Shown: one piece after another, positions 1-48,110 of the stretch
Layout of the letters: the number at the start of each line of letters is the position of its first letter
Numbering within the stretch: position 1 is the first letter of the stretch
From: a virus
Strand: one strand, 5' to 3'
IMG/VR virus record: IMGVR_UViG_3300028610_000712
Span: 1-48,110 of that record
DNA length: 48,110 nt
Position numbers and translations under genes: made by a program
The notes under the pieces: model-generated
The model's input: only the letters and a program-made list of their open reading frames with translations
Told to the model about the DNA's origin: nothing
Databases searched by the model: none

Positions 1-144
1 AAATCAACCGTTACTTTTAGGAACTTCTGACGCACACGCTTTAGGATCGGGTACAAAAATGTGGAGTGATCTGTTTTTAGCGAGTGGTGGAGTAATAAAT
101 TTTGATAATGGCGATGTTACATTAACACATTCTGCAAATTTACT
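1..144. repeat. Terminal direct repeat, left copy (circular overlap)
   Basis: Bases 1-144 are identical to 47967-48110. The repeat lies inside one open reading frame that continues in phase across the join, which is what a circularly closed or circularly permuted genome written out with an overlap looks like. It is not flanked by a promoter, terminator or gene boundary, so it is unlikely to be the physical end of the virion DNA. Confidence 0.93.
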
Positions 145-1153
145 AACTTTCAATGGCGGCAATTTGGCGATGGGAAGCAATAGTATAACAATTACTGGAT
201 CGTTTGGATTAACAGGAGCGAGAGTATTAAAAGGGTGGTTTACTGACCTAGAAGTAACAAATGATATTACCATTGGCGGAAATGCACTAGCTACGATATA
301 TCAACCTTTGGATGGTGCATTAACTAATATTTCCGCGTTGGTTTATGTATCTCCATCGTTTATAAAATTAACCGCTAACGACACCTATGCGGTTAGAACT
401 CTAGCAGAAGCTTTAAGCGATTTATCTGGAGTAGCAAGTGGAGTATTTAGCTTTAATGATCAAAATGTTACAAATATAAGTCAAATAGACGTAGACATAA
501 TTGATTCAGATGGTTCTACTATTCAAATTGGTACAGGAACAAATAAAATTACTTTAACTGATAATACTTCTATAGTAGTTGCTTTAGGTTCTGATTCGGG
601 CGATGATTTTATCGTTGATGGCACTACTCTTGTTGTCGAGGGTGATAGTGATATGGTAGGTATAGGCAATGCAAATCCATCAAGTATATTAGATATTTTA
701 AGAAATTCATCTTCTGATCAAATGATAAGATTGAGGAATGACGAGGGTGTTTCAAAAATGAGATTTGTTTCTGCTGATACTTCGGAAGCAAAACATCAAT
801 GGACTTCTTTGGGTGGATGGGTTTCTGAAATTTCTGCTAAATTTAATGCAACAAAAGATAATCAATACTTACAATTTAAAGTTACCGGAACTGCGGATGC
901 TAATACTGAGGTAGGACTAGCAGCAGCAACAAAAATGACACTATTGGGTTCTGGAAATGTAGGTATAGGAACGGAAAGTCCGGATGAAAAACTAGAAGTA
1001 GAATGGGCTGCTAATGTTGATGTTGAAATTGGAAGAGGCACAACAGATACAGACATAACATTTATAAAACTAAGAAGTCCGGATGGAACAGCATATTGGC
1101 TATATCCCGCCAATGGTGGTGGAAGTTTAACAATTTCAGCAACTAAGCCGTAA
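1..1153 (+). CDS. Tail-fibre-like protein, 3' part (begins at 47575)
   Basis: This is the C-terminal 384 codons of the fibre-like protein, entering at position 2 in the frame from 47575 and ending with TAA at 1151-1153. It is a repetitive beta-rich sequence low in Cys. Two copies of a VGIG-N-P-type motif (GIGNANPSS and GNVGIGTESPDEKLEV) are the kind that usually precede an S74 intramolecular chaperone in phage fibres, but the protein stops without a recognisable S74 domain. The stop overlaps the ATG of the next gene by one base. Likely role: receptor-binding or peripheral tail appendage. The absence of the chaperone could mean truncation or a different trimerisation tip. Confidence 0.8.
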   Translation, partial: NQPLLLGTSDAHALGSGTKMWSDLFLASGGVINFDNGDVTLTHSANLLTFNGGNLAMGSNSITITGSFGLTGARVLKGWFTDLEVTNDITIGGNALATIYQPLDGALTNISALVYVSPSFIKLTANDTYAVRTLAEALSDLSGVASGVFSFNDQNVTNISQIDVDIIDSDGSTIQIGTGTNKITLTDNTSIVVALGSDSGDDFIVDGTTLVVEGDSDMVGIGNANPSSILDILRNSSSDQMIRLRNDEGVSKMRFVSADTSEAKHQWTSLGGWVSEISAKFNATKDNQYLQFKVTGTADANTEVGLAAATKMTLLGSGNVGIGTESPDEKLEVEWAANVDVEIGRGTTDTDITFIKLRSPDGTAYWLYPANGGGSLTISATKP

Positions 1154-1431
1154 TGTACGAATCAATCAAAAAGCGCTTAGGTTGGATTATAATATTGATA
1201 ATAATATTATTGCTTTTTGCCGTTCATAACAATATTTCCGGTCAGGTGATATATCTACCCATGGAAACGCCGGAAGAAATTGCAGACAGCACTATGATCG
1301 AAGCACCGCCGGACACTACCGATTTTGAACCGGACAGTATAGAAGTGGTTGAAAGTACGGCAATGCTCATTGGATGGGTTGCTTTTTGGAGTTTTTGGAC
1401 TTATGTAATATCTAAACATCAAAGAGGTTGA
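1153..1431 (+). CDS. Small two-helix membrane protein
   Basis: A 92-aa protein translationally coupled to the fibre-like gene upstream (TAATG overlap) and ending just before the next fibre-like gene. Residues about 11-28 are a strongly hydrophobic helix after a basic start (IKKRLGW). An acidic, Pro- and Asp-rich segment follows (about 32-68), then a second hydrophobic, Trp-rich helix (about 69-86) and a short basic tail. The topology suggests both ends on the same side and an acidic loop on the other. I do not recognise a family. Between two proteins with signal peptides, it may help insert or anchor them, or it may be an extra holin-like protein. Function unknown. Confidence 0.65.
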   Translation: MYESIKKRLGWIIILIIILLLFAVHNNISGQVIYLPMETPEEIADSTMIEAPPDTTDFEPDSIEVVESTAMLIGWVAFWSFWTYVISKHQRG

Positions 1432-1433
1432 TA

Positions 1434-3368
1434 ATGAAAAACATAGTATTTTTAATAACATTAATAACTATTGCTTTTAGTCAATTTGGCAACACGATAG
1501 CCGGTTGGTATAATGATGATTATTATATTCCTAGCGGTAGCGTTTATTCAGAGGGTTTGATTGTTGTCGATGAAAGTACGTTGGCGGCTGAAAGTTTAGA
1601 CGAGGGTGATTTTTCGACAAGTTTTATATGGACTGACACAGGCGACTTTGATGTAACTGGTGGAGTTGCCGCCGTTTTTGTATGGAGTGCTAACGTCACA
1701 TCTACGATTGAAACAGCACAAGCCGATTTATTAGTTACCGGCGTTTCTAGCCGATGGTATGTGTTTACTTACACTTTGGCAGTTACTACCGCTTTTGACG
1801 GCGATGCAGCCGCTACGATCACAACTAGCTTTGCATTGACCGCAGTTCCGCTAGAAATAGTTACTGCCGGCACTTACACGCTATATTTTAAATCAGCAGT
1901 TACACCAACGGATTTTGTAATTAGCATAGTTTCCGGAAGTGATACAGAGGGAACAATATCTTATGACGATGTAACACTAAAAGAGATTACCGGTGGAGAT
2001 ATGTATGTAGCCGGCACTGTAAATGCCAGTACTATATTTGCATCTGGTTCGTTTACATTAAAAACCGGTACTGGCACTATTGTTCTTACTGTTGATGCCG
2101 ATGGTAAGCTATATATGGAATCAGATGGAACCGGACCACAAATAACACTTACTGGCAAAACAGATGCTACGGCAGATGCTATAATATTATTAAGCGCAGC
2201 CGGAGCGACGAATGTTCAAGGGTTAAAATTATGGTATGACCGAGATACGGCTTATGGATATATTGACAATCTTTACAATAATGATGCCGGTAATATTTAT
2301 TTTAGAACTAAGACAGCAGGCACTCCAATAAATGCTTTAACTATTCTAGGAACTGGTAGTATCAATACAGGAACAGACTTTACAATAGGTTCAAGCACAG
2401 ATGATGTCCAACCAACTTTCTCAATAGTAGGCGATGCTGATTCAGATGCCGGTGACGACGTAAGTGAAACTTTGACAATCAAATTATATCCAAACGCTAC
2501 ACCAACAGCCGCATATTGGGGATTTAGTTCTACTCAAACTACCGGATTTAGGTTTGGTAGTGATATGTTATTAGTTGGGAGTAGCCTACGTGCCGATAAG
2601 GCAGTAATTCTTGAGGAACTAGCATCACAAGAAACTATTGTAGCGGGTGAGGGTGGATATTGGGTAAGAAATGATGCTCCAACCAAACCAATGTTTACTG
2701 ACGATGATGGCGACGACCATGAAATTAGACTTGAAGGTTCTTATTATGGAGTAGCAAAGAGTCACTTATCGGGGAATACGCTTACAATAGGTATAACAGC
2801 GCAAAACTATGGGGTTCAAGGTGAACTTTCTGATAATGGTTCAAGCGGATTTACCTTTGTGTCTGGAAGTACTGGACCAATAGCTTCTATATCAACGGTT
2901 GCTGCGGGTGATTCTACTAATTTTGTTGATGTAGGACACGGACTATTAACAGGTGATTACGTTACAATTAATACTGTTAATCATTCTGGCGTTACAGTTG
3001 TGGTAAAAGAGGATAACGATAATTTTCGCACAGGAATAGATTTTGTAGGCGATGAAGCCGGATTTTGGTTTGAGGGCGATTATTTGTTAGCAAGTATAGG
3101 ATCAGATGGAGTCTACAAATTAGACTTTGGAGTTTCACATTCTGCCGGAAATCCTGCTAAAGAATATCATTGGCACGCAATTCAAAACGCTACTATAACT
3201 GGAGCGTCTTTTAATATTACTCCTGCGGGAGCGAATCACGAATCAGGATTTGATAGTGATAGACTAACCGTTAATGCGGGAGATAGATTTTGGATTGTAG
3301 TAACAAACAAAACAGATACCGAAGATGTGGTATTTGAAGATATGACTTTATTTTTACATAAATTATAG
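1434..3368 (+). CDS. Fibre-like protein with signal peptide and shared beta-domain
   Basis: A 644-aa protein. The ATG at 1434 follows AAGAGG with good spacing, so I prefer it to the TTG at 1428. Residues 1-17 form a signal peptide ending AFSQ, followed by GWYNDDYY as in the protein that begins at 47575. Residues about 50-189 (ESLDEGDF to KEITGGD) form a beta-sandwich-like domain whose closest relative here is inserted in the adaptor-like protein at 5606. The middle has fibre-type repeats. Near residue 505 lies HGLLTGDYVTI, a motif often seen in phage appendage proteins. The C-terminal 120 residues look like a jelly-roll tip. Probable tail appendage or receptor-binding protein. The secretion signal is unexplained. 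Confidence 0.75.
   Translation: MKNIVFLITLITIAFSQFGNTIAGWYNDDYYIPSGSVYSEGLIVVDESTLAAESLDEGDFSTSFIWTDTGDFDVTGGVAAVFVWSANVTSTIETAQADLLVTGVSSRWYVFTYTLAVTTAFDGDAAATITTSFALTAVPLEIVTAGTYTLYFKSAVTPTDFVISIVSGSDTEGTISYDDVTLKEITGGDMYVAGTVNASTIFASGSFTLKTGTGTIVLTVDADGKLYMESDGTGPQITLTGKTDATADAIILLSAAGATNVQGLKLWYDRDTAYGYIDNLYNNDAGNIYFRTKTAGTPINALTILGTGSINTGTDFTIGSSTDDVQPTFSIVGDADSDAGDDVSETLTIKLYPNATPTAAYWGFSSTQTTGFRFGSDMLLVGSSLRADKAVILEELASQETIVAGEGGYWVRNDAPTKPMFTDDDGDDHEIRLEGSYYGVAKSHLSGNTLTIGITAQNYGVQGELSDNGSSGFTFVSGSTGPIASISTVAAGDSTNFVDVGHGLLTGDYVTINTVNHSGVTVVVKEDNDNFRTGIDFVGDEAGFWFEGDYLLASIGSDGVYKLDFGVSHSAGNPAKEYHWHAIQNATITGASFNITPAGANHESGFDSDRLTVNAGDRFWIVVTNKTDTEDVVFEDMTLFLHKL
1581..2000 (+). repeat. 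Coding repeat: shared beta-domain, copy 1
   Basis: This segment encodes about 140 residues (ESLDEGDF ... TTAFDGDAA ... TDFVISIVSG ... KEITGGD) clearly homologous to those encoded at 6002-6415. Stretches such as the codons for TTAFDG are nearly identical at the DNA level. It is a domain duplicated between a fibre-like protein and an adaptor-like protein. The fold is probably a carbohydrate-binding-type beta-sandwich, which is inference from the sequence texture only. Confidence 0.8.
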
Positions 3369-3385
3369 GAGAAATAGGGGGTATT

Positions 3386-4147
3386 ATGCCAAGATTAAGA
3401 CCAATTAGTATAACAGATTCAAACGCTTACGCCGCCGTTAAGAATGGCGACGATTTACTATTTCACAAAGTAAAGCCGAAAATCAATGATATCCATTGGT
3501 GGATCCAACGGATTAGTTGGACAGATCATTGCGCAAAAGCGATTTGGATAGAAAAAGACGGCGTACCAACATTACACGCGATTGGAACATATAAATACAT
3601 TGCTCTAATCAAAGGATGGTTTGGAAAATGGAAACAACGTACAAGATATGCAATATTATACACACCGATTGAGATTATTACCGATTTTTATGAAGGTACG
3701 AATGTTTACTGGGGTCCGTTGTCGGGAGAGGCTCGCTCACGATTTAACGATGAAGAATTTAAAAAAGTTTGTGATAAAATGGAAGGCGTACCGTATGATT
3801 ATTGGCACCTTTTAGGAGTGGGAATTGACGATAAACACATTAATTGGTTAATGAAAGGATTGAAATTTTTGCCTTTTCACAAGGCGTGGTGGGGCAAGGC
3901 GCTTAAAAAGATATTCAGAAACAAAGAAATGATAAGCAAAGTTGTATGTTCAGGTTTTACGTCGTATGCGGATCGAAAAAGCACGGGTGTTAAAATTGAG
4001 AACATTTCCGAAATGACACCACAAGATCAAGCGATGCGTGGTATACATTCTTCAAATTACTATCAATTATTAGGCGATCATTTATTGATACCTAATTACA
4101 ATACTGAACAAGTTGAATATTTAGAAAACAAAAAAGAAGGGGTTTAA
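3386..4147 (+). CDS. Permuted NlpC/P60-like (YiiX-type) cysteine peptidase
   Basis: A 253-aa protein with a strong AGGAG/AGGGGG ribosome site. The order of motifs fits circularly permuted papain-like enzymes of the YiiX/YycO group. GDDLLF (21-26) matches the usual GD-hydrophobic opening, and a candidate catalytic His is H48 in TDHCAKA. LHAIG (63-67) is the next strand, VPYDYW (135-140) matches the G-x-x-YD element, and VVCSGF (186-191) supplies the nucleophile Cys188. These enzymes cut or rearrange amide bonds in peptidoglycan peptides or lipids. It lies directly upstream of a holin-like gene and an M15 endolysin, so a role in lysis or in cell-wall entry is plausible. The family is assigned from motif order; catalytic activity is inferred. 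Confidence 0.6.
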   Translation: MPRLRPISITDSNAYAAVKNGDDLLFHKVKPKINDIHWWIQRISWTDHCAKAIWIEKDGVPTLHAIGTYKYIALIKGWFGKWKQRTRYAILYTPIEIITDFYEGTNVYWGPLSGEARSRFNDEEFKKVCDKMEGVPYDYWHLLGVGIDDKHINWLMKGLKFLPFHKAWWGKALKKIFRNKEMISKVVCSGFTSYADRKSTGVKIENISEMTPQDQAMRGIHSSNYYQLLGDHLLIPNYNTEQVEYLENKKEGV

Positions 4148-4148
4148 A

Positions 4149-4361
4149 ATGAAAAAGTTCTTACGATCATTTCTAAGAAAAAGAGTTCAAGGTGCGCTAA
4201 TTGTAGTAATTACTTTTGCGTTACAACAGTTTGATGCTGCAAATGCGAATGAAATTGCTAGATCCGTTCTTGTAGTTTTACAAGCACTTGGCGCGATGTG
4301 GGGAATTTATGGAGTTGTGGACGCTAATCCGGGTCATAACGGCAAAGGAACGTATGTGTAA
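4149..4361 (+). CDS. Holin-like small membrane protein
   Basis: A 70-aa protein one base after the upstream stop, with AAGAAGGGG as ribosome site. A very basic N-terminus (MKKFLRSFLRKRVQ) precedes two short hydrophobic segments, about 15-28 and 40-57, separated by a polar loop. The next gene starts immediately after its stop and encodes an endolysin. Size, charge pattern and position fit a class II-like holin, which would make the membrane holes that release the endolysin. No family-specific motif is visible, so the call rests on context. Confidence 0.6.
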   Translation: MKKFLRSFLRKRVQGALIVVITFALQQFDAANANEIARSVLVVLQALGAMWGIYGVVDANPGHNGKGTYV

Positions 4362-4754
4362 ATGTATCAATTTGGTACACAGTCTAAGCGTAATCTACTC
4401 GAATGTGATGAAAATTTACAGAGGGTAGCTTACGCCGCGATTGAGGGATTTGGATTTACAGTTGTTTGTGGACACCGCAACGAACAAGATCAAAACGAAG
4501 CGTATGAAAACGGTTTTTCAACTAAGAAATTTCCAGATGGCAAGCATAACTTGACACCATCTAAAGCGTTTGACGCAATTCCGGACGATGGCGGATGGGA
4601 AGCAGATATAGAACAGTTTATATTGATGGCGGGGTATATTAAAGGCGTTGCATTAGTTCTTGGAGTTACAATCAGATGGGGTGGAGACTTTGATAGCGAC
4701 AACGACATGAATGACGAAATATTTTTAGATTTAGCACATTTTGAAATAGTATAA
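4362..4754 (+). CDS. Endolysin, M15 family peptidase
   Basis: A 130-aa single-domain M15 (VanY/L-alanyl-D-glutamate-type) zinc peptidase that cuts the peptide stem of peptidoglycan. The zinc ligands are visible: H62 in GKHNLTPSKAFD, D71 at the end of the same motif, and H126 in LAHFEI. RWGGDFDSDND (105-115) is the usual Trp-Gly-Gly-Asp loop. It is the HNxxPSxAxD variant common in phage endolysins. There is no signal peptide and no separate cell-wall-binding domain. The ATG is directly after the holin-like stop and the TAA overlaps the next ATG, so the lysis genes are co-translated. Confidence 0.9.
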   Translation: MYQFGTQSKRNLLECDENLQRVAYAAIEGFGFTVVCGHRNEQDQNEAYENGFSTKKFPDGKHNLTPSKAFDAIPDDGGWEADIEQFILMAGYIKGVALVLGVTIRWGGDFDSDNDMNDEIFLDLAHFEIV

Positions 4755-5188
4755 TGTCAAAATATGACGAAATAATCAAGGATTCACACAAAAAAGAAGT
4801 AAGGAATATAATTATGACTTTCAAGGAAACTAAAGTAGGACAACATTTTCAACAAAGGAACAATCAGTTTATATGGATAATAATAGTATTTATCTTTACT
4901 GCCGGGAGTTCTTGGATGTTAATGAAAACCAATGTAAAAGCGAATACTGTTTACGGACAAACCACGCGTAGTATTGTTGTTGCACACATTGACGAAACCA
5001 AAGGCGATCCGCTAACGGAATTACAACTGCAAAACAAAGTTGACAATTTGGAGGACGACGTGAACGACCACGACATAAAAATAAACAACCACGATACGTT
5101 AATCACCGAACATGACAAGTCAATCGCCATACAACAAGTTCAATATGACAACATCATGGGGAAATTGGATGAATTACTTAACAAATAA
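4754..5188 (+). CDS. Membrane-anchored coiled-coil protein (spanin-like)
   Basis: A 144-aa protein overlapping the endolysin stop (TAATG). A cytoplasmic, polar N-terminus of about 37 residues is followed by one transmembrane helix (about 38-58, NNQFIWIIIVFIFTAG region). The long hydrophilic C-terminus is coiled-coil between about 95 and 142, with a regular DNLEDDVNDHDIKINNHD pattern. The N-in topology, lysis-cassette location and periplasmic coiled coil resemble an inner-membrane spanin, but no lipoprotein partner with a lipobox is seen. A tail- or holin-associated role is equally possible. Confidence 0.55.
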   Translation: MSKYDEIIKDSHKKEVRNIIMTFKETKVGQHFQQRNNQFIWIIIVFIFTAGSSWMLMKTNVKANTVYGQTTRSIVVAHIDETKGDPLTELQLQNKVDNLEDDVNDHDIKINNHDTLITEHDKSIAIQQVQYDNIMGKLDELLNK

Positions 5189-5198
5189 GGGGAATAAA

Positions 5199-5585
5199 AT
5201 GTTATTAATAGACAAAAACGCGACACCATCCGCACCAACTTCGTTGTTTTTAACGAGGGCGGAATATAAAAAATTATATCCACATTCATTAACAGGGCGG
5301 AAAAACTATCTTTTTAAATATGACAAGCCGCTGAACTTACCGGACGCGGAAGCAAGACTACTGTTGAGAAAATACCCGCATTTGTCAAGGTGGGAAGAAA
5401 AATTTGCTGTAAACAAATCCGAACGCCACCATGAATTAGCAAAATTAAAATACGGCGAAGTAAAAAGAATAGGTGGAAAGTTAGGTTTTTCGTTTACGGA
5501 ATTACATGCTAAAAAAATGATATTGATTGAAAGGATTATATCCAAAGAGATCAGAATTGCAGCAATAAAGGCTAAAGTAACGTAA
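5199..5585 (+). CDS. Conserved phage protein of unknown function
   Basis: A 128-aa protein. The ATG at 5199 follows AAGGGGA at ideal spacing. An upstream in-frame start at 5112 would overlap the previous gene by 77 bases and has no ribosome site. The sequence is basic and mostly helical (RAEYKKLYPHS, PDAEARLLLRKYPHLSRWEE), with no transmembrane helix and no motif I recognise. It lies between the lysis cassette and the adaptor-like gene and could be a small virion or tail-assembly protein. Unknown function. Confidence 0.6.
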   Translation: MLLIDKNATPSAPTSLFLTRAEYKKLYPHSLTGRKNYLFKYDKPLNLPDAEARLLLRKYPHLSRWEEKFAVNKSERHHELAKLKYGEVKRIGGKLGFSFTELHAKKMILIERIISKEIRIAAIKAKVT

Positions 5586-5605
5586 GGGGATTGAAGGAAT
5601 AATTA

Positions 5606-6598
5606 ATGACTTATTTAGAAGTATTAACCGATATTTGCAGCCAGGTCGCGGATCCGGGACTAGACACATATAAGGAACGTGCAAAAGACCACTTTTTACG
5701 TTCTATTGCTAAACAGATTAGCGAGGGGAATTACAATGAAAACGACATACCCGGATTTATTAAGACTAAGGCGAATATGAAGTTTGCAGGCGGTTCGGAA
5801 GATATTAATTCATTGAAAGTGTTTGAAATATTGGATTTGTATTTACCGCCCGGCACCGACAAGAAGGTTATCATAAACTTTCAAGAAACGTCTGAACTCA
5901 ATAAGATATCATCAATAGAAACCTTACAACCAACGATAAATGATTTATTTATATATCGCGAAGGGAATATATTAAAAGCATATACTAAAGATGAAATCAC
6001 GTTAGCAGGGGAAAGTTTGGATGAAGTTGATTTTGCTACTCATGCAGAGTGGGCTGTTACTAACGATCTTGACGACACCGGAGGGAATGCTGCTTTTACT
6101 TGGTCAGCCAATCAAACCTCAACATTAACGCAGTTACAGGCGAGCCTAGTTATCGCCGGCGTTGCAGACAAATTTTATAAGTTTACATACACCATAGCAG
6201 AAACTACCGCTTTTGATGGTGACGGTGCCGCAATAATTACAACAGCTTTTGCTTTAACGGCCGTTGATTTAGACCTAACTCCCGGCACTCACACAGTTTA
6301 TTTTAAATCTGCCGCAGCGCCTACTGATTTTGTGATCAGCATTGTTTCCGGAACCGACACAGAGGGAACTTTTACGATTGACGATGTATCCTTAAAAGAA
6401 ATTACAGCAGGCGATTATCCATTATTTGTATTAGGTACTGACATTCTAACGATGAAGTACATAGAGGACATTGATGATAACGCTTGGACGGACGCTACGG
6501 ACTTACAAGCAGCAGCTAATTTTCAATTATCATACACTTTTACGCGCGAATCTATAAGGATGGCAGCTAAAACATTAAGAGACGAGGTGCAATTATGA
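5606..6598 (+). CDS. Tail adaptor-like virion protein with inserted beta-domain
   Basis: A 330-aa protein. Residues 1-130 and 271-330 look like two parts of one small helical/beta connector-type protein (MTYLEVLTDI start, FIYREGNILKAYTKD before the insert, YPLFVLGTDILTMKYIED after it). Residues about 132-270 are a beta-sandwich-like domain homologous to residues 50-189 of the protein at 1434. The domain therefore appears inserted in a loop. The position just before the nozzle-like genes supports a head-to-tail adaptor or tail-accessory role, as in P22-type tails. The stop overlaps the next start by four bases (ATGA). The adaptor role is inference from order and texture. Confidence 0.6.
   Translation: MTYLEVLTDICSQVADPGLDTYKERAKDHFLRSIAKQISEGNYNENDIPGFIKTKANMKFAGGSEDINSLKVFEILDLYLPPGTDKKVIINFQETSELNKISSIETLQPTINDLFIYREGNILKAYTKDEITLAGESLDEVDFATHAEWAVTNDLDDTGGNAAFTWSANQTSTLTQLQASLVIAGVADKFYKFTYTIAETTAFDGDGAAIITTAFALTAVDLDLTPGTHTVYFKSAAAPTDFVISIVSGTDTEGTFTIDDVSLKEITAGDYPLFVLGTDILTMKYIEDIDDNAWTDATDLQAAANFQLSYTFTRESIRMAAKTLRDEVQL
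6002..6415 (+). repeat. Coding repeat: shared beta-domain, copy 2
   Basis: This is the second copy of the domain encoded at 1581-2000 (ESLDEVDF ... TTAFDGDGA ... TDFVISIVSG ... KEITAGD). It interrupts an adaptor-like protein between residues about 132 and 270. The flanking residues on either side would join smoothly if it were removed, which suggests insertion and not terminal fusion. Confidence 0.8.
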
Positions 6599-7509
6599 GC
6601 ATGACGCTAGAAGGATTACAAAACAGAATCATACGCGATGTACCGACATTTAAAGAATTAAATGAGTTATTTCAAGACGTAAATAAGGTAATTCGTGAGA
6701 TCAATTCTAAAATACCGGGAATTGAAACAACCGAAACGCCGGTAATTCAAGAAACCGATAGCGAAGTGCTTACACTTACTTTTGCCGCCGCCGGTAAAAC
6801 AATCAATCTTGACAACTTAGGTGATTTTGAAGTTGATTATGGATTCGCAGCCGGTCAAAAATTATGGTTTTACGGTACGGATGTGCTGAACGTAACTGAA
6901 ATGACCATCGCTAGTATAGGCAACGATGCTGCCACAAACGATCAGATTATAGTCACAGAGGTCATTGTGAACGATGTGGCAATAGAAGGCACGCTTGAAG
7001 GGTTTACGGTGCTTACCGGCTATTCATGGGACAATGTAAAGAAAGAGGTAGTACTAAAAGTCGGAGTTAATCAATTAATCGATGTGTTTGTGAACGATGT
7101 TGCACTGACCAGAAAAGACCATGACACGGTATTTGCTTCTACCAATAGTGGCGAAGCGTTTTATACTAAAATTGGCAGATCCGTAGTTAAACTGACTGGC
7201 GCTATATTTGGAAGCGAAGATGGGACCATTAAGGTTAAGATTTTAGCGGATATTACCGAATTAACAACCGCGACATTACTGACCGTAGTTGATATTCCAC
7301 AGCAATATGAAGTTTTGATGGAACAAGGGATCCTATATTTCATGTTGTCAAGGCCTAAACACGCCGGTAATATGGAATTGCGCGATAAGATGCAGAAGTT
7401 TTATTTTCAAGCGTTAAACGATTTGAATGTACTAGAAATTAACAGGGACGTAAATTCGATTAGTTATGATAAAGAGTATAAATATCAGAAACCGAGCAAC
7501 CGCTACTAA
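6595..7509 (+). CDS. Virion structural protein, probably tail/head-tail
   Basis: A 304-aa protein that starts in a four-base overlap with the adaptor-like gene and ends in an overlap with the nozzle-like gene. Helical N-terminus (about 1-40), beta-rich middle (about 50-235), and a helical C-terminal segment (about 245-290, MEQGILYFMLSRPKHAG region). No catalytic motif is seen. Tight coupling between adaptor and nozzle genes suggests a stoichiometric tail component. I cannot name a family. Confidence 0.6.
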   Translation: MSMTLEGLQNRIIRDVPTFKELNELFQDVNKVIREINSKIPGIETTETPVIQETDSEVLTLTFAAAGKTINLDNLGDFEVDYGFAAGQKLWFYGTDVLNVTEMTIASIGNDAATNDQIIVTEVIVNDVAIEGTLEGFTVLTGYSWDNVKKEVVLKVGVNQLIDVFVNDVALTRKDHDTVFASTNSGEAFYTKIGRSVVKLTGAIFGSEDGTIKVKILADITELTTATLLTVVDIPQQYEVLMEQGILYFMLSRPKHAGNMELRDKMQKFYFQALNDLNVLEINRDVNSISYDKEYKYQKPSNRY

Positions 7510-9911
7510 TGCCAATAGTTAAAATAGACGCACTTGATGGTGGGGTTAATGAACTAGCCAACGCTGAAACTCTTAGAGACAGCCAGTTACAGGCTAGCCA
7601 AAACTATGAAATTCTTGGCGACGACAAATTAACTTTACGCAAAGAGCCGGAGGAATACGGCGATCACGTTAGCGGCGATAGTTTAAAAACCGTACTTGAT
7701 GCGATATTTTCTAGTTCAATTCTACAAATATCACCACCGCTATACCCGGTTAAGAGAATTGTAGACGGCACCGGTACGCGGATTATGGACGGTGAATTTG
7801 TTATGTTGGTGTTTGGATTGGCCGGAACTGACTATAAGCTATATTTGTGTTATGAGAACACCTCTAACTCTTGGACAGCCACACAAGTTGATATCACAGG
7901 AATAACATATACATCCGATACTTATTTGGAGTTTTTCGTTGGTGACGATAAGATGATCATTACCGACACCTTTAATGAAACCACAAATTTTCCGCACTAT
8001 GTTAAGATAGATGCAGACGGTGAACTTATCACCGGACTATTTTCAATAAAATCACCGACCAACAAAGCAACAATGGAGCCGGTCGTGGAGTATGACAGTA
8101 GCGAATTTGAGGAGGATGTTGATGATGTTCATTTAGACGACTGCGGTTTAGTTCAATGTGTTTATACGGTAATTACTAAAGATGGTGACGAAAGCAATCC
8201 GTCACCAATTTCCGATACTCGGATGATGCAGTTCTTTAAAAAAGACCTTACCGATAAAAATGATATCCGATGGATCGATAATTTTCAAATTACCAATTTA
8301 AGTGTACCAGTACTTACCGGCGATCTTACGGAAGAACTAAAATATTTTAATGTGTATTTCAGAGTTATTCGATATAGTGAGGGCGAAGCGGCTGAACCGT
8401 TTTATTTCTCACAAAGATTTGAGATTGTTGATAAAGAGAATAATACTGGAGATACTGGGAATGGTTATCTTATTACGGTTCCACAAGATGAAAGTTTATT
8501 GTTAAGCTACGAGAACGATATTGCACCATTCGCCAAACACGCCGCCGAAACATCCGGAATAGTTGGATTTGCCAACATACGAGAGAAGATTAGATTTCCG
8601 TTTAATTTTGAAAAATATTGTCCGATTTTGATTAATAATGTCAATAATAAGAATTTTGTTGATGCGATTGTAGGAATTAGGCTGTATGATGCCGATAACG
8701 TAGGAACGCTAGATGCTAACGAGGCACAAGTTGATTTTATTGACGATTTGGACTTAACATATTATAAATCTATTGCCGGTAATTTTATAGATAAACCGCA
8801 CTTACTTAGAATTTATGATGAAGATTTAACTACACCAATAAGAGTAAATTATTTTAAGTATGACGGTGGAACATATATTGATATTTGGGTATCAATACCA
8901 CTAATCATCGCCGGTCAATTAAAAACAATATATTTATGTTTTAACACACCTACCGGCACAGAGTTGGGGGTTACGGATGTAGAACGCCAATCCTATGAAT
9001 ATGGCCGATTTAGTTCTTTTGATAGCTTTGATGGCGTTCCTGATATGTTTACTAGCGAGAGAGTAAAATCAAATAAAACGATAATATGTTCGCCACTAGA
9101 CTTTTTAAAGAGCAATGGCGAGGTTATTAATCTTGCAGATGATAACAATAATGGGGAGGCTCTTGGCACAGAGGGGAGTTTTAGCGAACTTGGAACCAAA
9201 CAATTACTAGCAAAAAGTGATATTGGTACAGGAAGCTATTTACTTAAAGGCGATGCTGACGGCGATGACTTTTCTCAAATAAAGTATGATGAATTGTCAT
9301 TTGAAACAATACCGGAAAGATTTACAATGTGGGGTAGAATTGCCTATACCAACTTAGATGCTTGTAGAGGTAGAGTTATATTTTTATTTGAGGGTGAATC
9401 TGAACCTAAAGGTCTATATCTAACAGTAAGAGAAGGAGGTCTTGTTCAAGGTTGGCATTGGGCGTTACAGTTCTCTAGCGACATTGGGAAGGGATCACAA
9501 ATTTCGGACAATCCACCATATATTATCTTTGATGGTATCACAATAGACGATATTACTACTGGGAATGTGTTTGTATGCGCATCAATGAGCAAAGATGAAA
9601 ATGTATCAATATTTGTAGGCAACTTAAATACAGGCAGTTTTAGCGCACAAACATTGGATTGGGATAGTTGGATACATCCTGACGAAATGGAAGATGAATT
9701 ATTCCAAGAAATAGGCAGTATCTCGATTGGATTTAATGACTACGCATCGGACAACTTGCCACTAGATTTAGAGTTAAGGATATGCCAATTTCAATTAACA
9801 ATTAACAAATTCTACAATGCAAACAATTTAGAGGATAAGACAGCAGTATATAATATTGCGAGTTTTATGCCATCATTTGAAACACAATTAGGATTAAAAC
9901 TAAAAGAATAG
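7509..9911 (+). CDS. Nozzle-like tail protein, N-terminal half, with DUF2341/LamG-like modules
   Basis: An 800-aa protein. The N-terminus (GGVNELANAETLRDSQLQA) with the LTLRKEPEEYG that follows is the typical opening of podovirus tail-nozzle or stabilisation proteins. Residues about 360-485 contain the pattern RLYDADN ... IDIWVSIPLIIAG ... TIYLCFNTPTG, which matches DUF2341-type modules. Residues about 500-800 look like a concanavalin/LamG-type beta-sandwich. The C-terminal half expected of a nozzle is not here; nozzle-like sequence reappears in the protein at 10959. It is probably a tail-tip component to which surface-binding modules were added. The family assignment is from recall of the pattern and needs a profile search. 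Confidence 0.6.
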   Translation: MPIVKIDALDGGVNELANAETLRDSQLQASQNYEILGDDKLTLRKEPEEYGDHVSGDSLKTVLDAIFSSSILQISPPLYPVKRIVDGTGTRIMDGEFVMLVFGLAGTDYKLYLCYENTSNSWTATQVDITGITYTSDTYLEFFVGDDKMIITDTFNETTNFPHYVKIDADGELITGLFSIKSPTNKATMEPVVEYDSSEFEEDVDDVHLDDCGLVQCVYTVITKDGDESNPSPISDTRMMQFFKKDLTDKNDIRWIDNFQITNLSVPVLTGDLTEELKYFNVYFRVIRYSEGEAAEPFYFSQRFEIVDKENNTGDTGNGYLITVPQDESLLLSYENDIAPFAKHAAETSGIVGFANIREKIRFPFNFEKYCPILINNVNNKNFVDAIVGIRLYDADNVGTLDANEAQVDFIDDLDLTYYKSIAGNFIDKPHLLRIYDEDLTTPIRVNYFKYDGGTYIDIWVSIPLIIAGQLKTIYLCFNTPTGTELGVTDVERQSYEYGRFSSFDSFDGVPDMFTSERVKSNKTIICSPLDFLKSNGEVINLADDNNNGEALGTEGSFSELGTKQLLAKSDIGTGSYLLKGDADGDDFSQIKYDELSFETIPERFTMWGRIAYTNLDACRGRVIFLFEGESEPKGLYLTVREGGLVQGWHWALQFSSDIGKGSQISDNPPYIIFDGITIDDITTGNVFVCASMSKDENVSIFVGNLNTGSFSAQTLDWDSWIHPDEMEDELFQEIGSISIGFNDYASDNLPLDLELRICQFQLTINKFYNANNLEDKTAVYNIASFMPSFETQLGLKLKE

Positions 9912-9919
9912 GAAACAAA

Positions 9920-10435
9920 ATGGAAAATACAAGAAAATCTATTACGGGATTTATGAAAGCGTATTTAACCGATAAAAATGGTAAAAAAAGAAAGGTTTAT
10001 GAGGGCGAAAACACGATTAGTCCGACATTACATCTTGCACTATCAAAGGCATTAAACACCGGCTATGACATTTCGTTACTACCTTTATTTACCGATGATT
10101 TGGAGCCGGTAAGTCCTTTGCACGGTGCCGGAATAATGGCGATGGCTTACACAACCGGCGATATAGTAATAGGATTTAGGTCGTTTATAACTACCGCTTC
10201 TCAACCATCATCAATTCAAGCGCGGTGGACAGGCATATATACAAACAATACCGGTGCAACTATTAGGATAAAAGTACCGCAGTTAGGCAAGGATGCGATA
10301 CTAATTTCCGGCACACCATTTAACGCATATTCTTTTTATGAATTTATAGTAGCCGCAAACTCCGCTTTCTCACAAGACGTACCCGCCGGTGAGGCACTTA
10401 CAATCGTTTGGACTATTACCTTTACCGTACATTAA
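9920..10435 (+). CDS. Minor virion/tail protein, paralog A
   Basis: A 171-aa protein. The N-terminal pattern (MKAYLTDKNGKKRKVYEGEN) followed by a helical segment and a beta-rich C-terminus ending LTIVWTITF matches the next gene (VRVFITDIYGVKRLTFDDHN; MTIEWTITH). The two genes are tandem paralogs between two nozzle-like halves. Proteins with this opening are frequent as small tail or appendage components in environmental phages. Exact role unknown; the virion location is inferred from context. Confidence 0.6.
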   Translation: MENTRKSITGFMKAYLTDKNGKKRKVYEGENTISPTLHLALSKALNTGYDISLLPLFTDDLEPVSPLHGAGIMAMAYTTGDIVIGFRSFITTASQPSSIQARWTGIYTNNTGATIRIKVPQLGKDAILISGTPFNAYSFYEFIVAANSAFSQDVPAGEALTIVWTITFTVH

Positions 10436-10449
10436 ACAGGAATAATATT

Positions 10450-10950
10450 ATGAATAAAGAACAAGCAGGGATAAAAGGTCGTGTAAGAGTTTTTATTACC
10501 GACATATACGGTGTAAAAAGATTAACTTTTGATGACCATAACGCAATACAAGGCGATTACGCAGATATAATTGTAGATGCACTACAAGCGGTAACAGATT
10601 ACGGTATGAATGCTATGTTTACCGCATCCGCCAATCCACCCGCCGAAGATGAAGATGGAATCGCTATTAAAGAAAATGCGGGAGGATTGTGGTATTCGAT
10701 GATTATGGCGGCTACCGTAGTTTCGTCAGGAGTAATAAAATTTACCGGAACATTTCTTAATGCGGGTGCTTTGCTAACTTTTGCCAATGCCGCCGATATT
10801 ATGATAGGTCAAAAGTGGGAAAACGCGGCAACTGATTTTACAAGCGTAGGCGATGCTTATGGTAAATGGGCAGTACCGGCGGGATGGGTTTCACAGGCAG
10901 TTGATACTGGCGAAACAATGACAATCGAATGGACTATCACTCATTATTAA
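10450..10950 (+). CDS. Minor virion/tail protein, paralog B
   Basis: A 166-aa protein. The ATG at 10450 follows CAGGAAT; an earlier TTG at 10408 would overlap the upstream gene and lacks a ribosome site. It is homologous over its whole length to the preceding gene but diverged, with the same opening beta-hairpin and the same closing TIEWTITH-type strand. Tandem duplication followed by divergence is the simplest account. Possibly a heteromeric pair in the tail. Confidence 0.6.
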   Translation: MNKEQAGIKGRVRVFITDIYGVKRLTFDDHNAIQGDYADIIVDALQAVTDYGMNAMFTASANPPAEDEDGIAIKENAGGLWYSMIMAATVVSSGVIKFTGTFLNAGALLTFANAADIMIGQKWENAATDFTSVGDAYGKWAVPAGWVSQAVDTGETMTIEWTITHY

Positions 10951-10958
10951 GATAAATT

Positions 10959-13418
10959 ATGGCAACTGTAAATTTCAAAGAGACTGTCCACCTAAAGGAT
11001 GATTGGCTACAGGAAGTACCACCGGTAGCCGGATTGTCTTTCTCGTTTGATGAAAATGTAAATCTAAAAGACAATTTTCAAACCGAGATAGCAGGGGGAG
11101 TAACTGACGGACTTACTCAATATTTAGAGGATGAAGTTAATTTAAGCGAAGATTGGAATTTTTTTATTGGAGGTTCTTTAACTACAAGTTTCAATGAAAC
11201 CGTAGATTTAAGCGAGTCAGCGATACGAGATATCTTTCTTGTCGGGGAAGTCGTGTTTGAGAATGATGAAGTTAATTTAAAAGAAGAACTCATATTTGCC
11301 GGAGTAACAACTCACATAGGAAATTTTGAAAAGAATCAGAATATTTCCTTTGGCGACACGGAATCACCGAACTATAAAGAATATTCACATCGTTTTAGAT
11401 GGACAGGATATAACGGAATTGCAGTACCTGACCTAAACTATAAGGATCTAACAGAACCGATTGTCAGAGTTATTCCGGCACCGTCATTCTTGCAGTTCAA
11501 ATATGACAATTCATTTTTATTGTTTACACGAAACACAATTAATCGATTTTTATTAAAGGCAGATGTTGAAACTGGACAATGGAGGGCTGAAACCGATAAT
11601 CTTATTCAAGAATTTGTTGATTTAGGACTTATGGCATCGAAAACACTTGTATTGGCGAAAGATACATTATACGGATTAAGCGAAAAAGGTGCGTGGAAGT
11701 GGAATAAAGACGGACTAAAATTGATTAGCGACAAGATTATAACACTACCGGATGCCGGTGATTATGAATATATTGGATTTTTCTGTTCGATCAGGAACCA
11801 ATATATTTTACACCGACAAGAAAGTAGCGGAAGTGTATTTAAAGCAACCTTTGGAACACCGGTAGATTATGCAGTCAATCCGGAAAGTGGTGTTAGTGAC
11901 GAGGCGCAAATAAGATACTTAAACTCAACACACACGATTACAGTAGGTTGGAAATCAAATAGTGGAACAAACAGGGATTCTTGGATTGGAGTTGCCACAA
12001 TTAATCGCACAGCAAAATCAATTACACACGGCACACAAGTATCAATGAAACCGGTGGGCGGTGCCGGAGGCAGAAGTGAGCCATCGGTTTGTAGAATGAG
12101 CGACAGCCAGGTAGTTTGTGGCGTAGACGATTCAACTCTACCTAACGCCGGCGATTATAGCATTTATGTTGGTACAATATCCGGTGATACTATTGTTTTA
12201 GGAACTGCGGCAGTCATACCGGCAATTACCGGAAATGCGACGACATTTAGAATAGAAAAATTAAATAGTTCCACTTTTGTTGTGTTTTATGGCACGGACA
12301 ATGCTTCATTTGGATTACATTATAGAATTTGCACAATAAGCGGAACCACAATTACAGTCGGCGATGAAGTTGTAAGAATTAACACTCATGTTGTAGAGCC
12401 ACTTCACACGGAACAAGTTGAAACTAATAAAATAGCTTTATTGTATAGGCAGATTGGCTCTGCAAGTTATGTTCAAATTGCATCTTTCGCCAACGGCACA
12501 CTTACGTTTGGCGCAGCAAAAAGTTTAGGAGGCACCTATCAAACTCTAGCACTAAACGCACCACACGAACAAAGATTATTTATGGCGTATGGTGACGTCA
12601 ATGATATAAAATTAAAACCGGCGTTGATAGACGGGATTGAATTAACTTTAGGCAGCACGAACACTTACGCCGGACTACACCAAGCCGCGTATCCATTTAT
12701 CGGACTAGCCAATAGAGGTGCATCCGGATTTTATTTGTTCTATACCGACAAAGCCAATAGTGATTATGGTACGGCGGTATTTGGTGCGGGTGGCGATACT
12801 GCCATGCAGTTATATGAAGAAACCAAAACAGTATTCTTTGGTGGAGGAACTTTAGTTGCCGCACACGCCGCAGCGCTAGGTGGTGGACTTGTAATATGTA
12901 ACAATGCACAAACCGTAACTAATGATGGATTTGAACAAATATGGGGCATGGAATTTGCCGCAATCGATTCGTTCGTATATCAAATAGATCACGATAAGTG
13001 GATGAAATTCTTAGGAATTGATATATCTGATGTTCCGGTAATACTTTCCGGTGGTTCTTTAGATCAAAATTATAACTTATGGCTAGATAGCGACAAGGAA
13101 ATACAGAAATATCCAGGAACCATTGACACGACAATCGAAGCGTACATAACAACTAAGGAATTTTATATACGAGAGGGCGTATTCCAACGATGGATAGTTG
13201 ATTTTGAGGGTTCCGATGTTGATGTAGAAACGACAGTATTTAGAGAAGTTGATGGCAGCGATGTTGAACTAAAAGACATAAAATTCAGCGTGGCACCGAA
13301 TAAATTTAGAGGATTAGCTTTGAAAAATCAAAGAGGCAGAAAAATGTCAATAACAATATTTAATGCAACAGTTATCAACGGATTATCTTTTGATATTAAA
13401 CTAAGGGGAGAAAGATAA
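10959..13418 (+). CDS. Nozzle-like tail protein, C-terminal half, with N-terminal repeats
   Basis: An 819-aa protein. Residues 6-111 hold five copies of an 11-residue motif, F-x-E/N-x-V-x-L-x-x-x-W/F, starting at about 6, 30, 56, 78 and 100. From about residue 147 the pattern FRWTGYNGIAVPDLNYKD, followed by a blade-like region with LLFTRNTINRF and LGLMASKTLVLAKDTLYGLS, resembles the C-terminal part of podovirus nozzle (beta-propeller) proteins. The C-terminus (NQRGRKMSITIFNATV) matches the usual end of that family. It probably assembles with the protein at 7509. Assignment by pattern only. Confidence 0.6.
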   Translation: MATVNFKETVHLKDDWLQEVPPVAGLSFSFDENVNLKDNFQTEIAGGVTDGLTQYLEDEVNLSEDWNFFIGGSLTTSFNETVDLSESAIRDIFLVGEVVFENDEVNLKEELIFAGVTTHIGNFEKNQNISFGDTESPNYKEYSHRFRWTGYNGIAVPDLNYKDLTEPIVRVIPAPSFLQFKYDNSFLLFTRNTINRFLLKADVETGQWRAETDNLIQEFVDLGLMASKTLVLAKDTLYGLSEKGAWKWNKDGLKLISDKIITLPDAGDYEYIGFFCSIRNQYILHRQESSGSVFKATFGTPVDYAVNPESGVSDEAQIRYLNSTHTITVGWKSNSGTNRDSWIGVATINRTAKSITHGTQVSMKPVGGAGGRSEPSVCRMSDSQVVCGVDDSTLPNAGDYSIYVGTISGDTIVLGTAAVIPAITGNATTFRIEKLNSSTFVVFYGTDNASFGLHYRICTISGTTITVGDEVVRINTHVVEPLHTEQVETNKIALLYRQIGSASYVQIASFANGTLTFGAAKSLGGTYQTLALNAPHEQRLFMAYGDVNDIKLKPALIDGIELTLGSTNTYAGLHQAAYPFIGLANRGASGFYLFYTDKANSDYGTAVFGAGGDTAMQLYEETKTVFFGGGTLVAAHAAALGGGLVICNNAQTVTNDGFEQIWGMEFAAIDSFVYQIDHDKWMKFLGIDISDVPVILSGGSLDQNYNLWLDSDKEIQKYPGTIDTTIEAYITTKEFYIREGVFQRWIVDFEGSDVDVETTVFREVDGSDVELKDIKFSVAPNKFRGLALKNQRGRKMSITIFNATVINGLSFDIKLRGER

Positions 13419-15046
13419 TGCCGATACTATCAGCACTCTCATCAGCGCTTCCGTATCTTAGCGCTGCCTGGCAAGTTGGATCGCAATTTTTAAACAAACC
13501 TAAGAAATCGGATTACGTACCGACAGGCAGTATGTACAACCGGTATTTAGCGCATTTAAAGAGCAAAACGGCAGAAAGTACAGTTTTTCATCAACGTATG
13601 CGTCCGGCGTTAAGACAAATCGGACAGCAAACACAACGAGGGCAACGCCAGGTAGGACAATTTGTATCACAACGTAAACCGGGCGGTGGCGTTGAGGCAC
13701 AAATGCGAATGGGAATTAACCGTCAAGCACTAGAAGCTATTGGAATAGCATCTGAAAAAGCCAGTGTTGCACAGGAACGAGTGAACGAGCAGACCGGTGA
13801 ACAATTATTGAAAATTGGAGTGCAAGAGGAGCAAGCATTACAAAGATATCAAACAGCCAAGAAAGACTTCACTAAGCGGCTGTTTGCCACTACTGCAAAA
13901 GCGGGGATTGATTTGTCAAATACCTTAGTAAAAAAACATATTGCAGATACTAAATTAAAATTAGATGCCGCCAAAGATGCCAAAGAAGCGGCTAATGCCT
14001 TCACAGCATCTTACGAGTCAGCAAAAGCCGATTTGACGATACCGCAAGACACTACACCGGAACAATATCAAGACATGATCGAGACTGCCGACTATACAGA
14101 TCCGGATGCTTATAATAAATATCTAAAAAGCATTGGAGCACAGGAAGCTAAAGATATAAAAATAACAGGAGAGGAAGAAGCTAAAAGAATTGAGGGAGAT
14201 TCCGTTGAGACATTAAGACAACTTACAGAAACACTTGAAAGGCTTCCAGATCCAAAACAGGCTTATGTAGAATATGATAAAATTAAACATCTTATGTTAC
14301 CAAAAGACAGAAGGACAGCAATATCCAAAATAGAATCCACATTCCCTGATCTTATCCATGACGTTCCTATTGAAAGAAGGACTGCAATTATAGGCACAAC
14401 AGACAATTTAAAGGCAGCGGGGAAGAACGTTACAGATGTTATTGTAGGCGGTGGAACTACTGCGCAAATTACAGCAGCGGGGAATGTGGTTAGGCGGATT
14501 GAGAACGATAATATAGCTGAAATTGCCCGCACACACAAAGCAAACAAAGAAATACGCGATGCAAAAATTTTAAAAAGAGATATAGTTATTGATAGAAATT
14601 CGTTCAAAGAATTTTTTGGTCAATTCTACGTTACACATCGACCTGAAAAAACAACAGTTGGTGAGAAACTAGAAACAAGAAGGTTTGGCAGAGACTATAA
14701 AAAGAGAGGGGAGGCAATACTAGAAACGATTGACGCTTTGGGAGAAAAACCATTAGAACCTCACGTAGCGCAAGGATTACAAAGGCAAATAAGAGAGTTT
14801 GCAGCTTTTGTTGATACGGACAATCAAAAAGAACAAACTGATTTAAAAATTTTCCTCGCCAAACTAGGAACTAATATTAGCGACGATGAATTTGCCGAAT
14901 GGGAGGAAAAGATTAGAGGCATGACAGGAGTAACCTCTAAGGAACTATCTTCATGGACATTGGACATGATGAAAAGAATTGATGCTATGGCACGTAATGA
15001 ACGTTATGTACCAGACATTTCTAAGCCAAGATTAGAAGGATTTTAA
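13418..15046 (+). CDS. Internal virion (ejection-type) protein
   Basis: A 542-aa protein overlapping both neighbours by one base (TAATG). A hydrophobic N-terminal stretch (ILSALSSALPYLSAAW) is followed by long helical, Gln/Ala/Lys-rich sequence with coiled-coil character. This layout is typical of podovirus ejection proteins stored in the head and injected with the DNA. Up to about 14110 the DNA has the CCGG-rich texture of the tail genes; after that CCGG disappears for about 2 kb, so the 3' 60% of the gene may have come from another phage. No enzymatic motif is visible. Confidence 0.6.
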   Translation: MPILSALSSALPYLSAAWQVGSQFLNKPKKSDYVPTGSMYNRYLAHLKSKTAESTVFHQRMRPALRQIGQQTQRGQRQVGQFVSQRKPGGGVEAQMRMGINRQALEAIGIASEKASVAQERVNEQTGEQLLKIGVQEEQALQRYQTAKKDFTKRLFATTAKAGIDLSNTLVKKHIADTKLKLDAAKDAKEAANAFTASYESAKADLTIPQDTTPEQYQDMIETADYTDPDAYNKYLKSIGAQEAKDIKITGEEEAKRIEGDSVETLRQLTETLERLPDPKQAYVEYDKIKHLMLPKDRRTAISKIESTFPDLIHDVPIERRTAIIGTTDNLKAAGKNVTDVIVGGGTTAQITAAGNVVRRIENDNIAEIARTHKANKEIRDAKILKRDIVIDRNSFKEFFGQFYVTHRPEKTTVGEKLETRRFGRDYKKRGEAILETIDALGEKPLEPHVAQGLQRQIREFAAFVDTDNQKEQTDLKIFLAKLGTNISDDEFAEWEEKIRGMTGVTSKELSSWTLDMMKRIDAMARNERYVPDISKPRLEGF

Positions 15047-18000
15047 TGCCTAACCAATTAACACAACAAATGGAAAACTTGTATAAGGCAAGTTCTGAGC
15101 GTTGGGAGGTAGGAGACAGAAGGCAGTTTTTACAATCAATGTCTGACCCTGTAAAACAGAAAACCCTTTATGATTCCCTTTCTGTTGATTTTGATTTAGG
15201 TACTTTTGAGGAATATTCAACAATAGTTAATCAGTCAATGCTTGAACTACCTACTGAACACCGCGACCCCGCACAACCAATAGAACAACAAAAAGAAGTT
15301 GATCCGATTAGAGAAATACTTACTCCTGAAACTGCTAAGATATATGATACCATAAAGCAACAAGTGACACCTGATGAAACAGTTCCAAGCATAGAAGCAG
15401 CAACCCCTCTGACAGAACAACCCATAGAACGGGGTGTTCAAAAAGAAGAACCGATAAAACCATACCAAATTGATCCACAAGCTGATTTTGGATTACAGGT
15501 CAAGGAAGCTTCAAAAGAAACACTTAGAAGAGTAATAGCAAATGTAAGACTTGAAACTTTTACTGACATACCAGAGGCATTGTCAAAAGCATTACCTGAA
15601 TATGGAGAGAACCTTCAAAAAGAAAGCAATGATGCTTTTATTGACGCATGGGAACCACTACTTGAAGCACTCGATCCTAAAAGAGAAGAACCTCTAGGAA
15701 AACGGCTTGGCAAAGAAGGTGCGTTATTTGCTATTATGGCTCCAGTTATAGCGACAAGTATGCTTGACGACCCTGTTAAAACAACAAAAGGTATTGCAGA
15801 GTTCTTTTTAAGTATTATAAATGATTGGATAGTAGCCACTCGATTAACGACACACCCTGCCTATGACGCTAAAGAATCCGAAGAAGCAAGAGCAGAAATC
15901 CAACGAACACCTTTGTTTCATACTGTACCCTTATTAGGACTAGGCGCAGCGTTTAAAGCAAAGATAGGAAAGATGAAACCAGAAGCAGCAAAAACCTTGT
16001 CAGAAAGTCTTGCAAAAGACGTTGTTAAAGAAGCACAGAAAGATTTAGGCAAACCGTTTAAAGAATTTCCGGAAGATGTATCTGTAACAGGCAAACGACG
16101 CGCAACAGAAGCTATTGAAAAAGCCGAAGCCGAAAGACTAAAAACAATCCCAGAAGAAAGTAAGGTTACACCTAAAGAACCAATAGTTGAACCAACAAAA
16201 CAGACAGAGATAGACTTAACCCGCAAGATAAATGAGGGATTAAAAGATGCAGAATTGGCAATTAAACCTAAACCTATTGTTACAGAACCGACGAAAAAAG
16301 AAGAAATTGAAGAAGTTAGTGCCAAAGCTGAAGAAATTGTTGAGCCAATAGTACAACCCGTCAAAGGAGAAGAAGCTGTTAAACCGAAAATTGAGAAACC
16401 TATTGAAATAGCCGAGAAACCTACGATTGTACCTAAAAAGGAAGAAACGCCCGTAGAGCCAAAGGTAGAGGGCAAGAAAGGCGAACCTAGTCAAGTTATC
16501 ACAGTAGCAGAAATAGAAAAAAGCCGTATAAAAGCAGGGTTGTCTAAATTACCTAAAGAAGAAGCGCAAAAATGGGCAGATGTATTGAAAGGTGCCGAGA
16601 AGCGTACTGATGCTGTAGCGATTGCTGAATCGGTACGAAAAAAACCAAGAGTATTAACAAACGAAGAAGTGCTTACTTTAGGATTAGAGAAAGAAAGAAT
16701 TGAAAATTTAATAGATAGTTCTCAAAAAGAAATATCGAGAGCAATCGACAGTGGCAATAAAGTGGAGAAATCACGACACACCGACGTTCAAAGTAACGCT
16801 TTAGTTGAATTAGACAAGATAACAGAGGCAATACGTTTTCATAGCAGGAAAGCAGGGCAGGCGTTGCAATTCCACCGGATTGCTCTTGAAAAAGAAGGTG
16901 AATTATATAAAGTTGCCAGTATTTTACAAAGAGCGAAAGTTGCTAAGGGCGAAAGACTGACTGAAATAGAATCTAACACATTAGGTAAACTTGGCAGAAA
17001 AATTGAAGCAATGAGTAAAAAGGAAGCCAAACTTACAAAAGAAATTGAAGCGTTACAGGAAATCCTTTCTAAGAGAGACGCTAAGGCTGAATTTGCAAGA
17101 ACAGCCAAGAGAATACCACGCAAAAGAACACAGACTTCTCTTAAAAGAGAACGTGCCGATTTATTTAATGACCTTAATAAGATTGGATATAGATTGAACG
17201 ATGTGATAGGGCTAACTTATGAATCAGCAGCTATTGTCGGTAAATTAGCAAAGAATTATTTTGAATCAGGAATAAAAGATTTAGATGCTATTGTCGAAAA
17301 GATACAAACTAAAGTTCCTGATTTGTCTAAGAAAGATGTTTATGATTCGATTGGTGGAAGAATCAAGAAAACCAAAAGGATTGTAGAAAAGACTGCTAAA
17401 CAAGAACTTGCGGATCTTAGAAAAGAAGCAAAATTAATGGGTCAGATTGAGGATGCCTATAAGGGTGTATTTGATGATATTAAGAAACGCAAACTTGCAC
17501 CTAAGAAAATTGTAGATTTACAGAAACAACTTAACGCATTAAAAGATAATGCAAATAAGACTGTTAAAGATGATGCAAAACTTAATGATATACTACTTAG
17601 AATTGATAATGCAAAAGCATTGTTAGCGTCAGGACAGAGGGCGGAGAGAGTCAAACCTAAACCTAAGACAGTTGATCCAAGCATTGCTCGCGCTAAACAG
17701 GAATTATCAGAACTTCGACGTTTATTAACAACCAAAGACAAAATAACAGATTTAGAACATCAACTTAGAACGGGTGATTTTAAAGTTCCTGTCAAAACTC
17801 GAACAGTGATTAAAAACGCTGACTTAATAGACACACAGGTAGAACTTACTCAGTTAAGGAGAGAAGTTAGAGAACGTATTCATGCCATGACGCCTCTTAC
17901 CATAGGACAAAAAGCTATGGAATGGGTAACTTTGCCACGAACCTTAATGTCTATGGCTGACGTATCAATGATTGCACGACAGGGATTGCCTTTATCTGCA

Positions 18001-19014
18001 AGACATCCGATACAAACAGTAAAATTCTTACCAAGCTCGATTCAGTCGTTTTTCAGTCAGAACAAAGCAGACCAGATTGACGTATGGATAAGAAAACATC
18101 CTAATCAACCAACCAGAGAACAGGCAGGATTATTCTTATCGGCTATTGACAAACCTCTAAATACAAGAGAAGAGTTTTTCTCCTCTAGTTTAGCCGAAAG
18201 GATTCCCGTATATGGAAAATTGGCTAAAGCAAGCAATCGCCATGCAGTAACTCATCTTAATTTTATGAGAGTGGCTGCCTTTGACCAGTTTTTAAAAAAC
18301 TATCCTAACGCTACAAACCTAGAATTAAAAACATGGGCAAGATTAGTTAATATTATGTCAGGGCGTGGAGATTTAGGAGCGTTTAATAGTGTAGCCAACG
18401 AATTGTCGATAGTAATGTTCTCACCTAGATTTTCGGTTTCAAGGGTACAGCTTCCCTTTGAAGTATTAAGACCTTCAAATTTAAAGCATCCAAGCGTTAG
18501 AAAAGAAATGGCTAAAAGCATTGCCTCATATCTTGGTTTAGTAGGAACTGTATTGTTTATGGCTGATATGGCGGGACTGGACGTAGGAACTGACCCCACA
18601 AGCCCTGATTGGTTAAAAATAAAACAAGGCGATACAAGAACTGACATATTTGGTGGGCACTTACAGTCTACGAGAGTGTTAGCGTTGGCAGGGCTTACAG
18701 CACTACAAACGAGAGGATTTGATTTTGAGGGTGATCGCGATTTCCGTTCTGCCGTAGAAAGGTTTGAAAGATATAAACAATCACCGCCTGTCACAATGAC
18801 TTTTGAATTTATAACAGGCAAAACCTCAGTAGGTGAAGAAACAACACCGCTAGGAACAATTAGAAGGGCTATTACGCCTTTCGCGTTTCAAGATATTGTT
18901 GATACTTTTAAATCTGAGCCTAAACTATTACCAATAATTGCTCCGTTGGCACTTTCAGGAGTTGGTATTAATACTTATAGAGAAAGATTCGGAATAAAAC
19001 GAATAAAGTTATAG
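15046..19014 (+). CDS. Very large ejection/internal virion protein
   Basis: A 1322-aa protein, the last gene of the late operon, ending 28 bases before a terminator hairpin. Residues about 100-150 and 340-485 are Pro/Lys/Glu-rich low-complexity linkers. Residues about 490-960 are highly charged, with long coiled coils. The C-terminal third is more globular, with WARLVNIMSGRGDLGAF near residue 1104, a motif I associate with large phage polyvalent or ejection proteins. A single hydrophobic helix lies near 1165-1190. Probable role: an injected internal virion protein that reaches the host membrane or cytoplasm. CCGG is rare here (two by eye), unlike most of the genome, which suggests a different origin. 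Confidence 0.6.
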   Translation: MPNQLTQQMENLYKASSERWEVGDRRQFLQSMSDPVKQKTLYDSLSVDFDLGTFEEYSTIVNQSMLELPTEHRDPAQPIEQQKEVDPIREILTPETAKIYDTIKQQVTPDETVPSIEAATPLTEQPIERGVQKEEPIKPYQIDPQADFGLQVKEASKETLRRVIANVRLETFTDIPEALSKALPEYGENLQKESNDAFIDAWEPLLEALDPKREEPLGKRLGKEGALFAIMAPVIATSMLDDPVKTTKGIAEFFLSIINDWIVATRLTTHPAYDAKESEEARAEIQRTPLFHTVPLLGLGAAFKAKIGKMKPEAAKTLSESLAKDVVKEAQKDLGKPFKEFPEDVSVTGKRRATEAIEKAEAERLKTIPEESKVTPKEPIVEPTKQTEIDLTRKINEGLKDAELAIKPKPIVTEPTKKEEIEEVSAKAEEIVEPIVQPVKGEEAVKPKIEKPIEIAEKPTIVPKKEETPVEPKVEGKKGEPSQVITVAEIEKSRIKAGLSKLPKEEAQKWADVLKGAEKRTDAVAIAESVRKKPRVLTNEEVLTLGLEKERIENLIDSSQKEISRAIDSGNKVEKSRHTDVQSNALVELDKITEAIRFHSRKAGQALQFHRIALEKEGELYKVASILQRAKVAKGERLTEIESNTLGKLGRKIEAMSKKEAKLTKEIEALQEILSKRDAKAEFARTAKRIPRKRTQTSLKRERADLFNDLNKIGYRLNDVIGLTYESAAIVGKLAKNYFESGIKDLDAIVEKIQTKVPDLSKKDVYDSIGGRIKKTKRIVEKTAKQELADLRKEAKLMGQIEDAYKGVFDDIKKRKLAPKKIVDLQKQLNALKDNANKTVKDDAKLNDILLRIDNAKALLASGQRAERVKPKPKTVDPSIARAKQELSELRRLLTTKDKITDLEHQLRTGDFKVPVKTRTVIKNADLIDTQVELTQLRREVRERIHAMTPLTIGQKAMEWVTLPRTLMSMADVSMIARQGLPLSARHPIQTVKFLPSSIQSFFSQNKADQIDVWIRKHPNQPTREQAGLFLSAIDKPLNTREEFFSSSLAERIPVYGKLAKASNRHAVTHLNFMRVAAFDQFLKNYPNATNLELKTWARLVNIMSGRGDLGAFNSVANELSIVMFSPRFSVSRVQLPFEVLRPSNLKHPSVRKEMAKSIASYLGLVGTVLFMADMAGLDVGTDPTSPDWLKIKQGDTRTDIFGGHLQSTRVLALAGLTALQTRGFDFEGDRDFRSAVERFERYKQSPPVTMTFEFITGKTSVGEETTPLGTIRRAITPFAFQDIVDTFKSEPKLLPIIAPLALSGVGINTYRERFGIKRIKL

Positions 19015-19042
19015 CTGTCCGGTTTTTAAGTTCCGGATGGTT

Positions 19043-19079
19043 GCCCTGCTGCATCTCCCCTGTGTGGCAGGGCTTTTTT
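19043..19079 (+). terminator. Rho-independent terminator of the late operon
   Basis: GCCCTGC (19043-19049) pairs with GCAGGGC (19067-19073), followed directly by six T. It lies 28 bases after the last late gene and just before a new promoter, so it separates the virion operon from the recombination operon. Confidence 0.88.
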
Positions 19080-19095
19080 ACTTAGATAATATTAC

Positions 19096-19124
19096 TTGAC
19101 ATTAAAAATATATTGTTTTAATAT
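19096..19124 (+). promoter_or_regulatory. Sigma70-type promoter for the recombination operon
   Basis: TTGACA (19096-19101) and TAATAT (19119-19124) are separated by exactly 17 bases. The site follows the late terminator and sits 49 bases upstream of the first gene (ATG at 19174). It has a perfect -35 box and a five-of-six -10 box. Confidence 0.85.
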
Positions 19125-19173
19125 GTTTTCGTTATACGAGCGATATATTAATAATTTAAAAAGGGGCAATCTA

Positions 19174-20403
19174 ATGCAAGAAGATTCAATGCACATCAAA
19201 CAATTAACAATAGAAAACTTTTTAAGAATTAGCGTAGTAAATATTACGCCGGATGGTAATGTTATATATATCACCGGTCACAACGGCGAGGGCAAAACTT
19301 CTGTGCTAAATGCTATTTGGGTGGCTTTATCTAATCCGCGTTTTTCTGAAATTCCAAAACCGGTACATGAAGGCGAGGAAAAAGCCATCATAACGCTTGA
19401 TCTAAACAAGTATCTTATAACGCGCACATTCGTCGAAAAGGACGGGAAAACCAAAACGACATTAAAAGTAGAAGGTGCGGAAGGCGCACAGTTTTTAAGT
19501 CCGCAAAAATTACTAGACCAACTGATCGGTGCATTGACTTTCGATCCACTCGAATTTATTGGTATGAAGGGCAAGGACCAGGTGGAAATGTTATTAAAAT
19601 TAGCCGGTGGTGAAATTGACATTGACGCGCTAGATGCTGCTAGGGAAAACGCATACAATCAAAGAACGACCGCGAATCAAACAGTTAAAACATTATCAGC
19701 AGCTAGAGGCGACGAACCGGAAAAACTTGAAAAAATTGATTTATCGAAAATTCAAGAAGATATGGAAACATCCAGTAAGTTGCGACAAGATATCAACACA
19801 CAATCCTTTAGAGCGCAAACGCTTGTTGATGAAATAGAGGATCTTAATAAAAAACTAGACGGAAAGCAGGGCAAGCTAGTCGAAATTAATGAGTGGCTAG
19901 AAAAAGCGAGGCCAAAGTTTGGAAAACTCAAACCATACGATGAATTAAAAGCTGATATTGAAAAAGGCATCGAGCATAATCAGAAAGTTGGCGATTGGGA
20001 TAAATGGGCGGAATCCGGCAAGGACATAGTACTTAATTCTGACAAAGCCAATGAATACACCAACAAAATCAACGAGGTCGATCAACAGAAGAAAGATGCT
20101 ATTGCTGCCTTAGAATTTCCGTATCCGGGATTAAGTTTCGGTGAGGGCGGCGTTGTTTATAACAATATTCCGCTTAAACAGGCGAGTAAGGCCGAGCAAA
20201 TTAGGGTATCGTTAGCGATTGCCATGGCTTTGAATCCGAAATTACGTGTTATACGGATCGAGGACGGATCTCTATTAGATGAAAAGAATCTTAAACTGAT
20301 CCACGAATTAGCCGTAGAGAAAGACTATCAAGTTTGGATTGAGCGTGTTTCCGGTGCGGGTGAAGGTGGATTTTTAATTGAGGATGGTACCAATGCCAAA
20401 TGA
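19174..20403 (+). CDS. SbcC/RecF-like AAA ATPase (phage recombination)
   Basis: A 409-aa protein. The ATG at 19174 follows AAAGGGG; the in-frame ATG upstream at 19123 lies in the promoter. Walker A is GHNGEGKT (35-42) and a coiled coil spans about 165-300. The C-terminal signature and Walker B region (KAEQIRVSLAIAMALN, then VIRIEDG) are typical of a compact SbcC/Rad50-like phage ATPase. Such proteins work with a nuclease on DNA ends. A RecB-like nuclease is encoded four genes downstream in the same operon. It heads the operon behind the strong promoter. Confidence 0.85.
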   Translation: MQEDSMHIKQLTIENFLRISVVNITPDGNVIYITGHNGEGKTSVLNAIWVALSNPRFSEIPKPVHEGEEKAIITLDLNKYLITRTFVEKDGKTKTTLKVEGAEGAQFLSPQKLLDQLIGALTFDPLEFIGMKGKDQVEMLLKLAGGEIDIDALDAARENAYNQRTTANQTVKTLSAARGDEPEKLEKIDLSKIQEDMETSSKLRQDINTQSFRAQTLVDEIEDLNKKLDGKQGKLVEINEWLEKARPKFGKLKPYDELKADIEKGIEHNQKVGDWDKWAESGKDIVLNSDKANEYTNKINEVDQQKKDAIAALEFPYPGLSFGEGGVVYNNIPLKQASKAEQIRVSLAIAMALNPKLRVIRIEDGSLLDEKNLKLIHELAVEKDYQVWIERVSGAGEGGFLIEDGTNAK

Positions 20404-20557
20404 AATGAAAAAAATATTAGTTCCCGTTACAAAAGGCGTGGAGTTAAGGTTGGAAAAAATCAAAGCACGGACTGGGAACAGTATTGTATCGATCATTCGA
20501 ACTGCGATAGACGAATATTTAGAACGCAATACACCAACGACAGTAATCGAAAATTAA
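20393..20557 (+). CDS. Small ribbon-helix-helix protein
   Basis: A 54-aa protein overlapping the ATPase gene end by 11 bases and sharing an A with the next ATG (TAATG). The pattern is one beta-strand (KILVPVTKGVELRLEKI) then two helices (GNSIVSIIRTAIDEYLERN), the fold of CopG/Arc-type DNA-binding proteins. It probably represses or modulates transcription of this operon. It could also be an accessory factor for the ATPase. The start is chosen by coupling, since no strong ribosome site is present. Confidence 0.65.
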   Translation: MPNEMKKILVPVTKGVELRLEKIKARTGNSIVSIIRTAIDEYLERNTPTTVIEN

Positions 20558-20748
20558 TGTTACCTGATATATCGAAGTGCCGGGCTTGTAGTGCGCCGAT
20601 TATTTGGATGAAAACAAAGAAAGGTAAAAATATGCCGGTGGATTGGGATGTAAGGTATGTTGATGATGATGAATTTAGTATGCCGGCCGGTCATATAGCA
20701 CATTGGTCTACGTGCAAAAATCCAAAACCATTTAGGAAAAAACAATGA
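20557..20748 (+). CDS. Small zinc-binding protein
   Basis: A 63-aa protein with CRAC near the N-terminus (residues 8-11) and GHIAHWSTCKN near the C-terminus, giving a CxxC...H-x-x-H-type metal site. A TKKGKNMPVD segment between them is characteristic of a widespread family of small phage zinc proteins of unknown function. It is coupled to its neighbours by overlapping stop and start codons on both sides. Confidence 0.7.
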   Translation: MLPDISKCRACSAPIIWMKTKKGKNMPVDWDVRYVDDDEFSMPAGHIAHWSTCKNPKPFRKKQ

Positions 20749-21194
20749 GCGTTATTGAAGATATGAATTATCAAGCGGGGATGTTTGAAGGTGAAGGAAG
20801 TATTAGAATAAATAAACCAACAAAAAGAAATATGGGTTCATTGCTTGTTGATCTTGCAAATACGGTTCAGTCTATTCCGTTGGAATTTCAAAAAATGTGG
20901 GGAGGTTCTATAAAATACCATCCACCACAGGGAAGGCGTAAGGGTTATTGGCGATGGAGGGCGGCTTCAAAAATGGCAGAAGCGTTTTTATTGGCAATGT
21001 GGCCGTGTTTAAGAACTAGCAAATATAAAGCGCGTTGTGTCCTAGCTTTGGATTTCCAGTCACAAAAAGCAACTTATGGACGGTGGGTTGGCAGTGATTA
21101 TCTTGATCGTCAATGGCGGTTTTACGAAAGGATGAAAGAATTAAACCACCGAGGACATGACCCGCTACCACCGCACGAAAGGAACCGACCATGA
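20745..21194 (+). CDS. LAGLIDADG-type homing endonuclease-like protein
   Basis: A 149-aa protein starting in an ATGA overlap. YQAGMFEGEGSI (residues 10-21) is a single LAGLIDADG helix motif with the catalytic acidic residue. The rest (WRWRAASKMAEAFL, RTSKYKARCVL) fits the small single-motif class that acts as a homodimer. It is free-standing and not in a visible intron. It either cuts DNA at a related site in competing phages or has been domesticated. It is integrated in the operon with overlapping codons, which argues for long residence. Confidence 0.65.
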   Translation: MSVIEDMNYQAGMFEGEGSIRINKPTKRNMGSLLVDLANTVQSIPLEFQKMWGGSIKYHPPQGRRKGYWRWRAASKMAEAFLLAMWPCLRTSKYKARCVLALDFQSQKATYGRWVGSDYLDRQWRFYERMKELNHRGHDPLPPHERNRP

Positions 21195-21943
21195 TTGAAC
21201 CTATCATAGCGAATCGCCATAATACGGCTCTAGGTAGATTTTACGAGCATGAAGGTATAATGAAGCCGTCTGCTACGAATGTAATTGGTATTGTTGCTAA
21301 AGATAAATATTACGAACAATGGTTAGCGGATTTTGGTGGTTATCGAATGGTGCAAAATTATATAAAAGAAGCTGCTGATAGAGGAACGCGAACTCATGTA
21401 AACTCGGAAGCATTACAAGCCGGAATGGAGGTTTACACCGAAGGGATGCCGCGTGATGAAGTTTTGATGGTTATGGCGTTTCGAAATTGGGTCCATAAAG
21501 TAAAGCCGAAATTTATTGCCAGTGAAATATCGATGTGGCACCCGGACTATCCAGTCGCGGGAACTGCTGATATAGTTTGCACGATTAGAGATCAATTATT
21601 TTTAATCGATATTAAAACCGGCGGCAACTATGATGTTCACGAATTACAACTAACGGCCTATGGTAGATTGTACGAATTGATCTATGGAAAAAGGCCGGCC
21701 ATAAGTGTATTGAAATTGTCAGTTAGCAGAGGACAACCTAAATACGAAGCGCTACGGTACGGTTATATAGATGATGCACTGGCTCACGCGGTAGGATTGT
21801 GGAATTGGAGGCATCCGAACACACCGACACCGCCAAAACCTAGAGTAGAATTACCAAAAATTATTAAACTAGACAAGGAGTTTATAAATGTTGATGAATC
21901 AAAAAAACCGGATGATTCGATTACCGAGAATAGGGACAATTAA
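21191..21943 (+). CDS. RecB-like PD-(D/E)XK exonuclease
   Basis: A 250-aa protein. The active-site series of the RecB/Cas4-type nuclease is visible: H69 in GTRTHV, E112 in ASEISMW, D127 in AGTADIV, D140-x-K142 in LIDIKTG, and Q153 with Y157 in ELQLTAY. It would resect DNA ends for recombination or repair, together with the SbcC-like ATPase of the same operon. The start overlaps the upstream stop (ATGA). The last 56 bases overlap the next gene in another frame. Confidence 0.85.
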   Translation: MIEPIIANRHNTALGRFYEHEGIMKPSATNVIGIVAKDKYYEQWLADFGGYRMVQNYIKEAADRGTRTHVNSEALQAGMEVYTEGMPRDEVLMVMAFRNWVHKVKPKFIASEISMWHPDYPVAGTADIVCTIRDQLFLIDIKTGGNYDVHELQLTAYGRLYELIYGKRPAISVLKLSVSRGQPKYEALRYGYIDDALAHAVGLWNWRHPNTPTPPKPRVELPKIIKLDKEFINVDESKKPDDSITENRDN

Positions 21944-23060
21944 GATAGGTGAGAAGGACGAAAAAAATAATCCGAAAGGACTGGACCACTTTATAATTAA
22001 TAGCGATTATGCCGAAAAAGTAATTGCAGTATATCACAGAAAAGAATTAGACGAAAGCAATAAACCAACCGGTAGAAAACTGCCGCCTAACATTTTAAAG
22101 ATTGCATTTCCATATAACGACATTGAGTTGAATCTTGATGAAATGTACCGATGGTACGGACAATCCGGAATAAAATGCACCGGTAATGGTGAAACTTTTA
22201 GTAGGTTTGTTGATGTAGCGGAACCGGATGGATGTCCTTGCCATCTTGCCGAGCCGCCGGAAGGCCAAAAACAACAATGCTTTATTTCAATGAGGATGTC
22301 TTTTATGGTTTTAGGGATAGGCGTAACCGGTATTTGGCAATTTTCATCTAAGTCGGTTTATTCTATGTCTAGCGTGAGATCAGCGATGTTGATGGTAAAA
22401 GAAAATACCGGACATTTGGCCGGAATACCATTTTACATGAGAGTTGAAATGCAGAAATCAGCAGTAGCCGGCAATCCGCACGTATTCCCGGTAGTTAGCG
22501 TTGATTGTGCGATGGATCTTGAAGAACTCATGGCGCATAACATAAAACAAATCACAGCACCGGTTAAGCAGATTGAAGAAAAAAAACTAGATTCATCAAA
22601 AGAGATCAAAGTTGAAGAAAAGCCGAAAAAGGAATTTAAAAACATCTTCGTACAGAAAAAGTGGAATGAATTTGATAAATGGATAGAGGAAAATAAAATA
22701 AAATTAGCGGCAGATATGTACATTACGTCAAGGAAATGGCTAGACAACTTGGACGACCGGACCGATACGAAGCAATTAACAATTAATTTAGATAAGCTAA
22801 AACAACAAATTAAGAATGAGCCACAAACTAGCGAATCAAAATATAAAAACTACCATGAGGACTTAATTACAGAATGTGCAAAACTATTAGCGACCGAAGA
22901 TAGATTGCCGGTTATACAAACATTGGATAACATGGTTAAGGCGTGGAAAGCTGATGGACTAGAACAATTATCGGATGTTAGCGAAAATGAATGTCTTAAT
23001 CTGTTAGAGGAATTTGATAAGCAGCAAGTAGCCGAGCAAGATCAAGGCCTTCCTTACTGA
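21888..23060 (+). CDS. Gp3/RDF-like metal-binding protein
   Basis: A 390-aa protein. The ATG at 21888 is fixed by a perfect AAGGAG seven bases upstream, inside the end of the nuclease gene. The N-terminus (RLPRIGTIKIGEK), the Cys cluster (KCTGNGETFSR, GCPCH, QQC) and the block GIWQFSSKSVYSMSSVRSA match the family that includes phiC31 Gp3-like recombination directionality factors. Relatives sit next to recombination genes in many phages, where a DNA-binding or annealing role is suspected. After about residue 215 comes a Lys-rich linker and a helical C-terminal domain. There is no serine integrase here, so a directionality role is doubtful. Confidence 0.6.
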   Translation: MLMNQKNRMIRLPRIGTIKIGEKDEKNNPKGLDHFIINSDYAEKVIAVYHRKELDESNKPTGRKLPPNILKIAFPYNDIELNLDEMYRWYGQSGIKCTGNGETFSRFVDVAEPDGCPCHLAEPPEGQKQQCFISMRMSFMVLGIGVTGIWQFSSKSVYSMSSVRSAMLMVKENTGHLAGIPFYMRVEMQKSAVAGNPHVFPVVSVDCAMDLEELMAHNIKQITAPVKQIEEKKLDSSKEIKVEEKPKKEFKNIFVQKKWNEFDKWIEENKIKLAADMYITSRKWLDNLDDRTDTKQLTINLDKLKQQIKNEPQTSESKYKNYHEDLITECAKLLATEDRLPVIQTLDNMVKAWKADGLEQLSDVSENECLNLLEEFDKQQVAEQDQGLPY

Positions 23061-23061
23061 T

Positions 23062-23343
23062 ATGAAAACAAAGTTTGTTAAATATAGAGATAAAGTAGTT
23101 GCGGAATATGAGAAAGGGAATGTGGTTATATTAACACACGAAGGAGCAAGTATATTAAAAATAGAAAATTTAATAGACCAGCCTGCTGATGGAATATTAT
23201 ATGACTTAAATCGAAATGAAGAAGTTATATTAACATTTATTGACGATATTAAGTGGGTTAATGACTATGCCACTGCAAAGGTAATTAGATATTTAAAAAA
23301 ACAAATTGAAGAATATGAGAGCGGGGGAAATTTGCGGAAGTGA
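23062..23343 (+). CDS. Small hypothetical protein
   Basis: A 93-aa protein starting one base after the previous stop. A beta-rich first half (KFVKYRDKVVAEYEKGNVV) and a helical C-terminus (TAKVIRYLKKQIEEYE). No motif is recognised. The end of the coding sequence forms the left arm of a long inverted repeat (see 23331-23473). It may be a small accessory of the recombination operon. No strong ribosome site; translation may be coupled. Confidence 0.5.
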   Translation: MKTKFVKYRDKVVAEYEKGNVVILTHEGASILKIENLIDQPADGILYDLNRNEEVILTFIDDIKWVNDYATAKVIRYLKKQIEEYESGGNLRK

Positions 23344-23473
23344 AGCGAAATATAAGTTAGAAAGAGTAAGAATAATGAATAGAGAGAATCTAATGTCAGA
23401 TCATAGTTCGACAACTTAGGTAGAGTATAGCCTGTTTTACTTCCGCAAAATATAAACATTAAGAATAAGTGTT
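23331..23473 (+). promoter_or_regulatory. Structured leader of the GIY-YIG gene: long inverted repeat and start-site hairpin
   Basis: TTTGCGGAAGT (23331-23341) is the exact reverse complement of 23439-23449. Allowing G-U pairs, the helix extends to about 17 bp (to 23347/23433). Next to the start codon, AACATT (23455-23460) pairs with AGTGTT (23468-23473) around a seven-base loop holding the only AAGAA ribosome-site candidate. Both would limit translation of the endonuclease, as known for some T4 homing endonuclease genes. The structures are seen in the sequence; the function is inferred. Confidence 0.6.
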
Positions 23474-24085
23474 ATGATAATATACAAGGCAACAAATCGA
23501 GAGAATGGTAAAATTTACATTGGACAAACTATTGGTACTTTAAAATATAGAAAAACACAACATTTGTGGGATGCCAAAGGTGGGTCGAATTATCATTTTC
23601 ACAATGCTCTGCTTAAATATGGTGTTGATGGTTTCAAATGGGAAGTTATTCAAATATGTGCGGATATTGATAGTTTGAACGAGAGAGAGCAGTATTATAT
23701 TGCCTATTATGATTCTTTTAATAATGGATATAATTCACAATCAGGTGGTCTTAATTATAGAGCGTCTGAAGAAACAAAAGAGAAAATGAAAGAGGCTACA
23801 GGCGGTAAAAACAATCCAAGATATGGGGTTGAGGTTTCTAAAGAAACTAGAGGAAGAATGCGAAAAGCCCATTTAAATATGTCCGATGAAGCTAAAAGAA
23901 AAAGGGGCGAAGCAATAAGAAAAAGGCAGATGGGCAAAGACAATCATAACTACGGTAAACACCCTTCTGAAAAAACTAAAGAAAAACTTAGACAGGCTTC
24001 TTTGAAACGTTGGCTTGGTAAAAAACAAAATTGCAGGCAGTGTGAGTTAAAACTTTACCGGGCGGGAATATCTCGGGGAATTTAA
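23474..24085 (+). CDS. GIY-YIG homing endonuclease (free-standing)
   Basis: A 203-aa protein. IIYKATNRENGKIYIGQT (2-19) carries the GIY-YIG core, followed by the catalytic region with LNEREQYYIAYYDSFNNGYN. The second half has NUMOD3-like repeats (GKNNPRYG, GKDNHNYGKHPSEKTKEK) that bind DNA. CCGG is nearly absent, unlike the flanking genes, which suggests recent arrival. It lies inside the recombination operon and splits no visible gene. A related but distinct GIY-YIG gene lies on the other strand at 26846-27670. Confidence 0.9.
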   Translation: MIIYKATNRENGKIYIGQTIGTLKYRKTQHLWDAKGGSNYHFHNALLKYGVDGFKWEVIQICADIDSLNEREQYYIAYYDSFNNGYNSQSGGLNYRASEETKEKMKEATGGKNNPRYGVEVSKETRGRMRKAHLNMSDEAKRKRGEAIRKRQMGKDNHNYGKHPSEKTKEKLRQASLKRWLGKKQNCRQCELKLYRAGISRGI

Positions 24086-24168
24086 TAGGTTATCAGTAAC
24101 CAGTAACCTTTAAATCATATTGCCGCCTGGCTTTATCAAAATATTTTATTAATAAAACAGGAGAAACA
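24086..24168 (+). other. Short intergenic segment with hairpin and 7-bp direct repeat
   Basis: GGTTA (24088-24092) pairs with TAACC (24097-24101) around TCAG, and CAGTAAC is repeated in tandem (24094-24107), giving an alternative partner for the same 5' arm. No T-run follows, so it is not a clear terminator. It may mark the edge of the inserted endonuclease. A ribosome site (AGGAG) for the next gene follows. Confidence 0.4.
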
Positions 24169-24372
24169 ATGAAACTATTACAAACTGAAAATGCGAAATC
24201 ACTTGTTATGGCGATTGTAACTGTGTCAGTACTATTCGTGAACTTTTGCGCGACAATATTATCAACAGTGGACGCAGCAATGCACCACTTAACAACAAAG
24301 ACCGTAGTCATTGACGTTATCGCGTACATTGCGCTAGTGGTTGTTTTTTATTATATATTTGACGGCGAATAA
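24169..24372 (+). CDS. Small two-helix membrane protein
   Basis: A 67-aa protein with a strong AGGAG ribosome site. There are two hydrophobic segments, about 13-34 (LVMAIVTVSVLFVNFCATIL) and 45-64, separated by a short His/Thr-rich loop. No known family. In a recombination operon this might be a membrane-active early protein, for example for superinfection exclusion or interference with the host. That is inference from class only. Confidence 0.6.
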   Translation: MKLLQTENAKSLVMAIVTVSVLFVNFCATILSTVDAAMHHLTTKTVVIDVIAYIALVVVFYYIFDGE

Positions 24373-24374
24373 AC

Positions 24375-24557
24375 ATGATAGTTAGTCAATGTTGCGCTGC
24401 GTCAATCATACATAGCGATATTTGTTCAGACTGTAAAGAGCATACCGGATTTATTTATTTATGTGAAGATTGTGAGGAAGAAATTGAGGAAGGTGAAGAA
24501 TTTTGTAAATCGTGCGATGGCGATCAAGAGAGGGACCAGTTTGCAGATAGTGAATAG
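24375..24557 (+). CDS. Small double zinc-ribbon protein
   Basis: A 60-aa acidic protein with Cys pairs spaced as zinc ribbons: CC at 6-7, CSDC (17-20), CEDC (30-33) and CKSC (45-48). The rest is mostly Glu and Asp. It starts two bases after the previous stop. Small zinc ribbons of this kind are common in phages as adaptor or regulatory proteins, but no specific partner can be read from the sequence. Confidence 0.6.
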   Translation: MIVSQCCAASIIHSDICSDCKEHTGFIYLCEDCEEEIEEGEEFCKSCDGDQERDQFADSE

Positions 24558-24582
24558 TGGCACGATAGATAGGTGGTGAATT

Positions 24583-25005
24583 TTGAAAATAGAATTTACG
24601 GTACTAGGCAATCCTCAACACCAAAAACGACACCGCCACACAAAGGCCGGCAAGTTTGTCCGGACCTACGATCCATCCGAAGTAGAAAAAACCAATTTTC
24701 TATTAACAGTACAGAAATACGCGCCTAAATCTCCAATTTTAAGTGAAATTAAACTAACTGTATGGTTTTGTATGCCTAGACCAAACAGTCACTATGGCAC
24801 CGGCAAGAACGCCGGCAGATTGAAAGATAGCGCACCTAACCGGCACACTAAACGGCCTGATCTTGACAACTTACTTAAATTCATTATGGATAGTTTAGGC
24901 GGACGTGGTATTTATTGGAAAGACGATAGCCAGGTATGTAGTGTAATCGTGCAAAAACTGTATGATAGAAAACCGCGTGTTGTTATACGAATAGAATATA
25001 AATGA
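24583..25005 (+). CDS. rusA: RusA-like Holliday junction resolvase
   Basis: A 140-aa protein starting with TTG, supported by AGGTGGTG upstream. The signature is clear: KRPDLDNLLKFIMDSL (90-105) followed by YWKDDSQV (111-118), which gives the acidic metal-binding residues of RusA. It cuts four-way junctions formed during recombination or replication restart and works as a dimer. The length equals the usual 120-140. It lies in the same operon as the ATPase and nuclease and overlaps the next gene by four bases. Confidence 0.9.
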   Translation: MKIEFTVLGNPQHQKRHRHTKAGKFVRTYDPSEVEKTNFLLTVQKYAPKSPILSEIKLTVWFCMPRPNSHYGTGKNAGRLKDSAPNRHTKRPDLDNLLKFIMDSLGGRGIYWKDDSQVCSVIVQKLYDRKPRVVIRIEYK

Positions 25006-25535
25006 TAAGACCATTTCCAGATAAACAATATAACATTATTTACGCTGATCCTGCGTGGAGTTATAAAAATAAGAATACCGGTGGTAGTATGAGCAGCGGA
25101 TCTTCGGCAAAATATGACACTATGCCAACTAAAGATATATGCGATTTGCCAGTAAATGAAATATCTGCAAAAGATAGTGTCTTGTTTTTGTGGGGAACGG
25201 TTCCTTTGCTGCCTGATGCTTTTAAAGTTATGTTAGCGTGGGGATTTCAATATAAAACAATGATAACATGGCGAAAAATTATGTCGTTAGGCATGGGATA
25301 TTGGTTTCGTGGACAATGTGAGCATTTATTATTCGGCGTAAAGGGAAAAGTAAAAGCATTTCGATTGCAAGAATCAAACTTTATTCAATGCAAAGCACTA
25401 AGGCATAGCGAAAAACCGCAAGAGTTTAGAGAATTAATTGAAAGAGCAACCGCCAACATGCCTCAACAAGAGAGGATAGAACTTTTTGCAAGACAAAAAC
25501 CTGACAACTGGGACGTATGGGGCAATGAGGTTTAA
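25002..25535 (+). CDS. MT-A70-type adenine-N6 DNA methyltransferase
   Basis: A 177-aa protein. ADPAWSYKN (15-23) is the DPPW catalytic motif in a DPAW form, and FLWGTVPLLPDAF and ALRHSEKPQEFRELIE are the other conserved blocks of the MT-A70 family (S-adenosylmethionine-dependent). It probably modifies phage DNA against host restriction, since no cognate nuclease is adjacent. It is the last gene of the rightward operon, and its TAA overlaps the stop of the convergent recombinase gene in the self-complementary TTTAAA. No terminator lies between them. Confidence 0.88.
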   Translation: MIRPFPDKQYNIIYADPAWSYKNKNTGGSMSSGSSAKYDTMPTKDICDLPVNEISAKDSVLFLWGTVPLLPDAFKVMLAWGFQYKTMITWRKIMSLGMGYWFRGQCEHLLFGVKGKVKAFRLQESNFIQCKALRHSEKPQEFRELIERATANMPQQERIELFARQKPDNWDVWGNEV

Positions 25536-26119
25536 AAGCTAATAATTTCTTTAGCTGCATCCATCATTTTTTGAGTTCGTCCGATATACCGTAACGTCAC
25601 TGCCGGACTTGAATGATTTAGCATAGCCTGTACCAACGATCCGTCTTTGCCTGTTGCTTCGTAGACATGCAAGGCGTGAGTTTTGCGCATCGATTGAGTG
25701 TTGAAATTTTCAATACCACACTCTTTTGCAGCTCTGCAAAGGATTTTGCTGCTCCAATCTCTAGTAATTGGAACATTCACATCTTTATTATTTCTTATAC
25801 GATAAAATAAATAATGATCAGGTTTATTGCCGATATACCGAGTGATATATGCTCTCAAGACCGGTGCTAATGTTGATGTTATTATGATCCGGTTGTATTT
25901 GCCGGTTTTTTGTTCTCGAATATCGATGTATTTCTTAATTTTATAATTAGTACCAGGATACATGACATGACGCACGGTAAGTCTTAGCAAGTCGCCGATT
26001 CTAAGAATTGTATTTACACCGGTTTGGAACAATAGAGCATCGCGCGGATTTTTACCACGAAGATACCGGAGCATTTCTTTAACTTTTTCTCTATCCTCGA
26101 TCGGTAATGTCGTGGCCAT
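25532..26119 (-). CDS. Minimal tyrosine recombinase
   Basis: A 195-aa protein consisting of the catalytic domain only. R40 (TILRIGDLL), K71 (EQKTGKY), R145 (SMRKTH), H169 (MLNHSS) and Y178 (LRYIG) are present. The usual box II His before the second Arg is Gln142. The N-terminal core-binding domain of classical integrases is missing. Such short recombinases occur in phages and plasmids as integrases or resolvases. It is the last gene of the leftward operon, overlapping the upstream gene by 29 bases. No att site could be identified. A role in integration or in resolving concatemers is possible. Confidence 0.85.
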   Translation of the reverse strand: MATTLPIEDREKVKEMLRYLRGKNPRDALLFQTGVNTILRIGDLLRLTVRHVMYPGTNYKIKKYIDIREQKTGKYNRIIITSTLAPVLRAYITRYIGNKPDHYLFYRIRNNKDVNVPITRDWSSKILCRAAKECGIENFNTQSMRKTHALHVYEATGKDGSLVQAMLNHSSPAVTLRYIGRTQKMMDAAKEIISF

Positions 26120-26849
26120 CCTCTAATTTCCCCTGTTCTTTTTTATATTTTTTCACCGGTGCTTTTGTTTCTACCGGGAACATAACCGTTACGCCGTGCT
26201 TACTTCCGGTACCTTCTTGAACTGATTTTATCTGATCTTCCTCCGTGATTACTCCGCTTTGGTCGGCTAGAAATTTAGCTTGGAATAGCGCTCCCTGTGC
26301 GATTTTCTGCATAGCAATAACACCTTGCGGCGTTTCCGCCAATTTATCTCTTTGTTTTTTGGTTATTTTCAAGCCATCGGCATAAAACTCGGCAATTTCA
26401 AGTTGTTTTAATATCATACGTTGAGCCGCAGCAGATCCGAGCGAAATTTTTTCACGCATGATAAGGTTTCGATTCGCCCACCACTGGCGCAAAGTGCTTT
26501 TCGATACTCCGAGCCACCTGGCCACTCCCGCGTAGTATGGCGTTGCGCTCATTCCGACACCGAGATCGGCCATCATTCCAACAGAGGCAGACATAAGCGA
26601 AATCGCCGTTATTTTAGCATATACTTTATATGTATGATTTTCGTTTTTTTCAAATAATTCGGTAGTGCCGAGTTTTTCAACTAATTCTTTGGCTTTCATC
26701 AATATAGGAATATTTTCATCCTTCTCTATCGTGAGTATTTCTTCTTCCGGTACGTCTAAGCGCCGTAACATTTCCCGGACTTCCTCTTGGTATTCCAATT
26801 TACTAAGTGCTAAAGTATCTTCCCTTAACTTATTTTTTGTACTGGTCAT
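26091..26849 (-). CDS. Helix-turn-helix protein, candidate small terminase
   Basis: A 252-aa protein. Residues about 106-127 (YAGVARWLGVSKSTLRQWWA) form a clear helix-turn-helix. Helical segments flank it on both sides, and the C-terminus is Lys-rich (KAPVKKYKKEQGK). The arrangement resembles some small terminase subunits, which recognise the packaging site, and no other candidate small terminase is present. But it lies on the opposite strand, about 13 kb from terL, beside a recombinase. An alternative is a recombinase-associated DNA-binding protein. The start overlaps the stop of the GIY-YIG gene (ATGA). Confidence 0.5.
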   Translation of the reverse strand: MTSTKNKLREDTLALSKLEYQEEVREMLRRLDVPEEEILTIEKDENIPILMKAKELVEKLGTTELFEKNENHTYKVYAKITAISLMSASVGMMADLGVGMSATPYYAGVARWLGVSKSTLRQWWANRNLIMREKISLGSAAAQRMILKQLEIAEFYADGLKITKKQRDKLAETPQGVIAMQKIAQGALFQAKFLADQSGVITEEDQIKSVQEGTGSKHGVTVMFPVETKAPVKKYKKEQGKLEDGHDITDRG

Positions 26850-27670
26850 TTCTTATCCTTTTTTCTATTTTTTGCCGCGATACTTGTTTTTTCTCTCTGT
26901 TCGGGATCGCTATATCTTTTCTTTTGTGCGATACTCATATTTTTTCTTGCTTTATCTGATGCGCGTTTACCAAACATTGGATGATTTTTACCCGCTTTGG
27001 CGATACTCATATTTTTTTTTGCTTGTATGGTTGCCTTTGTTCCTGTTTTCGACTTTATAATCTTATTAATGGTTTCAATAGATGGATGCTTGCCATAATT
27101 CGCATTATTAACTCCACTATTAGCAATACCTATTTTCTTTTTGTGTTCTTCTGAAAGTGGTATGCCTCTATGTGCATCGCCTATTTTACGTTTCGTTGTG
27201 TCGGTGTGATGAAAACCTCTTTTACCTGTGTGAGAGTCAATCCTTTTTTGGCGCGTTTCCGGTGTATCTACTCTACCGGTAGCAGATTTGCGCGCCGCCT
27301 CCTTTATTTTATTTTTAATGTGTTCCGGTAAATTAAGATGAGATTCTTTTGATTTTTCTTTGCTTTCCTCTGCAAGCGAAAAATACAGCCCTCCGCTTTG
27401 ACAATTATATCCATATTTTCTGTTCATAGAATTATATTTTTTTATGTAAAATTCTCTATACATAAAAGATTCGGACCTTTTATTACAATATTCTAATATA
27501 AACCAACTAAAATTATTTGATCCATATCTGTTAATCGCATCATATAAAAACCCGCTTGTATCTCTCGTTGCTTCGCTTATTTGTAGTTTTTTGCGCACTT
27601 GTAATGAATATATTGTATGTCCAATAAATACCTTTCCATTAATTCGGTTTGTTATTTTATATACTATCAT
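26846..27670 (-). CDS. GIY-YIG homing endonuclease with NUMOD repeats
   Basis: A 274-aa protein. The ATG at 27670 follows AAAGGAAAT; a start at 27700 would have no ribosome site. IVYKITNRINGKVFIGHT (2-19) is the GIY-YIG core, and FMYREFYIKKYNS supplies the catalytic acidic region. From about residue 100 a series of NUMOD3-like repeats (SGVNNANYGKHPS, AGKNHPMFGKRAS) forms a long DNA-binding tail. The gene sits in the leftward operon with its stop overlapping the next start, preceded by a strong hairpin (27689-27742). It differs clearly in sequence from the GIY-YIG protein at 23474. Confidence 0.9.
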   Translation of the reverse strand: MIVYKITNRINGKVFIGHTIYSLQVRKKLQISEATRDTSGFLYDAINRYGSNNFSWFILEYCNKRSESFMYREFYIKKYNSMNRKYGYNCQSGGLYFSLAEESKEKSKESHLNLPEHIKNKIKEAARKSATGRVDTPETRQKRIDSHTGKRGFHHTDTTKRKIGDAHRGIPLSEEHKKKIGIANSGVNNANYGKHPSIETINKIIKSKTGTKATIQAKKNMSIAKAGKNHPMFGKRASDKARKNMSIAQKKRYSDPEQREKTSIAAKNRKKDKK

Positions 27671-27688
27671 ATTATTTCCTTTTAATTC

Positions 27689-27758
27689 CGTGAGTAGCAC
27701 CGGAAGGATGGCTCATTACACCAGGAACCGGTACTACCCACGTTTGACCGTTACGGTC
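27689..27758 (-). promoter_or_regulatory. Intergenic RNA hairpins in the leftward transcript
   Basis: CGTGAGTAGCACCGG (27689-27703) and CCGGTACTACCCACG (27728-27742) form a 15-bp helix in the leftward RNA, with two G-U pairs and a 24-base loop. In the opposite transcript the same two positions would be A-C mismatches, so the structure fits only the leftward strand. A second hairpin, GACCG-TTA-CGGTC (27746-27758), spans the stop codon of the upstream gene. There is no T-run. They may act as processing or stability elements, or as a translational control of the endonuclease. Confidence 0.65.
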
Positions 27759-27990
27759 TTAAATCTTTTAAATAGTGGATCTTATTACAAATTTCACAAA
27801 CTATATAACCGTTGCCGCCCGGCGCTTCGCTATCCGGCACGGTTTCGTAATCGTTAATTTCTAAACAGTCGCAAACTATCTTATACCATCGCCCGGTAGA
27901 GGTCAAAGCCTTTCCGTTTTCAATATCGACAATTTGCGATTTCTGTACTTTTGTTTCGATCCCGTGCATTATTAGTATTAGTGTATCCAT
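27751..27990 (-). CDS. Small Cys-rich hypothetical protein
   Basis: A 79-aa protein. The ATG at 27990 is two bases after the stop of the upstream 49-aa gene, which favours it over a TTG at 28026. KIVCDCLEIN (about 38-47) and YIVCEICNKIH (about 62-72) make a CxC...CxxC metal-binding pattern. A basic and polar N-terminus precedes it. Probably a small zinc-binding regulator; family not recognised. Its stop codon lies in a hairpin. Confidence 0.6.
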   Translation of the reverse strand: MDTLILIMHGIETKVQKSQIVDIENGKALTSTGRWYKIVCDCLEINDYETVPDSEAPGGNGYIVCEICNKIHYLKDLRP

Positions 27991-27992
27991 TA

Positions 27993-28142
27993 CTATTCTA
28001 CAAGCGCAAGGAGACAAAGAATACAACCAATAATCGCAATCACCTTATTAAGAAGCGGAAGGCTGTCTTTGGTTGCTATTTTTATATAAGTCATTGCGTT
28101 TATTAAGAATATTCCTGCAAGCATTAATTTTATCTGATCCAT
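27993..28142 (-). CDS. Tiny membrane protein
   Basis: A 49-aa protein with a good ribosome site (CAGGAAATC before ATG). Two hydrophobic stretches, about 5-18 (KLMLAGIFLINAM) and 32-48 (KVIAIIGCILCLLALV), are joined by a short polar linker. It overlaps the end of the preceding 36-aa gene by 13 bases. Family unknown. Part of a run of very small membrane proteins in this operon. Confidence 0.6.
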   Translation of the reverse strand: MDQIKLMLAGIFLINAMTYIKIATKDSLPLLNKVIAIIGCILCLLALVE

Positions 28143-28240
28143 TTTGATTTCCTGTTTTTAGGTTTATTATAATATTTTTCAAGTACAAAGATAAGCACGA
28201 TTCCGATTATTAAGACTATGTGTATCCACTGTACTTTCAT
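28130..28240 (-). CDS. Tiny single-pass membrane protein
   Basis: A 36-aa protein starting in a TAATG overlap with the upstream gene. One hydrophobic helix (about 6-20, HIVLIIGIVLIFVLE) is followed by a basic tail (KYYNKPKNRKSKW). The topology suggests a periplasmic N-terminus and a basic cytoplasmic tail. Function unknown. Confidence 0.55.
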   Translation of the reverse strand: MKVQWIHIVLIIGIVLIFVLEKYYNKPKNRKSKWIR

Positions 28241-28515
28241 TATTGTCTATCGAAATATTCGTCAATGAATCGAAGTGTCACAGGGTTAGGAATAGAATCT
28301 TTAACTATATCCCATCCGGCATAGGTGCGTATTTCTTTCAATAGTTTCTCCGCTTCATCGAGCCGGGCTTGAAGGTCTTGCATCCGTGTTGCTGCCGGTT
28401 TAAATACGATCGGCTTTTTGCCTTTACCTTCCCGGAGTATTTCAAAACTTGGCGGTAAGTCTGACATTTTAAAAACTTCATGATCTTGTGAATCAAAAAC
28501 GTATAGTATTTTCAT
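28240..28515 (-). CDS. Small coiled-coil phage protein
   Basis: A 91-aa protein. A beta-rich N-terminus (MKILYVFDSQDHEVFKM) is followed by a coiled coil (about 43-65, RMQDLQARLDEAEKLLKEI) and a TYAGWD ... LRFIDEYF tail. This pattern is frequent among small early phage proteins. No defined activity. It is in the middle of the leftward operon. Confidence 0.6.
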   Translation of the reverse strand: MKILYVFDSQDHEVFKMSDLPPSFEILREGKGKKPIVFKPAATRMQDLQARLDEAEKLLKEIRTYAGWDIVKDSIPNPVTLRFIDEYFDRQ

Positions 28516-28526
28516 GCGATATTTCC

Positions 28527-28778
28527 TTAAAAAAGGGCTAGTGGTACTTTGATAGCTTTTGCGGAAGAAACACCGGATTTGCCTATACCTGGCTTGTCTG
28601 GTGCTAATTCTACAACTGATCCGTTAGACCATATTTGCTTACCAAGCGGAAAGCCGGATCCAACGTCCGGAACTGTTAGGACATTTACTCTCGTTCCCAT
28701 CGTGCCTTTGCTTAATACTTCGGCGGTCGCGCCATTGCAGACAATTTTAACTCCTTCCGGTACTTCGTCAATTCTCAT
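28527..28778 (-). CDS. Small hypothetical beta-rich protein
   Basis: An 83-aa protein directly overlapping the neighbourhood of the upstream stop. Gly- and Val-rich (KIVCNGATAEVLSKGTMG, PDVGSGFPLG), probably a small beta-barrel. No motif recognised. A slippery A/T run follows its stop. Translationally coupled member of the leftward set. Confidence 0.55.
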   Translation of the reverse strand: MRIDEVPEGVKIVCNGATAEVLSKGTMGTRVNVLTVPDVGSGFPLGKQIWSNGSVVELAPDKPGIGKSGVSSAKAIKVPLALF

Positions 28779-28982
28779 TTAATTCTCTTTGGTTGTAAAT
28801 CCGTCACACTCTAACAGCCATGTGGGATCAAAGTTATGTGGAAACATAAACCATCCACCGGAAATGCCGCCCGGGTGTCCTTTAACTCCAATGTCTTTAG
28901 GTTGTGGGTGATTACATTTTGAGTGTGCATCGCCAGGTATTGTGCCTCTATATTTACATTTGTAGCAATTTGGTTTATTCAT
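28779..28982 (-). CDS. Small zinc-binding phage protein
   Basis: A 67-aa protein. CYKCKYRG (6-13) and HSKCNHP (20-26) form a CxxC...C-x-H-type zinc site, followed by a Gly-rich, aromatic segment (GGWFMFPHNFDP) and CDGF near the end. This matches a common small phage zinc-protein pattern of unknown function. The start overlaps the preceding gene by eight bases. Confidence 0.65.
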   Translation of the reverse strand: MNKPNCYKCKYRGTIPGDAHSKCNHPQPKDIGVKGHPGGISGGWFMFPHNFDPTWLLECDGFTTKEN

Positions 28983-29154
28983 GTTGTTTATCCCTTTTTA
29001 TTTTATAGGTTTGTGAATTAGTATATTTCTGCATTAGGTCACGTTTGCGCTGTGCCTCTACCTTACTAAAAGACTTCCCTTCGGTTATCTCTTGCTCCGG
29101 GCGGAAAGTGTTGTCATTGCCGTAAACCTCTGCTACTTCAATGTGATATTTCAT
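28975..29154 (-). CDS. Small hypothetical protein
   Basis: A 59-aa basic protein (MKYHIEVAEVYGNDNTFRPE opening, then a Lys/Arg-rich helix with SKVEAQRKRDLMQKY). It lies between two coupled genes and its last eight bases overlap the next ATG. The codon texture and tight packing support it as a real gene. No family recognised. Confidence 0.55.
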   Translation of the reverse strand: MKYHIEVAEVYGNDNTFRPEQEITEGKSFSKVEAQRKRDLMQKYTNSQTYKIKRDKQHE

Positions 29155-29156
29155 AA

Positions 29157-29459
29157 TTACGCCTTTAGTTTTGGGATTTCAAAATATTCTTCTGCAATTA
29201 TTTCCAAACTTAGCCAGAATAGCTGTTCGCAGTAATCATTTGCCAACTTACCGGCAAGCGATTCCATCGTTCCATCGTCTACCTTAGATACGTCAAAACC
29301 TTTTTCGGTTAAATCGTCACGGTGTACGCTTGTTATCTTAAAGTATCCATCTTCAAGTTTATTATTTATAGATTTCTGAATACCGGCTAACTGTTTCTTG
29401 CTTAGTGAATTAACAGTACCTTTTATGGTGTTCATTATTTCGTGAGTTTTATTGTGCAT
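29157..29459 (-). CDS. Small helical hypothetical protein
   Basis: A 100-aa protein. The ATG at 29459 follows AAAGGGGAAG; a further upstream start at 29489 lies within the previous gene and has no ribosome site. It is helical and charged (KKQLAGIQKSINNKLEDGY, GTMESLAGKLANDYCEQL). No transmembrane helix or metal motif. Unknown function. Confidence 0.6.
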   Translation of the reverse strand: MHNKTHEIMNTIKGTVNSLSKKQLAGIQKSINNKLEDGYFKITSVHRDDLTEKGFDVSKVDDGTMESLAGKLANDYCEQLFWLSLEIIAEEYFEIPKLKA

Positions 29460-29460
29460 A

Positions 29461-29640
29461 TTACTTCCCCTTTTTATAATCAGGTTCAAGAACTAATGTA
29501 TCTATCATTGTTTTACAGCTTGGGCAATCTGTTATAAAATGTCCAACTTGTGCTATAAATGTCATATCAACGCCTAAGTGGTAGCCACAATCACACTCGA
29601 TAATTTCAATTTCGCATTTATCAATATTTACTTGTTTCAT
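29461..29640 (-). CDS. Small zinc-ribbon protein
   Basis: A 59-aa protein with CDCGYH (16-21) and CPSC (39-42) spaced like a zinc ribbon (CxC-x-x-H ... CxxC). The stop lies one base before the ATG of the next gene. Another of several tiny metal-binding proteins in this operon. Role unknown. Confidence 0.6.
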   Translation of the reverse strand: MKQVNIDKCEIEIIECDCGYHLGVDMTFIAQVGHFITDCPSCKTMIDTLVLEPDYKKGK

Positions 29641-29644
29641 GATT

Positions 29645-29770
29645 TTACCTCTCGTTTAATATTTGTTCAATGTAATCGTTAGTCTTGTCCTGATAAGTGA
29701 ACGCGCCGGACTTAACTATCATGTAGCTGAACAGGATTATTAAGATTACTATGATTATTAACCGGCGCAT
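29645..29770 (-). CDS. Tiny single-pass membrane protein
   Basis: A 41-aa protein. A basic start (MRRL) and one hydrophobic helix (about 4-19, LIIIVILIILFSYMIV) are followed by a polar C-terminus (YQDKTNDYIEQILNER). It is four bases upstream of the next ATG. Topology N-in is likely. Function unknown. Confidence 0.55.
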   Translation of the reverse strand: MRRLIIIVILIILFSYMIVKSGAFTYQDKTNDYIEQILNER

Positions 29771-29775
29771 TTTAA

Positions 29776-30015
29776 TTATAAGAAATGGCTAATGTTATGA
29801 GCAACAGTGCGCATTTCTTTTGATAAAGGGCTAAACTGAAACTCTATTTCTTTACCAACTGCTGACATAAATGCTTTAGGTAATAGAAAATTATCTTCGT
29901 AAGCGTCAAGATCAAGACAGCCGGAAAGGAGTGCTTTCTCAATTCTATCATCAATTAATTGAGCAACAGACCTTTTTAATTGTTTAGATCGTTTGCGGAA
30001 TTGTGTTTTAGTCAT
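29776..30015 (-). CDS. Small hypothetical protein
   Basis: A 79-aa protein. A basic helical N-terminus (KTQFRKRSKQLKRSVAQLID) is followed by an amphipathic middle and a hydrophobic C-terminus. AAGGAAA precedes the ATG. There is no recognised domain; the basic first helix could bind nucleic acid. Part of the leftward operon. Confidence 0.55.
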   Translation of the reverse strand: MTKTQFRKRSKQLKRSVAQLIDDRIEKALLSGCLDLDAYEDNFLLPKAFMSAVGKEIEFQFSPLSKEMRTVAHNISHFL

Positions 30016-30030
30016 GGATTTTTCCTTATG

Positions 30031-30129
30031 TTAATTAATTAAATATGTTATGTCGTGGATTATACGATGCGCCACGTATGAGATAGCAAGCGCAAGTATC
30101 AGCATTAATAAATAAATTACACGCTTCAT
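30031..30129 (-). CDS. Tiny membrane protein
   Basis: A 32-aa peptide. MKRVIYLLMLILALAISYV is a hydrophobic helix after a basic start, followed by AHRIIHDITYLIN. The start overlaps the stop of the upstream gene by one base (TAATG), which is the main support for a real gene. Function unknown. Confidence 0.5.
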   Translation of the reverse strand: MKRVIYLLMLILALAISYVAHRIIHDITYLIN

Positions 30130-30299
30130 TAATGATCCAACGCCGTAGCAGTTTGTAACCTAATCGCAAAATCCGCATAATTACCTACTCTGCATTGATC
30201 TCTTGAATGTGTACTAGTTAATCTATTACTACTACTTAACGCTAGGACTAACAGCAAAGCACCAACAGTATGCGGAAAATATGTTTTTAATTTATTCAT
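30129..30299 (-). CDS. Small protein with membrane anchor or signal peptide
   Basis: A 56-aa protein. A basic N-terminus and hydrophobic segment (about 11-21, TVGALLLVLAL) ending in Ser residues look like a signal anchor. The remainder is polar with one Cys. It overlaps its upstream neighbour by eight bases and its downstream neighbour by one. No family recognised. Confidence 0.5.
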   Translation of the reverse strand: MNKLKTYFPHTVGALLLVLALSSSNRLTSTHSRDQCRVGNYADFAIRLQTATALDH

Positions 30300-30471
30300 T
30301 ACCATAGACCAGCTTAAACAATGTATTGTATTCAGCTTCTAATTCACGACAAACAGCGTACATCGTTGGTGTATAAGCAGAAAGGTTTGCATAGTATTGA
30401 TTTGCTTGACGAAGCAAACAGTACAGATTATTACAAACTTGCGCTAATTGATTGTTAAGTTTATTATTCAT
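30292..30471 (-). CDS. Small helical hypothetical protein
   Basis: A 59-aa protein that is Asn-, Gln- and Tyr-rich and helical (NNKLNNQLAQVCNNLYCLL), with three Cys. The start is four bases inside the previous gene (ATGA). Function unknown. Part of the compact leftward gene run. Confidence 0.5.
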   Translation of the reverse strand: MNNKLNNQLAQVCNNLYCLLRQANQYYANLSAYTPTMYAVCRELEAEYNTLFKLVYGNE

Positions 30472-30575
30472 TTAAACCTCTTAAATATTAATACAACAAC
30501 TAACAGAACAATAACTACATTGAATATTATGTTAAGAGTATCTATGAGGAGGATTAATTCTATTGATTGATTCAT
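30468..30575 (-). CDS. Tiny membrane protein, first gene of the leftward operon
   Basis: A 35-aa peptide with AAAAAGGAAAATCC as ribosome-site region. Hydrophobic throughout (LILLIDTLNIIFNVVIVLLV), ending with a basic tail (FKRFK). It is the promoter-proximal leftward gene; the 851-base noncoding region lies directly upstream of it. Confidence 0.5.
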   Translation of the reverse strand: MNQSIELILLIDTLNIIFNVVIVLLVVVLIFKRFK

Positions 30576-30876
30576 GGATTTTCCTTTTTAGTTTATTATT
30601 GAAATAATCATTTTATTATCATAATCGGTAAACAAGGTACAAACAGGTAAGTGTTAAAAGCAAGGTTTATTTTAATTATTTATATAAAACAAGATTATAG
30701 TGGATTATGTTTTAATGATTATATGATGTGGGTTTTGCAATGCGCACCAGTCTCTTAGCTATTACTATTAACTTAGATGTAGGTACTAAATAAGAGTGGA
30801 TTTTGATGGTGGGATTGTATTCCTATCAATATACACGCAGTCCACACGTGTGATTAACACAGCCTATAAATAGACG

Positions 30877-30891
30877 TTATGTATAATAGAG
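30877..30891 (+). repeat. 15-bp direct repeat, copy 1
   Basis: TTATGTATAATAGAG, repeated exactly at 30931-30945, 54 bases downstream (about five helical turns). Both copies contain TATAAT without a good -35 box. Probably a protein-binding site or a pair of weak promoters. Confidence 0.7.
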
Positions 30892-30930
30892 ACCTTTTGT
30901 CGAGGGTGAATAAATGTCGTATAATATATA

Positions 30931-30945
30931 TTATGTATAATAGAG
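30931..30945 (+). repeat. 15-bp direct repeat, copy 2
   Basis: The exact second copy of TTATGTATAATAGAG. It is preceded by TCGTATAATATA, so this stretch is rich in -10-like sequence and likely easy to melt. Confidence 0.7.
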
Positions 30946-31050
30946 CCACTAGTATTAACTTAACACAATGACATTTCACAGGCGTGGAAGCACGGTTATT
31001 GGAGTGTTGATCCATTTAGTATAGTCTTGTTTTTTGATATAAAGCAGACT

Positions 31051-31063
31051 ACATGAATTCCAT
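31051..31063 (+). repeat. 13-bp direct repeat, copy 1
   Basis: ACATGAATTCCAT, a near-palindrome around GAATTC, repeated exactly at 31109-31121, 58 bases downstream. The spacing is similar to that of the other repeat pair in this region. Confidence 0.7.
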
Positions 31064-31108
31064 CTAACTACATACAATAACAATAACTTACTAAATGCCT
31101 ACCTCGTA

Positions 31109-31121
31109 ACATGAATTCCAT
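31109..31121 (+). repeat. 13-bp direct repeat, copy 2
   Basis: The exact second copy of ACATGAATTCCAT. The pair of near-palindromes suggests a dimeric DNA-binding protein recognising two sites on the same face of the helix. Confidence 0.7.
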
Positions 31122-31347
31122 TACAGCTAAACACAGCCATAATGACACACAAATCAACATAAATTAACCGGTAGACCCACCCATGCCAAGCGGGTGCGCC
31201 CCCTCGTATTATATATAGCTATTACATCCACAACTTTTGGAGTTAAAAACGTCTTTAGTAAGTAAGAAGTTGTGTATAAATAATTACTTATGTAGAGATT
31301 CTGTTTAAAAGGTAAGTAAAAAATCCTGTGAGTGCTAAAAAATCCAC

Positions 31348-31375
31348 TTGACTTATTGTAACTCTTTGTTATAGT
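31348..31375 (+). promoter_or_regulatory. Sigma70-type promoter of the rightward early operon
   Basis: TTGACT (31348-31353) and TATAGT (31370-31375) are 16 bases apart, about 50 bases upstream of the first rightward ATG (31427). Two AAAAAATCC repeats lie immediately upstream and could be regulator sites. Confidence 0.75.
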
Positions 31376-31426
31376 TTCATTTGTTCTTATAGAAGGAATT
31401 ACAATCATTTGAAGAAAGGGGAAAGA

Positions 31427-31993
31427 ATGAATATAATCTATATAGTAATAATCACAATATTCGCATCGATAGCTTTATACGAGGGAATTAAGCGGTTGTA
31501 TAAGTTTATAGATCGCGGACTGCGCAGATATTTTGTACACCACAGACACTTTGACGAGTGTTGGAAATCCACAGAAAACAAGATACTTGGACTAGAGAAG
31601 CGTCATATTGAAAGATTTGGCAAATTAGAAAAAAGGGTAGTAATTATTGAGGCTTTGGCAGGGAATTTTGATCGTGACATGGATAAATACCATGACTGGA
31701 TTGACAAAGACAATGCTGATTTCAAGAAGGAATATAACAAGGTAATAGATAAGCATAAACAGGCTCTAGGTAGTGCTTTTAAGCGGATTGCCAAATTAGA
31801 AGATTTAGACGTTAGAACTTTTGAATCGCCTTACGCGGAGCGAATTGCAACAATTGAGCGTCGACAGAAGGAATACGACACTTCTTTATTTACACAAGCA
31901 ACCATGATCGGTGATTTACAGAAGGCAGAAGCCGAAAATAAAGACCGATTTAAAAAAGTAATGGACCTGAAAAATGTAAGGGTAAAAGTATGA
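31427..31993 (+). CDS. Membrane-anchored coiled-coil protein
   Basis: A 188-aa protein. The ATG at 31427 follows AAAGGGGAAAG; the TTG at 31409 would place this site inside the gene. One N-terminal transmembrane helix (about 2-19, NIIYIVIITIFASIALYEG) is followed by a long charged, helical, coiled-coil-prone cytoplasmic region with many Lys and Glu (KILGLEKRHIERFGKLEKR). It is the first gene after the rightward promoter. It could be a membrane-associated replication or exclusion factor. No family recognised. Confidence 0.6.
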   Translation: MNIIYIVIITIFASIALYEGIKRLYKFIDRGLRRYFVHHRHFDECWKSTENKILGLEKRHIERFGKLEKRVVIIEALAGNFDRDMDKYHDWIDKDNADFKKEYNKVIDKHKQALGSAFKRIAKLEDLDVRTFESPYAERIATIERRQKEYDTSLFTQATMIGDLQKAEAENKDRFKKVMDLKNVRVKV

Positions 31994-32292
31994 AAGAATC
32001 GACATACAAAGACTTAAATGCAGTCCAAATAGAGGTCCTTATCAAAGCAGTAGAATCCAAGTATCATAACCTATGTGGCAAATACGCACAGATGGATGAA
32101 TTAAAGAAAGTATATGAAGATGAAATTGCCAAGATTGATTCACAATTAAAAATCTTCGAAGCCGGGATATTAAGCGCCGCAGAGGGTCTTGTACCAATTA
32201 AACTTAATAAAAATTTAGACAGAATAACAATCAACACCACGAAGGCAGCTTTAAGAAAGATGTCAGACATACGTAAATCGCAGGACAAATAA
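31990..32292 (+). CDS. Small coiled-coil protein
   Basis: A 100-aa protein starting in an ATGA overlap. It is helical with a coiled coil (about 15-60, MDELKKVYEDEIAKIDSQL) and a C-terminal basic segment (ALRKMSDIRKSQDK). No recognised family. Translational coupling to the membrane coiled-coil gene suggests that the two act together. Confidence 0.55.
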   Translation: MKESTYKDLNAVQIEVLIKAVESKYHNLCGKYAQMDELKKVYEDEIAKIDSQLKIFEAGILSAAEGLVPIKLNKNLDRITINTTKAALRKMSDIRKSQDK

Positions 32293-32293
32293 T

Positions 32294-32533
32294 ATGCAAT
32301 ATAGATATGATGTATTAACATTAAATCCAAAAACGAGTGCTGTTGAATTTCGACTGTGGTCTGGAATATTTGAAACAAAAGTAGCGGCGAAAGAGTGGTA
32401 TGAGATATATGGTTGTGTCCATGAAAGAGATCACGAACTATTCAAAATGTTTAGAAGAAAAAATGGTATGTGGAAGCTGTATGGTGACACTATAACGCCG
32501 CCACAATTTTTGATAGCACTAAAAAAGAGGTAA
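32294..32533 (+). CDS. Small hypothetical protein
   Basis: A 79-aa protein one base after the previous stop. Aromatic-rich with a mixed alpha/beta pattern (MQYRYDVLTLNPKTSAVEFR; AAKEWYEIYGCVHERDHELF). No motif recognised. It shows a normal codon pattern and tight packing with its neighbours. Confidence 0.55.
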   Translation: MQYRYDVLTLNPKTSAVEFRLWSGIFETKVAAKEWYEIYGCVHERDHELFKMFRRKNGMWKLYGDTITPPQFLIALKKR

Positions 32534-32536
32534 CAA

Positions 32537-32638
32537 ATGAAACTAAGCAGACTGTTGGTGATACTTTCTGTGACAATACTACTGTCTTGGCTATTTTTTG
32601 AGTACTATTGGTGGATTAGGCCGGAGGAATGGCGATGA
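32537..32638 (+). CDS. Tiny membrane protein
   Basis: A 33-aa peptide. AAGAGGTAAC serves as ribosome site. A basic start and a hydrophobic helix (LLVILSVTILLSWLFF) are followed by an aromatic and acidic tail (EYYWWIRPEEW). The stop overlaps the next ATG (ATGA). Function unknown. Confidence 0.55.
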   Translation: MKLSRLLVILSVTILLSWLFFEYYWWIRPEEWR

Positions 32639-32727
32639 AACGCGACTTAAAGGATAACTTTAACAGCACCAATCAGATTGACGACAAAGTCATTTTTAAC
32701 ACATGGGGGAGCCAAAGAAATGCCTAA
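32635..32727 (+). CDS. Tiny polar peptide gene
   Basis: A 30-aa polar peptide (KRDLKDNFNSTNQIDDKVIF), coupled to the membrane peptide by ATGA and overlapping the next start by eight bases. The coupling on both sides is the only support. It may serve mainly to carry ribosomes to the next gene. Confidence 0.4.
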   Translation: MKRDLKDNFNSTNQIDDKVIFNTWGSQRNA

Positions 32728-32932
32728 GTATATCACATATCTTTTGAATGAGGATCTTGAAGTTGTTAGAGAGAGATTAATTAAAGCAAAGAGTTTAGAA
32801 CACGCACAGGAAAAATCGAAGTCGATATTGAGGGGATATAAAGGTACCTGTTATTTTGGTGCTATGACTTTATCTAGTTATGGACTTCAATCGTTTCGTG
32901 AGAATAAAATTAGAAGGCGAAGAAATAAATGA
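32720..32932 (+). CDS. Small basic hypothetical protein
   Basis: A 70-aa protein. The ATG at 32720 has GGGGGAG upstream; a start at 32678 lacks a site. Helical first half (LNEDLEVVRERLIKAKSLEHA), aromatic middle, strongly basic C-terminus (RENKIRRRRNK). It may bind nucleic acid through the basic tail. No family recognised. Confidence 0.55.
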   Translation: MPKYITYLLNEDLEVVRERLIKAKSLEHAQEKSKSILRGYKGTCYFGAMTLSSYGLQSFRENKIRRRRNK

Positions 32933-32968
32933 AATACAAAAAGGCCAAATCGTAGACTGTGTAAGCCA

Positions 32969-33205
32969 ATGCAAAAGGATGAAAATTTAGTATATGCTAA
33001 AAGCACCTTTCACTATATAAAGCGCAGACACCGGTTGTTTTTGTGGATGTTCCCTCTAAAAAGGATTGTTGCGGAGGATAATAGTTTAAATACTAGATGC
33101 ACCTTATATGTTAAATATGTTTTTCGCCACATATACGTTGTTGGCGAGGAGTGGAAACACTATGTCAATGACGAGGAAATCAAAGAATATGAGGATTTGA
33201 AATGA
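32969..33205 (+). CDS. Small basic hypothetical protein
   Basis: A 78-aa protein, basic and aromatic (HYIKRRHRLFLWMFPLKRIV; LYVKYVFRHIYVV), without clear membrane helices. There is no strong ribosome site, so the start is uncertain. Its stop overlaps the next ATG (ATGA). Function unknown. Confidence 0.5.
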   Translation: MQKDENLVYAKSTFHYIKRRHRLFLWMFPLKRIVAEDNSLNTRCTLYVKYVFRHIYVVGEEWKHYVNDEEIKEYEDLK

Positions 33206-33552
33206 AACGACATAAAAGTTTTGATGCGTACTATAGAGCGCAGAAATTAAATATCGATGGCCTTGATGCACCAACTATTAAGCGAATAAAAAACTTTATG
33301 ATGGATGCGTGGACTAACGCGAGATATGGATATATAGATACACAGCCGGATAATGAACAAAACGCCGCTATTGGCCATAAAATCCACGAATTATTAAACA
33401 CTCTCAAGGATGCGATGAAAATTGACTGTACTTGTGATAAACTGCGAATTAAACACGGATATCCTTGTATATGCGTGAGAGCCGGCGCTATGCTGCAAGC
33501 CACAAAGGAACTAGGTACATATTTACGAAAATTAAGAAAGGAACTCAAATGA
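33202..33552 (+). CDS. Small hypothetical protein with Cys pairs
   Basis: A 116-aa helical protein. IDCTCDKLR (about 74-82) and GYPCICVRAG (about 86-95) form a CxC...CxC pattern that may bind metal. The C-terminus is basic (YLRKLRKELK). Start in an ATGA overlap. No known family. Confidence 0.55.
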   Translation: MKRHKSFDAYYRAQKLNIDGLDAPTIKRIKNFMMDAWTNARYGYIDTQPDNEQNAAIGHKIHELLNTLKDAMKIDCTCDKLRIKHGYPCICVRAGAMLQATKELGTYLRKLRKELK

Positions 33553-33752
33553 AAAAACCAATACTCATAGATGAATTGTATGATAGTTGCCCGGGAAGCG
33601 TCAAAACTGTTGGACAAATAAACAAAGAGTGGGTATTCGCAAAGCCACTCCAATACAGAACTATCTTTACAATTATAACTGACTTATATCATTGTTACTT
33701 AATTATGCGCGGAAAAGCCGCCGCATACCAATATCAAGAGGATCGAGAATGA
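33549..33752 (+). CDS. Small hypothetical protein
   Basis: A 67-aa protein. The start at 33549 is in an ATGA overlap; an earlier start at 33465 would overlap the previous gene widely. The opening (KKPILIDELYDSCPGSVKTV) and a hydrophobic, aromatic middle (RTIFTIITDLYHCYLIM) show no recognised motif. Confidence 0.5.
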   Translation: MKKPILIDELYDSCPGSVKTVGQINKEWVFAKPLQYRTIFTIITDLYHCYLIMRGKAAAYQYQEDRE

Positions 33753-34051
33753 ATACAGATACCGGAAGAATCTATACATCGGAAGAAATGGAATTTTTTA
33801 ATAAAGCACGCGATGGCGCAGCGCATACAATGGAACTGTCCGATTACATTCAAAAATTTAAACCGGATCCTAAAAAACTGGCCGAAGAAATGCTACTCGC
33901 CGAGCAAGAAAAAAAGTTAATGAAAATGAAAACACCGCCAACATTGCAGCAGTTAAAGCGAAATCCACCAAGAGTAGGCCGCAATGATCCGTGTCCATGT
34001 GGATCTAAAATAAAATTCAAGAAATGCCACTGGACCGGTCATAAAATATGA
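33749..34051 (+). CDS. SEC-C motif protein
   Basis: A 100-aa protein. The start at 33749 is in an ATGA overlap. The C-terminus carries a canonical SEC-C zinc motif, GRNDPCPCGSKIKFKKCH (about 79-96), with the CxC...C-H ligand set first known from SecA. The N-terminal part is helical and acidic. Stand-alone SEC-C proteins in phages have no settled function; binding to SecB, ribosome-associated targets or other proteins is possible. The next gene is coupled (ATGA). Confidence 0.75.
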   Translation: MNTDTGRIYTSEEMEFFNKARDGAAHTMELSDYIQKFKPDPKKLAEEMLLAEQEKKLMKMKTPPTLQQLKRNPPRVGRNDPCPCGSKIKFKKCHWTGHKI

Positions 34052-34428
34052 GAATCAAAAAACTAAAGATACCTATATATAATTACCGCTTTACTCTGAT
34101 TGAATCTTCCGATGCGGAAGAAATGGAAAGATATTTTAGGAATATGAAATTAAAATTTAGTCGTAGAGAATTGTACGCTCACGCTATTGATCATATTCGA
34201 ATCGAGAAAGGCGAAAACTGGCTCTGTGTTTATTTGGTACTTAATCGGAAAAACAAGTTTAATAAAATGTCACATAGTACTATTGCACACGAAGCCGAGC
34301 ATATTGCGGATTTTATATTTGATCAAATCGGATGCGCCCACTTTGACGACGAACCGCACAATTATTTAACTGAATACATAGTCAAAACCACCAATGAATT
34401 TTTAGGAATTAAGGACGAAATCAAATGA
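34048..34428 (+). CDS. HExxH-motif putative metallopeptidase
   Basis: A 126-aa protein. STIAHEAEHIADFIF (78-92) contains HEAEH with H81, E82 and H85, and DDEPHNYLTEYIV (about 100-112) gives a third acidic ligand (E102) in the place typical of small zincin-like phage proteins. The fold and size are below classical peptidases, so it may be a minimal protease or a metal-binding inhibitor of a host protein. It overlaps the SEC-C gene and the zinc-finger gene by four bases each. Confidence 0.6.
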   Translation: MRIKKLKIPIYNYRFTLIESSDAEEMERYFRNMKLKFSRRELYAHAIDHIRIEKGENWLCVYLVLNRKNKFNKMSHSTIAHEAEHIADFIFDQIGCAHFDDEPHNYLTEYIVKTTNEFLGIKDEIK

Positions 34429-34613
34429 TACTTTGCCCGTTCTGTAATGATGATGATTTTGATTTACAAGGATTGCACGACCACCTTGTTTTACGTTGTG
34501 ATGAATTTGACAAAATTGAAACAGATACATCTACGTTAGGTAGTCTAATGTATGAAAATTCTATTAACCAAAAAAGAGAGGAAACAGATGAAAATAAACC
34601 TAGAAATTGCTAA
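34425..34613 (+). CDS. Small zinc-finger protein
   Basis: A 62-aa acidic protein. CPFCNDDDFDLQGLHDHLVLRC is, in parts, a C-x-x-C (4-7) ... H-x-H (18 and 20) ... C (25) zinc-finger arrangement. The C-terminal part is polar and overlaps the next gene by 26 bases in another frame. Probably regulatory or an adaptor; no family assigned. Confidence 0.55.
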   Translation: MILCPFCNDDDFDLQGLHDHLVLRCDEFDKIETDTSTLGSLMYENSINQKREETDENKPRNC

Positions 34614-34935
34614 GATTTGCAATCAGGTAAATCGTAATTACTGTATCAACGAGAAACTAGAAGCACCGCCTAAGTGGGATGATTTGCCGGAAAATATTCA
34701 AGAGAGTATTGTCGCCGGCGTGGCGGAAGTTATCTCCGATCCAAAGGTAACACCGACGCAAATACATCAAATATGGTGTGACTACAAAGAAAAAGAAGGT
34801 TGGAAGTATGCACTTAACAAGGATCTGGAACTCAAAACACATCCTAACCTAGTTCCATTCAAGGATTTACCGGATATTGAAAAGCGTAAGGATGTACTAT
34901 TTATTCGTACTGTCCGGAGGGAAATGAAAAAATAA
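34588..34935 (+). CDS. RyR-domain protein
   Basis: A 115-aa protein. The ATG at 34588 follows AGAGAGGAAAC; an earlier in-frame start at 34552 lies deeper in the previous gene. Residues about 55-108 fit the RyR domain: IHQIWCDYKEKEGWKYA, then KTHPNLVPFKDLPD and a closing helix. The domain was first described in ryanodine receptors and is recurrent in bacteria and phages, where it may bind a small ligand or nucleotide. The function here is unknown. Confidence 0.7.
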   Translation: MKINLEIAKICNQVNRNYCINEKLEAPPKWDDLPENIQESIVAGVAEVISDPKVTPTQIHQIWCDYKEKEGWKYALNKDLELKTHPNLVPFKDLPDIEKRKDVLFIRTVRREMKK

Positions 34936-35537
34936 TGCACGTAACAAAAATAAAAATTAAACAAGACCGAGTATTTGTTGAGTACGACAAAATTGTCATT
35001 GTCGAGGATAAAGAATTGCTCAATAAATACAGTATCGATTCACCGGAACAGCCGGTAACGGAGTTCAAAAAATCGTTTCAATCTTTGGATTTCTTTTTAA
35101 TTGAACTATGCGAATTATGCGATAAACCGGATGAAATTCCTATAATGTGCGAGGATGTGACAATTTCCGGATTGACGTTAAAATATGCCGACGGCGAACT
35201 GTCTAGCGCAATTATTACCGGAACGAAGCAGCTTGCATATTCGAATAGTCCGCTAGTATTAAATACACCGAATAAGTCAATTAATATCGATGGTGATTTT
35301 AATAAAATGGTACACCTTACGGATACGTGTATTATATCACTAAAATCCGTAATTGATCATGCTAAAAATTATGTGAAAGGCGAACGGTTGCAAATTGAAA
35401 TTGATTTAAAAGAAACTGAACAAAGCGAGGATTTAGGTCCTGCCCCTGATAGGTCTAGCGACTCAACGACTGAAATACCAGAGAGCAATAAATCGGAGGT
35501 AAAAGAGGAAACGGAACTAACTGATCCTCCGGAATAA
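34935..35537 (+). CDS. Phage early protein of unknown function
   Basis: A 200-aa protein. The start overlaps the preceding stop by one base (TAATG). Residues 1-150 form a mixed beta/alpha domain (MHVTKIKIKQDRVFVEYDKI; ALKYADGEL-type strands), and 150-200 is an acidic, Ser/Glu/Pro-rich tail (EETELTDPPE). Proteins with this layout are found among early genes of many phages near recombination or replication genes, but I cannot name a function. Confidence 0.55.
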   Translation: MHVTKIKIKQDRVFVEYDKIVIVEDKELLNKYSIDSPEQPVTEFKKSFQSLDFFLIELCELCDKPDEIPIMCEDVTISGLTLKYADGELSSAIITGTKQLAYSNSPLVLNTPNKSINIDGDFNKMVHLTDTCIISLKSVIDHAKNYVKGERLQIEIDLKETEQSEDLGPAPDRSSDSTTEIPESNKSEVKEETELTDPPE

Positions 35538-35539
35538 AA

Positions 35540-35806
35540 TTGGAATATAAAGATCATGTGAGAACGCTACCCTGCCTGATATCCGGGCGGGGTGGCGTAG
35601 ATCCGCACCATTTAAAGACCGTAGGAATGGGTAGGAAGCGCGCATTACCAAAGTGGGAAGATTTCACGACAATTCCGCTATGTAGAAAGCACCACCAGGA
35701 ATTGCACCAAATTGGTAGAGAAACATTTGAAAGGAAGTATTATATCAATTTATATAAAGAAGCACTTAAAATTTTAGCACAATGGATATTTAATGAGGAA
35801 AATTAA
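35540..35806 (+). CDS. HNH-like endonuclease (DUF968-type)
   Basis: An 88-aa protein with a TTG start after GGAATAAAA, two bases beyond the previous stop. PCLISGRGGVDPHHLK (11-26) and IPLCRKHHQELHQIG (45-59) give the paired Cys and HH elements of HNH/treble-clef nucleases related to phage DUF968 proteins, with a following TFERKYYI segment. It may act in recombination or junction processing. The start codon is inferred, because no ATG fits the conserved N-terminus. Confidence 0.7.
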   Translation: MEYKDHVRTLPCLISGRGGVDPHHLKTVGMGRKRALPKWEDFTTIPLCRKHHQELHQIGRETFERKYYINLYKEALKILAQWIFNEEN

Positions 35807-35809
35807 AAA

Positions 35810-36259
35810 GTGAAATTTGGAAGAGCAACCAATACTGATACTTGTGAGTTGGAAATGCAAGTTAAAATGTGTGAATGGTTAAAAACAAGAGAATTATTAT
35901 TTGTTGATGAATTAAGGGTTAAAGAAGTTGGTAGAATTGCAGACTTTATCGTTATAAAAGATGGCAGCAAGCTAATAAACATTGAAGCAAAGGGAGTTGA
36001 TTTTATCTGTCTAATAAAACAAATGAACGACCACGCTGTTTATTGTGATTATTCTTTCGCCTTTATACCTGATTTTGCTATTACGCCTAAACATTTCAAA
36101 GAAAATTTATTAAAGAACGGATATGGATTGATAATTTATAATTATGAAAAGAAAATTATAACAGAAGTTTTAGAGGCACATTGGAACAAGCCAAGCAATA
36201 AAGGTTTGCGAAAAAAGGTGTATCAAGAAATTAGAAATACACAAATAAAGATTTTTTAA
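35810..36259 (+). CDS. PD-(D/E)XK-type nuclease
   Basis: A 149-aa protein with a GTG start. RIADFIVIKDG (about 42-52) and LINIEAKGVDFICLIKQM (about 55-72) provide the D...E-x-K core and a following Gln of restriction-like nucleases. The C-terminus is basic. CCGG is absent and the codons are more AT-rich than in the neighbours, which suggests a recent arrival. It could be a repair nuclease of the MmcB type or part of a restriction system with the C5 methyltransferase 0.7 kb away. Confidence 0.65.
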   Translation: MKFGRATNTDTCELEMQVKMCEWLKTRELLFVDELRVKEVGRIADFIVIKDGSKLINIEAKGVDFICLIKQMNDHAVYCDYSFAFIPDFAITPKHFKENLLKNGYGLIIYNYEKKIITEVLEAHWNKPSNKGLRKKVYQEIRNTQIKIF

Positions 36260-36284
36260 GCAGTTTATAAAAAAAAGGAAAATA

Positions 36285-36638
36285 ATGGCAAAAGAGATTA
36301 AAAAAATCGAGAAACCTAAACCGGTTAAAAAACAAGAGAAAAAAGGTGTGAAGCAAGTAGATGTTCGTTCAGAAGTGAGCGAGCGAGAAAGGAATCAACT
36401 GCGCGACATGACATCTGATATAGCTAAGGTTGCTCTAAAGAATAAAAAAATAATAGCCATATTTATAACTATGGACATAAATGGAAAATTTCAAATCGTT
36501 CATTTCGGAGCCGGTCCGGAAATTGGCAAACGATCAAAATACCTGGCCGACAATATCGCTACATCGATAAAGCCATTAATAGATGCCTATGATATTCCGC
36601 AAATAGTTGATCTACCGACTGAAAAGGCTCGATCGTGA
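36285..36638 (+). CDS. Small basic hypothetical protein
   Basis: A 117-aa protein with AAAGGAAA as ribosome site. Lys-rich, probably disordered first 35 residues (KKIEKPKPVKKQEKKGVKQV), then an alpha/beta domain (KIIAIFITMDINGKFQIVHF). The next gene starts with GTG inside its last codons. DNA or RNA binding is possible from the charge; otherwise unknown. Confidence 0.55.
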   Translation: MAKEIKKIEKPKPVKKQEKKGVKQVDVRSEVSERERNQLRDMTSDIAKVALKNKKIIAIFITMDINGKFQIVHFGAGPEIGKRSKYLADNIATSIKPLIDAYDIPQIVDLPTEKARS

Positions 36639-37003
36639 ATATAGACGAAGCAAAAGCTGTAGCAAGCGATCCGGGTGAAGTAGTCGAGTACACGCCTCCT
36701 CGATTGAGAAGGAGAGTGTTTTTATGGATATTCCGAAAACAAATTGCCAACATAATCCACAACCATACTGAATCGATACAGTTGCGCCATACGATAAAAT
36801 TACATAAATCAGGATTAAGTAGCTTTGTCGAAGCAATGGAGTTCATTATCGGCGATATAGAGAAGTATCTTACACCACATTCCGGTCTTTCAGCACGAAG
36901 GGCGATGAAAGAAATGCAAGATTTTTGTGGTCTTAAATTAAAAACTTTAAAAAAATTATTAACTGAATACGATAAACTAGAGGAAATCAATGAAAGTTCT
37001 TAA
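36635..37003 (+). CDS. Small helical hypothetical protein
   Basis: A 122-aa protein with a GTG start in a four-base overlap. Basic segment (PPRLRRRVFLWIFRKQIAN), then helices (SGLSSFVEAMEFIIGDIEKYL; LKTLKKLLTEYDKLEEI). No family recognised. The last 14 bases overlap the methyltransferase gene. Confidence 0.55.
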   Translation: MNIDEAKAVASDPGEVVEYTPPRLRRRVFLWIFRKQIANIIHNHTESIQLRHTIKLHKSGLSSFVEAMEFIIGDIEKYLTPHSGLSARRAMKEMQDFCGLKLKTLKKLLTEYDKLEEINESS

Positions 37004-37622
37004 CCTATACGCAGGAATTGGTGGGAATCGCAAACTTTGGACTGATGTTGAAGTTACCGCAGTTGAGAACAACGAGAGTATTGCAACAGTATACCAAGAT
37101 TTTTTTCCTGACGACAAAGTAATAATTGCCGATGCTCACCAATATTTGTTGGAACATTTCAAAGAGTATGATTTTATATGGAGTTCGCCGCCTTGCCAAA
37201 GCCATACTAAGCTAAATACTGCAAGTTTTCCTAAAGGTTCAAAAGACTGGTGTTATCCGGATATGAGTTTATATCAAGAGGTGATATTACTAAAACATTT
37301 CTTTTATGGTGGGTGGATAGTAGAGAATGTTGTTCCATATTACAATCCTTTAATTATAGCACAAAAACTTGGAAGGCACTTATTTTGGACTAATTTTAAT
37401 ATCTTTAATACTGATGTAGAAATAGAAAATCACGACGGGAGGACTCTTAAATATTTAGAAGAACGATTAGGATATGATTTATCTAAATATGAATTAATCA
37501 ACAAAAAGCAAATATTGCGGAATTGTGTACCGCCTGAACTAGGCTTACATATTCTCGAATGTGCAAGAGGCAACTATAATCATTTAAACCAAAAACAAGA
37601 AAATATATTTAAAAAGGGATAA
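36990..37622 (+). CDS. Cytosine-C5 DNA methyltransferase
   Basis: A 210-aa protein. Motif I is LNLYAGIGGNRKLW (4-17), the acidic cofactor residue is in VTAVEN (22-27), and the catalytic Cys69 lies in SSPPCQSH. The ENV motif is VENVVP (111-116), and the C-terminal motif X is RNCVPPELGLHIL. It transfers methyl from S-adenosylmethionine to cytosine. It is shorter than typical (over 300 aa), so the target-recognition region is small. No partner nuclease is adjacent; protection of phage DNA is likely. It shares the operon with an HNH and a PD-(D/E)XK gene. Confidence 0.9.
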   Translation: MKVLNLYAGIGGNRKLWTDVEVTAVENNESIATVYQDFFPDDKVIIADAHQYLLEHFKEYDFIWSSPPCQSHTKLNTASFPKGSKDWCYPDMSLYQEVILLKHFFYGGWIVENVVPYYNPLIIAQKLGRHLFWTNFNIFNTDVEIENHDGRTLKYLEERLGYDLSKYELINKKQILRNCVPPELGLHILECARGNYNHLNQKQENIFKKG

Positions 37623-37624
37623 TA

Positions 37625-37828
37625 ATGCAGAAAGACATGAGAAGTAGAGCTGTAATCAAGATGTTTGGCATTTCAAAGCAAACATTATATAACTGGCGCA
37701 AAGCCGGACTGCCATTTTCCGGAAGCGGACAGATGTTTCTTTACGACGAGGCAAAGGTTAGATACTGGCTAGATCATAGAGATAACGACAAAGCAAAGGA
37801 AGTAATCGAATCTAATTATGAAGTTTAA
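37625..37828 (+). CDS. Small HTH protein (MerR/excisionase-like)
   Basis: A 67-aa protein. RAVIKMFGISKQTLYNWRKA (8-27) is a helix-turn-helix followed by a short wing (GLPFSGSGQMFLYDEAKVRY) as in MerR-type, excisionase and Nu1-like DNA-binding domains. It starts two bases after the methyltransferase stop and lies directly before the structured RNA at 37853. It could be a regulator of replication genes, a directionality factor for the recombinase, or a small-terminase-like packaging factor. Confidence 0.7.
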   Translation: MQKDMRSRAVIKMFGISKQTLYNWRKAGLPFSGSGQMFLYDEAKVRYWLDHRDNDKAKEVIESNYEV

Positions 37829-37852
37829 TTGATTTATAGTAGATTGGTTGTA

Positions 37853-37955
37853 TGCAAACAGTATATAAATTAATAACTACCCCATTGGATGCCGATTATT
37901 CGGTGGCTATCTCCCCTGCGGAGAACTGTTTGCAATCTGGTGGGGTAACTTTTTT
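37853..37955 (+). ncRNA. Structured leader RNA with interleaved helices and terminator-like end
   Basis: Four hairpin or helix elements pack without gaps. TGCAAACAGT (37853-37862) pairs with ACTGTTTGCA (37925-37934). TACCCCATTGGAT (37878-37890) pairs with ATCTGGTGGGGTA (37935-37947), 13 bp with three G-U. Between them lie hairpins GCCGA/TCGGT (37891-37904) and TCTCC/GGAGA (37910-37924). Six T follow at 37950-37955. The two long helices are interleaved, so they form a pseudoknot or are alternatives, one of them terminator-like. The element lies 11 bases before the replisome-organizer ATG, with the ribosome site GAGGT after it. I match it to no known riboswitch. Confidence 0.7.
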
Positions 37956-37966
37956 GAGGTCACATA

Positions 37967-38749
37967 ATGGCTCTCCGTAACCAACCTTACATACCGCTTT
38001 ATGTTCAAGACTATTTAACCGACGAAAAATTAAATTTGTGCAGTCTTGAATCTCAAGGTGTTTTTATAAAAATAATGTGCATTTTACACAAATCTACCGA
38101 GTATGGAACTGTTTTGCTTAAGCAAAAAGACAAGCAAAACCAAAGCACTTGCTTGAATTTTGCTTGCAAGTTTGCTAGACTTTTGCCTATCCAAGTTGAT
38201 GTTTTAAAGGTCGCAATAACCGAATTAGTTGATGAAGGAGTGTTGGAAATTGAAGGCGATAAGCTATTTCAAAAGCGCATGGTTCACGACAATAAAATAA
38301 GTTTAATAAGATCAAAAGTTGGTAAGAAAGGTGGTAAAAAAACACAGTCTTTTTTGCTAAAGCAAAAGTTAAAGCAAAACACTGAAGATGAAGATGAAGA
38401 TGTAATTGAATATAATAATGTTATTAAAAACATTGTGTCTGAATTTTACGAATTTCAATCAGTTAAACATAAAAACCAATTAAACGAATGGGATAAGGAC
38501 GAAAAGCTATTAAATGATTCCTATGCTGTAATTGATAAACTTCAAAGATTAGACGGATTTAGTTATGAAGATATCATGCTAGTACTTAGGAACGCCACTA
38601 AAGATGATTTTTGGAGTAATCAGATTATTAGTTTACGGGGATTGAGGAACAGAGGCAAAAACGGACAGATGAAATTTCAAAACGCTGCGGTTAAATTACT
38701 AAAAAAAGACGCCTTTGATGAATGGGAGGAAAAATATGGAAAGAACTAA
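37967..38749 (+). CDS. Replisome organizer / replication initiator (DnaD-like)
   Basis: A 260-aa protein with GAGGT upstream. Residues about 8-110 form a winged-helix domain (YIPLYVQDYLTDEKLNLCSL; ITELVDEGVLEIEGDKLF) seen at the N-terminus of phage replisome organizers. A Lys-rich linker follows (KVGKKGGKKTQS), and then a helical C-terminal domain ending in a basic segment. It would bind the origin and recruit the helicase loader encoded next. No phage helicase or polymerase is present, so the host replisome is presumably used. Expression may be gated by the upstream RNA structure. Confidence 0.75.
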   Translation: MALRNQPYIPLYVQDYLTDEKLNLCSLESQGVFIKIMCILHKSTEYGTVLLKQKDKQNQSTCLNFACKFARLLPIQVDVLKVAITELVDEGVLEIEGDKLFQKRMVHDNKISLIRSKVGKKGGKKTQSFLLKQKLKQNTEDEDEDVIEYNNVIKNIVSEFYEFQSVKHKNQLNEWDKDEKLLNDSYAVIDKLQRLDGFSYEDIMLVLRNATKDDFWSNQIISLRGLRNRGKNGQMKFQNAAVKLLKKDAFDEWEEKYGKN

Positions 38750-39317
38750 GTTTAGAAAGGCTATACAGTTATTGGCTGAAAGCTTTGGATCTTCAATAAC
38801 ACCGGAGAGAATTGAAATATATTATCAACATCTAGGAAAAATAGAAGAAGATATATTTGCAAACTGTATTAATCACCTTATTGAATCAGAATCATTTTTC
38901 CCACCGATTGCCAAATTTGTCGATATAGTTAAAAGCAAAATAGAGGTACCAAGTCAAGTTGAAGTTCACAGAGAACTGTCAAAATGGGCGATGAATATTG
39001 ATAGGAATGTAGAAACCTTAAATCACCCAGTATTAAAAATGATGGCAGAGGAAACAGGACTTTGTGATAGATTTTCAGTTGAGATGGAAGATTTTGACAA
39101 TGCAATTAAATACAGATATAACCGGATAATTGATGAATATAAAATGAAAATGGTTAGCGGTGAACAACTAAGACTGCCTGTAAATAATAAAAGAAGTTTA
39201 TATCCATACGCTTCATCAAAACCGAAACATCTAGGAAGTGGATTTAAAAAATTAGAAATTGGTAGCGATATAGAAAAATTAACCGTAAAGATCATAGAGC
39301 ATAAGGAAGAATCATAA
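38736..39317 (+). CDS. Helicase loader-like replication protein
   Basis: A 193-aa protein. The ATG at 38736 follows GGGAGGAAA, just inside the end of the initiator gene; a start at 38715 has no site. The N-terminal helical region (FRKAIQLLAESFG; YYQHLGKIEEDIFANCINHL; FFPPIAKFVDIV) matches the small helical domain of G39P-type loaders. The C-terminal half is helical and ends in a basic flexible tail. It probably delivers host DnaB to the origin bound by the initiator. Confidence 0.65.
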   Translation: MERTKFRKAIQLLAESFGSSITPERIEIYYQHLGKIEEDIFANCINHLIESESFFPPIAKFVDIVKSKIEVPSQVEVHRELSKWAMNIDRNVETLNHPVLKMMAEETGLCDRFSVEMEDFDNAIKYRYNRIIDEYKMKMVSGEQLRLPVNNKRSLYPYASSKPKHLGSGFKKLEIGSDIEKLTVKIIEHKEES

Positions 39318-39472
39318 TGAAGTGGATAAACAAATATCTAAGATATCGTCACAGAAAAATTATTGATCGATGCGCCCGGTTTGCTGAAAACGCCTACGAC
39401 AAAAAAAATCCTACTTTACACAATGCCGGCAAAAACATCGCCAAACTGATACGACGTTTCGACGGTGATTAG
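39317..39472 (+). CDS. Small basic protein
   Basis: A 51-aa protein, strongly basic (KYLRYRHRKIIDRCARF; KNIAKLIRRF). The start overlaps the previous stop by one base (TAATG) and the last eight bases overlap the next gene. It may bind DNA. No family. Confidence 0.55.
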   Translation: MKWINKYLRYRHRKIIDRCARFAENAYDKKNPTLHNAGKNIAKLIRRFDGD

Positions 39473-39950
39473 ACAAATTCACATAGCTGCCGGCCAAATT
39501 AAAGAGGCAGAGGATCATTTCCAATTTGGAGCATTGAAGAATAGCAAACGAGAAGGAGGCGGCAATTTCATAGGTGCGCTCGGTGAAATAGTTATCCGGG
39601 ATCAATACAACGGCATACTTGAAAACACCTACGACTATGATATTATTATTAAAGGCAAAAAAATTGAAATCAAAACTAAAATGTTTTCTGTTGGCTATAA
39701 ACCGCAAGATTTTTGGAATATTAGCGTTGAAGCACACAATGACCGTCAAAAATGTGATCGCTACTGTTTTACACTAATTCCGGCCAATTACAGTGTAATG
39801 TATCTATGTGGTTGGATCACAAAAGAGCGATTTTATAAAGACGCGAAGCAATTTAAAAAAGGCGAACCGGTGCCGATTCAAGACGGTAGCGGTCGCACCT
39901 GGAAAGCTAGCTGTCCTATCTGGGCCTTGCCGATTAGAGATTTAGATTAA
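39465..39950 (+). CDS. PD-(D/E)XK nuclease-like protein
   Basis: A 161-aa protein with a GTG start in an eight-base overlap. GNFIGALGEIVIRDQY (about 33-48) gives an N-terminal Glu, and YDYDIIIKGKKIEIKTKMF (about 56-74) gives D...E-x-K of the PD-(D/E)XK superfamily. The remainder (RQKCDRYCFTLIP; MYLCGWITKERF) fits a type II restriction-like fold as seen in a common phage family. Role unknown; DNA repair, recombination or host DNA attack are possible. It is the last gene before the late promoter. Confidence 0.65.
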   Translation: MIRQIHIAAGQIKEAEDHFQFGALKNSKREGGGNFIGALGEIVIRDQYNGILENTYDYDIIIKGKKIEIKTKMFSVGYKPQDFWNISVEAHNDRQKCDRYCFTLIPANYSVMYLCGWITKERFYKDAKQFKKGEPVPIQDGSGRTWKASCPIWALPIRDLD

Positions 39951-40088
39951 TGACCCCCTTCATGACCCCCTGTAACCACTATTATTATTTAACTTATAAA
40001 TTCTAACAATTTAGTTGTGACCCCCGTTGTAACCCCTCCATGCAAACCAAGTAAACACCGCACTGTAAACTAAGTAATCAGTTTTTAC
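39951..40088 (+). promoter_or_regulatory. Repeat cluster upstream of the late promoter (candidate pac or activator site)
   Basis: TGACCCCC occurs at 39951-39958, 39963-39970 and 40018-40025. TGTAACC follows two of these copies. AAACCAAGTAA (40044-40054) and AAACTAAGTAA (40067-40077) form a second repeat pair. No gene fits here. A C-run cluster in an AT-rich genome directly before terL suggests a binding site for a packaging protein or late activator. Confidence 0.5.
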
Positions 40089-40118
40089 TTGACACGCTCG
40101 ATTGGCATTTACTATATT
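40089..40118 (+). promoter_or_regulatory. Sigma70-type promoter of the late (virion) operon
   Basis: TTGACA (40089-40094) and TATATT (40113-40118) with an 18-base spacer, 75 bases upstream of terL. The transcript would run through all head, tail and lysis genes to the terminator at 19043. Confidence 0.75.
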
Positions 40119-40192
40119 CATTTCGCATGATTTAATCAGAAAACAAGACTTATAGTAAACTTTTTCTTATGAAATAATCTAATCTAATAAGA

Positions 40193-41788
40193 ATGTCTAA
40201 TACTTTTTATACTCCACATTCCGGAAAGTCATCCGAATTTATATCCTCAAAGGTTGACAATATACTATTTGGCGGCGCCAGGGGCGGAACCAAAACCTGG
40301 AGCTTGGCTTTCAAGGCAGCGTTTATGCCGAAGCGGTATCACATTGAGTATCGTGGCGAGAAAATAACCAACGACGACTATTTAGAATTAACCGAAAAAG
40401 GCAAAAAGTGCGATCCTGTAGTTGATAAACTTGCTATTGATTATCCTGATTATACAGCCGTTATTATTCGCCGAACAAGCCCGCAATTAGAGCGCAATTT
40501 TAAACCTGAAACAGAAAAACTTTATAGAATACCACCATATAACGGTCAATGGAAAGAACGCCACCGACGTTATGAATTTCCGTCTGGCGCAATGATTTAT
40601 TTAGTTCACTGTAAAGACTCAAGGGCGGTAGAAAATTATATCGGGGGTAATTATAATTTTATTGGTTTTGATGAAGCCAATCAATTTTACGAAGAATGGA
40701 TTGATAAAATTACTACTTCAAATCGTACTATTAATCCTGAACTAAAACCGCAAACTTGCTTAACCTCTAATCCGGGAGGGAGAGGGCACTCTTTTTTGAA
40801 AAGAAAGTTTGTTGATATGTGTCCGCCAATCCCAGGGGAGACGGTTTATTCAAAACAATTTGATTTAACATATACTCTACAAATTTCTGGAAAGCCGTAT
40901 TTTGATAAAAACGGCGTATCGTGGCAATATATACCATCGTTGGTGTTTGAAAATCCCTCACTTATGAAAAACAACCCAGAGTATGTCCAAACATTGAACA
41001 ATTTAAATCCGGCATTGAGAAAAATGTGGTTACTCGGTGATTGGGGCGGTTTTGCGGGTATGTTTTTCGACAAGTTTGATGAAAGCACCCATGTTATTGA
41101 CATGGATAATGTAAATACAAGATTTAGATACGGACATGAATTTTCAAAGCATACTCACGAATTATATAGATTTTATGATTATGGAACTAAAGCACCGTTT
41201 GTTTGCTTGCTTGCAGCCGTAGATGGAGATGAGAACATTACAGTTTTTGACGAAATAGTGGAAACTGGACTTGCATCAAGCGCACAGGCAAAACTTGTAA
41301 ACGAATATACATTTAAAAAATATAAATTAGTTCCAGATGATTTTGCCGGAGAATATGCAGACCCGCAATATTGGGCGAAAACAAGCGAAAAAGACCATGT
41401 AACATATTCACCGCAAGAACATTATGCTGATGAGGGTATTTATTTAACTCAAGGAGTGAGAGACAGGAGGGTTGGGGCAAAAATTATTTATGATGCTTTT
41501 GAACCCGTCAAAGATGGAGTACCTAGAATTAGATTTACTTCAAATTGTACTAATTGCATTGAGCATATACCGTCATTAGCACCTAAAGAAAACGATCCTG
41601 AAGATGTTGACACTCAGGGCATGGACCACGAATTTGACGCTCTAAAATATGGCGCAACCATAATTCTACCGGGACTAACTATAGCAAAAGACAACGAAAA
41701 AGGCTGGAGAACAAGAATGGCTAAAAAACACGCCGGGATGTCCGGTAGAGGCACATATTCCGAAAGTAATCTTTGGAAGGTAGTATAA
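40193..41788 (+). CDS. terL: Terminase large subunit
   Basis: A 531-aa protein. The Walker A motif is GGARGGTKTW (27-36), Walker B FIGFDEANQF (about 156-165), and the coupling motif LTSNPGGRG. The C-terminal RNase H-like nuclease contains RFYDYGTKAPF with its Asp, GEYADPQYW, and a final Asp in FDALKYG. It pumps DNA into the prohead and cuts it. It is first in the late operon, and the portal follows one base after its stop. No small-terminase gene lies next to it; the best candidate is on the other strand at 26091-26849. Confidence 0.95.
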   Translation: MSNTFYTPHSGKSSEFISSKVDNILFGGARGGTKTWSLAFKAAFMPKRYHIEYRGEKITNDDYLELTEKGKKCDPVVDKLAIDYPDYTAVIIRRTSPQLERNFKPETEKLYRIPPYNGQWKERHRRYEFPSGAMIYLVHCKDSRAVENYIGGNYNFIGFDEANQFYEEWIDKITTSNRTINPELKPQTCLTSNPGGRGHSFLKRKFVDMCPPIPGETVYSKQFDLTYTLQISGKPYFDKNGVSWQYIPSLVFENPSLMKNNPEYVQTLNNLNPALRKMWLLGDWGGFAGMFFDKFDESTHVIDMDNVNTRFRYGHEFSKHTHELYRFYDYGTKAPFVCLLAAVDGDENITVFDEIVETGLASSAQAKLVNEYTFKKYKLVPDDFAGEYADPQYWAKTSEKDHVTYSPQEHYADEGIYLTQGVRDRRVGAKIIYDAFEPVKDGVPRIRFTSNCTNCIEHIPSLAPKENDPEDVDTQGMDHEFDALKYGATIILPGLTIAKDNEKGWRTRMAKKHAGMSGRGTYSESNLWKVV

Positions 41789-43648
41789 ATGGAACCAAGT
41801 ACACCACAAGCCGAAAAAGTAAGACGCGCCTGGCGAGTAGCCGAAGATAGTTATCAACCTATTATTAGGCGTTCAGAAGAATGTATGCGTTATGTTTTGA
41901 ACGATCCTTATTCGAGTGAAGAAAAGGCTGCCGCGCAAGAATTTGACAAACCTTTGCTTAAATATACGATAATGATACCGTACTTATCTACGCTTATCGG
42001 TCATGAACAAATGAATCGCCGAAGGGCATTGATCAAAACCCGGTCGTTAGATCCAAGTGTTATAAATATGGTTGATATCCTTCAAGGCAGATGGAACGCA
42101 ATTAATGACGAACAGAATGTAGAAGAAAAAATACAAACAATATTTTCAGATGCGTTGATTTTTCCGGTTGGTGGATATATGGTACGCAGTTTCGAAATGA
42201 ATGAAATGGGTTATCTTGATTTTAAATATGAAATTGCCGACAATATGCGTGTTAAACTTGATCCAGAAACCAAGACTAGCGATTATAAACTAGAAAAGTG
42301 CCGATGGCTCATTAAAGAAGCGTGGGAACGACCGGAATACATAATGGACCGGTGGAATGTTAAACAGGAAGATTTTGATGATCGCAAGAAAGGGGAATGG
42401 TGGAGAAGGTTAAATGGGTTCATCAAACGATTTAAAGAAAGCGGTTTTTCTGGAAGTCCTGATTATAATGAAGAAAATGATCTTTTCCGGATATTGGAAA
42501 TGCAAGAGCGCGTACAACATCGTTTTGTTCGAATATTTGACGGCAATAGCGTTATGCAAATTCCGCAAGAAATGTACAAAAGATTGAAGCTAAACAATCC
42601 TGATTTAGAATATTTAGGCGAGGTTGAGGGCGAAATAATCCACATTACTACAATTATACCGGCATTGAACGATTTATTAGTTTCTGACGACGACAGTGAG
42701 GTTCCAACAAAGAATTTTGATATAATGCGACTAGGATCATATTCATACACCAACCAAGTAATTGAAGCGGTAAGTCTAGTTGAGTTATTGATGGATATGC
42801 AAGACGATATCAATAAAGGTAAATCACAAAACCGCGATTATCTAAGTCAAATACTGGCCGGAATCGTAGTGGTTCACGGCAAACAAGAAAAAGAAGTATA
42901 TGAAGAATTACAGAGGAAAGGGAATCAACCGGGTTTAGTAGTACAGACCAAGAATCCGAACACAAAAATTGACAAATTAGGTCCGGGAAACGTACCTCCG
43001 GAATTGCTTAACAATACAATCGACAGTTTAATGCACGGCGATAAAATTGCACAAGTACCGGCCGCCATGCGTGGAGAGAGCGAGCGATCCGGCGAAAGCG
43101 GTATATTGTTCCAGAAAAAATCAGAACGTGCAGCAGCAGCAATTAATCCGTATTATAAAAATATATCGAATTTTCGGAAGCTGATCGTTGAGGATTACGT
43201 TGATAATTTTCCTTATGTATATGCTGAAATGGACAGATTGATCGAAATTAAAGGTAAGGATGAAAACGGTAAAGACCTTTGGTCTCACGAATTTGTTAAT
43301 CTGCAAATGGCAAAAGAAATCATCAACGACACTAAAAATCTATCGGCGTATGTGGAGCTAGACGAAGGTGAGGATAACATAACAGCGCGCGAGGAAAATT
43401 TCAATCAATTAATGGCGCTAGCAGAAGTAATTGGCAGTCACAACCCGGCGCTTGTTGATGTATTAACACTGTTGAGAGCCGCACCGGTTAAGGGTGCTGA
43501 TAAGTGGATCGAATTTGTAATAGCAGTAATGAACTCACAGGCGGAAGAAGGTGAGGCACAAAAATTAATGGAAGAAGAAAAAGCACGCGTGGATATTGCA
43601 AAAACCGCGAGTGAAATTAATAACAACCAAAACGTAGCAAAAGCGTAA
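41789..43648 (+). CDS. Portal protein (P22-like)
   Basis: A 619-aa protein. The helical N-terminus, the block LLKYTIMIPYLSTLIGHEQMN (in part, about 52-71), the region VGGYMVRSFEMNEMGYLDFKY, and the later AAMRGESERSGESGILFQKKS (about 430-450, in part) fit the P22-type portal family. The C-terminus is helical and acidic. It forms the dodecameric ring for DNA entry and tail attachment. Order TerL-portal-scaffold-capsid is standard. Confidence 0.88.
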   Translation: MEPSTPQAEKVRRAWRVAEDSYQPIIRRSEECMRYVLNDPYSSEEKAAAQEFDKPLLKYTIMIPYLSTLIGHEQMNRRRALIKTRSLDPSVINMVDILQGRWNAINDEQNVEEKIQTIFSDALIFPVGGYMVRSFEMNEMGYLDFKYEIADNMRVKLDPETKTSDYKLEKCRWLIKEAWERPEYIMDRWNVKQEDFDDRKKGEWWRRLNGFIKRFKESGFSGSPDYNEENDLFRILEMQERVQHRFVRIFDGNSVMQIPQEMYKRLKLNNPDLEYLGEVEGEIIHITTIIPALNDLLVSDDDSEVPTKNFDIMRLGSYSYTNQVIEAVSLVELLMDMQDDINKGKSQNRDYLSQILAGIVVVHGKQEKEVYEELQRKGNQPGLVVQTKNPNTKIDKLGPGNVPPELLNNTIDSLMHGDKIAQVPAAMRGESERSGESGILFQKKSERAAAAINPYYKNISNFRKLIVEDYVDNFPYVYAEMDRLIEIKGKDENGKDLWSHEFVNLQMAKEIINDTKNLSAYVELDEGEDNITAREENFNQLMALAEVIGSHNPALVDVLTLLRAAPVKGADKWIEFVIAVMNSQAEEGEAQKLMEEEKARVDIAKTASEINNNQNVAKA

Positions 43649-43661
43649 AAAGGGGAATATT

Positions 43662-44588
43662 ATGACAGTAGAAATAGAAGAAAAAAAAGAGATCATTGAT
43701 ACAACAAAAATTGATGGGGAAATCGATGATATTATTATACAGGATGATAAATTATTTGTAATCGAGGAAGTATCCGATGAAAAGGATACCAAGTCAGACA
43801 AGGATAAGGACCTTACTCCGGAGGAGATAGTTGATAAAAAAGCTAGCAAGTCCGACGATGGTTCTAGCGATACCGAGAAGTTTGAAATTACTGAACCCAT
43901 GCGAGTTAGAATGTTGGAAAAAAAGATAGCTAAGATGGATACGCAACTTGCAGACTCAAACCTATCACCGGATGCAATCCGCCAACGAATACCGTTAGCT
44001 GATTTGCAGACCGACATCAAACGCCAAAGATCAATTTTGGCTGATATTGACAAAGACACAAATCCGGATGAATGGAGGAAGCAAAATGGAATAGTAACAA
44101 CCTTAGCGGGAGATATCGCGGATAAAAAGAGCGATGCTGAACTAGAGAAAAGATACAAATCTAAGGACAATGTGGACTTCTTGAAAACCGAGAGGAAGTC
44201 ATTAGCCAAAAAAGGATTTGTTTTTTCAGATGCACAGTTCGACGGGATAGCCGCAGCAGCCGAAGTATATCTTGACGGAGGTATGTTTACCGTAGAAGGC
44301 ATGCGTAAAGGTTTAATAGACATAATTGGCGCCGATGCTACCGACAAGTTGTATCAAGCCGGTAGTGAGCAAAAAATCCGCAAGGAGATAAAAGATGCAG
44401 CCATGAAAGTTACTAAATCAGTACGCGTAACTAGAACGGGAGTTAGTGCTAAATTAACGTCACTTACCAACCGTCTAATGAAGATTAAGGACGGAGATGT
44501 ACTAAAAACAGAGTTGCGAAAACTATCAGACGTACAGTTCGCTATGTATAAAAAAGAGAGAGATTTAATAAGAAAATCTAAAAAATAG
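43662..44588 (+). CDS. Scaffold protein
   Basis: A 308-aa protein with AAAGGGGAA as ribosome site. Strongly acidic, probably disordered N-terminus (about 1-75; VSDEKDTKSDKDKDL), then coiled-coil helices (KKIAKMDTQLADSN; LADLQTDIKRQRSIL) and a basic helical C-terminus typical of scaffold proteins that bind the capsid inner face. It lies between portal and capsid genes. No protease motif is seen. Confidence 0.75.
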   Translation: MTVEIEEKKEIIDTTKIDGEIDDIIIQDDKLFVIEEVSDEKDTKSDKDKDLTPEEIVDKKASKSDDGSSDTEKFEITEPMRVRMLEKKIAKMDTQLADSNLSPDAIRQRIPLADLQTDIKRQRSILADIDKDTNPDEWRKQNGIVTTLAGDIADKKSDAELEKRYKSKDNVDFLKTERKSLAKKGFVFSDAQFDGIAAAAEVYLDGGMFTVEGMRKGLIDIIGADATDKLYQAGSEQKIRKEIKDAAMKVTKSVRVTRTGVSAKLTSLTNRLMKIKDGDVLKTELRKLSDVQFAMYKKERDLIRKSKK

Positions 44589-44600
44589 GAAACATTTATT

Positions 44601-45857
44601 ATGTTAGCTGAACAGGATTTTATTCAAAATGTAGCAGAGTTGAATGAGGATATGCACCGCGAATCGTGGTATGGCACGTTTTTCCACGCATTCGTCGGTG
44701 ACGTAACCGTAATTAACGATCCTTCCGGTAAACCTATTCCTACTCCTTCTGGTATGCCAATCGAAAGATTGACTGGTTTTACGGAAGCGAATAGTGACAA
44801 TATGTTGATACCTTTTGAAAAAGACTTAATTGGACCGCCAGTTTTTGGTGATACAGTCGCAAAAGGTACCGGTGAAGATCAAGATTTTAGATGGCTTCGC
44901 TCCTATATTAACCAAACGCGAAAAGCTGTTAAAGCGCAATCGGGTAAGATGTCAGATTTCCGTGCCAGGAAGTTGAGATTGATCGAGAACGCTAAACCGA
45001 AATTGGTTAAGTGGTGGAGCAAGTACCTCAACCAGGACATATATCGTAGTTTTTATGAAGGGATAGGATCTAATATATCTGGAAGTAAAGATTATGATGC
45101 TCTTGGAGTTTACAGGCGCTATCATCCAAACATTTATGTTGATGATGGTGGTGTTTTAACAGTAGTAGGAACTGAAAAACAGTTCACTACCGCAGCACAG
45201 TTGGATACCGGCGTAACCGCAGCAGATACCAAAATGACCGTTGCAATTATACGGGCATTGGCTGTTAAGTGTTTACAACTAAAGATAGAAAAAATTGTAG
45301 CGAAAACTGGCGACAAGACCTACTCTTTTTGGGCTTTGGTAGTTCATCCGAACCAGTTGAAATCACTGAAAAACGACACCGACTATGAAGATGCTATCAA
45401 TTCCGCCTTTAATGCACAGAAAATTGATCATCCGATGCTTAATGGTGCTGTTTGCGAAATTGAAGGATTTGCAATATTTTCCGACATAGTTGGTATTCGT
45501 GGATGGGACGACGCAACCGGAAGATTCTATGGTGACGACGACGCTAATCCGATCAATTCAATGTTTGAACCAACGACCGTAACCGATAACTACTGTGCGA
45601 TTGTATTTGGCAATCAAGCAGTCGGCTTTGGTGTTGTCGAATCACTTAGCTTTGGTGACGAAGTTGATGATTTTGCTAACGTCAAGGAAGTTGCCGGTAT
45701 TATGATCTATGGTGCCAACCGCGCTGATTTCGTAACCGAAGCATTAGCCATTGAAACATCTGGAGGTATGTTCTACAAGGATACCACCGGAGGTGTAGTC
45801 GCGGATACTGCTTGCATAAACGATTCTTCATTGATTTTAATGACAGACGAAGCATAG
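44601..45857 (+). CDS. Major capsid protein (N4-gp56-like)
   Basis: A 418-aa protein. It has the layout of the N4-gp56/DUF4043-type capsid family with an HK97-like fold: an N-terminal arm with ESWYGTFFHAFVGD, then FRWLRSYINQTRKAVKAQSG, a helix KPKLVKWWSKYLNQDIYRSF, the ALVVHPNQLKSLKNDTDYED block (about 245-264) and an aromatic-poor C-terminus. It is the first of several head genes with AGGAGG ribosome sites downstream. Confidence 0.88.
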   Translation: MLAEQDFIQNVAELNEDMHRESWYGTFFHAFVGDVTVINDPSGKPIPTPSGMPIERLTGFTEANSDNMLIPFEKDLIGPPVFGDTVAKGTGEDQDFRWLRSYINQTRKAVKAQSGKMSDFRARKLRLIENAKPKLVKWWSKYLNQDIYRSFYEGIGSNISGSKDYDALGVYRRYHPNIYVDDGGVLTVVGTEKQFTTAAQLDTGVTAADTKMTVAIIRALAVKCLQLKIEKIVAKTGDKTYSFWALVVHPNQLKSLKNDTDYEDAINSAFNAQKIDHPMLNGAVCEIEGFAIFSDIVGIRGWDDATGRFYGDDDANPINSMFEPTTVTDNYCAIVFGNQAVGFGVVESLSFGDEVDDFANVKEVAGIMIYGANRADFVTEALAIETSGGMFYKDTTGGVVADTACINDSSLILMTDEA

Positions 45858-45867
45858 GAGGTCAATT

Positions 45868-46305
45868 ATGGCTAGTCTATTAAAAGCAATGAGAAGCGAC
45901 ATTTGGTACAAGATAGTTCACGGGCAACCGGTAGACCTCACCGTTACATTGGAAGGTACCGGCGCAGCACAGGCAGTATTGTTAGGGAAACAGATCATTG
46001 TTACTCTAGCGGCTGCGCAAAGCGGTAAGTATGTGAATATATCAACACCGTTTGGTTTTAGGGTAATTAACGCTCACTCAATTCATAACAACGCCACCGC
46101 TTCAACGTGGCAGTTGGCTAATACTACTGATGCTATTAGCACCGCAGTTGTTATGGCGGCTGTTGATACGGACATTGATGTATTGGTCGATGTTGATGAT
46201 GATTATAGCAAGTTTTTGCGTGGCGATGATGATTTGAGGTTAATAATCAGTGTTGCAGCAGCAACGGCAATAATTTTCATTGATATTGAACCTACGTTAG
46301 TGTAG
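45868..46305 (+). CDS. Head-associated protein, paralog 1 (decoration-like)
   Basis: A 145-aa protein behind a TAGGAGGTCAATT ribosome site. Beta-rich (QPVDLTVTLEGTGAAQAVLL) and directly after the capsid gene. The next gene is a same-length paralog, including the ribosome site. Position, size and copy number suggest a capsid decoration protein or a head-tail completion protein. Function inferred from location. Confidence 0.65.
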   Translation: MASLLKAMRSDIWYKIVHGQPVDLTVTLEGTGAAQAVLLGKQIIVTLAAAQSGKYVNISTPFGFRVINAHSIHNNATASTWQLANTTDAISTAVVMAAVDTDIDVLVDVDDDYSKFLRGDDDLRLIISVAAATAIIFIDIEPTLV

Positions 46306-46315
46306 GAGGTTAATT

Positions 46316-46753
46316 ATGCCTAGTAATTTAAAAGCAGTCAGAAGCGACATTTGGTACAAGATGGTTAATCAGCAACCGGTAGACCTCACGGTTACATTGG
46401 AAGGTACCGGCGCAGCACAGGCAGTTTTACTTGGTATGCAAATTATTGTTACCATAGTTGCCGGTGAAGTCAATAAGTATATTAATATTTCTACACCGCT
46501 AGGATTTAGGGTGACAAATGGATATTCCATACATACTGATAACACTAACTCGTCTTGGCAGTTGGTTAATACCGCAGCAGCAATTCACACCGCAGTTGAA
46601 ATGGCGGCAAGTGATACGGACATTGATAAGATGGCACAGGTCAATGATACTAACGCTGTTTTTTTGCGAAACGACAACGATCTACGGGTCGAAATTACCA
46701 CAGGCGAAGCAAATTGTATTATAGTGATTGACATTGAACCAACAGTAGCTTAA
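46316..46753 (+). CDS. Head-associated protein, paralog 2 (decoration-like)
   Basis: A 145-aa tandem paralog of the preceding protein. The first 45 residues are almost the same (RSDIWYKMVNQQPVDLTVTL), with more divergence in the middle and a matching end (VIDIEPTVA). The DNA around the ribosome site and the segment for the first shared strands is nearly identical, so the duplication is fairly recent. A terminator-like hairpin follows. Confidence 0.65.
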   Translation: MPSNLKAVRSDIWYKMVNQQPVDLTVTLEGTGAAQAVLLGMQIIVTIVAGEVNKYINISTPLGFRVTNGYSIHTDNTNSSWQLVNTAAAIHTAVEMAASDTDIDKMAQVNDTNAVFLRNDNDLRVEITTGEANCIIVIDIEPTVA

Positions 46754-46770
46754 AAAATAACAAGATATAG

Positions 46771-46798
46771 CCGGCGGTGCAAAATCGCCGCCGGTTTT
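46771..46798 (+). terminator. Terminator-like hairpin within the late operon
   Basis: CCGGCGG (46771-46777) pairs with CCGCCGG (46788-46794), followed by TTTTAT. It lies after the paralog pair and probably terminates part of the transcripts, so head genes would be expressed more strongly than those after it. Confidence 0.75.
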
Positions 46799-46810
46799 AT
46801 TGCATTAGGT

Positions 46811-46826
46811 GACGTAGAAATACGTC
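46811..46826 (+). promoter_or_regulatory. GAAA-tetraloop hairpin before the next ribosome site
   Basis: GACGTA-GAAA-TACGTC, a perfect 6-bp stem with a GNRA-type loop, followed by TAGGAGGAAAAAA and the ATG at 46846. It may stabilise the 5' end of a processed mRNA. Confidence 0.55.
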
Positions 46827-46845
46827 TTTAGGTAGGAGGAAAAAA

Positions 46846-47184
46846 ATGCAGAAAGTAAAATTAACAGGGATGAAACATCTTGAAGGTATTGATGTTAAAA
46901 CATCCACAGATACAGCGACCACACTTTCGGGGTTAGGTTTCACAGTTGTAAAAGCAGAAGGCGCGGCAGGGCAATTCAGGAAAGCTGATCTAGCTTTAAT
47001 TCAATTTAGAGTAAACACGGTGGCGATAGGTGCGGGTACGCTAACAACAGCAAACGGCATACAATTTTTAGCCGGTGAAATGTTAATTCTTGAAACCGAA
47101 AGAGAGATAATCGATACAAAATTTATAAGTGCAGTTGCGGGTGTACACGGCACAATTCACGCACAAATTGGTTATTCTAACTAA
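46846..47184 (+). CDS. Small virion-associated protein
   Basis: A 112-aa protein with a strong GGAGG site. Beta-rich, Ala/Gly/Thr-rich (LTTANGIQFLAGEMLILETE), compatible with a small head or tail completion or decoration protein. No family assigned. Confidence 0.55.
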   Translation: MQKVKLTGMKHLEGIDVKTSTDTATTLSGLGFTVVKAEGAAGQFRKADLALIQFRVNTVAIGAGTLTTANGIQFLAGEMLILETEREIIDTKFISAVAGVHGTIHAQIGYSN

Positions 47185-47195
47185 GGGGGTGCGGA

Positions 47196-47573
47196 ATGAG
47201 AGCAATTAAAGGTCCTGCATCGGGAGGTGGCGCAGCCGGTGGCGTAGTAACTGCCGTATCAACAATCGATGGCACATTAACCACAATCGATACCGTAGCA
47301 ATTCCGGTCAGTGAAGCATTGTTTATTACTGCTAAAATTGTAGCAATTAGAGATACCCTTGCGGAAAAATCCGTTATTGAGATAGAGGCGGGATATGCAA
47401 ATAATGCCGGTACTGTTACAATCGCCGGCGCGGTCAATTACCAACATAGACAAGTACCCGCCGGATGGGATGTTACGTTTGTAATCTCCGGCACTAACGT
47501 ACTTATTCGTGTAGCCGGTAACGCTGCAACTAACATCGATTGGAAGTGTAATCGAGTAACTTTAGGTGTATAA
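47196..47573 (+). CDS. Small beta-rich virion protein
   Basis: A 125-aa protein with an AAGGGGG site. A Gly/Ala-rich opening (GPASGGGAAGGVVTAVS) is followed by a beta-sandwich-like body and an end with GNAATNIDWKCNRVTLGV. This type of short protein occurs next to fibre genes in environmental phages. The next gene is the fibre-like protein that starts one base after its stop. Function unknown. Confidence 0.6.
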   Translation: MRAIKGPASGGGAAGGVVTAVSTIDGTLTTIDTVAIPVSEALFITAKIVAIRDTLAEKSVIEIEAGYANNAGTVTIAGAVNYQHRQVPAGWDVTFVISGTNVLIRVAGNAATNIDWKCNRVTLGV

Positions 47574-47574
47574 T

Positions 47575-48110
47575 ATGAAAAAGCTATTAATAGCGATTAT
47601 TGTTATATCATCCTTTCTGATTTCGCAAAGTTTGACGAAAGGGTGGTATAACGATGATTTTGAAGTACCGGGCAAAACTACTACCGATGAATTTGAGGTA
47701 CTAGGCGGTACGCCGGGCGTAGGAAAAGTATTAACCGACGATGGAGCCGGAACCGGCATAGCGGTATGGACTGCTGCCGCCGGATTTGCCGATCCTATGA
47801 CAACGCGCGGTGATATTATCTATCGTGATCCAACAAACGTAACAGCACGGTTAGGACTTGGTGCAAATACTTTTGTATTGACGAGCGATGGTACTGATAT
47901 TTCTTGGGCGGCGTCTGCGGGTGGTGGTGCAACTACAGCGTTAGATAATTTGGCGAGCGTAGCAATAAATCAACCGTTACTTTTAGGAACTTCTGACGCA
48001 CACGCTTTAGGATCGGGTACAAAAATGTGGAGTGATCTGTTTTTAGCGAGTGGTGGAGTAATAAATTTTGATAATGGCGATGTTACATTAACACATTCTG
48101 CAAATTTACT
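47575..48110 (+). CDS. Tail-fibre-like protein, 5' part (continues at base 1)
   Basis: The ATG at 47575 opens a frame that runs off the window and continues in phase at position 2, ending at 1153. The joined product is 514 aa. Residues 1-18 form a signal peptide (MKKLLIAI start, hydrophobic core, Ser-Gln at its end), followed by a GWYNDDF motif also present in the fibre-like protein at 1434. After about residue 70 comes DPMTTRGDIIYR, a sequence seen at the start of many phage fibre and appendage proteins. It follows two small head or virion genes. An export signal on a virion protein is odd; the sequence may be a membrane anchor or a surface-display signal. The fibre role is inferred from the motifs and the location. 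Confidence 0.8.
   Translation, partial: MKKLLIAIIVISSFLISQSLTKGWYNDDFEVPGKTTTDEFEVLGGTPGVGKVLTDDGAGTGIAVWTAAAGFADPMTTRGDIIYRDPTNVTARLGLGANTFVLTSDGTDISWAASAGGGATTALDNLASVAINQPLLLGTSDAHALGSGTKMWSDLFLASGGVINFDNGDVTLTHSANL
47967..48110. repeat. Terminal direct repeat, right copy (circular overlap)
   Basis: This is the exact second copy of the first 144 bases. Removing it gives a 47,966-bp circle. Because the repeat sits in the middle of a fibre-like gene and not beside the terminase, it is best read as an assembly overlap of a circular or permuted molecule. Confidence 0.93.

Follow-up and report, generated by a model that had tools for sequence, protein, structure and literature searches.

In the window analysed here, the whole 48,110-base record of a virus that carries a P22-like portal, 138 bases separate the gene of a 67-aa HTH protein (37625–37828) from a replisome-organizer-like gene of 260 aa (37967–38749), and the locus raises the question of what the interleaved helices packed into this gap do for the replication genes behind them. 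The organizer gene, which lies on the plus strand together with all parts of the element described below, has a weak DnaD-like helicase-loader match, and its N-terminus is conserved in about 100 loci. A sequence-only reading had placed the structure between an HTH regulator and the organizer; the position holds, but the identity of the regulator is doubtful, as profiles of terminase small subunits and of Nu1 match the 67-aa protein. Since a similar HTH gene directly precedes the large terminase gene in a relative (L014), the 67-aa protein may belong to the terminase, as its Nu1-like small subunit, and not be a regulator. Elsewhere in the window are a homing-endonuclease-like gene of the GIY-YIG type (23474–24085) and, on the minus strand, a gene for a homing-endonuclease-like NUMOD3 protein (26846–27700), near an integrase-like gene at 25532–26119.

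Architecture of the element in the window

Two helices, hereafter P1 and P2, are interleaved in the gap. The 5' arm of P1 (P1a, 37853–37862, TGCAAACAGT) and its 3' arm (P1b, 37925–37934, ACTGTTTGCA) form 10/10 Watson–Crick pairs, and the arms of P2 (P2a, 37878–37890, TACCCCATTGGAT; P2b, 37935–37947, ATCTGGTGGGGTA) form 13 pairs, including three G-U. The interior is filled by two hairpins, GCCGA TTAT TCGGT (37891–37904) and TCTCC CCTGC GGAGA (37910–37924). P1b lies inside the P2 loop, adjoining the second hairpin on one side and P2b on the other, and a run of six T (37950–37955) follows two bases (AC) past the P2 stem; immediately 3' of this run is GAGG (37956–37959), Shine–Dalgarno-like for the organizer. 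The arms, pair counts, interleaving and both hairpins given in the sequence-only reading were thus all recovered. It had also called P2 terminator-like, in agreement with the 13-bp stem, calculated at −17.6 kcal/mol as a duplex, and the T6 two bases later, which together present the stable stem and U-run of an intrinsic terminator.

Such packing had been judged hard to obtain by chance, and this was borne out with a detector that scores interleaved helices followed by a T-run and permits no bulges. The window element scored 50.5, a value reached by none of 20,000 dinucleotide shuffles of the intergenic region (37829–37966); the best shuffle scored 46.5, and 16 of the 20,000 reached 40. Only two perfect 10-bp inverted repeats with loops of up to 90 nt are present in the 48 kb window, one of them being P1, and the pseudoknot-free MFE z-score of the element is −2.5. 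That the architecture is real is near certain.

What the earlier reading, which saw the structure, overlooked is a leader ORF of 42 codons (37852–37980, MQTVYKLITTPLDADYSVAISPAENCLQSGGVTFLRSHNGSP) running through it, with P1a on the leader start. The ORF begins one base before P1a, so that this arm covers the UG of the AUG and the next codons and P1b becomes an anti-start segment; it then crosses P2a, both hairpins, P1b, P2b and the T-run, and its stop codon ends at 37980, giving a 14-nt overlap with the start of the organizer gene. It has no Shine–Dalgarno sequence, whereas the adjacent genes have one. In computed folds, the nascent RNA ending at P1b (37934) folds into P1 and both hairpins, and P2 dominates once P2b is added, which suggests that P1 closes first and blocks the leader start. 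A 10-bp P1 and a 13-bp P2 in a single pseudoknot would need threading of the 3' end, and the two may form in turn.

Upstream of P1a, a weak promoter-like sequence (37835–37847) consists of a −10-like TATAGT (37835–37840) overlapping TAGATTGG, which fits five of the six fixed positions of the Bacteroidota −7 box consensus TAnnTTTG (PMC7366714). Background frequencies are 1.7% for a perfect box and 21% for five of six positions; perfect boxes occur in other elements, and the window has a weak one only. Judged from these letters, transcription from this site would start just before P1a.

Recurrence of the pairing in related loci

The element is invisible to similarity. A DNA search against phage and plasmid collections gave no match, and the P1-arm pattern found four stretches in IMG/VR, all attributable to chance. 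Rfam gave no gathering-level match for the window; around the element, even a threshold of E ≤ 10 brought up no related family, and a scan of 18 element-carrying loci returned a tRNA only. The earlier reading, which had recognised no known class, agrees with this outcome. No useful relatives came from IMG/VR when the whole organizer, the helicase-loader-like gene or the terminase served as a single-protein query, nor from genomes when the terminase did. Relatives were reached via the 59-residue organizer N-terminus, which gave 29 viral loci, and an alignment of these gave further viral loci and 28 genome loci, mostly in Clostridia and Bacteroidota bins. Two draws of about 395 genomes, from the phylum and the order of a Paludibacter bin (G002), contained 1 and 2 matches to the organizer alignment. 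A terminase alignment led to L013–L015 (53%), of which L013 and L015 have a different organizer type and a conserved small ORF in place of the element. This ORF (..KRTRSGRYITIAEGDTRKELIEKIKSDS..) fills the gap that separates the HTH gene from the organizer (892–1074 in L013, about 790–955 in L015), overlaps the organizer start and is unrelated to the window leader.

Over 101 non-redundant loci, 19 had an element scoring at least 40 upstream of the organizer, against 1.07 expected from shuffles (17 without two near-duplicate pairs, L132/L136 and L147/L150), and 12 scored at least 44, against 0.18 expected. Real sequence elsewhere in the same loci served as a second control: ORF-bearing elements with a score of at least 44 occurred at 0.236 per kb near the organizer versus 0.0006 per kb elsewhere on the plus strand and 0.0024 per kb on the minus strand. 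At a score of at least 40, a leader ORF was found in 13 of 20 near elements and in 11 of 183 elsewhere. In 8 of 20 elements, the 30 nt preceding P1a contain promoter-like boxes, several of them perfect Bacteroidota TAnnTTTG, compared with 6.5% of background positions; in this survey, as in L110, L148 and L167, the detector sometimes selects a poorer P1. The element is absent from about 80% of the loci that share this organizer N-terminus. Where another gene comes before the organizer, the element stands in front of that gene, which by eye is often GIY-YIG-like.

Several detector matches were set aside as likely false, namely L187, L190 (at an SSB-like gene), L111, L143, L152/L153, L188, L198 and L200. 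In the first detector version, tandem TTGCAGTGG-like repeats at 6504–6625 of L148 gave a top score, which is a repetition artefact. Further structures were noted outside the organizer position. One phage (L129) carries a second element of the same kind at 1343–1421, before a helicase-like gene whose start is overlapped by the ORF MRVVVLHIENIYTPSVALVPTPQGTGHQRHFILWSIRNF, and L101 has one at 2412–2526, which lies before a different gene, 1.5 kb upstream of the organizer, and has a 39-codon leader and a TATATTTG box. Several long intergenic inverted repeats of another kind, with arms of up to 20 nt, lie between small genes at 6266–7547 of L099.

The layout recurs in the upstream regions of the relatives with unrelated sequences. 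P1 is formed by TGTAATCATAAA/TTTATGATTACA in L117 (P2 by TTGCCCGTGCAG/CTGCACGGGCAA), by CCGACAGACA/TGTCTGTCGG in L108 and, with one G-U pair each, by GCTTGTAAATCAGA/TCTGGTTTACAAGC in L113 and GGCTAGATACAC/GTGTGTCTAGCC in L167. As the arms differ completely between elements, it is pairing, not sequence, that is kept. Compensatory change in homologous phages, which the sequence-only reading had named as its own test, is thus present in an extreme form, with wholly different arms that still pair. For a non-circular test of P1, 15 loci were picked on P2/terminator and ORF only, and the pairing of each locus's own leader-start region with its own 32 nt before P2b was scored. The own pairings summed to 310, compared with a maximum of 267 in 20,000 permutations among loci; three of the 15 loci (L111, L143 and L187) look like false positives, which weakens rather than helps the test.

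The position of P1a ranges from 34 nt upstream of the leader ATG to 10 nt inside the ORF, often ending 1–6 nt upstream, and in most elements it overlaps the ATG or closely precedes it. L132, L146 and L147 have P1a 20–34 nt upstream, so start blocking is not universal. L148 and L110 can be aligned to each other, with 75% column identity. Both retain ATCAGGTGGAG-nnnnn-CACTCC, and the five loop bases differ in step with the leader start (TGTGCAA/TTGCACA versus TGACTA/TAGTCA, as read from the sequences); a formal covariation score would need more than two sequences. A search with the scaffold pattern CAGGTGGAGNNNNNCACTCC returned these two loci themselves and chance matches only.

An ORF through the terminator, as in leaders of the pyrBI type, is found in most other elements as well as at 37852–37980. 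These ORFs stay open for about 20–44 codons, and their peptides are dissimilar to one another; pairing is nevertheless kept. Some elements (L159, L133, L142, L164 and L170) have no ORF through P2, or a short one only, so the ORF may not be essential. The cultured Flavobacterium phages hattifnatt9-1 and snusmum have a pseudoknotted terminator before a helicase gene (P1 GCTTCGAC/GTCGAAGC, P2 GCCTATTTGTA/TACAGATAGGC, then a T-run) with a TAnnTTTG-like box upstream (TATATTTG in snusmum) and no leader ATG. A relative of the snusmum helicase, 80% identical, is without the element, which indicates that the element comes and goes. In both phages the annotated helicase start (9791 in MN812234, snusmum; 9441 in MN812207, hattifnatt) lies just before the 3' arm of the terminator, and an ATG 36 bases later is the likelier start. 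Because elements such as these have no leader ORF, the shared core, as read from sequence, is a pseudoknotted terminator behind a promoter, with the leader ORF frequent and not universal.

Candidate mechanism and alternative readings

The sequence-only reading had proposed a cis-regulatory RNA, and in this general form the proposal is supported. More specifically, we consider it probable, with modest confidence, that the replication operon has this element as its 5' leader and is attenuated by it at the level of transcription, with the pseudoknot assisting termination, a pyrBI-like leader ORF and the ribosome as the switch. Attenuation of the replication operon appears likely on the sequence evidence, and ribosome occupancy of the leader is moderately likely to be the signal; the window promoter, termination in vivo and the cause of changed ribosome occupancy are parts of the scheme that we infer. 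RNA synthesis would start at the promoter just upstream of the element. P1b, made just before P2b, would pair with P1a on the leader start, and P1 would thereby block leader initiation and bring P2b beside P2a, after which P2 and the T-run would stop transcription before the organizer. If a ribosome had already started on the leader, P1 could not form; translating P2a, P1b and P2b close behind RNA polymerase, the ribosome would cause the terminator to fail, with the caveat that bacteria vary in the tightness of ribosome–polymerase coupling. The leader stop overlapping the organizer start would then couple both translations.

Alternatively, the element could be an independent phage small RNA, with a promoter and a terminator of its own and an action in trans, for instance on the same leader in other copies of the phage, read-through into the organizer being incidental. 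The promoter-like boxes before P1a and the terminator after P2 do delimit a unit of about 105–130 nt, and P4 CI RNA and Gifsy-1 IsrK provide phage precedents (PMC4825925). However, P1a and P1b are on one molecule and would pair in cis, an RNA of this kind does not need an ORF that crosses the structure and overlaps the next start, and ACTGTTTGCA with up to two mismatches is about as frequent in the window as expected by chance, with no second target site found there. We regard a role in trans as unlikely. That P2 is an ordinary terminator between two transcription units, which P1 merely stabilises without any regulation, is distinctly unlikely. P2 and its T-run would make a good terminator alone, and elements without a leader ORF exist, but the promoter-like boxes lie upstream of the element rather than in the stretch that separates it from the organizer, and the operon would be silenced if the terminator were a plain one. 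Moreover, the permutation test shows that P1 specifically pairs with the leader-start region, and the reading frame stays open across the terminator.

A riboswitch or a protein-binding autoregulatory operator RNA, both suggested from the sequence earlier, would fit a compact pseudoknot with inner hairpins before a terminator, and an autoregulatory pseudoknot of a phage replication gene is known from T4 gene 32. Against this, the elements conserve no sequence in their loops, junctions or stems, a search among them for a conserved aptamer core found no shared sequence apart from L110/L148, and no Rfam relation exists; the suggestion is unsupported and, in our view, very unlikely. A DNA-level site (operator, origin or packaging) of the adjacent Nu1-like protein is highly improbable: the upstream gene matches terminase small subunit/Nu1 profiles and P1 is a perfect inverted repeat, but the half-site is neither common to the phages nor enriched in the window, and the strand-specific order, the T-run and the ORF indicate RNA. 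The absence of shared half-sites led us to reject P1 as a DNA operator. It is scarcely credible that the 42-codon ORF is a real small gene with the helices as a by-product of its sequence, because, despite the open ORFs in most elements, the peptides are dissimilar while pairing is kept, and both the shuffle and the permutation tests show selection on pairing.

The attenuator reading describes a leader architecture not described before, in which a start-sequestering pseudoknot, an intrinsic terminator and a read-through leader ORF are combined, and which is repeatedly found before phage replication genes, with a similar pseudoknotted terminator in cultured Flavobacterium phages. Complete turnover of its sequence hides it from similarity searches and from Rfam, and such phage attenuators may therefore be widespread and missed. 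It also offers a testable model of how phages without a known antiterminator gate replication. As a speculation that we hold to be improbable, one could hypothesise an immunity or copy-number device, in which the terminated leader RNA accumulates and its P1b anti-start loop pairs in trans with the leaders of other copies, so that co-resident or superinfecting phages would have their replication operon shut. As pairing alone is conserved, the arms could diverge freely and set self against non-self, which would explain the complete sequence turnover between phages.

Comparison with known systems

Pairing over the start of a leader ORF is a likeness to the C4 RNA of P1/P7, which pairs over a leader ORF start region and in this way governs the genes that follow; C4 is an antisense RNA made separately from the leader, and termination there is Rho-dependent. 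The element also recalls the leader control exerted by P4 CI RNA (seqA-seqC immunity), which shuts off replication genes through premature termination (PMC4825925). The CI RNA is a processed antisense RNA acting in trans, whereas in the window the pairing seen joins arms of a single RNA and the terminator consists of an intrinsic hairpin with a T-run. In Gifsy-1, IsrK exists in two forms, a terminated sRNA and a read-through mRNA whose 45-codon ORF is coupled to the following gene (PMC4825925). The IsrK-orf45-anrP arrangement resembles the scheme proposed for the window in its single promoter, in a terminator that gives rise to a short transcript, and in a longer read-through mRNA whose short ORF is translationally coupled to the next gene; it differs in that its ORF lies downstream of the sRNA, which activates in trans, whereas the window ORF runs through the terminator.

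In the pyrBI system, as in the window, a leader ORF spans an intrinsic terminator before the first gene. The pyrL leader has 44 codons, with its stop just before pyrB. The pyrBI signal is UTP-dependent pausing, and we know of no leader-start-blocking helix and no pseudoknot in that leader. In E. coli, the advancing ribosome suppresses the pyrL intrinsic terminator (PMC5021804). By this comparison, the element would work most like a pyrBI attenuator to which an extra start-sequestering helix has been added.
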